This document shows positions 1 to 64,000 of a stretch of DNA of 64,000 nucleotides, piece by piece. Source of the DNA: Acanthochromis polyacanthus (taxonomy: Eukaryota > Chordata > Actinopteri > Pomacentridae). The notes under the pieces were generated by a model. The model was not told where the DNA came from and did not search any database. It saw only the letters and a program-made list of their open reading frames with translations. The DNA lies in contig NC_067122.1 of the NCBI RefSeq assembly GCF_021347895.1, positions 39,242,082 to 39,306,081 of the forward strand, read 5' to 3'. Position numbers and translations under genes: made by a program. The first letter of the stretch is position 1, and each line of letters starts with the position of its first letter.

Positions 1-1256
1 AAGACTTTTACAAAAAACATGAAACAAATATGAATAACATGAAATAAATAAGTCAGTTACCGTGTGCGCCTCTCAGACCATCAGAATAGTTCGCTTGTTA
101 GTTTGTCTTCTTCTCTGTAGCACGTTGTAATGGCGTATGACTCTGCAGCCATGTTGCATTTCCCACAATCCTTCACGTTGAACCCTGAACTAAACCGTGG
201 TCATGTGACTTATTTATATCTATCAAAAACATTTAAAAACAGTGTTGCATTTTTAACATTAAACATATAAACCTTATTTATTTTACCTTTAAATCAATTT
301 TTATAATTTTACGTATTATTTATAAAAACAATAACAAAACAATAAATGAGACCACAATTAAATTACTGTCCCCTGGACAGTTACAGTAGAGGTTTATTAT
401 CACTATTATCGCTGCTAAAGGTACTGCATAAGTGTAAACATTTTTTGTATAGTAAGAGATGCTACTTCTATATCCTGAGAAAGTACGTAAAACATGCAGA
501 GAGTAGCTTTACATGCATTTTTTGAAGGGAAATAATTAGAAACAGTGTGCTGTATGCTGTACAATGGAATTTAACTACAAAAAACTCAGCTACCAAATAG
601 CTGTCTTCTCACATCTTTTGAATCATTGCTCCCGCCCACAAAGTGAACAACCCACAACAATGTTAAGAATAAAATAAAATGATAAATGCAAAATAAAAAT
701 ATGAAGACCATGTTAAACTCTAATTAGCACATGTAGGACGTTACACAAGTGTGTCAAATCATATATATGACCTACTGGTCATACTGGTCATAACTTCAGC
801 AAAGAGAGAAGTGGTGGTGCTGTCTGCAGACAACGTTTCACTTTTTCTAGTCGGGGTCATTTTAGGAAAAGTAATCGAAATTCAAGCTGAAAAACAGTAA
901 TTTAGGGGGTTTTCTCTGTCAACAAACATAGTGGCAGATCATTTTTGACCCTAAGTCAACACAAGAGATAAGTAAGAAATAATTGGGGCTGCCCATATAA
1001 ATATGATTGTAATATTATAATAGCATTACTTTTGCAAAGGTACATGAATTTAAAACAGCATTTGATATGACAATAGAAGCAGCCCAGTAAACCTGAGAGT
1101 TTCAAGCAAGCTTAATCACAAGTGAGTGACATTGCCACAGTGAATTTAAGCTTTTGGAAGGTTACTCGGATGCAGTTAGTTACAATAGTTACAATAGAAT
1201 AAATTTGTTACATATATACTGCATTCTGAGTCTGCCACTTTATTTGAGTGTAAATT
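1..1256. other. AT-rich spacer, nothing recognised
   Basis: I see no supported gene or repeat here. Open frames are short and lack domain motifs. It ends at the left TA of the MITE at 1257. Confidence 0.6.
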
Positions 1257-1627
1257 TACACTACTGTTCAAAAGTTTAAGGTCGCTTAGAAATATCCTTA
1301 TTTTTTAAAAGAAAAGCATTTTTTTTCAATGAAGGTAAAATTAAATGAATCAGAAATACAGTCTAGACATTGTTAAAGTGGTAAATGACTATTGTTGCTG
1401 GAAACGGCTGATTTTTTATGGAATATCTGGATAGGGGTACAGAGGAACATTTTCAGCAACCATCACTCCTGTGTTCTATGCTCCATTGTGTTAGCTAATG
1501 GTGTTGAAAGGCTCATTGATGATTAGAAAACCCTTGTGCAGTTATGTTAGCACAGGAATACAAGTGTGAGTTTTCATGGAATACATGAAATCCCCTGGGT
1601 GACCCCAAACTTTTGAAATGCAGTGTG
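1257..1627. mobile_element. Tc1-type non-autonomous MITE
   Basis: The left end reads TACACTACTGTTCAAAAGTTT. The right end (about 1601-1627) is its imperfect reverse complement, with CAAACTTTTGAAATGCAGTGTGA. Both ends are anchored on or near a TA, the target site of Tc1/mariner elements. The roughly 370-bp interior has no open frame. I recognise the interior as a MITE family widespread in fish. It must be mobilised in trans. Confidence 0.8.
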
Positions 1628-3954
1628 ACCTTTTAAAATTGATATTGTTAAATATTGTAACAACAGTGCTGATTTAATTTTCCCCATTTCACAGATGTTT
1701 TGATTCTGACTTTATCGTGTGAAGTACTTTTTCATTTTGTTTTGAAAAGTTATGCATCGATGAAATTCCTTCTTTCTTTGATCGATCTTAAGAATAAGAA
1801 AACTGATGAAAAGTTGTCGCTGCCACCTGCTGTGCATCTTTCTACAGCGAGGAGAGAGAGATGCGCTTTATTTCAGTAATAATAGGAGTGAATTTTATTG
1901 CTGATAGAAAAGTATGTTTTTCACAAAAAAACGTTAGATTTTCTATTTTCTAAAGGATGATCTTTATGCTGAGAGAAATGATTGAGATTTGGTATATAGA
2001 CTGAGTGGTGTTCTTTCTCTGTTTTCGTTTTACCGTGGGTGGCATTGAGAAAGTTTGTTTTCTGATCTTGCATGTGGACTGAGTGAAGTTTCTGATATTG
2101 ACCTGCTACTCTTTGATGGCAAGAACAGCACACACACAGGCCTTTATTATATTCAGAAAGTGATGGTTATACATGCATCCTACATCAATAGTACACTCTA
2201 GGATTTGAAGATACATATGGAGAACATGGTGTTATTTAGAATATTTTAGAGACCCCCACCGAAATTTCACATATTATGTTTTCATTGGAGTTCATGGAGA
2301 AAACTCCTCCTGGTCTCCCTGTTGAGGTTGTAGGTTTAACTTTTGCTGAACAGGGTTTATTGTGGACACAATTTGTTAAATAATTCATGAAAACAGAATT
2401 TAATTGCAGTACATGCTGAATGTATGTCAGCTGTGCATGAATTGAAACTTACAAATTACATTTTACTTTAAGCTCTTTGATACACGGCCAGTTCTTTCAA
2501 ATTTCCAGACATTTTTAAAAATTAGTTTCTCTAATATAAACCACATAATTTTTTTAAAACAATCTCTCATCTGAGAATTTTCAGTCAAATCCAATTTGTC
2601 CGTGACCAAAAAATGCAAGAGCAAAAACACCAGTGATTGGAAAAACACCAAAACAAAAAAGATACTTGAAAGGGAAATAACAAAAAAATTAAATTAAATG
2701 AAAGAGGACTTGATATTTGAATGCCTTTAATTTAATGAGACAGAGACTCTCAGTCTAATCTCTGATCATTCAGATACTATCAATTAAAAATGAGTGATTG
2801 GTTGCAGTCAGCTTGGGCTCACCTTGACGTGTGTGTTCTAAAGCAGGCAGATATCAGCAGTAATGTGCCGGTAAACAGGACTGTGGGTTCACCGCGACCT
2901 TCACTGCGTGACCATCATAAGACAAACAGCTTAAACACCAGAACAAGGCAGATTTAACAGTTTCTGCTGTTATCGCCCTGTTATTTCAGTTTGATGCCAC
3001 TTATTATTCCGTGTACTTATTTCATACCGATTTATTCCAGCCTGGTGGGTAAAGCAAACTCCACTCCCCCTTCTGCAAATAAAAAATAAATAAAAATAAA
3101 AGTAAACACATGCCTTATCCAAACCACCCACCTGTTTACTCCACTTGAATCTCCAAAGCGCTGTGGAATTCCACTTCATCTTGAAAATCAGACTTTGCAT
3201 GTCAATAATGAAGTCCCAGGAACAGCACGATAGGTGCTGGTTGACCAATTCTGTGTTAACACCAAAGCTTAGAGACTTTAACTAAAGGCAGCTTACTTTC
3301 TATTTGCGTGTTCACACACATACTAAAGCTAATTCAGTCCTTAACTTTCCAATAAGCACTGCCTGTTTATTTCTCTCTCTGTTGTGCTTGTGTCACATCA
3401 TATCACAGGACTCTTGAGAGTTTTGCCAGATCCATGTTGTTCTTTCATTACCGTAGGCTTATGTAGATTTACATGGATATTGAGGTTGGTTTGGGCCTTA
3501 AACCACCAGGACTTAGGCAATAAGACCCGTTTGTGTGTGTGTGAGACCAGGACAGATGATGGTTCCCTTGATGAAAAAAGTATATGACATGAGAGTCTGT
3601 CAGCTCAAATAATGTATCTCCCTCTCTTCATTTCCCCCAGTCTCCTGTGTGACATGCTACATTTGCATTGCCAACTTAAATTACATTTATTTCACGCGTG
3701 TGACACACAGATAGTCAGCCAATCATGTCTTTGGCACTTTGTAAGCGGAGGGAAATCCCCATGGATCAGTAGCAATTAAAAAGTGATGAAAGGGAAAAAA
3801 AAGCTTTAAATTTTATATTATGGGTTGCACAAAGGCAAGGACGAAAAGAAGAAATCTGATTTGGGAACATTTGTCAGTCTTGCACGACTTCTCATGTAAA
3901 GCCGTGTGAAGGTTGATCGTTCTTTTTCACAATCTTCAGTAGATTATTTCTCTA
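1628..3954. other. Spacer, nothing recognised
   Basis: Open frames of 60-92 codons occur on both strands, but none has a recognisable motif, splice context or composition unlike the background. I see no repeat family. Confidence 0.55.
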
Positions 3955-4568
3955 CCAAGGAATGCGACAGAGTTATGTGATGATCAGCGTTGGTTTGTCT
4001 GTCTGTTAACAACATTACTTACAAACAGACTAATGGATTTAGCTGAAATTTTCAGGGAAGATCACAAATGACACAAGGACCAAGTGATTAGATTTTGGCA
4101 GTGACACGGCTTATAAGTCTGGATCCACAGGTTTGTTAAAGAATTCTGAATCATTATGAGATAGCAGCACTGCGTCACTGTAACCATGACAACAAGCGAA
4201 CATTACGTCAGCTGCCTGCGGACGATCACATGATTGTGATGCTCCTACAAATCGACTGCTGTGGACTTATTGGGACTTATCTGTCAGAAATGATACAAAG
4301 AGTCTGAATCCCATCAATTCCTGCTGCCTGCTACGTATTTCGGTGAAGCAATTCAGTATCCATATATGACGTACACATGCATAACACACACCTGTGCTCA
4401 GCGCAGGGTCGTTTTCTTTGTGGGTACATCTTTGAAATGGCCACATTCCATATTGTCGTGATTTCTGATCATCAATAACTAATAAACCACTGTTGCATTT
4501 CTGACAATGCTATATGTTGGACTGTACAGCGTTGGCGGAGTACTGCGCTGTCTGAGTGCTTTCCTAGT
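3955..4568 (+). repeat. Dispersed fish repeat, copy A
   Basis: It shares a start block (AGTTATGTGATGATCAGC), a middle block (around TTTTCAGG with GAAATGACACAA further on) and an end block (GGAGTACTG with TCTGAGTGCTTT) with 20197-20604 in the same orientation. No coding capacity or terminal inverted repeat is evident. Copy A has extra sequence around 4290-4500. I know the family as a common fish interspersed repeat but cannot assign its class. Confidence 0.65.
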
Positions 4569-5329
4569 TAATCTGTGTTTCAGCTGCAATAAACTAAATC
4601 AAGCAGAAAACATGCATTGAAGTGAAAGGGTTACTTTTTTCTCACAACACAGCTTTTGTTCCAAAAAACCTGTGGCTTCATTTGCTTCAGTCTGCAGGTC
4701 ACATCTGCTTGTACACATCTAGGAAATGTTTGGCGCAGTGCAGCACGACAACTGGAATAAGAAGAAAACAGCAGGCCTGCCTCTGCCTAATGCTCAAAAA
4801 CATGCCTACTGACCCCTCTACAACAATTTGTGGGTTTAGGAATTATGTGGTGGAAGTGTATTTTGGTGGCAACAGCTGGCTGCAGCGACTGTGCACAGCT
4901 TCCCAGTGTCTTGTTGTCACAGCGAGTTTGCCAGGTTCACCAGTTTTGCCAGAGAAACACAGAGACAAAGCCAAAATGGTTGAAAGGAAGAGAAGAAAAC
5001 AGAACTTCCTCTCAAATAAGATAAACAACAAAAGTAATACCAACTCCGCTATTTCTCCTCAATTCCATATTTAATAGAACAGAAAAGCGGCTTTCAATTT
5101 TTAGTGCATTGCTGGTAGCACACCTCACTTCAATCAATTTCCTTTTGAGATTTTTACCCTTCTCAGTTGATAGTCTGTCTCACTCTTCATTAGCAAAGGG
5201 CTACAATTCTCTCCTTTGTGATTGATAGCCTTTTCAGACTACAACTTTTAGCTCTTTCCCTTCACGTTCAGCTGGATAAAGATCAGATCATTGGACTAAA
5301 CATCTGTTTCAGCTCATTATGTTGTTGGT
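4569..5329. other. Spacer with one unsupported open frame
   Basis: A 150-codon frame from a GTG runs 4622-5074 on the plus strand, but it has no family motif. I treat it as chance. Nothing else is recognised. Confidence 0.5.
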
Positions 5330-5870
5330 GGGAACACAGCTTGCGACTGACACAGACTTCGTGATACTTGAGAATCAGTTTCACTTCAGTATGCCTCCAA
5401 AAACATCTAAAGTCACAGTGACCTGGACAGATTCATGAACCTCCTGAACCTCCTCCATGTTTCACACTGAGGAGGTTGTTCCATTCTTTCAGAGCTTAAT
5501 ATTAGTGCTTCCATTGAGTCCACTTTCACTCAGACAGTGTTGATTTTGAAGCTTTCTTTGGTCCTTTTTCCACCAATCTGGGGTCAGTTTTTTTTCCATC
5601 CATCTTCTTAAAGATTGTCTACAGTCATGTCAATCTTAAACTTCCTTATAGTATTAGCAGATGTCTTTCTGTTTCTGTGTAGCATTTACCTAGTTCTTTT
5701 CCTTAAAGTCAGTCCAGTCAACTCTTTTCTTTCTCTTATCCATGTTTAGTGTGATTCGTGCATTAATACCAAACAACTCATTGACTGCTTCTCTGCACTT
5801 AAATAGGCTTAATGACCGATTATAAGATTAAGACTCATGTGACTGTAATTGAAGATATTTGGCTATAAAT
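5330..5870 (-). mobile_element. Decayed Tc1/mariner remnant
   Basis: Read on the minus strand, 5745-5700 resembles the basic start of a Tc1 transposase. Near 5450-5470 the strand encodes VKHGGGS, the glycine-rich box typical of Tc1 transposases. The stretch between is too short for a full catalytic domain, so this is internally deleted and frameshifted. Ends are not clear. Confidence 0.5.
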
Positions 5871-6124
5871 ATCACTAAAATCCACATATTTATTACTACT
5901 TCTGTATCCATCATCCACATCATTTTAGAAGCTAATTATAGATTTATTATAATAACATTAAGAGGAAATGTAAAATGTTAATTTGTCAGATTCTTCAGGC
6001 TGAGAGGTGTCTGCTATTGGAGTACATGCACAGACGTTGTGCAGAGATCCGTACGTAGTTGTGTTGTTTTTGTACTTCTAGTATGTTGTATACTTATTTT
6101 TTTCTCCATTGAAAACCCACCTTC
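5871..6124. other. AT-rich flank of the Gypsy provirus
   Basis: Unique-looking AT-rich sequence up to the first base of the 5' LTR. No target duplication matching the far side (11962 on) is visible. Confidence 0.5.
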
Positions 6125-7028
6125 TGTCAGGATTCCCCTCTCACCCTCACTCCCCTCTGACACCCCAAATCCCCTTCCCTATCCAGTTTTGTCCTCTCTC
6201 CCTCTCTCCCTCTTTCTTTTCTGCAGGACTCGGAGTGGAGCAGGTCACAGCTGGCTCCTGTTTGGTAATCAGCTACCTCCCTGGAGCCTGGGCAGCTGTG
6301 TTCTATTCCACTAATCACACCACTCCAATAAAGACCGGCTGAACTCTCCACACCCTGCTAGATTGTTGTACTCGACTCCAGCAGTCAGTGACTCTTTAGC
6401 CTTCTTGTCAGTATTGGGAAAGTGAACTCCGCTAACTCTGTTTTCTCCTCCTTGCCTCGTCAGAACCAGCTGCCCAGAGCCGTTCGCCGAACCCAGTCAA
6501 ACCCACCGTGGACCTAGCTGCCCTCCAAGTCCCTGCCTGGATCCCTTTCCCCCCTCCAAGATGTCACCCCCCTCCGGCTCCTTCACAGCCGGGTTTGGAC
6601 CCTCAGATCTCCCGGACCACCCACCCCTGAGTTCTGCCTGGACCCCTTGTCCACCCTCTGGTATCCCCGATCTCCTGAAACCCTCCCGGCCCGGCTCAGG
6701 AACCAAACCCTTCCTCGGATCGCTCCTTGCCTTGAGGTTCCCCTTCCTGAACAGATTCCTCTCCTCCTCCTCGGCTCTCCGCCGCCGGGGATCCTAGTCT
6801 CCCCGCTCCACACTTTGCTCCCCCCACCTCCCTGAGTTCGGATTGCCGCCGATCCCCAGCCCGAAGATTCTACAAACCGGACTCCTGCCTTTCCCCCATA
6901 ACTCATCTTCCTGCCTGGACAATTCCCAGCCACCTTCATCATTTCCTCTGTACAATAAACCATCATTACCTCCATCCTTGCCTCGGTAGTGTGGCTCTCT
7001 GCACGAGTCCAGCCTAAATTCTGTGACA
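6125..7028 (+). repeat. 5' long terminal repeat
   Basis: It begins TGTCAGGATTCC. Positions 6125-6479 match 11591-11961 almost base for base, apart from a 16-bp expansion of the CCCTCTCT tract in the 3' copy. I extend it to 7028 because the ends TGTCA and TGACA are then an inverted pair of the usual TG...CA form, and gag starts 20 bases later. AATAAA occurs at 6329 and 6954. A strict reading would end the LTR at 6479, where the match to the 3' copy stops. Confidence 0.7.
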
Positions 7029-7047
7029 TAACAATCTGGCCACCCCT
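7029..7047 (+). promoter_or_regulatory. Possible primer-binding region
   Basis: TGGCCACCCC starts eight bases after the proposed LTR end. Primer sites usually begin with TGG, complementary to a tRNA 3' CCA. I cannot name the tRNA, and the offset is larger than usual. Confidence 0.3.
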
Positions 7048-8300
7048 ATGGACTCGGAGAACCCGCTACCGGGGCTAGGCCAGCCCTCCAGCCCTGACCT
7101 CCTAACAGCGGTCTCCATACACGGACAATTACTGGGCCAACATAGTAAGTCATTAAGAGAATTAGTCGATGCAGGACGCCAATTTCACATACAGTTAGAA
7201 TCCCTCTCCAGCCAATTGACACACATAACTTCTGCTCCAGAGACCCTCGACCAACACAGCCATGCACTACACGAATTAGCTGCCTCCGCCAAACACACAC
7301 ATACTCAAATGAAAGACCTTCAGGCCCAGCTCAACCAACTCACCACCACCATGGCCCAGTTCACCATTTCCCAGTCTCCTCCGGCATCTCCTTCCCCTGC
7401 CCCAGCTCCGGTTCCGGACCCCGCTCCCCCAGCAGCTCCAGCTGATCCACCTTCGTCGTTCGGAGACCCCCATGTTCCTGATCCGGTACGTTACGCCGGT
7501 GACCAGGGAGCCTGTGGAGATTTCCTAATGCAGGTCTCTCTGGTTTTTGGATTACAACCCCTCACCTACAGAACAGATGAGCAGAAGATTTTGTATACTC
7601 TCAGTTTGTTAACTGGAGCTGCGCTGCGCTGGGGGTCGGCGGTGTGGCAAAGAAATGGACTGGCTTGTTCTTCATACGCCGCCTTCACTGAGGAGATGCG
7701 GCAGGTCTTTGATCATCCACTCCAAGGAGCCGCCGCCAAGAAAGGTCTGGGGGCTCTTACCCAGGGGGGCAGAGTGTGGCAGAATACGTGGTGGAGTTCC
7801 GGACCCTGGCGGCCGCCGTCGACTGGAACGACTCCGCCATCCACTATTTGTTTCAAAGAGGACTGAATGAGGATCTTAAGGACCAGCTAGCCTCCAGAGA
7901 CAAAGTATCAGACCTAAACTCCCTTATAGAACTAACGATTCGTTTGGACAACCGGCTCCGGGAAAGGCGGAGGGAGAAGAAGACCCTGGCCCCGCCACCA
8001 GATCGGACCCACCTCTCAGTCCAACTCCGCTCCTATCCCGGCCCCCGCAACCCCAGTCCTCCTCACCAGTCCATCGTTTCAGCCCGTCCCTTGCCCTCAG
8101 TCTCCGCCCATTCAGTGTCTGTGGAGGAGCCCATGCAGCTTGGCCGGGCCCACCTCACTGAGGAGGAGAAGGCATCCCCATCGCCTGCCTGTACCGCGGT
8201 GAGGTCGGACATTTCGCTACCACCTTCCCGGCCAAGCTGGGAAAAGACACGGCTCGCCAGTGACCGGGGAGGTCCTGGTGAGCCGGACCATGTTCTCCTC
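7048..8300 (+). pseudogene. Gypsy gag, frameshifted
   Basis: The ATG at 7048 opens a frame to 7866. It has a coiled, polar N-terminus, a proline-rich linker (about residues 105-140), and a Ty3-type capsid domain starting near residue 148. The capsid continues in another frame from about 7776 (FRTLAA...LFQRGL), so there is an indel near 7750-7776. A CCHC-knuckle-like segment (GEVGHF) lies near 8190-8230 in yet another frame, with an arginine where the second cysteine would be. Gag would form the cytoplasmic particle that packages element RNA. This copy cannot make it whole. Confidence 0.85.
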
Positions 8301-8460
8301 CCCGACGACTCACCTCCAGGTGATCACCTCACTTCTGTGGGGAAAGCACCATTTCTCAGTCCCAGCACTGGTGGACTCGGGCGCTGAGGGCAACTTCATT
8401 GACGAGGCCCTTGTTAAACAACTACACATCTCCTTTGAACCCATACAACCACTCCTATGA
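8301..8460 (+). pseudogene. Gypsy aspartic protease domain
   Basis: The frame open from 8260 contains ALVDSGAEGNFID, the D-S/T-G active-site region of retroviral-type proteases. It would mature Gag and Pol. It is in the same frame as reverse transcriptase but ends in TGA at 8458-8460. Confidence 0.85.
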
Positions 8461-8469
8461 ACGCTATCC

Positions 8470-10140
8470 TTGAACAACCGTCGTTTAGCCCAAGTAAAGT
8501 TTCAGACCACCCCTGTCCATATCTGCATATCAGGTAATCATTCAGAATCTATGGTTTTCGCTATCCTGTCCAACCTGCACATTCTCCTTGTTCTTGGATA
8601 TCCCTGGCTTCAACAACACAACCCCCATATCGACTGGTCGGCTGGCAAGATCCTGACCTGGAGCCCCCACTGTCACGCCTCCTGTCTCACCTCGGCCCCG
8701 ACCCCTGGTAGTCCCACGCCTCCTGCTCGGTCCCCTCCTCCAGACCTGTCCAATGTTCCCCCCGAGTATCATGACCTCGCCCCGGCCTTTGATAAAGATA
8801 AGGCCCTGTCCCTGCCTCCCCATTGGTCCTATGACTGCGCCATCAACCTTCTGAAAGACGCCACCTTGCCCAGAGGCAGACTGTATCATCTGTCGAAACC
8901 AGAACGAGCCGCCATGGAAGAGTACATGGGTGAATCCTTGGCGGCAGGCTTAATTCGCCTGTCTACCTCCCCGGCCGGGGCAGGGTTCTTCTTCGTGGGC
9001 AAGAGAGATGGCGGTTTAAGACCCTGCGTGGACTACCGGGGTCTGAACAAAATCACCATCCGGAATAAATACCCACTCCCTCTCATCGACTCAGCTTTCA
9101 CCCCCCTCCATGGAGCAACCATCTTCTCCAAACTAGACCTGTGCAACGCGTACCACCTGGTCCGGATACGGGAGGGGGATGAATGGAAGACATCCTTAAA
9201 TACCTCCCTGGGGCATTTTGAATACTTGGTCATGCCTTTTGGATTAACTAACGCCCCGGCCGTCTTCCAGCATCTCGTCAATGACGTCCTGCGGGATTTC
9301 CTGGACTGGTTCGTTTTTGTTTACCTTGATGACATCCTGATCTTCTCCCGCAGCTTGGAGGAGCACCATCGGCACGTGAGAAGGGTGTTGGAGCGCCTTC
9401 TTGAGAATCGCCTTTATGTGAAGGCGGAGAAGTGCGCATTCCACGTGTCGACGGTGCCCTTCCTGGGTTACATCATAGCTGTGGGGAAGATCAGGATGGA
9501 CCCGGCCAAGATTGCGGCGGTGGAGGATTGGCCGGAGCCTGGGGACCGCAAGCAGCTCCAGCGGTTCTTGGGCTTCACCAATTTCTACCGCCGCTTCATC
9601 AAAAACTACAGCCAGATCGCAGCCCCTCTCACCGCCCTCACATCCACCTCCCACAAATTCCTCTGGACCCCTGCAGCCCGTCCCGCCTTTCAGACCCTAA
9701 AGGCCCGCTTCACTTCTGCCCCCGTCCTCATACAGCCAGACCCTAACCGCCAGTTTATTGTAGAAGTTGATGCCTCAGATACCGGAGTGGGGTCGGTACT
9801 TTCTCAACACGCCGGTGGAGATGGCAAACTTCACCCCTGCGCCTTTTATTCACGTAAGCTCTCTCCAGCCGAGCGTAACTACGACGTGGGAAATTGAGAG
9901 CTTTTGGCCATTAAGTTGGCACTGGAGGAGTGGCGACACTGGCTGGAGGGGGCCGAGCAGCTGTTCCTGGTGTGGACCGACCATAGGAACCTCCAATACC
10001 TGCAGACCGCTAAGAGACTAAACCCCAGGCAAGCCAGGTGGACGTTGTTTTTTGACCGGTTCAATTTCACTCTGTCCTATCGGCCAGGTAGTCAGAATGG
10101 CAAACCTGATGCCCTGTCCCGGATTAATTCAAAGGAGGAT
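8470..10140 (+). pseudogene. Gypsy reverse transcriptase and RNase H
   Basis: This is the longest intact piece (8470-9897, about 475 codons). Visible motifs are the LDLCNAYH first catalytic aspartate box, MPFGLTNAP, and the active-site YLDDILIFS. Further on are [11 protein letters not shown] of the connection/thumb and [15 protein letters not shown] of RNase H. A TGA at 9895-9897 interrupts RNase H just before the HxxLxxL helix. The same frame then continues from 9904 with WTDHRNL and PDALSR. The CGA-to-TGA change is typical of methylated CpG decay. It would copy the RNA genome to DNA in the particle. Confidence 0.92.
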
Positions 10141-10184
10141 TCCCCCAAGAGCCCTAAACCCATTCTGTCATCCTGCCACCTGGC

Positions 10185-11340
10185 TTGCCTGACCTGGGAC
10201 ATCGAAACCAGTGTCCGCCGGGCACAACAGACCCAGTTTTCCCCGAGGCCGGTCCCCAAGGAACGCTGTTCATCTCGGAGGCCGTCCAGGCGGACGTCCT
10301 CCACTGGGCCCACTCCAGCCAGCTGTCATGCCATCCAGGGGTGTCCAGGATGCTGGCGGCTCTCTGCCGGAGGTTCTGGTGGCCGTCCATGACCTGTGAC
10401 GTCCGCAAATATGTTTCAGCCTGCTCCATCTGCACCCAGAACAAATCCTCAAACCAACCAACCCCTGGGCTCCTCAATCCCTTGTACATTCCCCGCCAAC
10501 CTTGGTCCCATATCTCAATGGATTTTGTAACCAGATTACCCCACTCTCATGGGATGTCCGTCATTCTGACCATCATCGACTGTTTTTCCAAATTTGCACA
10601 CTTCATCCCACTACCCAAACTCCCCTCTGCCCAAGAAACAGCTGATCTCCTGATAACTCACATCTTCCACACACACGGCATCCCATTATAGTCTCCGACA
10701 GAGGTCCTCAGTTTACTTCACAAGTTTGGCAAGCATTCTGTTCTGCACTTGGAGCCAAGGTCAGCTTATCATCGGGATTCCACCCACAGAGTAATGGCCA
10801 GATGGAGAGGCTGAACCAGGAAATGGAGGCCACCCTCCAGTGTGTTACATCTGAGAGCCCCAGCTTCTGGAGTGTCCAACTCCCCTGGGTGGAATACGCC
10901 CATAACACCCTCCCCAGCGCCGCCACCGGTCTCTCTCCTTTTCACTGTGTTTACGGCTATCAGCCCCCGCTCTTCCCCGACCAAGAAGACAACATCGCGG
11001 TTCCCTCAGTGACCGCCCATCTCCGCTGGTGCGCCTGTACCTGGCGTCAGGCCCGTGCCGCAGTCCTCCAGGCCTCGCGGCAAACCCAAGAACAAGCCAA
11101 TCGGCGGTGTTCTGAAGCCCCTGTCTACACTCCCAGCCAGCAGGTCTGGCTGTCCACCAAAAATCTACCCCTTAAGGCTTCTCCAAGGAAGCTATCCCCC
11201 CGATTCATTGGCCCCTTTTCGATAACTAAGATCATCAACCCCTCCGCAGTCCGCCTCAGGCTTCCAGCATCCCTGAAAGTACACCCCACATTTCATGTCT
11301 CACAGTTGAAACCGGTCCGGGAGAGCCCGCTGTCCCCTCC
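10185..11340 (+). pseudogene. Gypsy integrase, frameshifted
   Basis: The first half is in one frame (10185-10691). It has the zinc-binding HPGVSR...C..C segment and the core start SMDFVTRLP with the first catalytic aspartate. A deletion at about 10688 shifts the frame. SDRGPQF with the second aspartate and [12 protein letters not shown] with the catalytic glutamate follow in another frame (to about 11340). LSPRFIGPF and [11 protein letters not shown] mark the C-terminal domain. The full D,D,E set is present but never in one reading frame. Confidence 0.9.
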
Positions 11341-11364
11341 CCTTCTACCCCCTCCACCCCCCAG

Positions 11365-11540
11365 CTTCTGGATGGTGATCCCATATACACTGTCTCCCGC
11401 CTACTTGATGTCCGCCGCTGGGGTAGGGGCTTACAATATCTGGTGGACTGGGAGGGCTATGGTCCTGAGGAATGGGCCTGGGTTCCCAAGAGTCGGATCC
11501 TGGACCCATCATTAATCCGAGAATTCCACCATGATCAGCC
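11365..11540 (+). pseudogene. Integrase C-terminal chromodomain
   Basis: In a third frame the DNA encodes [17 protein letters not shown] followed by an LIREFH helix. This is the aromatic-cage sheet and C-terminal helix of a chromodomain, which in chromoviruses directs integration to marked chromatin. A frameshift near 11340 separates it from integrase. Confidence 0.85.
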
Positions 11541-11570
11541 CGACCGGCCCTGTGGGGTGCCAGGAGGCGC

Positions 11571-11590
11571 CCGTTGGGGAGGGGGGGTAC
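11571..11590 (+). promoter_or_regulatory. Polypurine tract
   Basis: A G-rich purine run (GGGGAGGGGGGG) lies three bases before the 3' LTR, the expected place for the plus-strand primer. Confidence 0.75.
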
Positions 11591-11961
11591 TGTCAGGATT
11601 CCCCTCTCACCCTCACTCCCCTCTGACACCCCAAATCCCCTTTCCTATCCAGTTTTGTCCTCTCTCCCTCTCTCCCTCTCTTCCTCTCTCCCTCTTTCCT
11701 TTCTGCAGGACTCGGAGTGGATCAGGTCACAGCTGGCTCCTGTTTGGTAATCAGCTACCTCCCTGAAGTCTGGGCAGCTGTGTTCTATTCCACTAATCAC
11801 ACCACTGCAATAAAGACCGGTTGAACTCTCCACACCCTGCCAGATTGTTGTACTCGACTCCAGCAGTCAGTGACTCTCTAGCCTTCTTGTCAGTATTGGG
11901 AAAGTGAACTCCGCTAACTCTGTTTTCTCCTCCTTGCCTCGTCAGAACCAGCTGCCCAGAG
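11591..11961 (+). repeat. 3' LTR, truncated
   Basis: It matches 6125-6479 and stops at 11961. The 5' copy appears to run another 549 bp, so the 3' copy has lost that part and its insertion boundary. Confidence 0.85.
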
Positions 11962-12194
11962 ATATGTTTAGATGGATATTTACTTGAGCATAATTCAGAC
12001 TTTAACTATTAAGAATGTTAACATAATATTTTTACTTTATGGAATTACCTAGCTTTATCCTTCTCATAATCTAGGCTCACGACCTCAATTCACCACAGGC
12101 TTTGGACCGATACTGTTTACATCTCTACCACTTATCTCTCAGACAGGAAGTAAAACTGTTCCATATCACATCTTAAGATGTTTTGATTACTGAT

Positions 12195-12272
12195 TTTATA
12201 AGATAAGATAGAATAAGATAATATAAGCCTCTATTAATCCCACAGTGGGGACCTCTGCATTGTTATAACAGC
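12195..12272 (-). repeat. LINE-type 3' end with AAGAT tail
   Basis: A degenerate (AAGAT)n run is followed by CTATTAATCCCACAGTGGGGACC and TGTTATAACAGCAAAG. I know this as a very common fish repeat that carries the microsatellite as its tail, so it would be in minus orientation here. Confidence 0.55.
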
Positions 12273-12274
12273 AA

Positions 12275-13361
12275 AGTGTTTCTAAGACCTTTGATACAAT
12301 TGATTTCACAATTCTACTTGTAAACCTGTTGAACTATGGGGTCAGGGGTACAGCGCTCCAGTGGTTCAGGGACTATATAGAAGGCAATATGTAAACGTTA
12401 ATTGGGTAAACACAAACATGGAAAATATAGATTATGGGGTTCCCCGGGGATCCATTCTGGGGCCTCTTTTGTTTATTGCTGATATTAACGACTTTGCATA
12501 TTGCTGCAGTGATATTCATAAGATAATTTTTGCCGATGACACAAATTTGTTTGTCCCATAAAAATACAGAACAGCTTGAAAAAGCGTTAAATGAGCAGTT
12601 AGTAAAGGTCAATACTTGGTTTAAGTATAACAAACTATCATTAAATATTAATAACACCTTCTACATAGTTTTCCGTTCAAGCCGTCATAAGTATTGTGAT
12701 CCAAATATGAATATCATCTTGGATGGCAAAATTGTTAAAGTAGAGTTTACAAAATTCTCAGGAGTTCATATAGATCAATTTCTAAATTTTTCAAAAACAC
12801 ATTGATGTTATTGTAAAAAACATGTCTAAAATTGTAGGACTCTTGTTCAAAGTAAGACAATTGCTATCGCTTGAAGCGCTTCTGGCATTGTCCAGATCTC
12901 TGTCTGAGCCCCATTTGAATTACTGTAACATGATATGGAGTAGCACGTATACTACTCGTACAGCTAAACTTCTGACATTACAGAAGAAAGCCATGCGAGA
13001 CATCTCATGGTCAGGGTATAATATTTCAACAAATGCTCTTTTTCATAGATATGGTCTTCTAAAACTTCCTGAAATAAATTTTTGTCATAACGCCTGTACA
13101 ATGTTTAATGTTGTTAACAAGTTAAATGTTAGACTGCGCGAACTCATTCCACTACAGGTACTTTCTCATCAACATCAAACTAGGAATAAGTCATCTTTGA
13201 AAGGGAAATATAAGAATTTAAAAGGTACTAGCTTTAGTATAAGCTGTAATGGTCCACATTTATGGAATGGGCTGGAGAATAATTTAAAATTATCTGCTAC
13301 AGTATCTATATTTATAAGAAAACTAAAGGGTCAACTTTTAGAGAAATACTTATTTGATTGA
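12275..13361 (+). pseudogene. LINE reverse transcriptase fragment
   Basis: A 5'-truncated non-LTR retrotransposon in three frames. Visible motifs are FDTID near 12290, GVPRGSILGPLLF (12438 on) and FADDTNLF (12528-12551), which holds the catalytic aspartates. The thumb segment NTWFKYNKLSLN follows. The C-terminal half (12822-13361) has PHLNYCNMIW, LQKKAMR and GPHLWNGL, typical of CR1/L2/Daphne-type LINEs. The frame changes near 12555 and 12810. The exact clade cannot be settled by eye. Confidence 0.85.
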
Positions 13362-16300
13362 AATTGCGGTCCAGTGTTTAAATGGATTACCACTTTCTCT
13401 CTATGCATGGGTCAGTTTCGTAAGTGCAGGATGTAATTGTTCAGAAATAAAAAGTGCTGTGTTTTTCCGAAGGACCACACGAGAAAGAGTGCAGTTTTAT
13501 GTAGATATGTGTACTATTGTTTTTCTTGCAGACATATGAACTGTACTGAGATACACTTGACAATGTAAAAGTATTATTTTTATTTTTAACAATAATAATA
13601 ATAACTGTTTTGGGTGGTGGGATGCTGGACCCCTACTTTATAAGCTTGTAGCTTCTTCAGTATGCCCATTTTCACAATGTAAAAACTGACATGTGTTAGA
13701 GGCAGGTAAGACTCCATTGATCTCATAAATGGAGAACTCACTTGTGTAACATTGTGAAACAAACAAACAAACATACAGACAAACAAACAAAGTTAAAAGA
13801 TTTAAGGACTATCAGTAGAAAAAAATTTCAAAATATTCACAAGTACTCATTCTGATTGTCCAAATGCCACTGGATGGAAATGACAGCATTTCACACATCA
13901 GTGGTATTACACAGGTTCTTTCATAGATAGAAATAATGATAGAGAAGTATAACATTGTCTATATTGCACAGAAATATCCCTAAATAGAAAAATAACTATA
14001 TAGCACATATTGCCGGAGCTGTACATGAAAATACACACCTCGGATGCAAGTTTCTTCGGTGCTCCAGTAATGTGACTCATTACTAATTATAACAACAAAT
14101 GACTCTATAATGACATTTTTACGCTGTGCAGTTGGTACACATGCTAAAACAGAAACAATAATGTGGCTGTTGCTTCACGTTCTCTCTTAATGAAATCTGC
14201 TGCTCACACTGACAGCACAGCTGCTGTAACTCTTTGCTTTGATGCCGCTCATCCTTCACTCGCCTCTTCAGCCTGACTTATTGTTCTCTGGGCCATATAT
14301 GTGACACCACATGTGAGTGCAGCTGTGACACTCTGAACTGCACAGTCCAATAATTACCACTTGGTTTATGCTGGATAAATGAATTATGCGAATGGTATTA
14401 TGGAGCTGTGCCATATGTTACTATGATGCTGATGCATAATGAAATTTTCTTTATTATCTTATGGAATTTCCGCCTGTGCATTGCTGGTGATTTACAACAG
14501 TAGGGACTCATACATTACTATCAGCAAGTGGGTTTTGAAGCTGCTGTAATTGCATTGGCGAGGGCTCCCCTGGGTGCTGTTTCATGGTTTAACTCATAGT
14601 ACAATTATCAAAGCATGTGTGCTGCAAGTATTCTTTTACACTGTTGGTGGCTTCAGTTTAGTGTGCAGCAGCTTAAAAAAGATGCATTATTTATTATTCA
14701 TCTTTCTGTTGTTTTATCGTATCAATGAGACAGTGGGTGTCCAATTCAGGCTGCTTTATGCATTTTTTTAAATATGGTGTCGAATAATTCCTCGGTGACA
14801 TAACCATCAGGTCATGCGTCATCACTTGTTTTTCTTTGTGCGTCAGCAATATGTCCTAAAAATCAGTGTAGCAAACAGCAGGAAGTTACTCATTTCAGTT
14901 CATGACTAGTATGACTGGTTCATTAGGTCTGTGTGTGTGTGTGTGTGCACACGCGTGTGTGATATGGCTCTGAGGCGACTGTCAATGCAAAAATTAAAGA
15001 ATTTATAAAACAAACAAAAAAAAAAGATGAGTCCTAGTGGTCTTTAAGGATATATTTTCTAAATCTTTGTGACATTTTCAGATGTGTTTCTTTTAAGGAA
15101 ATACTGCAATAAAACAACTAAGCCACAGTTGAAGCCTCCCTTTTCACTTCAGCCATTCAGCTTTTACAACCAGTGACCAAGTGTTAACTTTTGCACTTGA
15201 TTCAGTTTTATTCCTTTGCTAAAAACATGTTGCAGGAATCTTTGTCATTATATTTTTGCTGTTACAATTTTAAGTGTTTACTTCATCAGTGATTTTTTTG
15301 TCTCAATTTTCTCTCTCTCATGAAAATGTAGTTGTTTTTTCCATCATTTTAACATATCCACATAGTTTATTTAAATATTCTAGACCAAGCACAGGCAAAA
15401 TAAGCAATCAATGTGAAAGTGTGGATTAAGACTTCAAGGGTTTTATAATGGAATAAACCTATGGAACCAGTCCAGTCAGCTTGCAGGGTGGTGATTTCTT
15501 CTTCAAAATTGGTTTCCAGTTCAGATATGTAGTTTTACAGTATTTGAGCAGAGTTCTAGGTGAGCTGGGATGCTTCAGTGCATTGAGTATGTTACGATAA
15601 AGACAGGAATTATACAGTTTTGCATTCTCTAAAGCAATAAAAAGTAATAAATAAAACAGTCATTGATTAAGCCCTTGAAAGCTAATCTTGAAGCATTTTG
15701 AGTCTGATGTTTCAGTCTTTGTTGGCTTTTTGCTAGCCCTGCTTAACTCGCTTCAGCATTATCATTACTGCAGTTCAGAAAATGAGAGAAAATGATTCGC
15801 TTAGTTATTCACTAAAGTCCTGTTTGCTGTATGGGTTGAAGTGGAGAACATTAGCTACTAAAAAGTATTTGGTGAACATGAGAGGAACTTTTAGATGGAA
15901 CTGACTCATTCATATCTTCCACAGCATTGTGAAGAATATTTGACTGAAAGGAAGGCCAGGCTAATGTTTACTGAATTTGCCTAGTTGGTGATGAAAACTG
16001 GTCGTCAATAAGTATAGGTAATATTTGTCATCATGGTTTTCAGAATGAACACTCCAATGATGCTTTATATCGTTGCAGTTAATGTGGTTGGAATGCATGA
16101 GTGCTGTTACATGTTTACATGATAAAAGTAGAAAACTATTGTCATGCATGCAGTAGTTTGGTAGTTTTGGTGGCAAGCACATGACAAACTTTTCTTTGAT
16201 TTATTAAGAAAGAAAGAAATCCGAGAGAAATGTCAAAGACACGGCTGTCTGAACAGTAATGTAACTACACATAATCCTCCAATTTTTACAAAAATACATC

Positions 16301-16854
16301 TGTATGTAAATGTTGCAGTCATGTGTATGCGACATGGCTTCTCACTGATTGACTCTTTGCATTCCCTTGATCCAGACAGTGACACTAATAGAATTCACAC
16401 CTCTTCTGTAGGTCCTTCATTTCCATACTAATACGCTGCCGGGCCTCATACTGATTCAAGGTATTCCTTTGGTGATATTGACATTACAAAACTGCCCTGA
16501 CAGTCCCATGACAGAGGGAAAGAAGTGCCTTCACAGTCTCCTTATTTAAATTAGCTCTTTTTTTTTGTCATGGAGTCACATGAAAACATTTGCTCACTGC
16601 TTGTTTACAATCCTTCAAGTAGACGTGGAATTTTTCCTTCTGAGGTTGAGCAGGCATTACATTACTGGAAGTAATTACCACAAAGAAGCTCTCATGGTTA
16701 ACACACATCTACACAATCACAAAGAAGGAACATTTGTATTTCTTAAGGACGCTGGGGACGAAAAAGCTTACTTCTTTTGTACTTCCTAACTTTTACATAG
16801 AAACAACAGAAAGTGTCCAAAATGGAAACATCACAACCTGGTATGAATTAAGCG
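13362..16854. other. Spacer with simple repeats
   Basis: Contents recognised: a short AAT run at about 13591-13606, a CAAA run at 13757-13790, and a GT run at 14932-14962. No gene or named element. Confidence 0.55.
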
Positions 16855-17095
16855 AGTGATTAAAGCCGCCCACAACCTCACCGCTACCCGTCTACAGTAC
16901 ATCAGTGATATCGCTGAGATGAGGCGTCTGTGGAGAGCCCAAAGGACACTCAAAGACAATACCCACCCCACCTACAGCCTGTTCATCCTCCTGCCGTCTG
17001 GCAAGTGATACAGAAATATCTTCTGCCGTACCACCAGACTTTGGAGCAGTTTCTTTCCTCAGGCTATGAGATTAGTGAGTTCATTCATCACGCTT
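16855..17095 (+). pseudogene. LINE ORF2 C-terminal fragment
   Basis: The plus strand encodes RRLWRAQRTLKDNTHPTYSL, then LPSGK and TTRLWSSFFPQAMR. This is the 'HP...LLPSGRR...R...SF.P.A.RL' signature at the end of fish LINE ORF2 proteins. A TGA follows LPSGK. Only the tail is present, as expected for an old 5'-truncated copy. Confidence 0.7.
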
Positions 17096-17754
17096 CACCA
17101 ACAAAATAGTTCATTTTTAGTACATGGATATTTAACAGTTTCTAACTTTTTAAACTCTTAAAAAAATATCTTGAACTTTAAATAGTTTTTATAGTCATGT
17201 TTCTAAGTGTTTGAGCCATTTTGGAGCATGGCTTGCTGCCTTGTATTAACTCAAAGGGTTATACATTACCAGTGTCTTACAAAAAGCTGCCTCCACCAAG
17301 GGGCCTTGGTTATTGCAGAATATCATGCCATTTGCACTTAAATGCTGTGATTTGGAAGTTTATGGCCCCCTGTGAGCGATGAAAAAAACAGAGTGGCAGG
17401 TTAATGCAGTGGATATTTTTTTCTGTATCTGTTCACATGAGGCAGTGAGAAAGTGAAAAAGAGAGAGTCGGGAAGGAGAAGACTAAAGGGATAAATGTGG
17501 CAGATCCTTTTTTTTCTTCTTTTTTCTTTTTTTCTTAAATGTGACAGATCCTAATTCAGACTCTGGTTAGTATGTATACTGTTTGTGTCCATGATAGTTC
17601 TGCAATCAGACCGATCTCTTTCACCTTGGCACGCTGAAACGGTATCGTGATCCACAATATAATCAGCAAGCTAATAGCTGCTAAAGAGAGGTCTTGTTAA
17701 AACATGTTACAATAAACAATGTCCCAATAATAGGTTAAATGGAGTAATCAAGCA
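17096..17754. other. Spacer, nothing recognised
   Basis: AT-rich, with a T-rich low-complexity stretch at 17505-17540. Confidence 0.5.
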
Positions 17755-18255
17755 GGAAAGGCCTTTGTCAGCACCCCAGGAACCCAAACGTCACTCTAAA
17801 AGAATTTCAGAAATGGGAGGATGTGCTACAAAAACAACCATCTCAGCAACAATTCATCAATCAGGCCTTTGTGAGCGTGGCAAGACCGAAAACAGTCTTG
17901 AGTAAAGGACACATGAGAGCATAGTTCACAAAACTGCTTCTGAAGGACTCAGACAGCACAAGAAATACTTTTTTGTCTGTCTATATCTGGCAAACACCAG
18001 GCACTGCTTATGGTCAGGGTCCTCCTTACAATAAAGCACGGTGGTGGAAGCATCATGGTACTCAGCAGCACTGACAAGGAGGCTGGTCAGTTCACAGAAA
18101 TGTCTGTTTGAAAGGATCTTTCTAAAATAATGGAACAGACTTCTCAAATGAAGGGATGCAAAACTTGTAGTGATTTACCCAAGAGGACCCAAAGTTGCAA
18201 ATGTAGCTGAACTGGATTCCACAAAGACTGAATTGAGGTCTGATTGTTTTGACCA
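17755..18255 (+). pseudogene. Decayed Tc1 transposase remnant
   Basis: The plus strand encodes KHGGGSIMV at about 18030-18060, the Tc1 glycine-rich box, downstream of a decayed segment resembling the second helix-turn-helix (17850-17900). Catalytic regions are missing or scrambled, and many stops interrupt it. This is an old non-autonomous relic. Confidence 0.6.
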
Positions 18256-20196
18256 TGAAATACTGTACTTTTTGTATTATTTAATACAGATAGTTGAATC
18301 GTCAATTTCATCCTTTTAAAATCACATTTACAAGATAATAAAATGTAAAATATCAAGTTGTTCAGATACTTTCTGAAGCAACTTTAGATTTAATGAAGAG
18401 TTGGAAGAAGCTTCACATGAGTTTAACCAACCTTTAAGCTACTTAGCACAAAACTGTAACAGAAAATTGTATGTTACAGGTTTAATAGGCTGAGTGACAA
18501 GATACAAAGTGACTTGATGGAAAGAGAATTCTGGTTTATTATACCTCACATCTTATTTTTGTAGTTTTTTTTTTCAGTAGTTTGCATCAGTAATGATTAT
18601 CATTGCTGCAAATTTGGTGGCTAATATCAATCTTAAGCAAAGTCTCTTAAAGAAAGTCAAGAAACAACCTCTGAAACCGCCCACTGTCAAATAATGTACT
18701 GTTTTCCTTTGTTTTCTCATCCAATTGTTATGACAAAAACACATGATCGTCAAGATTAAATAAATAGATTAAAACCTTTAACCTGAATAAACTTTAAAAT
18801 ATAAATTACTTTAGATCAGTCACAGCTTCACATTAAAAATATACTAACTAAATAAGTGAAATATGTTGATTAAGTTTGTATTTTCAGAAAATACAGAATA
18901 GTTTTCTTAGAAGCCTGGAAAGTTTCACCACAGCTTACATCGTAAAGTTCTCAATATTCTCCATTTCTCCTTAATTGCTTATGTTGCTTCCTACTCAAGT
19001 CATTTTATATGACTCCTTCATTACAACAAGTAGAAAGAACACTAATATTTGTTATCTTTGGGAAACCTGCTGTCTTGATTAGAATTTCCAATTAAATGAA
19101 TGTATTTGAAGAACGCGATGCAGAACAATATGAGTCTGTAAGCTAACGATGGACGTGTGAGAAAGGGTTGAAGAGATTAACCAGATCTTATAAAGCTGTA
19201 ACGAGGAAAAGTCGGCAGGTTAATGATGTGTTAGTTACAGTGTTTGTTTGTTTTTTTAAAAAAAGACAAGCCAATAAGACAATGATTCATAAAGCTGAGA
19301 CAAGTCAGGGTGATGTTTCTTTAGCTGCTATGCAAATGAATCATGAGTGAGAATAATTGCTGAAAGTCTATCCCACCTGCAGAAAGCACACAGGTCAGCT
19401 GTAATCATACACTTGTTTTTATAATGACTTATTTAGCTAGACTAAACTTCAATTACCTCCCATACAGAACTGAACTACCAGCTGCGCTCTTCATTTTATG
19501 AATGAATTTTTATGGCTGACATTTGTTAAAGTTTAATGCCGTCCTCTGTGCTCTACGCATAAACACAGACTGAAGATTTACATACATGGAGGACGGAGAT
19601 AATATTACCCATTTGCTCTATTTATGGTAATCAGCTGGTGTTTTAGAAAACGCTCATGCACACCCATAATTTGTCAGCGCAGTCTGTTCCAAAAATGCGA
19701 AAGCAAAATGATTAACCTTGATGGAAATACTCCATAGTTCACAAACATTAAGAGCGAACCTGTGCTGATGGAAGCCATTACTCTGTTTACTTTTAGCTGT
19801 GTTGCACTTTGCATAATGTTTTCTAGTAATAGCATTACACAAGCAACATGGTGATGAGTCACTTTTGATGATTGACCGGTATACAGAACATCTCTAATGG
19901 TTTGTGGATGTTACCTGGATATGAGCTCTCAATGACGACTTCTTGTTTTTTCACAGTTACCCTGTTTTTTGCACTTTTTATTTGAATGTCACTATGTTAG
20001 AGTGTACGTTAATTCTATTTTAATACAGTGTATACGGTATTATCCACATTTTTGTGTAAAGATGGAACACACACACTGAAACAACAGTCAACATTACACT
20101 TTTACTACTTTAGGAAAACAAAATTGGAATTAAAGCGTATGCCCAACTGGGACTGTTATGAGAATATTAGAACTGGTTTACCGAGATAAACGTTTG
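18256..20196. other. Spacer, nothing recognised
   Basis: AT-rich. No open frame with family motifs and no paired terminal repeats seen. Confidence 0.5.
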
Positions 20197-20604
20197 GTGG
20201 AACACAGAGAAGTTATGTGATGATCAGCATACGTTTGTCTGTGAATCTGTGAATCTGTCTGTTTGTACTATTACTCAAAAACGGACCAACAGATTTGGAT
20301 GAAATTTTCAGGAGAGGTCAGAAATGACACAAAGATCAAGTGATTGGATTTTGGCGGTGATGTGACTTGTAGTCTGGATTCACAGATTTGTTACAGATTC
20401 CCTTATCATTGGGAGGTAGCAGCATGGGGACACTGTAACTATGACAACAAGTGAACACTACGCCAGCTGCCTGCTGACGATCACATGATTGTGATCCGAC
20501 TACAAATCCACTGCTTCGGTCTTATAGAGATTTATCGATTGGAAATTATACAACAACCTAGCAGTCTTGGTGGAGTACTGTGCTCTCTGAGTGCTTTTCT
20601 TGTT
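20197..20604 (+). repeat. Dispersed fish repeat, copy B
   Basis: Second copy of the repeat at 3955-4568, same orientation, sharing start, middle and end blocks. It lacks the extra sequence present late in copy A. Confidence 0.65.
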
Positions 20605-21810
20605 CCTAATGTAAGAGTATCACTGAAACATCAAAAAATGTGAAATATGTCATTTGTGTCTGTTTCATGTAATAACTTAAAGTTAGTCTGAATTTTTGGG
20701 AGAGAAGCTGAAACTTAAGTGATCTTTAAACCACGCAGTTCTTTGTACATTGTGATGTGTTTACTAAACTGGTTTTCATGACTTTACCTGCCAAGCATGA
20801 AACAACATTCCACTATAGGATGTATACAAAAGTTAAAGTCATGGTTGTTTTCTCTCAACCTGTATTTGGGTCAGTGAGTTTAAAGGGGATAAAAAAAATA
20901 AAAGCAGTCAAGTTGAATTTTACTGCAGTAAAAGAACATGATAACATCAGCAAACTATTGTTTATTTTCTCTGCATAAATCCTACTCATTCAAATTAGTT
21001 CTGCTTCACTTTTTCCTCCCTGTATATACTGCTGTGCAATGTTTTGGAATCTGATAAGCCAAAAACGAATTGATCTTTTGGACTCAAACTATGTAAATTG
21101 TGTATCTCGCTGTACCTGAAGAAACACACTAACGCAGAAACAAGAGCTTTCTATACTTTCCACACTAAGTGCTGCAACTGTACCTGCTAGCTATATAACA
21201 CATAAATGTAGCATTTCATGTTGTGGAAAAGGAGCATAACCTTCACAGAATGAATTACCTTTTCAGGCTGTAATAATTTGTTAGTGTGTTTGCACAATTA
21301 AATGTAATATTTGCAGGAGATAGGAAACATCATGTCAGTGCATGTTATATCCTTGTAGATCAATTTATTCTAAATAATATAAACTAATCAGCTACATGTT
21401 GCATGATCAATATTTGACAAAGCCTCCCTGCATTTGATTTTCCTATGAACTTCTCCTCTTTTGCTATCATGCAATAATAATAATCCCTCATGTGCATTTA
21501 AAATATATTAATTTTTTCACCACCACATGACATATTTAACACTCGATATCAAAGCTTATGCAACGTTTAGGTTCTCGTATGTTCCTGTGAGTTAATGTGT
21601 AATTGGATTATGTTTGCATTTCTTGTGAGTTGTCATATCTTCAGGGTGTAAAAGTGGTCTGCAGTGCTGTTTCTCAGAGTGTAAACCCATACACATTACA
21701 AATTTATCATTATTATTCAGAATATTAATGCATCATGAATGTTTCCGTGGAAGAGATGAAATGTAGAATCTGTCTATATGTAGGACCAGCACGGTCATGC
21801 TGCTTTGCTA
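20605..21810. other. Spacer, nothing recognised
   Basis: AT-rich, no recognisable element or gene. Confidence 0.5.
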
Positions 21811-22732
21811 TTAAAGCTGCTGTCTGGAGTTTCCGTTTGTTTTCAATTTATGTATCATTTTTTAACAAAGCTTAAATGTGTTAGTCTAGTTCGATACTAT
21901 ATTATAAAGTTAGTATAACGCGATATGAAAATTTATTCCTGAGCTCCGCCCTCCTCTCATAGACCCCCATGTTATTCCAAAAAGCGCCGGTCGCTGCCGA
22001 CCAATCAAGTTCGAGCTTCAGCTTTGTCATGCTGTCAATCAACGGTTACGCGCACAGCAAGCAAGCCCATGCAGAGGTGGGCGAGCTACGCACTACGCAA
22101 CCGCGCGCACATTTGTTTTGCTTGTGGAGGAGAGAGCATCAGGGCTCAGCAACTTCCAGAAAAGTTACCAATCCCACGGCTTGTCAGGCCAAGAGACTGC
22201 AGGACGTTTTTTGGCTCGGGGTGCTCGCGTCGCTCCCCGACCACGGCCTCCATAGCCCGCCTGACGGCTTCGTTTAGATGCCCGACCTCTGGAGGAAGAT
22301 GTTGGGGCGTCTGGGACATACTCTTCGTCAGAGGAGTCATGCAATTCTGAACTCTAGATAGAAATAAATAAACAATCTAACACATATACACGCGTAAATG
22401 CACTAAGTTTGATAAACAACGTCATCGAGAGGGATACACGAGTGTAATCACATATTGAAACTTTACTCATTAGTCCTAGCAGATTCATGTTATTTTGGTA
22501 TTAGGACAAGTTAGACTCAATACAGCATTCTAACGTAATTCCTTTATTATTTACTAAATGTACTAAATGCAGAAGAGGGGAAAACAGCAAAACAGGCGAG
22601 ATGCTGCAGCACTCCGGGCACTTCTCTCATGTACTGCGCGCGTGCACAAATAAAGGGGCGAAATCAGAGGGAGGGTGGGACCAACAGCATTTTGGGAGAC
22701 GCTGCGATTCAAACTCCGGACAGCAGCTTTAA
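21811..22732. mobile_element. TTAA-flanked non-autonomous DNA transposon
   Basis: The element 21815-22728 (914 bp) has terminal inverted repeats AGCTGCTGTCTGGAGTTT and AAACTCCGGACAGCAGCT (one mismatch). It is flanked on both sides by TTAA (21811-21814 and 22729-22732). TTAA duplications are used by piggyBac and Kolobok transposases. piggyBac ends normally start CCC, so Kolobok-like is the better guess. The interior is GC-rich and codes for nothing recognisable. A CpG-rich block at 21950-22330 stands out from the flanks. Confidence 0.75.
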
Positions 22733-25249
22733 GCAAACATGATGGTATATTTTATATTCTATTAAGTGAAAAAAATAAGAAGAAAAGGGGGAATGGATGG
22801 GAAACCAATACTGGTGTTGGTGTCACTGTTTTATTGATGCTTCTCCCCAACATCCACACTATCTACAGAGGGCGTTTGCATTTTTTAAAAAAAATATTCA
22901 CTTCACTAATTTAAGAATGCAAGATTTTAGTTTATTTTTTAAAAGTGTGTCTTTAGAAATGTTCACCTTGGCACATTCATCAAGTATTTAGTGAGGATTA
23001 TTTAATTAACCCTCTGAACCTAAAAACCTGAAAACTTTTTCTGTTTACCACAAACAGAATCTGTAGAAAATCAAGAGAATCCTTAAATTTTCATTGGAAA
23101 AACACATCTTAAACTAAGTTTAAAATTGTGATATTTCATCACAATCAGTATGGAGAAAATAGAAGAACCTGAGAGCAAAATATTGAGCAATAAAATAATT
23201 GCAGCCTGAGTCAAAACGGGAAAACAGAGGAGCAAATTATGAGCAAGTTTTACAGTTAGCATGGTACAACATCTTTCTAGAATTGGTGTTCAAATTAGTG
23301 TGAAAAAAAATGCCTACTTTGGAGAGGTTGTAAAAATGAAAACCAGTAAAATATCTATCCTATGCAGAGCCTTATTTGATTTTCCCAGTATTGGTAACAC
23401 CTGTGGAATCATTTGGAAAAATGCCATTCATTTTTATTTTTGCAGAACTATTAAAAGGAATTGAACTTTTTTTTCCCTTTTTTTGTGTGACTTATGGCAT
23501 ATGACCTTCCTGTCAGACAGAAATAGTATTTGTCCATCAATCACCCCAGTCTCCACATCATACCTGCAGTAGTGGCACTGAACTTAAGAACTGAATCACT
23601 AAGTGCAGATTTGCACAATATGAAAAGAATTTATAGCTTTACTGGTGGGCTGCATACACATTCCTGCTTTCTTGCTTGCAGTCTTTCTTCGCTTAGATTG
23701 TTCAGGTCAATCAGTAAGCAGGTGATATCTTGTAGGAAATAAGAGAATGAGTCTGTAGACTGGACAGTCCAACAAACCAAACATAGATGAATGCAGTCAA
23801 GTCATTGGTCTTGCAGATCAAACTAGGATCACATCCAACATAGCATGTTAATCCTCTGTGGAGTTGTTTCCATTCTGTCTGCTCCCTCCCCACCCTATGA
23901 CTGAAAAAATAGTAAGTCCCTTCAGCTTTTGTCAGGTTCACTGTCATAAGCTTCCTACAGTAAATCATTGAGAAGAACCCCCTTCTGTGTTTGAGTCTGG
24001 TTGGGGAGACCCTTATCTCACTGCCTGTGCTTTCTGTCTTTTTAAAGCATATATACAATCAAATAAAGTAAAAATCATTTTTAGAAAAGGTTTCCCTGAA
24101 GAGTTCCCAATGCTGGCAGCTAATGCTTGTCCTCCTGATTTATCAGCAAACTAACCTAGAAACACAGCATGCCATCAAATATTAATAGAAAAACAGTCAC
24201 TCTTTCTCGTAGAAATAATCAACAACCACTATTTCTGTCGCTATCACTAGAGTGTCAGACAACCCAGTGCAACCTGCTAAATATGGACTCCACAGGGAGA
24301 CCAGAAAAAGACAATTCAGTCATGTTCCAAGAATGCCACTGTCTGATTTTTTTTTAATCCTGAAAGTTACAATGCAGCTCTTCTTTAGTTTGTTTCCATG
24401 CATATCTTATGCAATCAATAGGTAGAACACATTTCCTCTTCTAAAAATGTGCTACAATTTAACGTAGTAGTTATCAAGACTTGCAACATAAGTTCTAAAC
24501 TTCCCCAATGTCCATTTAATTTGGTCAGAACCAAAACAAGAGACACAGTAAAGATTTAGTTCTGGTCTTGTTTGTGACGAAACAGAAGTTTTACAAATGT
24601 GGTCTGACAGGTTTATTGATTGAACAGCAGCAGCAATTGTCTTCCTGTATCTAATTACATGTTGGGAAATTGGATTCTGGTGATTGAACATTACTGAGCC
24701 TTCTGCGTTTATTTCAGTTCTCTGTGGGGCAAAGAGCTCATGAAGAAATAAGTGACCTTAGTCATGATATGAATAGTGATGATCATACAGAAAGAGACCA
24801 AAAGAGACCTATCCCACTTAAATATATGGTCAGAAACATGGTCACTCTGTTTTACCTGGTTTGATTTTTCAGAATGATGTGCACATATGACACTGGACTT
24901 GCATAAATATGTGGCATAGACACGTAATTGATGAGATTGCTTTCTTCATGGGCAGAAGATGTATATTTATCACAGTTTAGCTTTTGAATTCATGCTAAAA
25001 TTACATCTCTGCTATCATTCTGTGATTGATCCAGTGCAACCACAACTACAATAAATGGGTAAATTCTTAATATACATACACATAGATGCCTCATTGGCTG
25101 TATTGTTCCAAGGAAGCATCATCTCTAAATACACATGCAGTATATCTGTGAAGACAAGAGGCCTACCACAGCTAAAATAATCACAATTCACTGAATTTTA
25201 TCGTTTAATTTGTTATGGATACTGTATGCAGTATGTATTAATCCAACCC
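22733..25249. other. Spacer, nothing recognised
   Basis: AT-rich sequence with scattered short open frames that I cannot support as genes. Confidence 0.5.
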
Positions 25250-25786
25250 GGTCTCACGGGGATTCGTGAAACTGTCACGTAAGTTTTAGTTTCGGTTTCG
25301 TGCGCACCAACACGATTTCGTCATGTTTTTCGTGCCGCTCACCACGAAATGTTTTTCGCTGTGGTAATCACATCTGAAAGTGGTTTATACCGGCGGATTC
25401 ATGACGATCTAAGCTGTCCATCGGCGTATACTGCTTGTGTGATTGCGTTTGCGGCCGCCGGCCGCCGGACATTCTTGAAATTCCTATGCAAATTGGTAAG
25501 TGTACCACCGGCTTATGGTTAGGTTATGGTTAGGGTTATGGTTAGGGTTATGTTTAGGGACGATGTCATGCAAAATATAGCATTGGATTGGCCACGGTTT
25601 TACATTAAAAATATAATATACACATTCTTTTGAAATACGTTCTGAGTGGCACGAAAAGTCCGCCGTTTAAAATACATTGGTGCGCATTTCGTGGTGAGCG
25701 GCACGAAAAACATGACGAAATCGTGTTGGTGCACACGAAACCGAAACTAAAACTTACGTGACAGTTTCACGAATCCTCGTGAGATC
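25250..25786. mobile_element. Foldback element, copy 1
   Basis: The left arm starts GGTCTCACGGGGATTCGTG. The right arm (about 25680-25786) is its near-perfect reverse complement over roughly 105 bp. The loop contains CpG-rich GCGGCCGCCGGCCGCCGG and, at 25517-25557, degenerate TTAGGG-like units. No protein is encoded. Copies 2 (30679) and 3 (63726) share the arms and part of the loop. Confidence 0.85.
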
Positions 25787-25964
25787 GGGCATTAGTAAAA
25801 GTAGGATTTTATGCCAGAACAGTTTGTCATTTGTAGATAAAAGTAACATTTTTAACCAATTTAACAATAAAAATGTTGTTAAAAATTGCTTTTTTGAAAA
25901 TAATGAAATACAATAAAACTAGGAAAATTTAGTTTCTTCACCTGATGGTTTGATGGATAAAGTA

Positions 25965-26337
25965 TATCCATCTATCCATCTATCCATCCATTATCTATAC
26001 ACCACTTAATTCTCACTAGGGTCATGGGGGGCTGAAGTCTATCCCAGCTGACTTGAAGTGAAGGCAGGAGACACCCTGGACAGGTCACCAGTCTGTCACA
26101 GGGCTACATATACAGACAAACAATTAAACTCACATTCACACCTATGGACAATTTTGAATAATCAATTAACCTGTTTTTGTACTGTGGGAGGAAGCTGGTG
26201 AACCTGGAAAAAAACCCACACATGCACAAGGAGAACATGCAAACTCCATGCAGAAAGAGCCCAGGAAGGCCAGAATACAAACCAGGGATCTTCGAGCTGC
26301 AAGGCGAAAGTGCTAACCACCACGCCACTGTAAGCCC
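25965..26337 (-). repeat. Common fish interspersed repeat with TCCA tail
   Basis: It starts with a (TCCATCTA)n-like run. Recognisable blocks follow: CTATCCCAGCTGACTT, CACCCTGGACAGGTCACCAG, CTCACATTCACACCTATGGA, GGAGAACATGCAAACTCCATG and GTGCTAACCACCACGCCACTG. These blocks recur throughout fish genomes. The microsatellite on the left suggests a LINE-like tail, hence minus orientation. Confidence 0.75.
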
Positions 26338-26559
26338 AGATAAAACATAGCTGAGCATATTATCAACACGCACTTTCATTTATTTATGCTGGCATAGTGG
26401 AAGGTTTATTCACTGTGATATATCGTAGTCAGCACATTCAGAACAGTAAAATAATGTAAGAAAACTTCTCACCTGTGAAATATCGGTCCCTGCTGCTTGG
26501 TGTTTCTGTCAGTAGAACTTTGTGCTGCTTTTGGATTTTCTGAAATGTTCTACTGGATG
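26338..26559. other. Short spacer
   Basis: Nothing recognised between the interspersed repeat and the Tc1 end. Confidence 0.4.
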
Positions 26560-26722
26560 CACTACTGCACCACTGCCAACATCCTGACGCCAGACCCCAT
26601 AGGACACCCCAAAAGGTCCTCTTGTCCAGGCCCAAAAGTTCAGAGCATTTTTGACCTCATAAGGGGACCAACACAGTATTAGGCAGGTGGTCATAATGTT
26701 ATGCCTGATCAGTGTATATGAT
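26560..26722 (-). mobile_element. Terminal fragment of a Tc1-like family
   Basis: The right edge reads CAGGTGGTCATAATGTTATG followed by CCTGATCAGTGTAT. I know this as the terminus of a widespread fish Tc1-like element. Only the end survives. The fragment at 57305-57735 appears to be an interior piece of the same family. Confidence 0.65.
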
Positions 26723-28338
26723 TGATGTTAATGCTTCCACTCTTTGAAGCTGTTCAAGATGACGTTAACAGTTTGCACTCATTGAAAAATAACTGCATCA
26801 TACTCCTGTTTTACTCTGAATATTTATGCCTGTTTGGTGCTTGTCACGGTAAATGGACTGAACTGTAGCTGAGCTGAGACTCTGAGTTCTTTTCTTGGGT
26901 TATTTTTCACTGAGATCATGCCATGCCCCAGGGCCAAAACTACACACCTGAAATGACTCTGGAGTGCAAATTGTTTCAAAGAGCAGCTGCACTTCATTTC
27001 AGTTTAAATGCATTTATTCCTGTTTTTTCTCCCCAAGTTTAATATCTGGAGTTTCAAGTGCATGAACTCTGACAAATCAAAGTGATGGATGGCGATAAAG
27101 AGGGAGTAGATTAAAATAAAAATGTGCTTATATTGAAACGTCCTATCTACTTATCTTTTATTTGTTGTTGTTATACAAGTGCAAACCCTATCAGCTCCCA
27201 GCAAACCTACTGACATACTGTGAAATAGACGACCGAGTAACAAAAGAAGAAGATCCGGTTACAGTACATCATTTTTCTAACGGGTGAATTAATTGGTTCT
27301 TTATCACTGCACATCCCTGCTGTGAGCCTCTTCACAGCTCACAGTTAAATCCAAAGTTGCTTCAAACTCAGTGAAAAATGTTTCTTCTAATGAGTGCAAG
27401 AGAATTAGAAGCTTCCTGTCTCCAAAAACAGAATTAGCAGTTTGGTTTAGTGCAAGTTTCAACTTCTTTTTGCATATAATTGGATGTAATGGGATTACAC
27501 TCTAGGGCCAAACACAAATGTATGGTGTTTTGAAGTAGAACTGATAGAAAGTACTGTGCCATTTTGCAACAAAAAGGCTGACTGTGTTGATTAGGGGGCT
27601 GTTCTGTAAAAGTTTGTGGTACCTCATATCTGCCCCGAGTTCCTGCAGTGTAAAACCTTCTATTGTTTGCAACAGAGCTTTTCCAAATGTGACACGTAAA
27701 AATGTCTTCCATAGATCACAAGCTGCATTCACTTACTTACAGCAGAATGGTATTTACTGGACATATATAGCTTTAGAAAGCAACTAAAATGTGTCATAGC
27801 AATAATGTCATATGTAATAAACATAAAGATACTTGATTGAGTATACTATAAACATTATATCAGCACCTTAATGATGATACATAAACTGTCAAGCATCATT
27901 TCACGACTATTTGTCTTTGTTTTCTGTTGTGATTTCTTGTTTAATTGTCTGGATGCATTTGATCTATTAATCTATTATCTACGTGTTTATTTCCAAGGTT
28001 GCTACTTTAGATCGTTTTTTTTTTTTTTTAGTTAACACGCTTACTATCAAGAACCAGGATGCATTCAACCCAGGTCTGTTCTGCTCCATGTTTTTTGTTT
28101 GTTTGTTTTCTGTATAAGAATAGTTCACAGTTTAATAACCAGTTGTTAAAGCTTTTTTCTTTTTTTCTTTTTTAGCTTTCAGGAGCAAGTCATACAAGCT
28201 ACCTGCAATTTGACAAATTTTGTGCTGCAGTTTCTTGTATTTTTGAAATAATCCATGAATCTGTTTCATATTATTATTAGAATTTTTAAAGCATAAAATT
28301 CAGCTGCATTTCTCCTCTAAAAAACCTGGTATTATAAG
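26723..28338. other. Spacer left of the 11-kb transposon
   Basis: No recognisable gene or repeat apart from T-rich runs near 28016-28030 and 28150-28170. Confidence 0.5.
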
Positions 28339-28346
28339 CAAACTTT
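28339..28346 (+). repeat. Left target duplication CAAACTTT
   Basis: Eight bases identical to 39378-39385, directly abutting the two element ends. Eight to nine bases is the duplication length known for Merlin elements. Confidence 0.85.
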
Positions 28347-29546
28347 GGTAACACTTTCTATGAAGCAGACATTTATAATACATCATAACAGCATCCATAA
28401 TGCAATATAATGCATTCATAATTCCTCATAACTACACTTATAGGCAAACATAATGCTTCATGATTCTTTATATCAATGGTCATAAAACATTATAATCTCA
28501 TTTATAATGAATTATAATGACTTGTTCCATGGATGCTCATGAATACTCATGAACGCTACATCCATAATGATTTATGAGGTATGAAGCCCCGACAATCACA
28601 ATGCATTATGAGGGCATTCATAATGCTTCATAACTACACTCATAATGCTTTATGTACTATATCAACAGTCATAAAACATTATGATATCACTTATAATGAA
28701 TTATAATGACTAGTTATATGGATGCTCGAGTACTTATGAACACCTATATTATGCTTCATGAGGGCACTCGCAGTGCATTATAATGCACTCTTCACTGACT
28801 GCTTAGAATACATGATGATTACCTATACACACAACTCAAGTCAACTGCAGTGACAACTCATAGTATGTAATAACAGCCTATGAAGTATCATGAGTCATCA
28901 TTGTATGCATTAAGTAAAGTGACATACATCTGGATGCATTTATAATAATGCATAATTCATCATAACGCTTCATTGTAGGGGCTAAGTGAAGTGTGATGCA
29001 TTTGGATGCATTTATAAGAATATTTGTTGCATCTTAAGTGATTAGTATGCAAGACATAATAATACAGTAAATGCAGGTTCTGTAGAAATGGAAACTCAAT
29101 GCAATACATATGCAATACATACACATTCAAAGTAAGAAAAAGACCAAATATATTTTTCAAGTTTATTCTTGGGTGTCAAACAAACTAGCCACTATTATAA
29201 AAGATATAAAATACAAAATTTAACTGAGGAACGCCCTCCCCCCAGAGGGACATTAAAGGACATTTTCTTGGAGCAGCTTTTTAAAGTGCATCTTAACACT
29301 TACAGGTAAACAGTATACATATGTGAACAATTGGCCCTTAAGGGCACGATCACACTAAAGTATGGTTGCCAGCTGATAGGTGGATAGTAGTGCCAATGCA
29401 TATTAACGGGAAAAGAGCTTTTTTTTTAAACTTGCTTTTGTTTTTCTTTTAGTTTTTTCCTCTGCTCTATTCCCATTGCAATTTGGCAGAAAGCCCTCAT
29501 CAGCTGGCAACCATACTTTAGTGTGACCATGCCCTAATAGTACATA
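28347..29546 (+). repeat. Left terminal inverted repeat (about 1.2 kb)
   Basis: Matches the reverse complement of 37755-39377 from the outer end through CCATGCCCTAATAGTAC at 29527-29543. The outer half is packed with short variants of CATAATGC and TTATAATGAATTATAATGA. It contains an imperfect tandem duplication (about 28430-28575 and 28630-28755). Near its inner end, 29340-29380 and 29490-29535 form a local inverted pair (CTAAAGTATGGTTGCCAGCTG), with a loop that the right copy lacks. Confidence 0.88.
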
Positions 29547-30678
29547 ACAATATCTTCATCAGGAAGGATAATAAAAACAAAAAACAAAAAATATCACATC
29601 TTGCATGATGTCATAAGTGCTGCACTGATCACTTTTAAAACAGTTACGGATTTAAAGTAAACGTAAAATGAGTATTTTTTTCTTTGCTGCTGCTGCTGTG
29701 CAAGAAGTCGAGACAAGAGGCCCTCCTTTTTTGCTGCTCTATAAAGTGCATAGTGTACAATATGTAAACATGTGGCTTTTAACAGTACAAAACATCACCC
29801 TAACAATGAACCCCACCCAACACCTTTTCTACACTGGGGTAGCTTTGGCAATGGGAAGGAGCAGCCCCTCCTCTTTCATTCTACTGATCTCTTGATGTCT
29901 GGGGTCATGGCATCACGGCAGCGGGCAATGAAAGATGACATTTTCTCCTTGCATCCATCCCAGGACCCCAGGCTTTTGAAGACCTCAGGAGCAGCAATGC
30001 TCAGCTCAGCAATTGCTGCGGTCCTGGAGACAGTATTTCTGTCAGCGCCGACGTGCTCGAAGGCTGCCTTCATGGAACCCACACGGTTGAAGGTGTCCAG
30101 AGCCATCTTGTAGCGCGATGATTCCCTTGGTGTTTCTAGCTGTACAAAACACATTCAAAACGGAAAGAAAAGAATTTGTTTGAAAATCCTAGTCAATATT
30201 CCCTTACAAGCTGAAACTATGTGTACTTTGTCAAACTGTAATGGGCAATCTCAAATCCCAACTTACAAAACCTATTCAAGAGGGCTTGTAAAATCATAGG
30301 TAGGTATGCAGCCCCCATGATCTCTTCAATGAATCTTTGAAAGAACAGTGTGGAAGCAAGGCTTCAAAATCACCCAAGACCCAAATCACATCCTCCATAA
30401 AGAATGAGTTACTGCCATCCAGCAGACAATACAGGTCATCATACTGTAAGCTCAGCTAGAAATTCTCCTTTTTTTCACTGTCAATAAAAGCACTCAATAA
30501 CCAGGAAGATAATTAAGTTTTGTGTGAATGGTATGTATGTATGTGTATAAGTGTGTAACTAAGTTACTTTCTCCTCAGACAACGACGGCTAATTCAAATG
30601 AATTACCTCTTGATCGAGTAAAAAGGTCATCTTTGGCCTTAACAGTGGCCTTAGGTGGACGGTGGGAGGAGGCAACAT

Positions 30679-31156
30679 GGTCTCACGGGGATTCGTGAAA
30701 CTGTCACGTCAGTTTTTGTTTCGGTTTCGTGCGCACCAACACGATGTCATCATGTTTTTCGTGCCGCTCACCACGAGCGAAACCCGCTGTGGTAATCACG
30801 TCTGAAAGTGGTTTATACCGGCGGATTCATGACGATTTAAGCTGTCCATCGGCGTTTGCGGCCGCAGCGGCTGCCGCAAACGCCGATGGACAGCTTAAAT
30901 CGTCATGAATCCGCCGAATTTGCATAGGAATTTAAAGAATGTCCGGCGGCCGAAGCGGCGGCCGCAGCGGCGGCCGCAAACGCCAATGGACAGCTTAGAT
31001 CGTCATGAATCCGCCGGTATAAACCACTTTCAGATGTGATTACCACAGCGGGTTTCGCTCGTGGTGAGCGGCACGAAAAACATGACGACATCGTGTTGGT
31101 GCGCACGAAACCGAAACAAAAACTGACGTGACAGTTTCACGAATCCCCGTGAGACC
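30679..31156. mobile_element. Foldback element, copy 2, inside a coding exon
   Basis: Starts GGTCTCACGGGGATTCGTG and ends CCCCGTGAGACC. The arms are about 190 bp each, including the block GGTTTATACCGGCGGATTCATG. The centre holds a second nested hairpin in which GGCGTTTGCGGCCGC meets its reverse complement. It interrupts the Ser/Arg-rich third exon of the CCDC106-like gene, so it inserted after the host transposon. Confidence 0.88.
31020..31020. other. Marker: start of outer right arm of foldback copy 2
   Basis: From about here to 31156 the sequence is the reverse complement of 30679-30815, forming the outer stem of the hairpin. Confidence 0.5.
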
Positions 31157-32153
31157 GGGCTGGAGGAGGACGAGGAGGAGTGAGATCTGGGGGATCTTTT
31201 GCGTTTGCAGAGATCCATGGATGAATCTAAGAGTATAAATCAAGGAGTCAATCATAATGATAGTGTTAACATGTAAAGACATGCTACTGAAGATTGGTAC
31301 TGGCAGTGTTCCTACACTGAACACCATAAGTGCTCTGTGGGCACTCAAAAGCAGCTGATCCTGCATTCTGATCTCTAAAGGCACAACAATGTAGGCCAGG
31401 AAATCCTGTTAAAAGGGACAGTTCGCCCCCAAATGAAAAACACATACTCTACATGTAGTGCCATTTATCCATCTAGTTTGAGTTAGTAGCAAGCAACATA
31501 TTTTTGGAATTATGAGGCCAAGATATTTATGTCTTCTCTCAAATACAGTGCAATTGAATGGCACTTTACTTGTGGTGCTTAAGTGTGACCTGGTTAGTCA
31601 GGATAATTCAGAAACCTTGTTGTGAGTAGTTACATGTAGTCCGTATTTGTTACTTATGACTGAACATGAAACTGCAGCTAGGTAGGAGCTCGCATGGGTG
31701 TAGTTCTGTCAGAAATAGAAAATGCATCCTACATGACTGTTCACAATACATTCAGCAATTGCTATACCTTCAGATGAATCGGAGAGAAACGATTCAGTCG
31801 ACTCCTCCTCCAGGGTCCTGGATGTATTTTTTAAGGGGCATCCTCTCTTGCTTGCGTTTGAGAGCTGGAAATGACAAATGCAAATACAAATCCAGAGTTC
31901 ATATAAACATTAAAAGATTAAATTCAAGGACTTTCCCCCTCCAAGAAATTCATTTTTGCTGGAAATTAAGCTACTCAATTTACAATTTAGGCATTTAGTT
32001 GATGCTCTAAATCCAGTGCGACTTATATCATAAAGCCTAGCAATTGTAATCTAATGATAAAAAGAAAAGAATATATATCAAGTAAACAATGCAATCTAAC
32101 TTACATGTAAGGCCACTGAGCAGATACTATGGGCTATGGTGGAGTCTGAATAG

Positions 32154-32634
32154 GTGAGTGTTGCAGAAGAACCTGCCTGTGGGTCTACTCAGCACAATAA
32201 ATACAGCAGTTCGGCCAATGCAAACAGAGTCTTTTATTCACCACACCATCTCAGCGTAAATAAAACAGTCTCTCTTTCTTGCCCGGCGCTACTCTGGACC
32301 TCGTCCGGTAAAACAGTCTCAGCGTCAGCCGGCTCTCCGCCGGTTCTCCTCCGGTAAACAGTCTCAGCGTCAGCCGGCTCTCCACAGGATCTCGTCCGGT
32401 AAGCTACCCGCTCCACCGGACCTCGTCCTGTCCGCTGTCCTCCACTCGTGCGTCCTCCTTGTCCTCTGTGTCTGTGTGTCTTTTGTCCTCTGCTCCAGCC
32501 TGCTACTGTGGAGGTAATCAGGTCAGCCTAATTGTTACCACCTGTGTCAATTAACCTGACGCTGCTTCCATACACTCTCCTCCACACCTCTCTCCAGTGC
32601 AGCTGAGCTCTCCCACGCCCATCGCCACAGTGAG
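32154..32634 (-). mobile_element. Solo LTR with 5-bp target duplication
   Basis: On the minus strand the LTR (32629-32159, 471 bp) begins TGTGGCGATGGG and ends TTCTGCAACA, the TG...CA form. It has AATAAA at about 32198-32203, minus strand. Direct repeats GTGAG flank it (32154-32158 and 32630-32634). It contains an internal repeat of CAGTCTCAGCGTCAGCCGGC. It lies in an intron of the CCDC106-like gene. A 5-bp duplication suits Gypsy or BEL elements. No internal genes remain. Confidence 0.85.
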
Positions 32635-32654
32635 TCTTCAAACCATGGCAGCTA

Positions 32655-32835
32655 GGGAGTGAGTCTGCTCCTCAAAGTGCAACAGGGAGATTATTCCACA
32701 GTTTAGGTGCCAGGAGGGCGAATTGTCTCGTTGTGGATTTTCGTCCCAGGGTTTTTAGCGAGTGTACTGTCAGTGTACCTATATTAGCTGATCTAAGTGG
32801 CCGGGTGGGGCTGTAGGGTGTAATCAGGTTTTGAA
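32655..32835 (-). pseudogene. LINE ORF2 C-terminal fragment
   Basis: The minus strand encodes TPYSPTRPLRSANIG and FALLAPKLWNNLP. The pattern 'P..P.R.LRS...F...AP.LWN.LP' marks the tail of CR1/L2-type LINE proteins. It sits directly beside the solo LTR and the coiled-coil exon. Confidence 0.65.
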
Positions 32836-33120
32836 GGCATGTTGGTGCCATACTCACTGCTCTTTTCAGACTGGATGGTGCTGGAGCTACCACCATAATC
32901 ATCTTTAGCCATTAGGTCCTTGATGAGCTTGTCCTTTTTTACCAATTCGCCTTGGAGATACATTTTGTCTTCCTTGAGAAGAGTGATTGTTTCTTCTCGG
33001 ATGCGACCCTTCTCCTTTTCAGCCTCTAGGAGGGTCTCCAGTCTTTTGACTTCTTGCACAGCATTTGGTGAGGCTATTGGTAAGGTAAGTGTGGATACAA
33101 CATTAAAGTTAGGAATGCCT

Positions 33121-33122
<2 letters not shown>

Positions 33123-33193
<71 letters not shown>
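33123..33193 (+). repeat. GT microsatellite, about 35 units
   Basis: Perfect (GT)n just upstream (minus-strand sense) of the coiled-coil exon, forming a CA-rich tract before its acceptor. Confidence 0.95.
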
Positions 33194-33196
<3 letters not shown>

Positions 33197-34689
33197 GTGC
33201 AATTTTAATGGATTGATTAACCACTTTATTAGAGTTCAAAGTATTAAAAGTACAGTTCAACCACTGAAAAGGATAAAAGATACCCAAGAAAGCCTCTGGC
33301 TTGTTTCAATTGGGATCTTTGGTGTTCAATTCATCATACGTGTTGTTTCTAAGATTTTACAGAATCTAGAGTGTATTTGCTTGTTGCTAAGGAATCTGAT
33401 ACTTTGTTTCAAAGTACTGTACAAGGCAACCACATCATGGCATCCAATAAGACATCAGCAATAATAAGAAGAAAACAAGACTTAGAATATTACGAGTACA
33501 AATCTAAAATGATGTCACTGATAGAGATGTTACTTATTGAGTCCAAACCTTTTATGTTGTTGTTCTGGTCCAATTCGATGTGATTTGTTTTGGCAGCTTC
33601 TTTTGGTCATGTCTGAGGCTGGGGAAAAGGGGGGGGGGGGCACATTAGTAGGATAAATGGCATAGGAACATGCTTAACATGAGACAAGAATAATGTGCAA
33701 AATCGGTGCCATTAAAATCCCAAACTTTTTAGTCCCCCACAAAACAAATTCAAACCACCGTGTGCCCTTACATTGTAGGCCAGACCACTTCAAACAACTG
33801 TAATGAGGGGCTGATGGTCAGCAGTATGTGCTCTGTCGGCTACACTTTAATGTCTATGAATTATATTGATGTATTTAAGAATTTATCGTTTGCATAGGAA
33901 AAAGCAGTTTTATGAGAGTACAGATTCACTGGTACTGCTTGAAATAATTTTATGAAACAACATATTTGATACTTTTGAACTCTGGATTCCTCCGGTCAAA
34001 ATGAGTATAAACTATAAACTCATCCTTGAACGGGCCACGGATTTGACGTAACAATCCTCAAACTGTTCGGAAGTCCGAGTTGTTGTGATGCTGCTCATGC
34101 AATTCTTTCACTAATTACATTTAACTGGTCAAGAAACCTGTAAAACAAACTTAACGACTCAATTGTGAAGAATCCAAGCTTTCTAACAAGCTATAGCATT
34201 GTGGTGGTTGACAAGCGTGTTATTGATATTTCTTCCGCCGGGAAGTAAGAGGCTACCTCATATAACATTGAGTATCATACAGACAGAACACAGTACTATG
34301 CAGAAAATAGCATTCAATGACATATATACTGAAAAAAAAAGTACAAAGTGAAAAGTAAAAGTATGTAGGCCTACAGGCAGAGGGGGGAACGCTTTGTCTA
34401 TTCCCAGGTTTGAGTTTTTCTTTTAGTTTTTCACCACTCTAACTCAAAACGCCAACAGCTTATCGAAAAATAGCAGCTTGTTTCCTTACCTTGTTTCTTT
34501 CAAACTGCAACGTGGTACACGGTAGTGGTGTAAGGACGCTTGGAAGTTGGCTTGTTCGTAGACAGACAAGTTGCAGCGCACATGTGACGACGGTGGTGGG
34601 GGAAGGGGTCTTCTTCTTCTTCTTCTTTGGTGCTTTTTTGGCGGTTGGCAGGGAGAGGGGATGTGACGACACAGTGTGTTTGTACACTT
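33194..34689. other. Inner part of the 11-kb transposon, 5' region of the CCDC106-like gene
   Basis: No clear coding domain. On the minus strand a candidate exon (33620-33553) has CAG before ATG ACC AAA AGA. A second possible leader exon ends at about 34496 with AACAAG followed by GTAAGG, and encodes a lysine-rich stretch. Both are tentative. Confidence 0.35.
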
Positions 34690-35001
34690 TTGTGTTGATG
34701 TATTTTTTATACTTAATTTATTTTACCTACTTTGGATGAAACATATTCACCGTTAGTTTTGTTCTATTCAAATTTATTCAAATATTATAGAACATAAACT
34801 TAATTGAATTGTATATATTTCATGCATCTAACGTTAAAAGTCATTGGCTGATATTTTATTTTGAAACAATCTGAGCGGAAGTACATTCCGTATTCCGCTA
34901 AAACATGAAGAAGACACGCGATAATCATAATTTCATTTCCTCATGACAACAAAGCAGACAGCAGACGAGTTAATGTAAGAAAGTAACATTAATATTATGA
35001 G
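34690..35001. promoter_or_regulatory. Putative divergent promoter of the transposon
   Basis: The minus-strand gene's possible leader exon and the plus-strand transposase ATG at 35002 face away from each other across this AT-rich gap. I infer a shared promoter from layout only. I cannot point to a specific TATA box or start site. Confidence 0.35.
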
Positions 35002-35321
35002 ATGGGTGTCTTGGAGGGGGAGATTCAACAATTATTGCGCACAGAAAATACTCTAAGAAATCGAAGGAAAATCGTGTTGTGGATGCAGAAAAGAGGCATT
35101 CTCCAGAGTCGCATGAAATACAAGTCCTGTGATACTCAGATGAGTGTCGTGTAGGTTACCAGACAAGACGGCTTCCACTGGTAAGAAAAAGTGTGGTCAA
35201 GTTATCTATCATTTTTGACTAAGTGTAACATGATCATAAGAACAAATGTGTTTATGTTGTTGGTAAAAACTTATATAAAAGTTGCATAATCTTGTTTCAG
35301 ATATATTGGCAGCTACATATT

Positions 35322-35420
35322 TGCAGTGTTGGGAGTAATACTATTTGAACTACTTTTTGCTGCAACCAGTAATGTAACACATTAATTTACTGATTACGGT
35401 TAGTGAATTATTTTCACAAA
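35322..35420 (+). repeat. GCAGTGTTGGGAGTAA-type repeat fragment
   Basis: GCAGTGTTGGGAGTAATAC followed by CAGTAATGTAACACATTA is a decayed copy of a very common fish repeat. It lies in transposase intron 1. Confidence 0.5.
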
Positions 35421-35689
35421 TGGAAATGGCAGACTACTTCAGCGTATCTGGTTTATGATCATTATGTTTTACCCACACCTTAGGGTGCAATGCATAGCAT
35501 AGTTTGAAAGCCACCTGAACAGCGCAGCACTTCCTTTGTGTACAGAGGAAGTGAATTTCATGCTGCAGATTTTTTGCTGCTGCGCTGTGGATGAACACTG
35601 TGTATTTCACTTATTATTACACTACTTATTATCCTTTGATCCACTGCTATCTTGATGCTTACTCAGCACATATACCATATACCTGAAGC

Positions 35690-35692
<3 letters not shown>

Positions 35693-35744
<52 letters not shown>
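35693..35744 (+). repeat. AT microsatellite
   Basis: Perfect (AT)n of about 26 units in transposase intron 1. Confidence 0.95.
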
Positions 35745-35746
<2 letters not shown>

Positions 35747-36710
35747 CTAGTAAGTTATTTTGATGTACTGTAACTCATGACACATTTTCAGTAATTTACC
35801 TAATACTGCATTATTGTGCAAGCCCCATCTGAACCGAAGATTTAATCTAAAATGTCCTACCTAATCATTGTTTAGCTGCAAACTTTAGCATGCCTTTAAT
35901 TGAGTTTGTGCATAACTTGCATGTCTCAGATAATCCTTTTCTGCAGGGTTTGCAGGCGACACAGACGAGGCCTTTCAGTTCGCAAAGGGAGTCTCTTCTA
36001 CAAGTCCCGGAGGTTACTCCAAAACCACCTGGAATTCATTTACAGGTGGGTTTTCTTTGCCCAAGTTATTTCTTCCCCCACCTTTTGTTAACGAAATATT
36101 TTGTCCATTGGGCAAGTAGTTTTGAACTTGTTTTCATCTCTTTGTAGGTTCTCCCAAGGATTACGTCTGAAGCAGACAGATCTTATTGAAGATGGTGTTG
36201 CAGGCAGTAGCAGGACCTTAACCAAGATGGCTTCATCTCTGAGAAAAGTATGAAAACAGACCACATATTTGCTTTTATTTAACCAACTTGAAGCAAATGT
36301 GCAGGGGCCATAATCAGGCCATTCAAAATTGAGTTTGTATAATGTGAAAAGGAGAAGAACATCTCAAAATAAATTTCTGAAGTGGAGTATGATTGAAGCC
36401 TTTGTTAACAGGAACAGAATTTCAAATCATGCAGATGGGCTGCATGGTTTGAAATTTTGTCAAAACCTACCATGGCTTTACAGTAAGTTTTTGAGTACCA
36501 TAGTTGAGGCTGACTGTGTGAATATAGTAATACACCTTAACAAAGCAGCTTAACTGAATTGTCATTGTTTCCTACATGCAAGTCTGCAATCGTGCTGTGC
36601 GCAAACTTCGAGTTCAAGGTCAAATGAAAGTTGGTGGCCATCATTGCTTTGTTATGCTGGACGAAAGCAAGTTCTCACACAAAAGAAAGGTAAGATGCAT
36701 TTTTATGATA

Positions 36711-36713
<3 letters not shown>

Positions 36714-36775
<62 letters not shown>
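36714..36775 (+). repeat. GT microsatellite, about 31 units
   Basis: Perfect (GT)n near the start of transposase intron 4. Confidence 0.95.
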
Positions 36776-36779
<4 letters not shown>

Positions 36780-37045
36780 GTTTCTGCTATACAGGTGGGG
36801 ACTTTGACCTGACTATTTGCTATAAAGGTGGGGACTTGTCTTACGGTGGGGACCTAAAATGAGGTCCCCACGGGTGGCAACACCGTTTTCTTGGCCATAT
36901 TGTTGTTAATAAAAAATGTAAAAGTGTAAAAACGTTTGTTTAGGGTTAGGCATTGATTTGGTGATGGTTAGGGTTAGGGTATGGGTTAGGAGTTAGATAT
37001 GAATGGGAGTCAATGGTAAGTCCCCACCGGTATAGAAAAACAAAC

Positions 37046-37048
<3 letters not shown>
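36776..37048 (+). repeat. GTGGGGAC repeat with telomere-like core
   Basis: Contains three GGTGGGGAC units, an inverted pair GTGGGGACC and GGTCCCCAC, then GGTTAGGGTTAGGG-type units (36940-36990), then AAGTCCCCACCGGTATAG. It lies exactly between two GT microsatellites. I recognise it as a dispersed fish element often found beside TG runs. Confidence 0.65.

Positions 37049-37106
<58 letters not shown>
37049..37106 (+). repeat. GT then GA microsatellite
   Basis: About 22 GT units followed by a short (AG)n run in transposase intron 4. Confidence 0.95.
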
Positions 37107-37720
37107 TGTGCGCATGTGTTTCTATTCAAGGAAATGTCATTACCTGTGCATGTAACTATTAATCCGATAATTACAAGAAATATGTTTGACAGTACAACCG
37201 GGGGAGAATGGGACAGCATGGAGACGGAATAAAATATGGGTATTTGGTATGCTGGAAGTAGCGCAGACCACCAGGAGACCTATTCTCAAGATTGTCACAA
37301 AGCGTTCCAAAGAGCAGCTTCTTCCCATCATACGGCGACATATTAGGAGGGGATCCAGCATTGTGACCAATGAGTGGAGAGCTCTGTCAGAGGAAGGTTA
37401 TAATCACCATACACAAGAGATACTTTGTAGATCCTGTAACCAGAGCTCATACACAAAACTTAGATCAGGCCTGGCAAACATTTAAATGTGAGGTTTGGCG
37501 TCATAGAGGCAATCGAACGACCAAACTGTTAAAAGAGCATTTAAGAGTAAGTGAGTGGGAGTACTGGCTTGGGAGATCGCATAGAAATGGCATTCTTGGG
37601 CGCCTTTTTCATGATATTAGAAAATTTCATGTTCATGAGTGTTGATATGGATTTATGAAAAGTTCTTTGTATTGTGTTATACCTCTTTTTAAATAGTTGC
37701 TTGTTTGTTCGAGCACCCTG

Positions 37721-37726
37721 AATAAA
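37721..37726 (+). terminator. Poly(A) signal of the transposase gene
   Basis: AATAAA lies 75 bases after the transposase stop and just inside the right inverted repeat, a sensible 3' end. Confidence 0.6.
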
Positions 37727-37754
37727 CTTGTATTTGTAAATAAATGTATTTGTT

Positions 37755-39377
37755 TGTACTATTAGGGCATGGTCATATCCCAGCTGGCAACCATACTTTA
37801 GTGTGATCGTGCCCTTAAGGGCCAATTGTTCACATATGTATACTGTTTACCTGTAAGTGTTAAGATGCACTTTAAAAATCTGCTCCAAGAAAACGTCCTT
37901 TAATGCCCCTCTGGTGGGAGGACGTTCCTCAGTTAAATTTTGTATTTTATATCTTTTATAAGAGTGGCTAGTTTGTTTGACACCCTGAACCCTAAACTTG
38001 AAAAATATATTTGGTCTTTTTCTTACTTTGAATGTGTATGTATTGCATATGTATTGCATTGAGTTTCCATTTCTACAGAACCTGCATTTACTGTATTATT
38101 ATGTCTTGCATACTAATCACTTAAGATGCAACAAATATTCTTATAAATGCATCCAAATGCATCACATTTTACTTAGCCCCTACAATGAAGCGTTATGATG
38201 AATTATGCATTATTATAAATGCATCCAGATGTATGTCACTTTACTTAATGCATACAATGATGACTCATGATACTTCATAGGCTATTATTACATACTATGA
38301 GTTGTCACTGCAGTTGACTTGTAGCCCAGCTGTGCTCGACCCATGCTCTGAAGACGCAAGGGTCTAGGCACGCTCGACAGGGAGGGAGGCGGGCTAAAAG
38401 GTTGTCTATCAAATCACTCTGCAGCAATTGGGTAGGTATACAACCAATCAGCGCAACGAATAGGCTCCTAGAGCGCCGGAAATCAGAGGATGCAGCAGTT
38501 CGGTGAAGCCTTATTTATACAGCCAATGGGTGAAGCTCAAGTATATTACTGACATGTTAACAGAAAGATTATTCAGAGTCGGTGCTAATGGAGCTCAACG
38601 ACTGTTGTCATTTTTGTTGTCGGCTCTGGCAGGGAATTAAATTCATTGCCGTGGGTTGTCTAGCGTGGCCAGGCTAGTTGTTTGCAGTTGTTTCTGTGAG
38701 AATCGTCGCGCCTCTGTCGTCACTTGGTTATACCCGCCTTCTGACGCTACACTTCATGGTGATTCATCCAGCCAGTTTTAGCAGCATCCAACCTCGAGCC
38801 TTATGGAGGGTAACTAGACACACCCTGGCAGAGAATTAAATTCGTTGCCATGGGTTGTCTAGCGCGGCTAGGCTAGTTGACTTGAGTTGTGTGTATAGGT
38901 AATCATCATGTATTCTAAGCAGTCAGTGAAGAGTGCATTATAATGCACTGCGAGTGCCCTCATGAAGCATAATATAGGTGTTCATAAGTACTCGAGCATC
39001 CATATAACTCGCCATTATAATTCATTATAAGTGATATCATAGTGTTTTATGACTGTTGATATAGTGCATCATAAAGCATTATGAGTGTAGTTATGAAGCA
39101 TTATGAATGCCCTCATAATGCATTGTGATTGTCGGGGCTTCATACCTCATAAATCATTGGGGATGTAGCGTTCATGAGTATTCATGAGCATCCATGGAAC
39201 AAGTCATTATAATTCATTATAAATGAGATTATAGTGTCTTATGACCGTTGATATAAAGCATCATGAAGCATTATGTTTGCTTTTAAGTGTAGTTATGAGG
39301 ACATATGAATGCATTATATTGCATTATGGATGCCGTTATGATGTATTATAAATGTGGGCTTCATAGAAAGTGTTACC
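37755..39377 (-). repeat. Right terminal inverted repeat
   Basis: Reverse complement of 28347-29546, but interrupted by a 553-bp insertion (38322-38874) and lacking the inner loop of the left copy. Without the insertion it is about 1.07 kb. By eye the arms differ by scattered single bases, so they have been diverging since insertion. Confidence 0.88.
38312..38884. mobile_element. MITE-like insertion with 10-bp duplication
   Basis: Insert 38322-38874 is flanked by AGTTGACTTG on both sides (38312-38321, 38875-38884). The left inverted repeat of the host transposon has this sequence once, uninterrupted, which proves a clean insertion. The ends (TAGCCCAGC and GCTAGGCT) are weakly inverted. Two internal copies of a block of about 55 bp (GGGAATTAAATTCATTGCCG / GAGAATTAAATTCGTTGCCA, each followed by TGGGTTGTCTAGCG) occur at 38629-38680 and 38829-38876. 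No coding capacity. Confidence 0.8.
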
Positions 39378-39385
39378 CAAACTTT
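39378..39385 (+). repeat. Right target duplication CAAACTTT
   Basis: Identical to 28339-28346 and immediately follows GTGTTACC. Confidence 0.85.
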
Positions 39386-42300
39386 TTGTTCCAAACCAGA
39401 AAACATTCATAACATTTTTTTTAGTTCACTGAACCAATTTGCTAACATAAGAGATGATTTTAATGTCTGTTGGTGTTCTGGCCTACGTGTTGTTCACTTT
39501 TGTTGTTGTTGTTGTTTGTTTGCTTGCTTGTTTGTTTGACCTTTTTTGTTGTTGTTTTGTATATTTTCTGAATGCATTTAGTCCCTGAATATGTTGCTGT
39601 TAATGTAGTTGATTTTGTCTCCTTTTTACTGTAAAAAGCATCCAGCATTTTTCTTTATGGAACCAGACATCTAACATCTTCTTTTTATCAGTCAACAGCC
39701 AAGTTAACTGTTCTCTGTGGCAGTTTCTTGTTCAAAATTCACTAACACAATGCACCTGGAATACAAAATCTTGCTTATTAGCGAAACAAGCTGTGAAAAC
39801 AACAATCTCAATTGCAAGCTCACTGGTCATCATTTATTTATATGTTAATCATCTTTTCATAATCAGATACTTATGTGTTTACTCATTTTCAAAGGAAGAA
39901 AATATTTATGTATTTTCAGTGTAAAGCTACTTCCAGTAATGTGATCTGTGTTTGTTACATAAAATGGGTAAAAAATAGAGACTTCAGGTCCACTGGACGT
40001 AGACTCCAGGATATGGTCATGAAGAAATTTAGAGGTTAACCTTGTTAACCCTTCAAAATCAGAAATTGCAACAAGAGTTCTGTGTTCACTGTCAGACTGC
40101 TGTCAGAGTTGTTTTTCCTCTTTGAGTGAGATGGTGGAAAAATTCGGCCTTTTTTCCATTTGTGATGGATTAAAATTTACCAGCAACCAGTAAAGTGTTT
40201 CTTGAATTTTTTAAGGTTGTCCGTTTCGTAGTGATTTTTCCACAACAGTAGCTAAATCAATTTGTGAAGAACAGAAGATTGCAAAAGGCAGGGGAAATGT
40301 TTTTGCAAATAGAAACATTTCGGGAATTAAATGTGAATTTTTTATTTAAAATTCAACTTTTGTGGTTTTCATGTTGATTTTGCTGTTTTAAAAAGATTCA
40401 CAAACCAAGAAGGTCTGTCAAAGAATGTACATGTTTTATAAAGAGTACACACAATGAAGAGAAGACATGAGGGGAAAGAGAGGCACTGTGGTTCATGAAG
40501 CAGCACAACAGATGAAGACAAAGATGAACAAAGAGTGGCAAAGGCAGCCCCACATCTGTTATCAGAAGTGTAGCTGGAAACAGATTGAAGGCATAATATT
40601 ACAGTCCAGCAGTTGTGACACCAAAATGTCTCGCTCACATCCATCCACACACCTATAAAGTACCTGTTTCCTCCTCCTCCGTTTGAGGAGACATGACAGT
40701 GGTGTTCTCCGGTTGAGTTGGCAGTGTGTGGAAGTGACAGTCCACACTTCACTCCAACCAACCACGGCAAAGACATGACACAGCACAGTGGACGGCCGGC
40801 TGGAGACACCCACTGCATTGTGTCATTTATTGGAAACCCGCTATAGACACTTTGCAGTTGAATCACAGTCTCCTAGCAACCATAACCAGCATCATCATGG
40901 AGGTCTCATGCGTGGAAAAAAAAGACCTCTAGAAAAGACTGTTGACGTGGACAGATCAATTCAGTAATTAATTACTGAAATTACTGAAATTACTGAAATT
41001 AATGAAATTAATGAAATTAAATTAAGGAAAACATCCAAATTTTGCATCTGTGACACAGTTAAGTGGTGTGCTCTGTCCTCATTCTTGCACAGTGAAATAA
41101 AAAGTGTAGCAGATAAAGAGTAAATTCTACTACCTTGATGGTGCTGTTCTGGCACTGACTTAAAAATTAGGATAACTACTGCTTATTTTTGTTTTTTTAT
41201 CGTTTCATCCCAGTCTTCTTATCTACTACCTCTGGTATGTTGGATGTCTTGTGTGTATAGTATGCTGCTTGTGTTTATTATGTATACTATTTTTTTGCAT
41301 GTACAACTCACACACAGATGCTCTGGCACAAATGAAGTTCGTATCGGAAAAATAAAGTTCTTTGAATTGAACTGAATTGAACTGAGAACTATGAGATAAG
41401 GGAAGTATCAAATATAAAGAAAAAACAGGTAAAGAGGCAGGAAAACTGATCATGTAGTAAAAAGTGATTTATTTACAAAAAATAACCAAGCCAAAATTCA
41501 ACACAAAGTGAGGTTCTTCAATACAAAGCCGATCCAAAACTACAGCATCACACTCTAAGCTGCACACTAGACATTGATCTGTCCCACTGGCAACGATGAT
41601 CAGGGTGACTTTGCTTTAAACAATCCTAACTGATTGCAAAGCAGCCACAGGTGGACCTGGTCACGCCCGCTGGGTGTATTCTGAGAAAAAAGAAAAAAGA
41701 AAGATAAAACACAACCTACCTTACTTACACACAAACACATGCCCTGGAATGTAACATTTATGGAAGTTAAAATGATCTAGAGCAACGGTTGCTGATCTTT
41801 TTTAATTAGATCGAATGTCTATTACCTGCTGCATCCCATTGCAAGGAGATGAACAAATCCTCAGATCACATATTGTGGATGTGAGCATGTCAGGGAACTC
41901 GCTGAAAGCTATGAAAAAAAAAAAACTTTTCATTACGGGTAAATTTGCGTCAATAAATTCATGCTTCATAAACTATAAAATTATGTGTTCAATCCATATT
42001 TTTTAGAGGTCTAGTGGAGTATTTTACTCCACTGTAACACACATTCGTCTCATTCTTCCATCTTTTGGTAAAGTCTTTGGTAAATACCAAGAATACTGGA
42101 CCAGAATTAGCATTAGCCAGAAACATCTGTATCTGATCAATGTGCAAATAAGCAAGTGTTTGCTTTAACTGAAATAAAGTCTAATCTTAAAAATGATATG
42201 TCACTGCTGTGCTCACAATGTGTTTTGACTTTTAAAGATGATGACAATCTGAGATCTTCTGGGAAGGAATTCAATCGCTCAGTGACACAAAGAGCAAAGA

Positions 42301-44256
42301 CCCAAGCACCTCTGGTTACAGGGGGAGATTCAGGAAATGTCAGAAAGTTCCTGAGAGACTTTCTTGGACAGCAACCAATATCATAACAACTCACAACTCA
42401 AATGATCACAAATGTTAGATGACTGTTTGCTGGGAGAGGCTTTATTAACAAGCAATGCAATCTAATTCTAAAAGTGTCCACTATCCAGTGAAGGCCAGCC
42501 AGATCTGGAGTAATGTGGTTTTCTACTGGAACAAGTCAAAAGTGACCAATATTTTGGATTAATTGAACCCTGTGTATGTTTTCTTTCCTGATACTGGAGT
42601 AAAGAGCTGGGTGTGATGAATTTGTGAATGACCTTTAGAAATCTGGAAAAGAAAGAAAGGATGTGACTTTAGAGAGCAGTCTAATAGAGCAAAATTGTCA
42701 CCATAGTATTAAGAAAGAGACATAAGTTGAACAAGACTTCAGACCTCTTGTTCAACAGTGTTGGATAATGGACTGAAACCACAAATGAACCAATAGTTTT
42801 TTCAGAGTGAAGAATGAGGAAGAACAGAGCAGCTGTTCCAACACAAACTGAGAAATCAATGCTTTGAAGTCATTCATTTTGTCAACTGTACCTTGACCGC
42901 TACTCCCATGTTCTGTCTGGTAAAGGTGTGTGCAGCTAGAATCAGAAATCACACTAAAATCCAAGACACAACGCTGCCTAAGAAAAGATCCAGGGTGAAA
43001 TGGCAGTGAGACACAGGTAATGTAAAACAACAAATGGCACTTGAAACACTTGTTCACGTCAAAAGCACTTCTATCATTTGTTATCCACAATAGCTTGAGT
43101 TTTAAAACTGAAATATCTTACATTCATCTTACATATAAAATATACTCTTTTTTTCTCTTTTTAGTCTTAACATACACTTATTACTTGAAGTTTTTAATTA
43201 ATTAGCGATATCCATACAGTGCTAGAGTTTCAGAAACCAGTGCAAACCTTTCAATTCCATTTCACTGTATTCATTTATCTTCACTTTCTGTCCTCCCATC
43301 ATTGCTTACCCGCTCTAATTTGCTCATCTCTGTCGTCTCTTACGTCATGAATCTATCTCCCTTATTTCTATTCTGTGCTCATTCACTCTTGCTTTCCTCT
43401 CACCATTATTTTGCTCCTCTAGTACCTCAAACTCCTCCTCAATCCCTCCCTCTGTCGTGTCCATAGTAATTATGTGTCAGACATAATATTTACTGTACTC
43501 ATACCCTGACTAATGCTATTCTAGCGCCTGCCCTGCTGTTATTGCCCTCCCTGTCACAGACAGTTATCCTCATCAATCCCAACCTATCGCATATCAGAGG
43601 GAATTTTCACTGCTCATTTTCTGCAGGGCAAATAACTCCTGTGTTATTTTCTGATGGTATTTCTGATAATTGGCAGTGAGTTTTCTTGCATAAGCCACAG
43701 AGTCAAAGTGAACAGCGGGAGGAAAAATTCAAACATATCCAGCAGGGAGGAAGATGATAGACAAAGACAAGGATTACAGAATGCACGAACACTGATGCAA
43801 AGATGAGGATAAGAAGACAGAGTATAGATTTATCAGATCCTCACAAGTCAGATCTCAGTGGAAGGTGGTTTAATACCTAGACTGAATTTATTACAGTAAA
43901 TCATTGTGACGTCTGTGTTTAACTAAAGAAAAATTAGTCACGGGTTACAACTATGTGGCCCATGAATGATCTGATGAATTATTTGTAACAAAAAAAAACA
44001 AAGAAAATGTTTTTTGCTTGTTTTTCTTGCTATCTGGTGGTATGAAACCTGTTTTTTAGCGGTGCAGATTGACTCTATGAATGGCAATGCTGGCCTGCTT
44101 GTCAGATCAAACATCAGTTTTGTCCAGACTAGAGATCTTCATGGGTCCACCTCAACCCTTGGACAACAACACAACCAAGACATGTGCAATACCAGAGAAG
44201 CAGTGAGTAGTTTTGGTGGTCATGATGGAAAAGCTGTGTGAATGTGTACTACAATG

Positions 44257-44312
<56 letters not shown>

Positions 44313-45673
44313 ATTGCAGCATGCAACAGTGCAACAGCCTTACTACAGCAGCCGTGGCAACCAATGAGCAATCATCATGACAGTTCAAAACGCCAAACAG
44401 TCAGTGATACATTTTATTAGGCAAGACATAACAATACTGCAAAGCATCTGTTGTCAACCGTGACCGTGATACTAAATGGATTTTTAGGCTGAAATAATTA
44501 GTCGATTAGAAGGATGTTTCAATCAGCGAGACAGAAAAAGCACAACATCTGAATGTATTTTGTCAATTTTCTTGGCAAAGAAGATGAATTATATGTGTTA
44601 CATAGGTACAAAGAAGAAGTCCACCAATGTTATGGGAAGACACATAATTTGTCAGATTGTCCAATATTTTGATTTATGATTACATACCTTCAAAACTAGT
44701 GTTGGCCTCAGCTCTATTTTGGTCCAATCAGTACTGATATATTAGCTTGTAGCTCATGCTGTTAGGAACTAGGTTCAAATGCAGTTCAGGTGAATGTGGA
44801 CATCAGGTGTTTAGGAGGGAAGGGACACCTCATAAAATTTAGATGACCAAAATATAGAGTATTTCAAAACCGAAATGGAGCCAGAGAGTTCCATTAGAGA
44901 AGGCCTGGGGAAAGTGAGATGGGCTGAGGAAGAAAGTAGGGACGACGAATTTGATCACATTATACAAATAATATTTTATATGGAGCATCTCTTTGGTAAG
45001 TAGCTCAAATGAAAGCTGTTGACAGTGAGGTATATCGGTCATTCAGAGTAGCAGAGGTGCTGTATACATGGATACTACAACAGTGTAACATTTATTACAT
45101 CAATCTAACATGCATTTTTCATCATATAAAACAATGTGGACATCCACATCTACACAAATGTCAGATCCAACTGCACAAAATGTCTTAGATCTTGTAAAAT
45201 CATCCCACGGCACAGGAAGTGAGACAGCTTTGGACACATTGACATCATCAAAACCAATGTAATCCTTTACTCACAAAAAAAAAACTCGACTATCCTGTGT
45301 CATTAACATAATTATGGTTCTAAATTAAACTAGCTCAGTTTAGCAGTGATGTACCTTTCGAAGTGTCTGTAGGAAGTAGAAGTGACACTGACTAATCTAG
45401 TCGGCAGTTTTTCACACGGTGATGTCACACTTGACCAATATCCAATAGTGAGCCTGACAACAGTCATCATTGGGCCTAATTATGTGGACACAAGGCCAGT
45501 TCATATGGCTTTCCAACATTAGACAACAGAGCCACTGTAGCTACATCAGTGATCTTTGAAGTAACTACAGACACTGAGTGATCACATGATAATTACAGTT
45601 AATTATCATAACTAATTATAACTTCAACATGACATTGGCTTGAATTCTGGTGAACTGAAGTGCAGGTGTGAGC
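39386..45673. other. Spacer with simple repeats
   Basis: No gene supported. Contents: GTT/TGTTT-rich run (39500-39545), an ATTACTGAA-type tandem run (40965-41025), GAATT-type tail after AATAAAGTTC (41345-41390) that may be a LINE 3' end, and the GT microsatellite at 44260. A 165-codon minus-strand frame at 40369-40866 has no motif and is probably chance. Confidence 0.5.
44260..44311 (+). repeat. GT microsatellite, about 25 units
   Basis: Perfect (GT)n. Confidence 0.95.
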
Positions 45674-46489
45674 AGCTAGACCAGTGGTCGGCAACCTTTA
45701 ACACTCAAAGAGCCATTTCGATCCGTTTCCCAAAGAAAACACTGAGAGCCGCAAAAACCTTTTGGCATTTAAAATGAAGACAACACTGCATATATTGCTT
45801 TTTTACCTCTCTACCCTTGTTAATTTTGACTAATTAAAAAAAAAAAAATGCATTAAAAAAAAATAATGTATTTAACCGCACCTTTCTCAGTTCCCAAATT
45901 TCTGGCACACCGATAACACTGATGAACACTCCAGCCAGGTAGGTAGCGCTAATGAACCTAAAGTCTGTTTTCCAGCTGTTGAAGAAGATTCACAGGATGC
46001 ACTGTCAGCGCACAACAAAGTTTGGTGAACAGTGATTGAAGACGAGAACACTCTGAGTGTGTTGAGCAGAAAGTTTCTTTTAAAAATTTTCCTGATGGCA
46101 GCTTGGATAAAAACGTGGTTATTTGGAAATTGTGCAACAAATAGTTTTCTGATCACCGCAGCACTTCAAGCCGGTGTATCCATCCCATAATAGACCACTT
46201 TTCGAGATGCTAAAGGTGCTTGAGTTTACAAAAAGCTTTAAAATATTGAATATAATCGCGACAAATGAACTTTGAGTTTGCAATAATCTGTAAATGTAGT
46301 AAACAGAAATGAAATATACTTGTGCAGGACTCTGCTGTGAAGGCCGTGCGGCGGTGGTGTATTTGCGACAATAAAAAAGAAAGAAATTTGAAGGAGCGAC
46401 GGCTAGGATTTAGGAATGGTTGCTCGATGCTACTGAATGAATGTAGAGCAAACACTGGGATCTGAAGATCAACAGGACTCCAAATGAAT

Positions 46490-46806
46490 ACACTGTTAAC
46501 CTTTCCTGCTCAGCTCCCAACCGTGGTCAGGAAGCCCAGGGGAGGACAGTTCTCCAGGGCCGAAGTTATTGTTGTTACTTCGGGGTTAACCCCCTTCACT
46601 TCTTCAGCAGTCGTAGAAGGCAAAGACACAGGAGCCCGGCCTTATTGAAGAGTACTGCAGCCTTTATTGCGAATTAACAGTGGCTGAACCATACAGTCGC
46701 GCAAACCCAGCAGCTACACACCTCTTCTCTGTTACTCCCCGAACCGACTGTTGTCTTCCTCGCTCGTGCCGCATTCAGGGTCGCTTGGACATCTCGCTCT
46801 CCCCGT

Positions 46807-46858
<52 letters not shown>

Positions 46859-46925
46859 TACACACACACACGCTGCTCTCTCTCTCCCTCTCTCATAACG
46901 GAGCCACACACCCTCATAACAACAC
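46490..46925 (-). mobile_element. Solo LTR nested in the hAT element
   Basis: Minus-strand LTR 46921-46494 (428 bp) starts TGTTATGAGGG and ends GGTTAACA, with AATAAA at about 46662-46667. ACAC flanks both sides (46490-46493, 46922-46925), a 4-bp duplication. A CA microsatellite lies inside, near the LTR start. Confidence 0.7.
46809..46871 (+). repeat. CA microsatellite
   Basis: (CA)n with two TA interruptions near 46854-46860, inside the solo LTR. Confidence 0.95.
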
Positions 46926-47189
46926 GCAGGCTGGCGAGTGTCGGAGATTGACGGCTGGGACGCATATTTTGACAGACAAAAATTAAGACATTTTATTTTG
47001 ATGTTACAAGATCACAATAATCTTCAAATTTAGAATTAAAATTTTAAAACTAACAAACTAAAATAAAATAAATTTTAATTAAATAGCCTGCTGATTATTA
47101 ATTTTCCAAAGCTACAGGGAGCCGCAACAGAGGGACGAAAGAGCCGCATGCGGCTCTGGAGCCACGGGTTGCCGACCCCTGAGCTAGAC

Positions 47190-47518
47190 AAAGAGAAAGT
47201 CCATTTAGAACATTCACCCACTGTGGAGATTAGGGAAAAATAAAAAAAATAAACAAAAATGCAACAAAAAACTGAAACGTAATCGGAATCAAAATAGAAA
47301 TACAAAATAAAAATAAAAAAACTGAAACTATAGGCATGTGAATATCAGTCCATTAGTCATTTGATCAGTATTAATGTATCTCAGCAATCAGTAGATGGAT
47401 TGCTTTGAAATTTGGTTTGATATTAGAGGATGAATTCTAATGGCTGAGTTACTGGAATTCCTTGACACTGCATTAATCTAAAATGGGACCAATATTCATG
47501 GTTTTCAGACAATGAATC
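47190..47518. other. Short spacer
   Basis: A-rich, nothing recognised. Confidence 0.4.
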
Positions 47519-48175
47519 TGTCATGGAGCAGGTCAGAGACTCAAACTCAGAGCAACAGAAACGCAGCCCGACAGGGATTGTAGTGATAATAAAAATTATT
47601 TGCAGGATGACACGGGTAAAACATGAAACACAGGAGATGACTTAGTCAGGGTCGCTATACTGATAAACAGCTCCTGAAGGAGCCAACTACAGGACTGAAT
47701 AGCACACTGACACACACACTAAATCAGGGACTGAACAAATACACAACCTACACCTAGCACACCAAAAAAAAAAAAAAAAGATTTAATCTTACCAAGTGAT
47801 AATTTAGCTATGGCAGGGACTAATCAGGGCTTGGTAATACTAAACTAGGAAGGCTTAACAACTGGATATAGAATGCATCCAATTCAGCATAGTTACCCCG
47901 TCTAAGTCATAACAGACAATACAAGCAAACTACCAATTGGGATGAAGCACAAACTCAAAACACTAGGAGACTATGAGATATGGGGGTAATTTAGCTGGAA
48001 GGCCAGTAGGAAAGAGGGAGAGGCAGTGCATGCGGAGGAGGCTTGAGGCGTGGTCGGTACAGGCCAGGTGTGAATCTGAGAGTGACTCCAGACAGAACCA
48101 GGGTGGCAATGGCATGTGAGAGCTGGAGCTTGACAGGCAGGGTCGGCAGAGAAAATCACGGACTGTGGCAGAGAG
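47519..48175 (-). repeat. LTR-like dispersed repeat, copy A
   Basis: The left edge reads TGTCATGGAGCAGGTCAGAG followed by ACTCAAAC. It matches 63048 on, including the block GGGGGTAATTTAGCTG and GACAGAACCA further along. Read on the minus strand it would end ...CTGACCTGCTCCATGACA, like an LTR 3' end. No target duplication found and no coding motif seen, so the class is uncertain. Confidence 0.5.
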
Positions 48176-48301
48176 AGAAGCAAGTTTACTAGAGATAACA
48201 AAAAGAGAATTCAGATGATGATTCAAACGGTGACCTGAGTTGACTAGTTGGGTTATTCAACTATTTTCATTTAGTACCACCAGCGGGTCAAGATTTTCAC
48301 A

Positions 48302-49935
48302 TACAATGTCAAGTCACCTCCAAAAGTATTGGAACAGCAAGTTAAAGTCCTTTGTTTTTGTTGTATACTGAAGACATTTGGGTTTCTGATAAAAAGATGA
48401 ATATGACACAGAAGTTCAGAATTCCAGCTTTTATTTCATGGTATTTACATCTAGATGTGTTAAACAACCCAGGAAAGATTACCTTTTCTTTGAACCCACC
48501 CACTTTTCAAGTGAGCAAAAGTATTGGAACATGTGACTGATGGGTGTTTCTAGGTGCCCAGGTGTTGCCTTTTAGATCGATTGCAGAGATATTAAATAGT
48601 TCTTGTTTTTGGCTTTGGGTTTCACCTGTGAAAACTGCATTTTCTGTTAAGCAAACATGAAGACCAGAGAGCTGTCTATGGGAGAAAAGCAAACCATTTT
48701 GAAGCTGAGAGAAGGGGGAAAATCGATCTGAGCTATTGTACAAACATTGGGCATAGCCACTACAATAATTTGGAATGTTCTGAAAAAGAAAGTAACTACT
48801 GGTGTACTGAACAACAAACATCGAACAGGTCGGCCCAGGGTAACGACAACAGTTGATGACAGAAACATTGTGAGAGCTATGAAGAAAAACCCAAAAACAA
48901 CAATCACTGACATCACTGCCAACCTCCACAGGGCAGGGGTGAAAGTGTCACAATCCACTGTTCAAAGAAGACTTCGAGAGAAGGAATATAGAGGCCACAC
49001 CACAAGATGCAAACCAATCATCAGCAAAAAGAATTGGAAGGCCAGATTGGATTTTGCAAAGAAGTACAGAGATCAGCCACAAAAGATTTGGAACAAAGTT
49101 TTATGGACTGATGAGACCAAGATTAACCTCTACCAAAGTGATGGAAAGGCCAAAGTATGGAGAAAGAAAGGATCTGCTTATGATCCAAAACATACAAGCT
49201 CATCTGTGAAACATGGTGAAGGTACTGTCATGGCTTGGGCTTGCATGGCTGCTTCTGGAACGGGCTCACTAGTCTTTATTGATGATGTAACTCATGATGG
49301 GAGCAGCAGAATGAATTCTGATGTCTACAAAGCCATTTTGTCTGGCAATTTACAGAAAAATGCATCCAAACTAATCGGGAGAAGCTTCATCCTGCAAAAA
49401 GACAATGACCCAAAGCACACTGCCAACACAACAAGGACTTCAGGTGGAAAAAGTGGAAGGTCTTGGACTGGCCAAGTCAATCACCCAATAGAACATGCAT
49501 TTTACCTCCTGAAGAGGAGACTGAAGGAAGAAACCCCCAGCAACAAAGAAGAACTGAAAGAGGCTGCAGTAAAGGCCTGGAACAGCATTTCTAATGAAGA
49601 ATGCAACAGCCTGGTGAAGTCAATGGGTTGCAGGCTCGATGCAGTTATTGCAAGTAAGGGTTATGCCACCAAATATTAAATGATATTCACTTTAAGTTAA
49701 TTTAATAATGTCTGTTCCAATACTTTTGCTCACTTTAAAAGTGAGTGGGTTCAAAGAAACGGTAATCTTTCCTGGGTTGTTTAACTCAGCTAGATGTAAA
49801 TACCACGCAATAAAAGCTGGAATTCTGAACTTTTGTGTCATATTCATCTTTTTATCTGAAACCCAAATGTCTTCAGTATGCAACAAAAACAAAGAAATTT
49901 CACTTGCTGTTCCAATACTTTTGGAGGTGACTGTA
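48302..49935 (+). mobile_element. Tc1-like transposon with IR/DR-type ends
   Basis: TA (48302) and TA (49935) border inverted repeats of about 230 bp. Each arm carries the motif CAAAAGTATTGGAACA twice, at its outer and inner edge (48321 and 48514 on the left). This is the two-site layout known from Sleeping Beauty-type elements. The transposase lies between. Confidence 0.9.
48657..49679 (+). pseudogene. Tc1-like transposase, one stop and one frameshifted patch
   Basis: From ATG 48657 the frame gives about 340 codons. The N-terminal helix-turn-helix (residues 5-50) is followed by a GRPR motif (58-61). The DDE core has WTDETK (D at 152), KHGEGTVMAWACMA (glycine box) and KDNDPKHTA (D at 249). 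Damage: TGA at 48729-48731 (codon 25, normally Arg in this family), and a patch at about 49435-49490 read out of frame with loss of the SPDLN segment just before PIEH, which holds the catalytic Glu. The C-terminus KGYATKY is in frame. Inactive as it stands, though recently decayed. Confidence 0.92.
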
Positions 49936-51928
49936 TATCCATAGAGTGTAATCTGATGAATCTGACATCTATTGAAGAGATTGTACAGACATCGATGGCC
50001 GTCGGAGGATCTTCTTGAACAATAATGGTGAGCACTGACTATTCATGTAGTACCACCATGACGTGGATATTTGTTCTTGGTGAAATTTTTGTTTGATTCA
50101 AACCCCTCTCAAAAGGAAGTACTATAATCTGTTGGTGGTATCCTGACTTTTCCTGTAACATCACCAACAGGTCAAAGTTGTAATTCTATCCAATACTCTG
50201 GCACAATGACATTCCAATAAGTGTCGGTTACAGTCCATGTGTTATGCTAAGAAGCAATTTTTGTACATTGCAAAAGTGGCCATTAGCATTCCACTCAAGG
50301 TACTGTTGTGCCTACTCACAGCATTACATGAAGCAGCTAAAAGGGGCTGTAAACTTTCAGATTCAGATGGTTGAAAGTTTGAATATTTTGCTTCTATACT
50401 GTCACTGCCTCAGTCACAGTAGACACTGGAAAACAGTGCTAGGATATTAGCATTACAACAAAACTGCAAACTCTGTGTTATTTTTAATGATACCACTGTC
50501 TGAATGAAGTGCTGAAAATCTGTAGATCTTTTTCATATCAGACATTGTGACTTGTCAGAGCTGTCGTGATGATTCAGTCCACCTAAGGGTTACAGGGAGC
50601 CAACATACACAATACTAGGACTCTTGAATAAGCTCACCTAAATAAAATCCAGTTGTGTTCAGGTATTCACTGGTTTTTGTCCTGTGTCTTGTCAAAATCA
50701 GAGCAAAATCAATATCTGCTGCGGGAAAAAAAATCTGCCTTGGCTGCAGTACTGTGCATCTGACGATGTACAGTAAAGATTGGTCAGTTTTTCAAGTTCA
50801 AGACAACTCATGAAACCAATTACATTTTCTGAAGCAGTGCCATTATTGCCACAGTCTGAAGGGGCAATTTAGTTCTTTTGATCGCTTAACTTGAAACACT
50901 TCTTGAGGTTACAATTCTCTGTTCTTAGTGATCCTATTTCAGTATTCAATAACTTGCTCAGAGGTAAAGCTACTGCAGTTGTGTTTTTTCACTGTGTCCC
51001 TATGTGGCCTACCCGCACAGACTGTCTATTCCATCTCCTTGCAAGTTTACACTTTGACAAAATAAAACAATTATAGACTTTGACATTGTTGTTATGGCCG
51101 TCTTCTTGTGCTGATATTCAACTAGACTTATTCAGATCCAATTCAGATTGTTAGCAGCCATGCGCAATTCTCAAGAGACATGACCAATCACTCCAGGACC
51201 CATGGTACTTCCAACACCCAATCAGATTTAAGATAAGTGAACTCAGCTTGGCACCTTGTCAGACAGACTCCCCTACAGTCTGCAACCACTGGATATAGTG
51301 TGGGTGGGTAGCCTGTATGTGTGTCTCCTGAATACCTTCAGGGGCTGAGGTGCACTGAAATGAACAAGAACAGCATGTGTTTGCCCTCGCCTGGATGACT
51401 AAGGGCAATCAAGAGTAAATGTGTGAGTGTGTTTCTTTGTGCTCCAATGGGAATTTCTCAGTTTTCCATGTGATGGCCAGTGTGACTGCTTTTTGATACC
51501 GGTGAATTGGCAGAGGATTGCTTTGAAATAAACCAAATATCTTTCCACACCTGTCCATCTTTGACGCTGTAATGGTTTGTTGGAGTCTAGATGCTTTATT
51601 GTCATATGGGCCAAGAGACACAGGTCAAGTGGAATCCTTTTCTTTTGAGCATTCTGAGTCAGATGATGACCATTACTGGCATAAAACAAATGTCTGAAGA
51701 TGACTTTTTGTATACCTAGTATAAGATATATAAGACAAAACTAACCTTGAACTCCCCAAACACAGCCTTCACTTGTTTCAGACAGAGTGCAGATTTCTGT
51801 AATACTAACTTTGGTCCAGGTGAACACAGAGTACAAGACTGTCACGGTTACAAATTAGATTATTCTGGAGAACGTCCTGTTGATGAGAGCTTGTGCTAAT
51901 ATCATTAAAACACATGTTTATATTTTTG
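49936..51928. other. Spacer, nothing recognised
   Basis: AT-rich, no supported gene or element. Confidence 0.5.
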
Positions 51929-52040
51929 GTAAATGGTTGTATTTATATAGTGCTTTTATCAAAAGCGCTTTACATGATACGTCACATTCACCCATTCACA
52001 CACACATTCACACACTGATGGCGGAAGCTGCCATGAAATC
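51929..52040 (+). repeat. Common fish interspersed repeat fragment
   Basis: ATTTATATAGTGCTTTTATC then AAAAGCGCTTTACA, CACATTCACCCATTCACACA and CACACTGATGGCGG are blocks I recognise from a very frequent fish repeat. Confidence 0.6.
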
Positions 52041-54602
52041 TCCAGAAAATCTAAATATTTGGGGTTTAGGGCCTGAAGTTCATTTTGCAGAACATAATGG
52101 CATAAACAAAAGAACCGCATTGACCCTACTAACAATGAAAACACGATGAATACAAGTAATTTATGTTCATTCCAGGTACTAGTTAGTTCTTGTTACTCAA
52201 CATAGATCTGATGGTTTTGTCATTGCCAAAATCATAACAATCCCCTTGTCAACAGTCAAAAAAATTGCATATTTCCAAGTGGAAGAGTCTACAGTCTCCC
52301 TGAACGGACAATGTGCAGCAGGTCAGAAATGCATTGTGACCATTGCTGTTGTTGTCTTCAACAATCATGGAGTTGTGCATTGGGAATTAGTTCCACCAAG
52401 TTTTTTTGTTTTGGACTCAACACAATCGTCGTGCTCCACTTGTCCTACAAGCTACATCTTCATCCCTCACAATATAGTTGCAGTTGAAATATTAAAGTTT
52501 TGACATGGTTTAGGAGGTTTGTCAGAGGATGCGCTTGATACTGTATGTTTGTATAACATGACTTGTGGAGACTTTTCAGAAGCTGTACGTGCATGTGCGT
52601 TGTTGCTTAAGATGACTAATGTGTTGGGGATGATGGCCAAACTCAAATCAGGTATAATTTTTCATTTTTTCAACCAACACTGAGAATTTTTTAAACACAG
52701 TCAAAGGCACTTTTTGAGATATTTTGACAGATTCTGTATTGAGTCTTGTCCTCAAATTATAAATACATTTAAAAACAGTGGAGGCAGGTTCTAGTTTGCT
52801 TGACCTTTCACCAAGATTAAATCAACCAAGCTGAAAACTTTCCTCGTATCAGAAGCATCAAGCAAGACAGCCTTTTTATAATGAGCACAAGTGTGGCCTT
52901 CTTTCCGAGCTGAGATCTTTTATTTATTTATTTATTCGTCCTAGGTCTGAAAATTTTCTTTAGGACAGTTGAACTTTGGGAAAGGTCTTATGGTCAATAC
53001 TTGACTTTAAGCTGTGTGAGAAAATGGATTTGGACTTTGCCTGAGTACCGTATTAGTCATAGGATAGGTTTTCTGTGCCTTATTCATAAGAAAACTACTG
53101 CTTTACTGACTAGGGTTTCACTTGTAGTTTTAACCATGTATTCCAATAGTTGTGAAAGAGGTGCACTCACTACAAGAATTGATGAAACCTCTGAATGTAC
53201 CAGCAATGCTTAAAACACAAACAAACTGATCAACTCCAGCAATAGTCGGAGATGGGGTTGAAGTAGAGGCAGGTAACTGAGCTGTATGCTGCGGCGGATG
53301 CTGATAACAGACAGATTAGATTGCAACTATGCAACTCTCTTCTTTTCAAAAAAAAACTTTAACTGAGGGTGTGTTAGCAACCTGTATCATAATGCTTCTT
53401 GCCCCACTGGACCTGTGGTTTTAAGCGATGTCATTGTTTTGTCCAAACCCAAGTTGGAAACTGTAATCTTTTTCTAACAAACACCTAATATTTCTCAAAT
53501 TGGTCTTCAGCCAATAAAAGTTTTAGTAAACACTAAAAGTCACAAGTAAAAGTGATTCGTGCCAGTGTTACACTTAAATGTTTCAAACAGAAGGACACAC
53601 AGTCCCCAAATACCAATAGGTAGGGACACATTGCTGAATAGAGGCAGAACATTAAAGAGACCAACAGTGATGGAAAACAGACATTTCAAAGCCCACAGAG
53701 GAAATTACCCTGTGCTATTTTGGTTAAAACAGCCACTGCTTTGACATTTAAACCCCTGAAAACTACAGTGTCTGAAATCTGTTCAAATAAGTTTGTGGTT
53801 TGCCACAGCATTACAGTAGACTATTTCTGATACAGTGATATAATGTTGCTGATCTGTCATGGGAATGTTTAGATTTGTTTAATCTGAAAATGAAAAGGAA
53901 ATCCAAGTTCATGTAGTAAGGTGGGTTTGTGCTGTTGTACCAGAGTTTAACTTTATGTTTTGTGTGACAAACACAGAACAAATTTTATAAATCAATTAAA
54001 CATGTTGTTGTTACATTAAATGTCACACAAGTGTTTTCACATTATACAACAACACTAAACTTTAGATGTAGTATTTACTCATTTAATTAAGAGGTGTTAT
54101 GACATTGCCTTTATCTCATTAGGGTGTAATTATGCCACATGCTACTCATGATTAGCCCTAAGTGGTGTAGCACATATTCTGGATGTAACTTGTGCTATTG
54201 TGGGCTTTGCCATGCTCTGACTTGTACTGATTGCTTCTGAATAGGTCTTGATTACTGTGATGAGAGGACCTGGCAGCAGGACTAGAACGCACTGCCAAAC
54301 TCAACTCTTTATCTTCTCTAGTACTTTTCTTCTCTTCTACCATCTTGTACATAAATACTTGTCATGATGGAAATTCATATATTTTTCTTCTTCACAACAC
54401 TCACCTAAATACTTAGGTGCCACATAGACCAAGGTTTCTATCATCAAATCTGTTTGGACTGAGCTTAAGATGTGAAAAATAACATCTCAGCAGCTTGAGT
54501 GGTCTCAGCATGCTGGTTGCAGCTTTAGCTTTTAGATTTTCACACAGTGATGGTAGAAAAAGCAAAAGCTGCTATGATTAGTTTAGACTAGTTATAATGT
54601 GG
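52041..54602. other. Spacer, nothing recognised
   Basis: AT-rich; a short (TTTA)n run at 52920-52936. No supported gene. Confidence 0.5.
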
Positions 54603-55126
54603 ATGAAAACTAACCTTGCCAGCAAGTTGATTTCTCGCGATATTTGTGAGTTCACAAATCTCTCAAGAAACCATCTTGCTCCGCTCCCGCCTTCACTTTT
54701 CATACAGCACCAAGTTGGTTCGCGGCCAATCAAGCAGCAGTATTCGTGTGTGGGGCGGGATAATGGGCGGGATATCCGGGTGTGACGACAACACCAAGCG
54801 CCAGTAGATCAAAACAAATTATTAAGTCAGTTTTAGCTGAATCTCCTATCGCTTCTTTGAAGGAAGAACAACGAGAGGCGCTTTGCGCATTTCTGGATGG
54901 TAAAGATGTTTGTGCTTTTTAGAGGATAGACTTACAGCGACATATTAAAGTTTGCCGCGATTGGCTAAAAACAAACCTGTCAGAGGCGGGACATACTGTT
55001 GCATTGTCCAATCCGTGCCTCTTTCCTCCGAACGGATTTACATGGAGCGGTCCCAGATTGATATTGTGGAGTACTATCAAGTACTACACAATTATTAATC
55101 TGGCTATTGCCAGGTTAGATGAAAAC
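54603..55126. mobile_element. MITE with helicase-like fragment
   Basis: Inverted ends TAACCTTGCCAGCAAG (54611) and GCTATTGCCAGGTTAG (to 55118) sit between exact 8-bp repeats ATGAAAAC (54603-54610, 55119-55126). Eight bases fits hAT-like families, though the TIR is not a classical hAT one. The roughly 508-bp interior is GC-rich and carries a short open segment at 54824-54922. Confidence 0.75.
54824..54922 (+). pseudogene. RecQ/SF2 helicase N-terminal fragment
   Basis: The plus strand encodes LKEEQREALCAFLDGKDVCAF and then TAG. 'QREAL..FL.GKDV.A.LPTG.GKS' is the start of RecQ-type helicase domains (motif 0 running into Walker A). The fragment stops precisely before where Walker A should follow, so no ATPase is possible. 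It may be captured host or transposon sequence. The match is short, so treat it as likely, not certain. Confidence 0.55.
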
Positions 55127-56625
55127 AGCTTCAGAATTGAAACAGACACTTTGCTCGAAACCAGGAAAATCACATCTGTTTGGTTTGGTGGGCAGAACAC
55201 ACCATTTGTTGAACTTTCTCACAAATAGCTACGACAGTCGAAGAACTTGTTGCGTGTTGGCAAACAGTTCTTGGGGGTGGAAGAGCATCATTATGTATTC
55301 AGACAGACTGTAGTTTCTTGCATATTAAGATTGGCAATAGGGTTTAGTTCTCAGATTGTATGTAAAGATGGACTGTGGATCACCACCTCCTCTCACTATA
55401 AACACATGAGGCCAAAATATTGCATTCCATCTTGCAGCATTTTTTTTGCAACCAGAATATATGCAGTAATGTTCAGAGAGGGGAGACATAGTATCCACAT
55501 TGCGCCTCATGCATGTTCAAATATCAGTGCACACCCCTTGAAGGCAACATAACCCAGCCACCGTCATCTTGACTGTGTTTGATATTCTTGGACTGTTATT
55601 GATGCTTGTTGCATTTTTATCATTTCCAAGTTAACAGAAATTATGAGTCATTTCACAAGTGGTCAGAAAATGATTGGAGATTTGGCAGTTTGTTACTCAG
55701 TTTTTAGGAGATGGGGTTTTCAGATGTGAGGCTGCCCTGCAGAGAGCGGCTTTAGATGGGGTGGAGGTATATCCAGTGGACTGTGCGAAAGATAGGGTGG
55801 CATCAGTGAACTGTACTGTAAGACTAATTTGTATGGGAGGATCAAAGATGTCCTGGATCAAGAAAGAAAACAACAGAAACCTGCCGGACTCCAGTCAGGT
55901 ACATAGAAACATCTGCACGATGCAACTTCTGGGAAAAGTTCCTTTACACACTGTTATGACACAAAAATGGCACACATATAACCTCAAAATATACAAACAG
56001 ACCCTTTAGGACTACACCTGCCTGAGTGAAATATTCATGACTTATTTAGGAAATATGATACTTTCCTACAAAAACTTCCATAAGTAATGATATTGCATCA
56101 GTATTGCCACAGAAGATGGCAACAAAACAGGATCAAATGGAGACCTTTGTAACAACACTACTGCTTTACAACAGAAGGGATGTGTTTTATAAGTAAATCT
56201 TTCGTTTATTAACCCCCAGATAGCTGCTCTCTCCCTAAAGACAACATTGGCCTCTGTTTACCTTATTTTTCTTTTTTAAGTTCTCCCATTTTGTACAGAC
56301 CGGTTATGGGGTCACCTTGCCCTCAAGGCTCAGTTCTTTGATCAGTGTCCTGTAACACAGAACAAACGGAGATGAAGTGAGGTCACAGAATCATCATGAA
56401 TATTTAAACATTGGCAAGTAAAAACAACAGTCTGGACGCTCACTCCCACATCTTTCTGGCAGTATATTTCGTCCGTGTAACTTCATTCCTGTTTTGTGCT
56501 CGAAATTTTATGAGTTGCCTGGTTTACTCTGGAGTCTCTTGAAAGTTACAACACAGCCATTATAATATTATAGTCCTATTAATTTTCTATTGGAGCCTGT
56601 TGCTTGCTACTATATAAACTTCTAA
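55127..56625. other. Spacer, nothing recognised
   Basis: A 111-codon plus-strand frame at 55674-56009 has no family motif. No element ends seen. Confidence 0.45.
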
Positions 56626-57046
56626 AGGGTTCTCACCAGGATTTTTTACAGCGTAACGGCAGGTCTTCCCGCAATAGCCTTCATTAAATCTCGTGAGCGG
56701 CCGGCCCAGATGTCAGCCAATGAGCGTCACGCAGATGCTCCAAATGCTCGTGATTGAGGTCACTATTCACCATACATGGCATCACGGAAACAACCAAGAC
56801 ATGCTAATTGTAACCCCGAGATTGGAAGCGACTCTTAATTTTAGACAGGAACGGGTCAATCGACAGGAAAGTACGGCTGAGGTGGGGAGACATAAATTAA
56901 CCTAGATAGGCACCCAGTCGATAAAACAAACGCACATGGCGTTATCTGTCAAAATAACAGCGTAGTGGCCCTAATCACAGCGTAATCTTTTAAACTGACA
57001 GCGTAACGGCCCGTTACAACAGCGTAAATGCGCTGGCGAGAACCCT
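56626..57046. mobile_element. MITE with sub-terminal ACAGCGTAA repeats
   Basis: Ends AGGGTTCTCACCAG and CTGGCGAGAACCCT are inverted with one mismatch. ACAGCGTAA occurs at 56648, 56977, 56998 and 57019, with a one-base variant at 56957: one on the left, four on the right, all in the same orientation. No target duplication is obvious. No coding. Confidence 0.75.
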
Positions 57047-57304
57047 GTGCTATAGTGACAAATCTGACCACATTTGCAGGGCATTGCAAATTAATGCCTT
57101 GACAATAAACATGTAGCATGTTTACACACCAGCTATTCCAGTGTATGTAAGGTGGTGACTGTGAGTCAGTCCACCTTTCACAGCTAATATATTGTTTTTG
57201 ATTTTTTTTACTTATTTTGTTGTTGTTGTTGTGTATGTACTTGCGTCCAGTTTTCAACAAAAATCTAACAAAAAAGCAAACAGTAGTCAGTAGTGAGGGA
57301 CTAT

Positions 57305-57735
57305 TCAAGAAGTTGAATAGTTAGCAGAGTGGACACAGGACTTCTGAGAATGTCCTGTGGCACCAAGATGGTGGCAGTGAATTCTGTGGGTTGCAGGGTG
57401 GGACCTGCAAAGATCAAGTTTATCCCATAGATGCTCAATAAGATTTGGATCTGAAAACTGTGGAACCCGGGTGACCACCTTAGCCTGGTCGTGTTCCCGA
57501 GGCCACTGCTGCGCAGTTTTTGTGGTGTGTCAGGGTGCATATTGTCCTGCTGAGGGTGGCAATTGGCATCAAGGACTGCTCTTTGCCATGGAGGGGTGGT
57601 GGGATGGGGGGTTGCTTATCCTGCAATGCTTCGATGGGTGGCTCATGTGAAATATCCACATTAATGTCAGGACTAAAGGTTTCACAGCAGAACGTTGCAT
57701 TGTAAGAAGATGATCAGTGGTCAGAATGGGCTGAT
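57305..57735 (-). pseudogene. Tc1-like transposase fragment
   Basis: On the minus strand QQDNMHPDT (second catalytic Asp region, about 57545-57520) and DPNLIEHLWDKL (catalytic Glu region, about 57455-57420) are visible in different frames. Spacing is right for a Tc1-type core. It belongs to the fish family whose terminus is seen at 26690-26720. N-terminus and ends are missing. Confidence 0.75.
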
Positions 57736-57839
57736 CGGTGGATGTTAGTGCTTTAAGAAAGTGCAAAATATAGACTGACTTCTGAGACACATTGTTATGT
57801 GCAGAGCCACTCCAGTGGGTTGAAGGATGCTTGCCTGGA

Positions 57840-58034
57840 AACTCTATTACTCTTGTGCTTAAATTTGCAAGGCTGTCCTTTAAAATGTCATAATGCAGCT
57901 GCTGCTTTGTTTTCCTCCACTTGTGTCCTGCCCCGCGGCGTATCCTTTTAAGTTGTGCAATCTCCTTATTTTTCACTGGGGCTCTTGGTTTATTTTTGAC
58001 TTTTATTACTTTTTGTGGCGGAGCACAGTCAATG
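57840..58034 (-). pseudogene. LINE ORF2 linker fragment
   Basis: The minus strand encodes VKNKEIAQLKRIRRGAGHKW and RKTKQQLHYDILKDSL. 'AER.WRK.K...HY.I.KDSL' is typical of the endonuclease-to-reverse-transcriptase linker of fish LINEs. No catalytic motif is included. Confidence 0.5.
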
Positions 58035-58910
58035 GTTGTCCTTAGCTTTGAGCTAAGTTCTTAGTCGGTGCATCTGAGGACTGTAAAAAAAAACATTTGA
58101 CGGTGGGCTGTCAGATTTTTATAAAGGAAGGAAAATCTTGTTATTTTGTGACAGAGGTATATATGATTTACCTGCTTGTTTCTTCAATCAATGTGATAAA
58201 TAAGGCGTGAAGGTGTTAAAAAAAGAAAGAAAAAGGGAAGGACCAGCAATTAGGAAAGAAATGGAAGAAGAAAGAAACAGAATAAAAACAGTTGGATGCT
58301 AAAGCTGATTTTTACATATCTACTTCTGCAACAACCAAGAGATATTTATGATTAATGTCAGAAATAGTGCTTTAATTTTGCTTAGAGACAGGAAAGGGAC
58401 CCCATTGTAGTAATACTCAGGAGACAACATGACAAAGAACCACATTTAATGAAGTCACGTTTTATGGCTCTGAATTGTGAAAATTGAAACATACATTTGT
58501 ACACTCACTCAGTGGAAAGGTAAATCAATCCAAAAAAAAAGAAGACAGTTGTGAAGGTGTTACTAAGTAGTGTTGCTGGAGATGCAAAGAGTGGGCAGTA
58601 AATTTGACACAAAGATCCAGCAATTTCTAGCTTTTCTCCCAAATTTGTGACACATTATGTGGCATATGGATAGTGGACGGGTCTCCAACAGAAAAATAGT
58701 TGACATTATGCTTCTTTATTTAAATCTATTTTTTCCACACACTGTAGCGTTACCGAGCAACAACTCCAGCTTGGTCATTTAATTTATTGGTACTGCTGTG
58801 AAATCGTGTCATCTAGTTGTGTGTTTCTATATTAAGATTGAATTGTAATTGAATCTTAAAGTTGCTTGAAAGGTTTCTACAAATGTGCAAGCACTGTCTG
58901 ACATTAAATA
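58035..58910. other. Spacer, nothing recognised
   Basis: AT-rich sequence up to the TA of the Tc1 element. Confidence 0.45.
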
Positions 58911-60540
58911 TACACTCAACAAAAATATAAATGCAACACTTTTGTTTTTGCTCTCATTTTTTATGAGATGAACTCAAAGATCTAAAACTTTTTCCACATA
59001 CACAATATCACCATTTCTCTCAAATATTGTTGACAAATCTGTCTAAATCTGTGATAGTGAGCACTTCTCCTTTGCTGAGATAATCCATCCCACCTCACAG
59101 GTGTGTCATATCAAAATGCTGATTAGACACCATGATTAGTGCACAAGTGTGCCTTAGACTGCCCACAATAAAAGGCCAGGTGCAGTTTTATCACACAGCA
59201 CAATGCCACAGATGTGGCAAGATTTGAGGGAGCGTGCAATTGGCATGCTGACAGCAGGAATGTCAACCAGAGCTGTTGCTCGTGTATTAAATGTTCATTT
59301 CTCTACCATAAGCCGTCTCCAAAGGCGTTTCAGAGAATTTGGCAGTACATCCAACCAGCCTCACAACCGCAGACAACGTGTAACTACACCAGCCCAGGAC
59401 CTCCACATCCAGCATGTTCACCTCCAAGATGGTCTGAGACCAACCACTTGGACAGCTGCTGAAACAATGGGTTTGCATAACCAAAGAATTTCTGCAAAAA
59501 CTGTCAGAAACCATCTCAGGGAAGCTCATCTGCATGCTCGTTGTCCTCATCGGGGTCTCCACCTGACTCCAGTTCGTTGTCGTAACCGACTTGAGTGCGC
59601 AAATGCTCACATTCGATGGCGTCTGGCACGTTGGAGAGGTGTTCTCTTCATGGATGAATCCCGGTTTACACTGTTCAGGGCAGATGGCAGACAGCGTGTG
59701 TGGTGTCGTGTGGGTGAGTGGGTTTCTGATGTCAGTGTTGTGGATGGAGTGGCCCATGGTGGCGGTGGGGTTATGGTATGGGCAGGCGTCTGTTATGGAC
59801 AAAGAACACACGTGCATTTTATTGATGGCATTTTGAATGCACAGAGATACCATGACGAGATCCTGAGGCCCATTGTTGTGCCATACATCCAAGAACATCA
59901 CCTCATGTTGCAGCAGGATAATGCACAGCCCCATGTTGCAAGGATCTGTACACAATTGTTGGAAGCTGAAAACGTCCCAGTTCTTGCATGGCCAGCATAC
60001 TCACCGGACATGTCACCCATTGAGCATATTTGTGATGCTCTGGATTGGCATATACGACAGCGTGTACCAGTTCCCGCCAATATCCAGCAACTTCACACAG
60101 CCATTGAAGAGGAGTGGACCAGCATTCCACAGGCCACAATCGACAACCTGATCAACTCTATGCGAAGGAGATGTGTTGCACTGCATGAGGCAGATGGTGG
60201 TCACACCAGATAATGACTGGTTTTCTGAGTCCCCAGAACCCCCCCAATAGAACAAAACTGTACATTTCAGAGTGGCCTTTTATTGTGGGCAGTCTAAGGC
60301 AAACCTGTGCACTAATCATGGTGTCTAATCAGCATCTTGATATAGCACACTTGTGAGGTGGAATGGATTATCTCAGCAAAGGAGAAGTGCTCACTATTAC
60401 AGATTTAGACAGATTTGTCAACAATATTTGAGAGAAATGGTGATATTGTGTATGTGGAAAAAGTTTTAGATCTTTGAGTTCATCTCATAATAAATGGGAG
60501 CAAAAACAAAAGTGTTGCGTTCATAGTTTTGTTGAGTGTA
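58911..60540 (+). mobile_element. Tc1-like transposon, apparently intact
   Basis: TA at 58911-58912 and 60539-60540 border inverted repeats of about 270 bp (TACACTCAACAAAA and its complement, running inward to AATAAAAGGCCA). The arms are nearly identical by eye, with scattered single-base differences. One uninterrupted transposase lies between. Length 1,630 bp, normal for the superfamily. Confidence 0.92.
59203..60213 (+). CDS. Tc1-family transposase, DD34E, full length
   Basis: 336 residues from ATG 59203 with no stop or frameshift. Two helix-turn-helix regions (about 9-45 and 85-107) are joined by a degenerate basic motif (55-61). The catalytic core has MDESRF (D151), GGGGVMVWAGV (187-197), QQDNAQPH (D239) and SPIEH (E274). 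D239 and E274 are separated by 34 residues, the Tc1 DD34E spacing. It cuts and rejoins DNA at the element's inverted repeats, inserting at TA. The ATG lies about 18 bases inside the left repeat's inner edge, and only one codon of choice gives the full N-terminal helix. I could not identify a nuclear localisation signal with confidence. This is the only intact-looking protein gene in the window. Confidence 0.93.
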   Translation: MPQMWQDLRERAIGMLTAGMSTRAVARVLNVHFSTISRLQRRFREFGSTSNQPHNRRQRVTTPAQDLHIQHVHLQDGLRPTTWTAAETMGLHNQRISAKTVRNHLREAHLHARCPHRGLHLTPVRCRNRLECANAHIRWRLARWRGVLFMDESRFTLFRADGRQRVWCRVGEWVSDVSVVDGVAHGGGGVMVWAGVCYGQRTHVHFIDGILNAQRYHDEILRPIVVPYIQEHHLMLQQDNAQPHVARICTQLLEAENVPVLAWPAYSPDMSPIEHICDALDWHIRQRVPVPANIQQLHTAIEEEWTSIPQATIDNLINSMRRRCVALHEADGGHTR

Positions 60541-63047
60541 GAAATTTCCATCTAGATATTCTGATAATGACTTTCATTCAAATGTGGTTCACTGAATGTG
60601 TAATTGTGCCAGTAAATTTGCACATACTGTGAGTATATTTCCATCGAAAATCACAGATTAGTATGTACTATTCAATGTGCTTTGATTTAAACAATTTTTT
60701 TGAGAAATTGCCCAAAATCTTTTGTTTTTCTTTTTCAAATTCAAATTGCTTAAGTTCTTCATTTTATGCAAATGTAGGCAAAACCGTTTTTTAAATTTTA
60801 AATAACTGAGCATTCATTTTTCTTGCTAACATGAAAAATATCCAAGATAGATTCTATCAGTTTGACTTTGCTTACTTGCTAGAAAATGAGACCCTTGTGC
60901 CTCCTTAAACGATTGTATAGAAATCAATCATTTTAATAATTCAGAAGGTGAAAAAACCAAAACAAACAAAAAAACAAATCAGGCGTAAAGCTTTTACCTC
61001 CAAGCCCAAAGCTCAGCATCCTTCAACAGGTCATCACTTTGTACTGGAGGTCCGAATAGTTACTACTCAAAGGTAAACAACATCAGACTATTTGCCTGTC
61101 TTCAACTACAAGGACATATTTGACTGTGGTGTTCCAAGGTATAATCAAAGAGTTGTGAGACAACTCCCAGGAGAACTGTTGGATAATAAAGTCCAAACCT
61201 TGGTGCATGGATCACCAAATCTGCAGCATTTTTCCCACAGTTCACAATACATCCATGGCTTCACTGCAGTGAGCTCTGGATGCTGGCCATCACTTAATAT
61301 GGAGGTTGGAGGACGTTCTGTGCATCCTAATATGTGTAAAATAGGTAACTGTTACAGCATTTTTTTTTTCTGAACAGAACAATAAGGATGATTTGGCTGC
61401 ACCAAGTGGACTGGTTAGACTTTCTGCACTGAAACAAAACAGTGGTATTTATCTCCTTTAAAGACTAAATATTGGAACCATTTTGTTCATTGGCTCTTAT
61501 GGTGAGTGTAGTATGCAGCATCGAATGATTCATCAAATGTATAGGGCCTTAGAGATGATAAAAAAAAGATATGAAACTACGGTTTCTGCTGATTACAACC
61601 TAAGGAACTGTGTTGTTGTGGTTTAGGTATCTTAAAATAGTTTCCACATTGCATTTGAATTGTGAGGCTTTTAAATGATGTTTGATTTGTGTTCTGTATG
61701 GTTCAGTCTAATGAGTGTTCAGAAATAAAAATATAAACCTGAACATTTGTCATGTCAGAATTGTTTACATGCCCAATAAATACAGTGTAAAACACCTTCA
61801 TAACTGTTCCAGAGTTTAAATTTTTCTGACAATAACACTGTCTGATAGACTCACCACACATATTTATAGCTATAGTTGGTAAGCTTTGCTTTGACAGTTA
61901 TTGTTTGTGGGAAAGGTTTGATGAATTGTCAGTTGCAACCAGTTCACACACTTTTGTGTTATCCAATCTCCATTTATATGAAAATATTGTGATCTGAAGC
62001 TTCTCTGGCGACATAAAATAGATCTGTGTCACCTTGAATATCTGCGATTCAAATAGACCCATTCAGAGTCATTTCGGTGAAAAGTGTGTTGATGTTCAGA
62101 AAGAAAGTTTCAGCCTCAAACTGCAAACAGAAGTGCACTTTCGACACAAAGTGCTGATGCAGATAGATATGGGCTGTGTGTGTGTTTATGTCTTGCGTGG
62201 TAGCTGGCCAACCTATCTACACAGCAGTCATTTTATCTTAGTGCATATGTTCTTATCGCTGCAGCCATATAATGTACACACCTGACTGCCGCTGAGTAAC
62301 GGCACCCTTCATTTACCTTTCCTTACCTCACCTTACCTCAACTTTCTCCTGTTCCCAAACACAGTCTCCAGCCACCTAACACACTCTCAAGCCAGAGAGT
62401 GGGCATTGCGTTTCTTCCTACCAGGGGGGAGCCAGAGAGTGACCTTTGTATTTACATACTGGGAAAAACAAACAGAAAAATTGAGGCAGAGGTAGATGTA
62501 AAAGACAAAAAAAGCCCAACATTTTGCTCCTTTTCTGCAAAGTAAAGTTTTTGAGTTGTTTTTTTTGCTTCTCTTTTGGGATCTGCTGAAGCCATTGTCT
62601 TGGTCAAGCTTCTCAGTTTTCCATCAAATCCATTGCTTTTGTGATGGAACCCCTCCTTATGGGCGCTACCTGGTTCCTGATTTAGCCGATCAGGATGTCA
62701 GTGATTGAAGTCCTGGATAATGACATCAGTCAGTCCAGATTGGCGATGTCGTCCCAGGTGGCTAGTTCATCCTTTATAAAACATTCCAATCACTCTCCCT
62801 GGTCAGAGGACCCAGGACGACTAGCTGGCAATTGCGTGATCTGAAAAGTCAGGCTCGAAACATAATTGATAATTTGTGATAATGGATTCAGCAAGGTGTG
62901 ACTACTTTCTCACAAGACTTCTGAGTAATTTCTTGCTGACCTCAAAGTGCTCTCTGGCTAGAAATAGCATGGTGAATGGATGCAACAGGTGGTGCTAGGT
63001 CAGTGCTGATTTGGGTGTTCACTGAGCACATCATAGCCGGACTGTAC
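60541..63047. other. Spacer, nothing recognised
   Basis: AT-rich with no supported gene. A short CCTTACCTCA tandem occurs at 62320-62340. Confidence 0.5.
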
Positions 63048-63725
63048 TGTCACAGAGCAGGTCAGAGACTCAAACGTGGAATGACAAAAACACAGCCAGA
63101 CAAGAGTTATGAACAACAATACATTTATTTAGAACGATAATATTTACAACAGATTACAAAGGGAGGTAGAGGAGATGTGACATAATGAAGGGTCAAATGG
63201 GGCAGACCACTCCTTAGGGAGATAGCTACAGAAGGGAGAGTGAATTACACAAGAACTGGAAACGACTACAAAACACTTACAGGCGAGTGATACGAAGTCA
63301 GAAAGGTTAAGTCTTCCAAAAGTAGATTATCTTTACAGAGTGGAGTATTGATCAGGACTTGGTACCACCTAGCTAGGAAAGCTAAGACAGGCTGGGGCAA
63401 GGAATGTGCACACAGTGTAACAACAATTAAAACTATTACACACCTACACATGACTTTACTACAAAGTATACTATGAATACTATAAACTACATGGCTTAAT
63501 AAACATGCTCAACAGTTTATACAAGCACCATCCAATACCCAACGAGGGGGGGGGTAAATTTAGCTGACAGCCTGAGAGGGGGTGAAGGAGTAGAGGAGGC
63601 ATGTGCCATGGTAGGAATGGTGTCTCAGCAGATGCAGGAGCCAGGTGGAGATTCTGAGCCATGGATCCAGGCCAGACCAAGATGAATATGGAAGGCAAGA
63701 GCTGAGGCTCAGGCAGAACCAACAC
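63048..63725 (-). repeat. LTR-like dispersed repeat, copy B
   Basis: Matches copy A (47519-48175) at its left edge (GAGCAGGTCAGAGACTCAAA) and again at GGGGGTAAATTTAGCTGACA and GCAGAACCA. It is cut at its right end by foldback copy 3. Confidence 0.5.
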
Positions 63726-64000
63726 GGTCTCACGGGGATTCGTGAAACTGTTACGTAAATTTTTTGTTTCTTTTTCGTGCGCACCAACACGATTTCGTCA
63801 TGTTTTTCGTGCCGCTCACCACGAAATGTTTTTCGTGTTGCTCACAACGAAACCCGCTGTGGTAATCACAGCTGAAAGTGGTTTATACCAGCGGATTCAT
63901 GACGATCTAAGCTGTCCATCGGCGTATACTGCTTGTGTGATCGCGTTTGCGGCCGCCGGCCGCCGGACATTCTTGAAATTCCTATGCAAATTGGGGAAAA
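63726..64000. mobile_element. Foldback element, copy 3, cut by window end
   Basis: Left arm and part of the loop only, closely matching copy 1 through GCGGCCGCCGGCCGCCGG and CCTATGCAAATTGG. It keeps a CGTGTTGCTCACAACGAAACC segment that copy 1 has lost. Confidence 0.85.

What the first reader, a model, noticed from the sequence alone, without database searches (positions are those of the whole stretch)
28339..39385. An 11-kb two-gene Merlin-like transposon with kilobase inverted repeats
Seen: perfect 8-bp duplication, exact matching ends, inverted repeats over 1 kb, and two intron-containing genes. Known: Merlin elements use IS1016/IS1595-type transposases and 8-9 bp duplications but, as far as I know, are short with short ends. 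Inferred: this is a large, two-gene branch of that superfamily, or a new one. It is the best candidate for an undescribed system in the window.
Basis: partly seen in the sequence, partly recalled or inferred. Interest (0 to 1): 0.92.

Follow-up and report, generated by a model that had tools for sequence, protein, structure and literature searches.

The report
Two-gene Merlin transposon carrying CCDC106
A stretch of likely fish DNA holds a worn-out 11-kilobase jumping gene of the Merlin kind, with kilobase-long mirror-image ends and a second gene from the CCDC106 family, which is likely a DNA-binding helper of the jumping enzyme; this matters because CCDC106 has been studied as a host protein that promotes p53 breakdown and would gain a possible origin in mobile DNA.

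Summary
An exact 8-bp duplication (CAAACTTT) flanks 28347-39377, and the 1,029-bp inverted arms are 97.1% identical.

This copy is dead: stop, frameshifts and changed catalytic residues in the transposase, a nested element in the CCDC106 gene. Against: other copies in the host genome could not be checked (genome search did not complete), and Triplophysa has both parts on one strand, the window on opposite strands. Verdict: new variant of a known kind.

The parts
28339..28346 (.). left target site duplication CAAACTTT
   Evidence: exact match to 39378-39385
28347..29375 (+). left terminal inverted repeat, 1,029 bp, begins GGTAACACTTT
   Evidence: 999 of 1,029 positions identical to the right arm; inverted-repeat pairs I1, I2, I3, I5
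28347..29165 (.). subterminal repeat field inside the left arm (TTATAATG / CATTATAA motifs, internal repeats of about 190 and 72 bp); proposed binding sites
   Evidence: TTATAATG or its complement 7 times against a mean of 0.17 in shuffles; commonest 8-mer in any of 200 shuffles 5; families D3, D6, D7, D12; binding is inferred
29828..30140 (-). last exon of the CCDC106-family gene: conserved helical domain
   Evidence: PF15794 E 1.2e-21, 78 bits against cut-off 30.2, in 29879-30154; tblastn by P0071, P0072, P0076, P0082, P0097; exon ends inferred
30600..31226 (-). exon of the CCDC106-family gene, interrupted by a nested element
   Evidence: reading frames on either side, by eye; boundaries inferred
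30679..31156 (.). nested palindromic element (199-nt arms) inside the CCDC106-family exon
   Evidence: inverted repeat I4; relatives in the window at 25242-25494, 25689-25790, 63719-63992
31767..31864 (-). exon of the CCDC106-family gene (acidic Ser-rich linker)
   Evidence: frame and splice sites, likeness to P0072 by eye; inferred
32856..33098 (-). exon of the CCDC106-family gene: coiled coil
   Evidence: tblastn 62-68% identity to P0071-P0073, E 6e-20 to 7e-22
33552..33612 (-). possible first coding exon of the CCDC106-family gene
   Evidence: start codon and frame; weak, inferred
33613..35001 (.). region between the two divergent genes, likely holding both promoters
   Evidence: gene positions; promoter role inferred
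35002..35181 (+). transposase exon 1 (N-terminal helices and zinc-ribbon-like part; in-frame stop at 35152)
   Evidence: tblastn P0001 E 1.3e-11
35948..36045 (+). transposase exon 2
   Evidence: tblastn P0001 E 3.7e-21 over exons 2-3
36146..36247 (+). transposase exon 3
36579..36689 (+). transposase exon 4, first catalytic Asp (LDESKF)
   Evidence: tblastn P0001 76% identity, E 1.9e-12
37191..37645 (+). transposase exon 5, DDE core; two frameshifts; second and third catalytic residues read N and D
   Evidence: PF12762 E 9.5e-12 in 37171-37482; tblastn E 2.7e-55; residue counts in relatives
37781..39377 (-). right terminal inverted repeat including the nested insert
38322..38876 (.). nested element in the right arm, with an 8-bp direct repeat TTGACTTG at its ends (38314-38321 and 38877-38884)
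   Evidence: sequence; absent from the left arm
39378..39385 (.). right target site duplication CAAACTTT

Best explanation
28347-39377 is a decayed Merlin-lineage (IS1595-type) DNA transposon with 1,029-bp inverted repeats, an exact 8-bp target duplication and two genes on opposite strands, a transposase and a CCDC106-family gene whose product is predicted to be a coiled-coil, DNA-binding helper that would bind the repeats in the long ends. Shown: the ends, the duplication, the transposase domain, the CCDC106 domain, and annotations in three other fishes that put the two families next to each other or in one model. Inferred mechanism: the CCDC106-like protein pairs through its coiled coil, binds repeated sites in the arms through its C-terminal helical domain, and helps bring the two ends together for the transposase, which cuts at GG and joins the element to a target with an 8-bp stagger. 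Inferred history: living copies of this two-gene family spread in teleosts; this copy inserted some time ago (arms differ by 3%, if they were identical at insertion) and has since been broken by small changes and by two nested elements.
Confidence: 0.68

Rival explanations
1. A one-gene Merlin with long arms that captured a host CCDC106 gene (with introns) recently; the second gene is cargo and plays no part in movement.
For: The gene keeps introns and CCDC106 is studied as a host protein (PMC6423756, passages seen). An Acipenser protein matches the PF15794 profile far better (E 1.7e-74) than the window's domain (1.2e-21) or the Coilia, Puntigrus and Triplophysa ones (1.3e-38, 7.4e-30, 3.5e-15), as expected if the profile describes a host gene.
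Against: CCDC106 genes beside or joined to the transposase gene in annotations of Puntigrus, Coilia and Triplophysa, on separate branches of the transposase tree, fit old association better than one recent capture.
Confidence: 0.17
2. The second gene is a regulator of the element or of the host (for example a repressor, or a factor acting on host chromatin or p53) and not a part of the end complex.
For: Human CCDC106 is nuclear and promotes p53 degradation (PMC6423756, passages; PMC10713525 calls it a p53-interacting partner, abstract start in a listing). A DNA-binding partner could equally repress transcription from the region between the genes.
Against: The long arms with repeats are unexplained by this; there is no direct evidence either way.
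Confidence: 0.3
3. The two arms are separate repeat copies that happen to flank unrelated genes.
For: Other copies could not be inspected, so the arms could belong to a repeat family of their own (and later genome-search runs were unanswered).
Against: An exact 8-bp duplication at the two outer ends, none at the inner edges, matching terminal bases, and an IS1595-type gene between them, the type described as making 8-bp duplications. No other copy of the arms lies in the window.
Confidence: 0.04

Closest known systems
Merlin superfamily (eukaryotic relatives of IS1016/IS1595)
   Same: DDE_Tnp_IS1595 transposase, 8-bp TSD, terminal GG; the first two catalytic residues are at 153 and 222 in P0001, close to the 50 to 70 residues that PMC8101967 gives between conserved blocks 1 and 2
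   Different: TIR 1,029 bp against 24-462 bp reported; length 11,031 bp; a second gene; a zinc-ribbon-like N-terminal part (PF13408 at E <= 1 in 17 of 50 relatives, best 1.1e-05, not in P0001 itself), whereas Merlin was described as lacking the IS1595 zinc domain
Bacterial IS1595 family
   Same: transposase family: NF033547 scores 67.0 and 76.5 for P0001 and P0002 against a cut-off of 75; 67 loci encoding relatives found in the bacterial and archaeal genome collection
   Different: described as having a single transposase gene; here introns and a CCDC106 gene
CCDC106 (PF15794)
   Same: coiled coil plus conserved C-terminal domain
   Different: known as a host protein; no listed paper places it in a transposon (listings seen)
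PIF/Harbinger two-protein transposons (recalled; not tested)
   Same: works like: transposase plus a separate DNA-binding partner
   Different: partner there is Myb-like; target and transposase differ

Membership tests
[quoted passage not shown]
   window E 9.5e-12, 45.6 bits, cut-off 27; 49 of 50 relatives at E <= 1
Merlin superfamily | D-D-E triad in the transposase lineage | tested here: met
   48/48, 49/49, 50/50 rows with a letter; this decayed copy itself reads D, N, D
Merlin superfamily | 8- or 9-bp target site duplication | tested here: met
   CAAACTTT twice
Merlin superfamily | ends with 5'-GG | tested here: met
   GGTAACACTTT on both sides
Merlin superfamily | TIR of 24-462 bp (published range, descriptive and not a criterion) | tested here: not met
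   1,029 bp against the range quoted; this makes it a variant
Merlin superfamily | multiple copies in the host genome with the same ends | not tested
   The genome search unreachable in 17 tries; no second copy in the window
CCDC106 family (PF15794) | profile match above the gathering score | tested here: met
   78 bits against 30.2
CCDC106 family (PF15794) | orthology to mammalian CCDC106 | not tested
hAT, P or other 8-bp-TSD superfamilies | their own transposase domain | tested here: not met
   no such Pfam match at E <= 1 in the 10 window pieces given, which do not cover the whole element; the IS1595 domain is there instead
LEAFY-type DNA-binding domain | fold of the C-terminal domain | tested here: inconclusive

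The most novel reading that the evidence does not exclude
Fish Merlin elements are a two-protein transposon system, and the vertebrate CCDC106 family, including the p53-linked human protein, descends from the transposon's own end-binding helper by domestication.
Probability: 0.3. Interest if true: 0.86.

Novelty: new variant of a known kind. Interest (0 to 1): 0.7.

Why it matters
In the literature read here, Merlin and its bacterial kin are described through a transposase gene alone. A large form with kilobase ends and a recurring partner gene would make Merlin a second example, beside Harbinger (recalled), of a two-protein cut-and-paste system in vertebrates. It also turns the origin and the basic biochemistry of CCDC106, so far studied in cancer cells, into a testable question: does its conserved domain bind DNA, and did the host take it from a transposon or the transposon from the host?

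Tried and rejected
Viral scans with a transposase and with the CCDC106 alignment gave no confirmed relative (4 and 8 pattern matches, none confirmed). A scan for the 19-base end in viral contigs gave one contig, L068, with a 22-base match to the end and one other 24-base match to the window far outside the element: taken as chance. The profiles gave no useful solved relative by sequence: two weak matches for CCDC106, none for the transposase. Feschotte 2004 is not held. Foldseek on the CCDC106-like model: 107 matches at E <= 10, none at E <= 0.001. Reading Pygocentrus as a fourth pair was dropped: both genes are listed with a 41.5-Mb contig, but adjacency was not seen. Considered and rejected: a new superfamily (IS1595 domain present), two separate arms (no inner duplications), a retrocopied CCDC106 gene (introns present). 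Rows left out: 20 of 70 transposase hits from A3, 26 of 70 from the tree; 6 of 34 CCDC106 hits from A2, 9 of 34 from the tree.

Full report
What is there. The window holds an 11,031-bp element at 28347-39377, flanked by the exact 8-bp duplication CAAACTTT. The first 20 bases of both ends match (GGTAACACTTTCTATGAAGC). The left arm (28347-29375) and the right arm (37781-39377) agree at 999 of 1,029 compared positions, with 15 gap columns and K2P 0.030. The right arm holds a 555-bp insert at 38322-38876, between direct repeats TTGACTTG. Allowing one mismatch, the 8-bp duplication recurs near the inner edges only as CATACTTT, part of a repeat shared by both arms. So the arms are the ends of one element and not two separate insertions. 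Leaving out the nested insert with one copy of its duplication and the nested palindrome at 30679-31156, the element is about 10.0 kb. No second copy of the arms or genes lies in the window.

This copy cannot make a working transposase. It has an in-frame stop in exon 1, two frameshifts in exon 5, and N and D where relatives have the second Asp and the Glu.

The second gene. On the minus strand, the last exon (about 29828-30140) matches Pfam CCDC106, PF15794, with E 1.2e-21, 78 bits against a cut-off of 30.2. A coiled-coil exon lies at 33098-32856 (tblastn E down to 7e-22). The exons between and before them were read by eye from frames and splice sites and are inferred. One of these exons is interrupted by the palindromic element 30679-31156, relatives of which lie at 25242-25494, 25689-25790 and 63719-63992, and the last exon has a late frameshift. 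The gene is thus broken too.

Is the pair a family trait? Search with the composite CCDC106-like protein gave 10 proteins, and with an alignment 34, which include those 10 (only the 7,997 candidates sharing most words were scored); every hit that carries an organism name is from a fish. Three fishes show both families together. Puntigrus tetrazona has LOC122334846 (P0077, CCDC106) and LOC122334847 (P0011, transposase), both listed with a contig of 98,778 bp. Coilia grayii has ACEWY4_007787 (P0089) and ACEWY4_007786 (P0048), both listed with a contig of 42,522,485 bp. Triplophysa rosa P0041 is one gene model with both Pfam domains. Pygocentrus has both listed with a 41.5-Mb contig, which I do not count. 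In a tree of 45 rows (44 of the 70 proteins plus the window) the teleost proteins form one clade of 39 rows (support 100/99); the window is sister to Epinephelus lanceolatus (95/81); Puntigrus sits in the window's own six-row clade, Coilia and Triplophysa on two other branches. This fits an old pairing.

Results against it: the Triplophysa model has both domains on one strand, whereas the window's genes are on opposite strands; the pairwise identities of the two genes do not rank the species alike; the CCDC106-domain tree (27 rows) is poorly resolved, and the Triplophysa row has a very long branch; distances and orientations at Puntigrus and Coilia were not seen.

Literature. PMC8101967 (abstract, introduction, part 1 of the distribution section, part 1 of the protist section and final remarks read; [quoted passage not shown] In its main text the terms 'accessory', 'intron' and 'long TIR' occur 0 times. 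Searches for CCDC106 with transposon, zebrafish, IS1595-type or LEAFY terms gave 4, 5, 107 with 30 listed and 0 papers; none of the 8 listed of 32,443 papers held the CCDC106-like name. Searches for Merlin with fish, accessory, teleost or two-frame terms gave 3, 32 with 20 listed and 4 papers. No listed title or shown abstract describes such an element. Passages on Merlin in four of these (PMC7599744, PMC4746887, PMC11785729, PMC9004415) and in PMC5753468 are counts or mentions only, and the first four hold no CCDC106; PMC4746887 lists 76,084 Merlin copies covering 8.47 Mb in one of four teleost genomes, so the superfamily can be common in fishes. Only open-licence PubMed Central papers are held, Feschotte 2004 is not among them, and Repbase and Dfam could not be searched, so a database-only description of this family may exist. 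CCDC106 is described as a nuclear protein that promotes p53 degradation (PMC6423756, passages).

Verdict. The element is real and belongs to the Merlin lineage. What is new is the size of the ends and the CCDC106-family gene inside, echoed by annotations in three other fishes. Whether CCDC106 came from the transposon or went into it is open and can be tested. The host of the window is likely a percomorph fish, inferred from the nearest proteins only.

Noticed in passing
38322-38876: 555-bp element nested in the right arm, ends TAGCCC...GGCTAG, 8-bp direct repeat TTGACTTG; absent from the left arm. Its duplication length would fit a hAT-type non-autonomous element.
   Followed up: partly
30679-31156; also 25242-25494, 25689-25790, 63719-63992: Palindromic repeat family with 199-nt arms (GGTCTCACGGGGATTCGTG ends), four places in the window; no clear target duplication at 30679-31156.
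   Followed up: partly
29341-29535 and about 37756-37815: A small hairpin element (37-nt arms) at the inner edge of the left arm; the right arm keeps a shortened version.
   Followed up: partly
P0088 (Labeo rohita): Gene model joining a CCDC106 domain with a Tc3-type transposase HTH domain, probably neighbouring mobile elements merged by annotation.
   Followed up: no
P0010 (Labeo rohita): A protein named Patatin-like protein 4 matches the Merlin transposase at 58% identity over 78% of the query: likely a misnamed transposon gene.
   Followed up: no
P0071 residues 127-230: Resemblance of the conserved CCDC106 domain to the plant LEAFY DNA-binding domain in structure; no paper with both names found.
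   Followed up: partly
about 33127-33195, 36716-36777, 37053-37095 and 35693-35744: GT and AT microsatellites inside the element.
   Followed up: no
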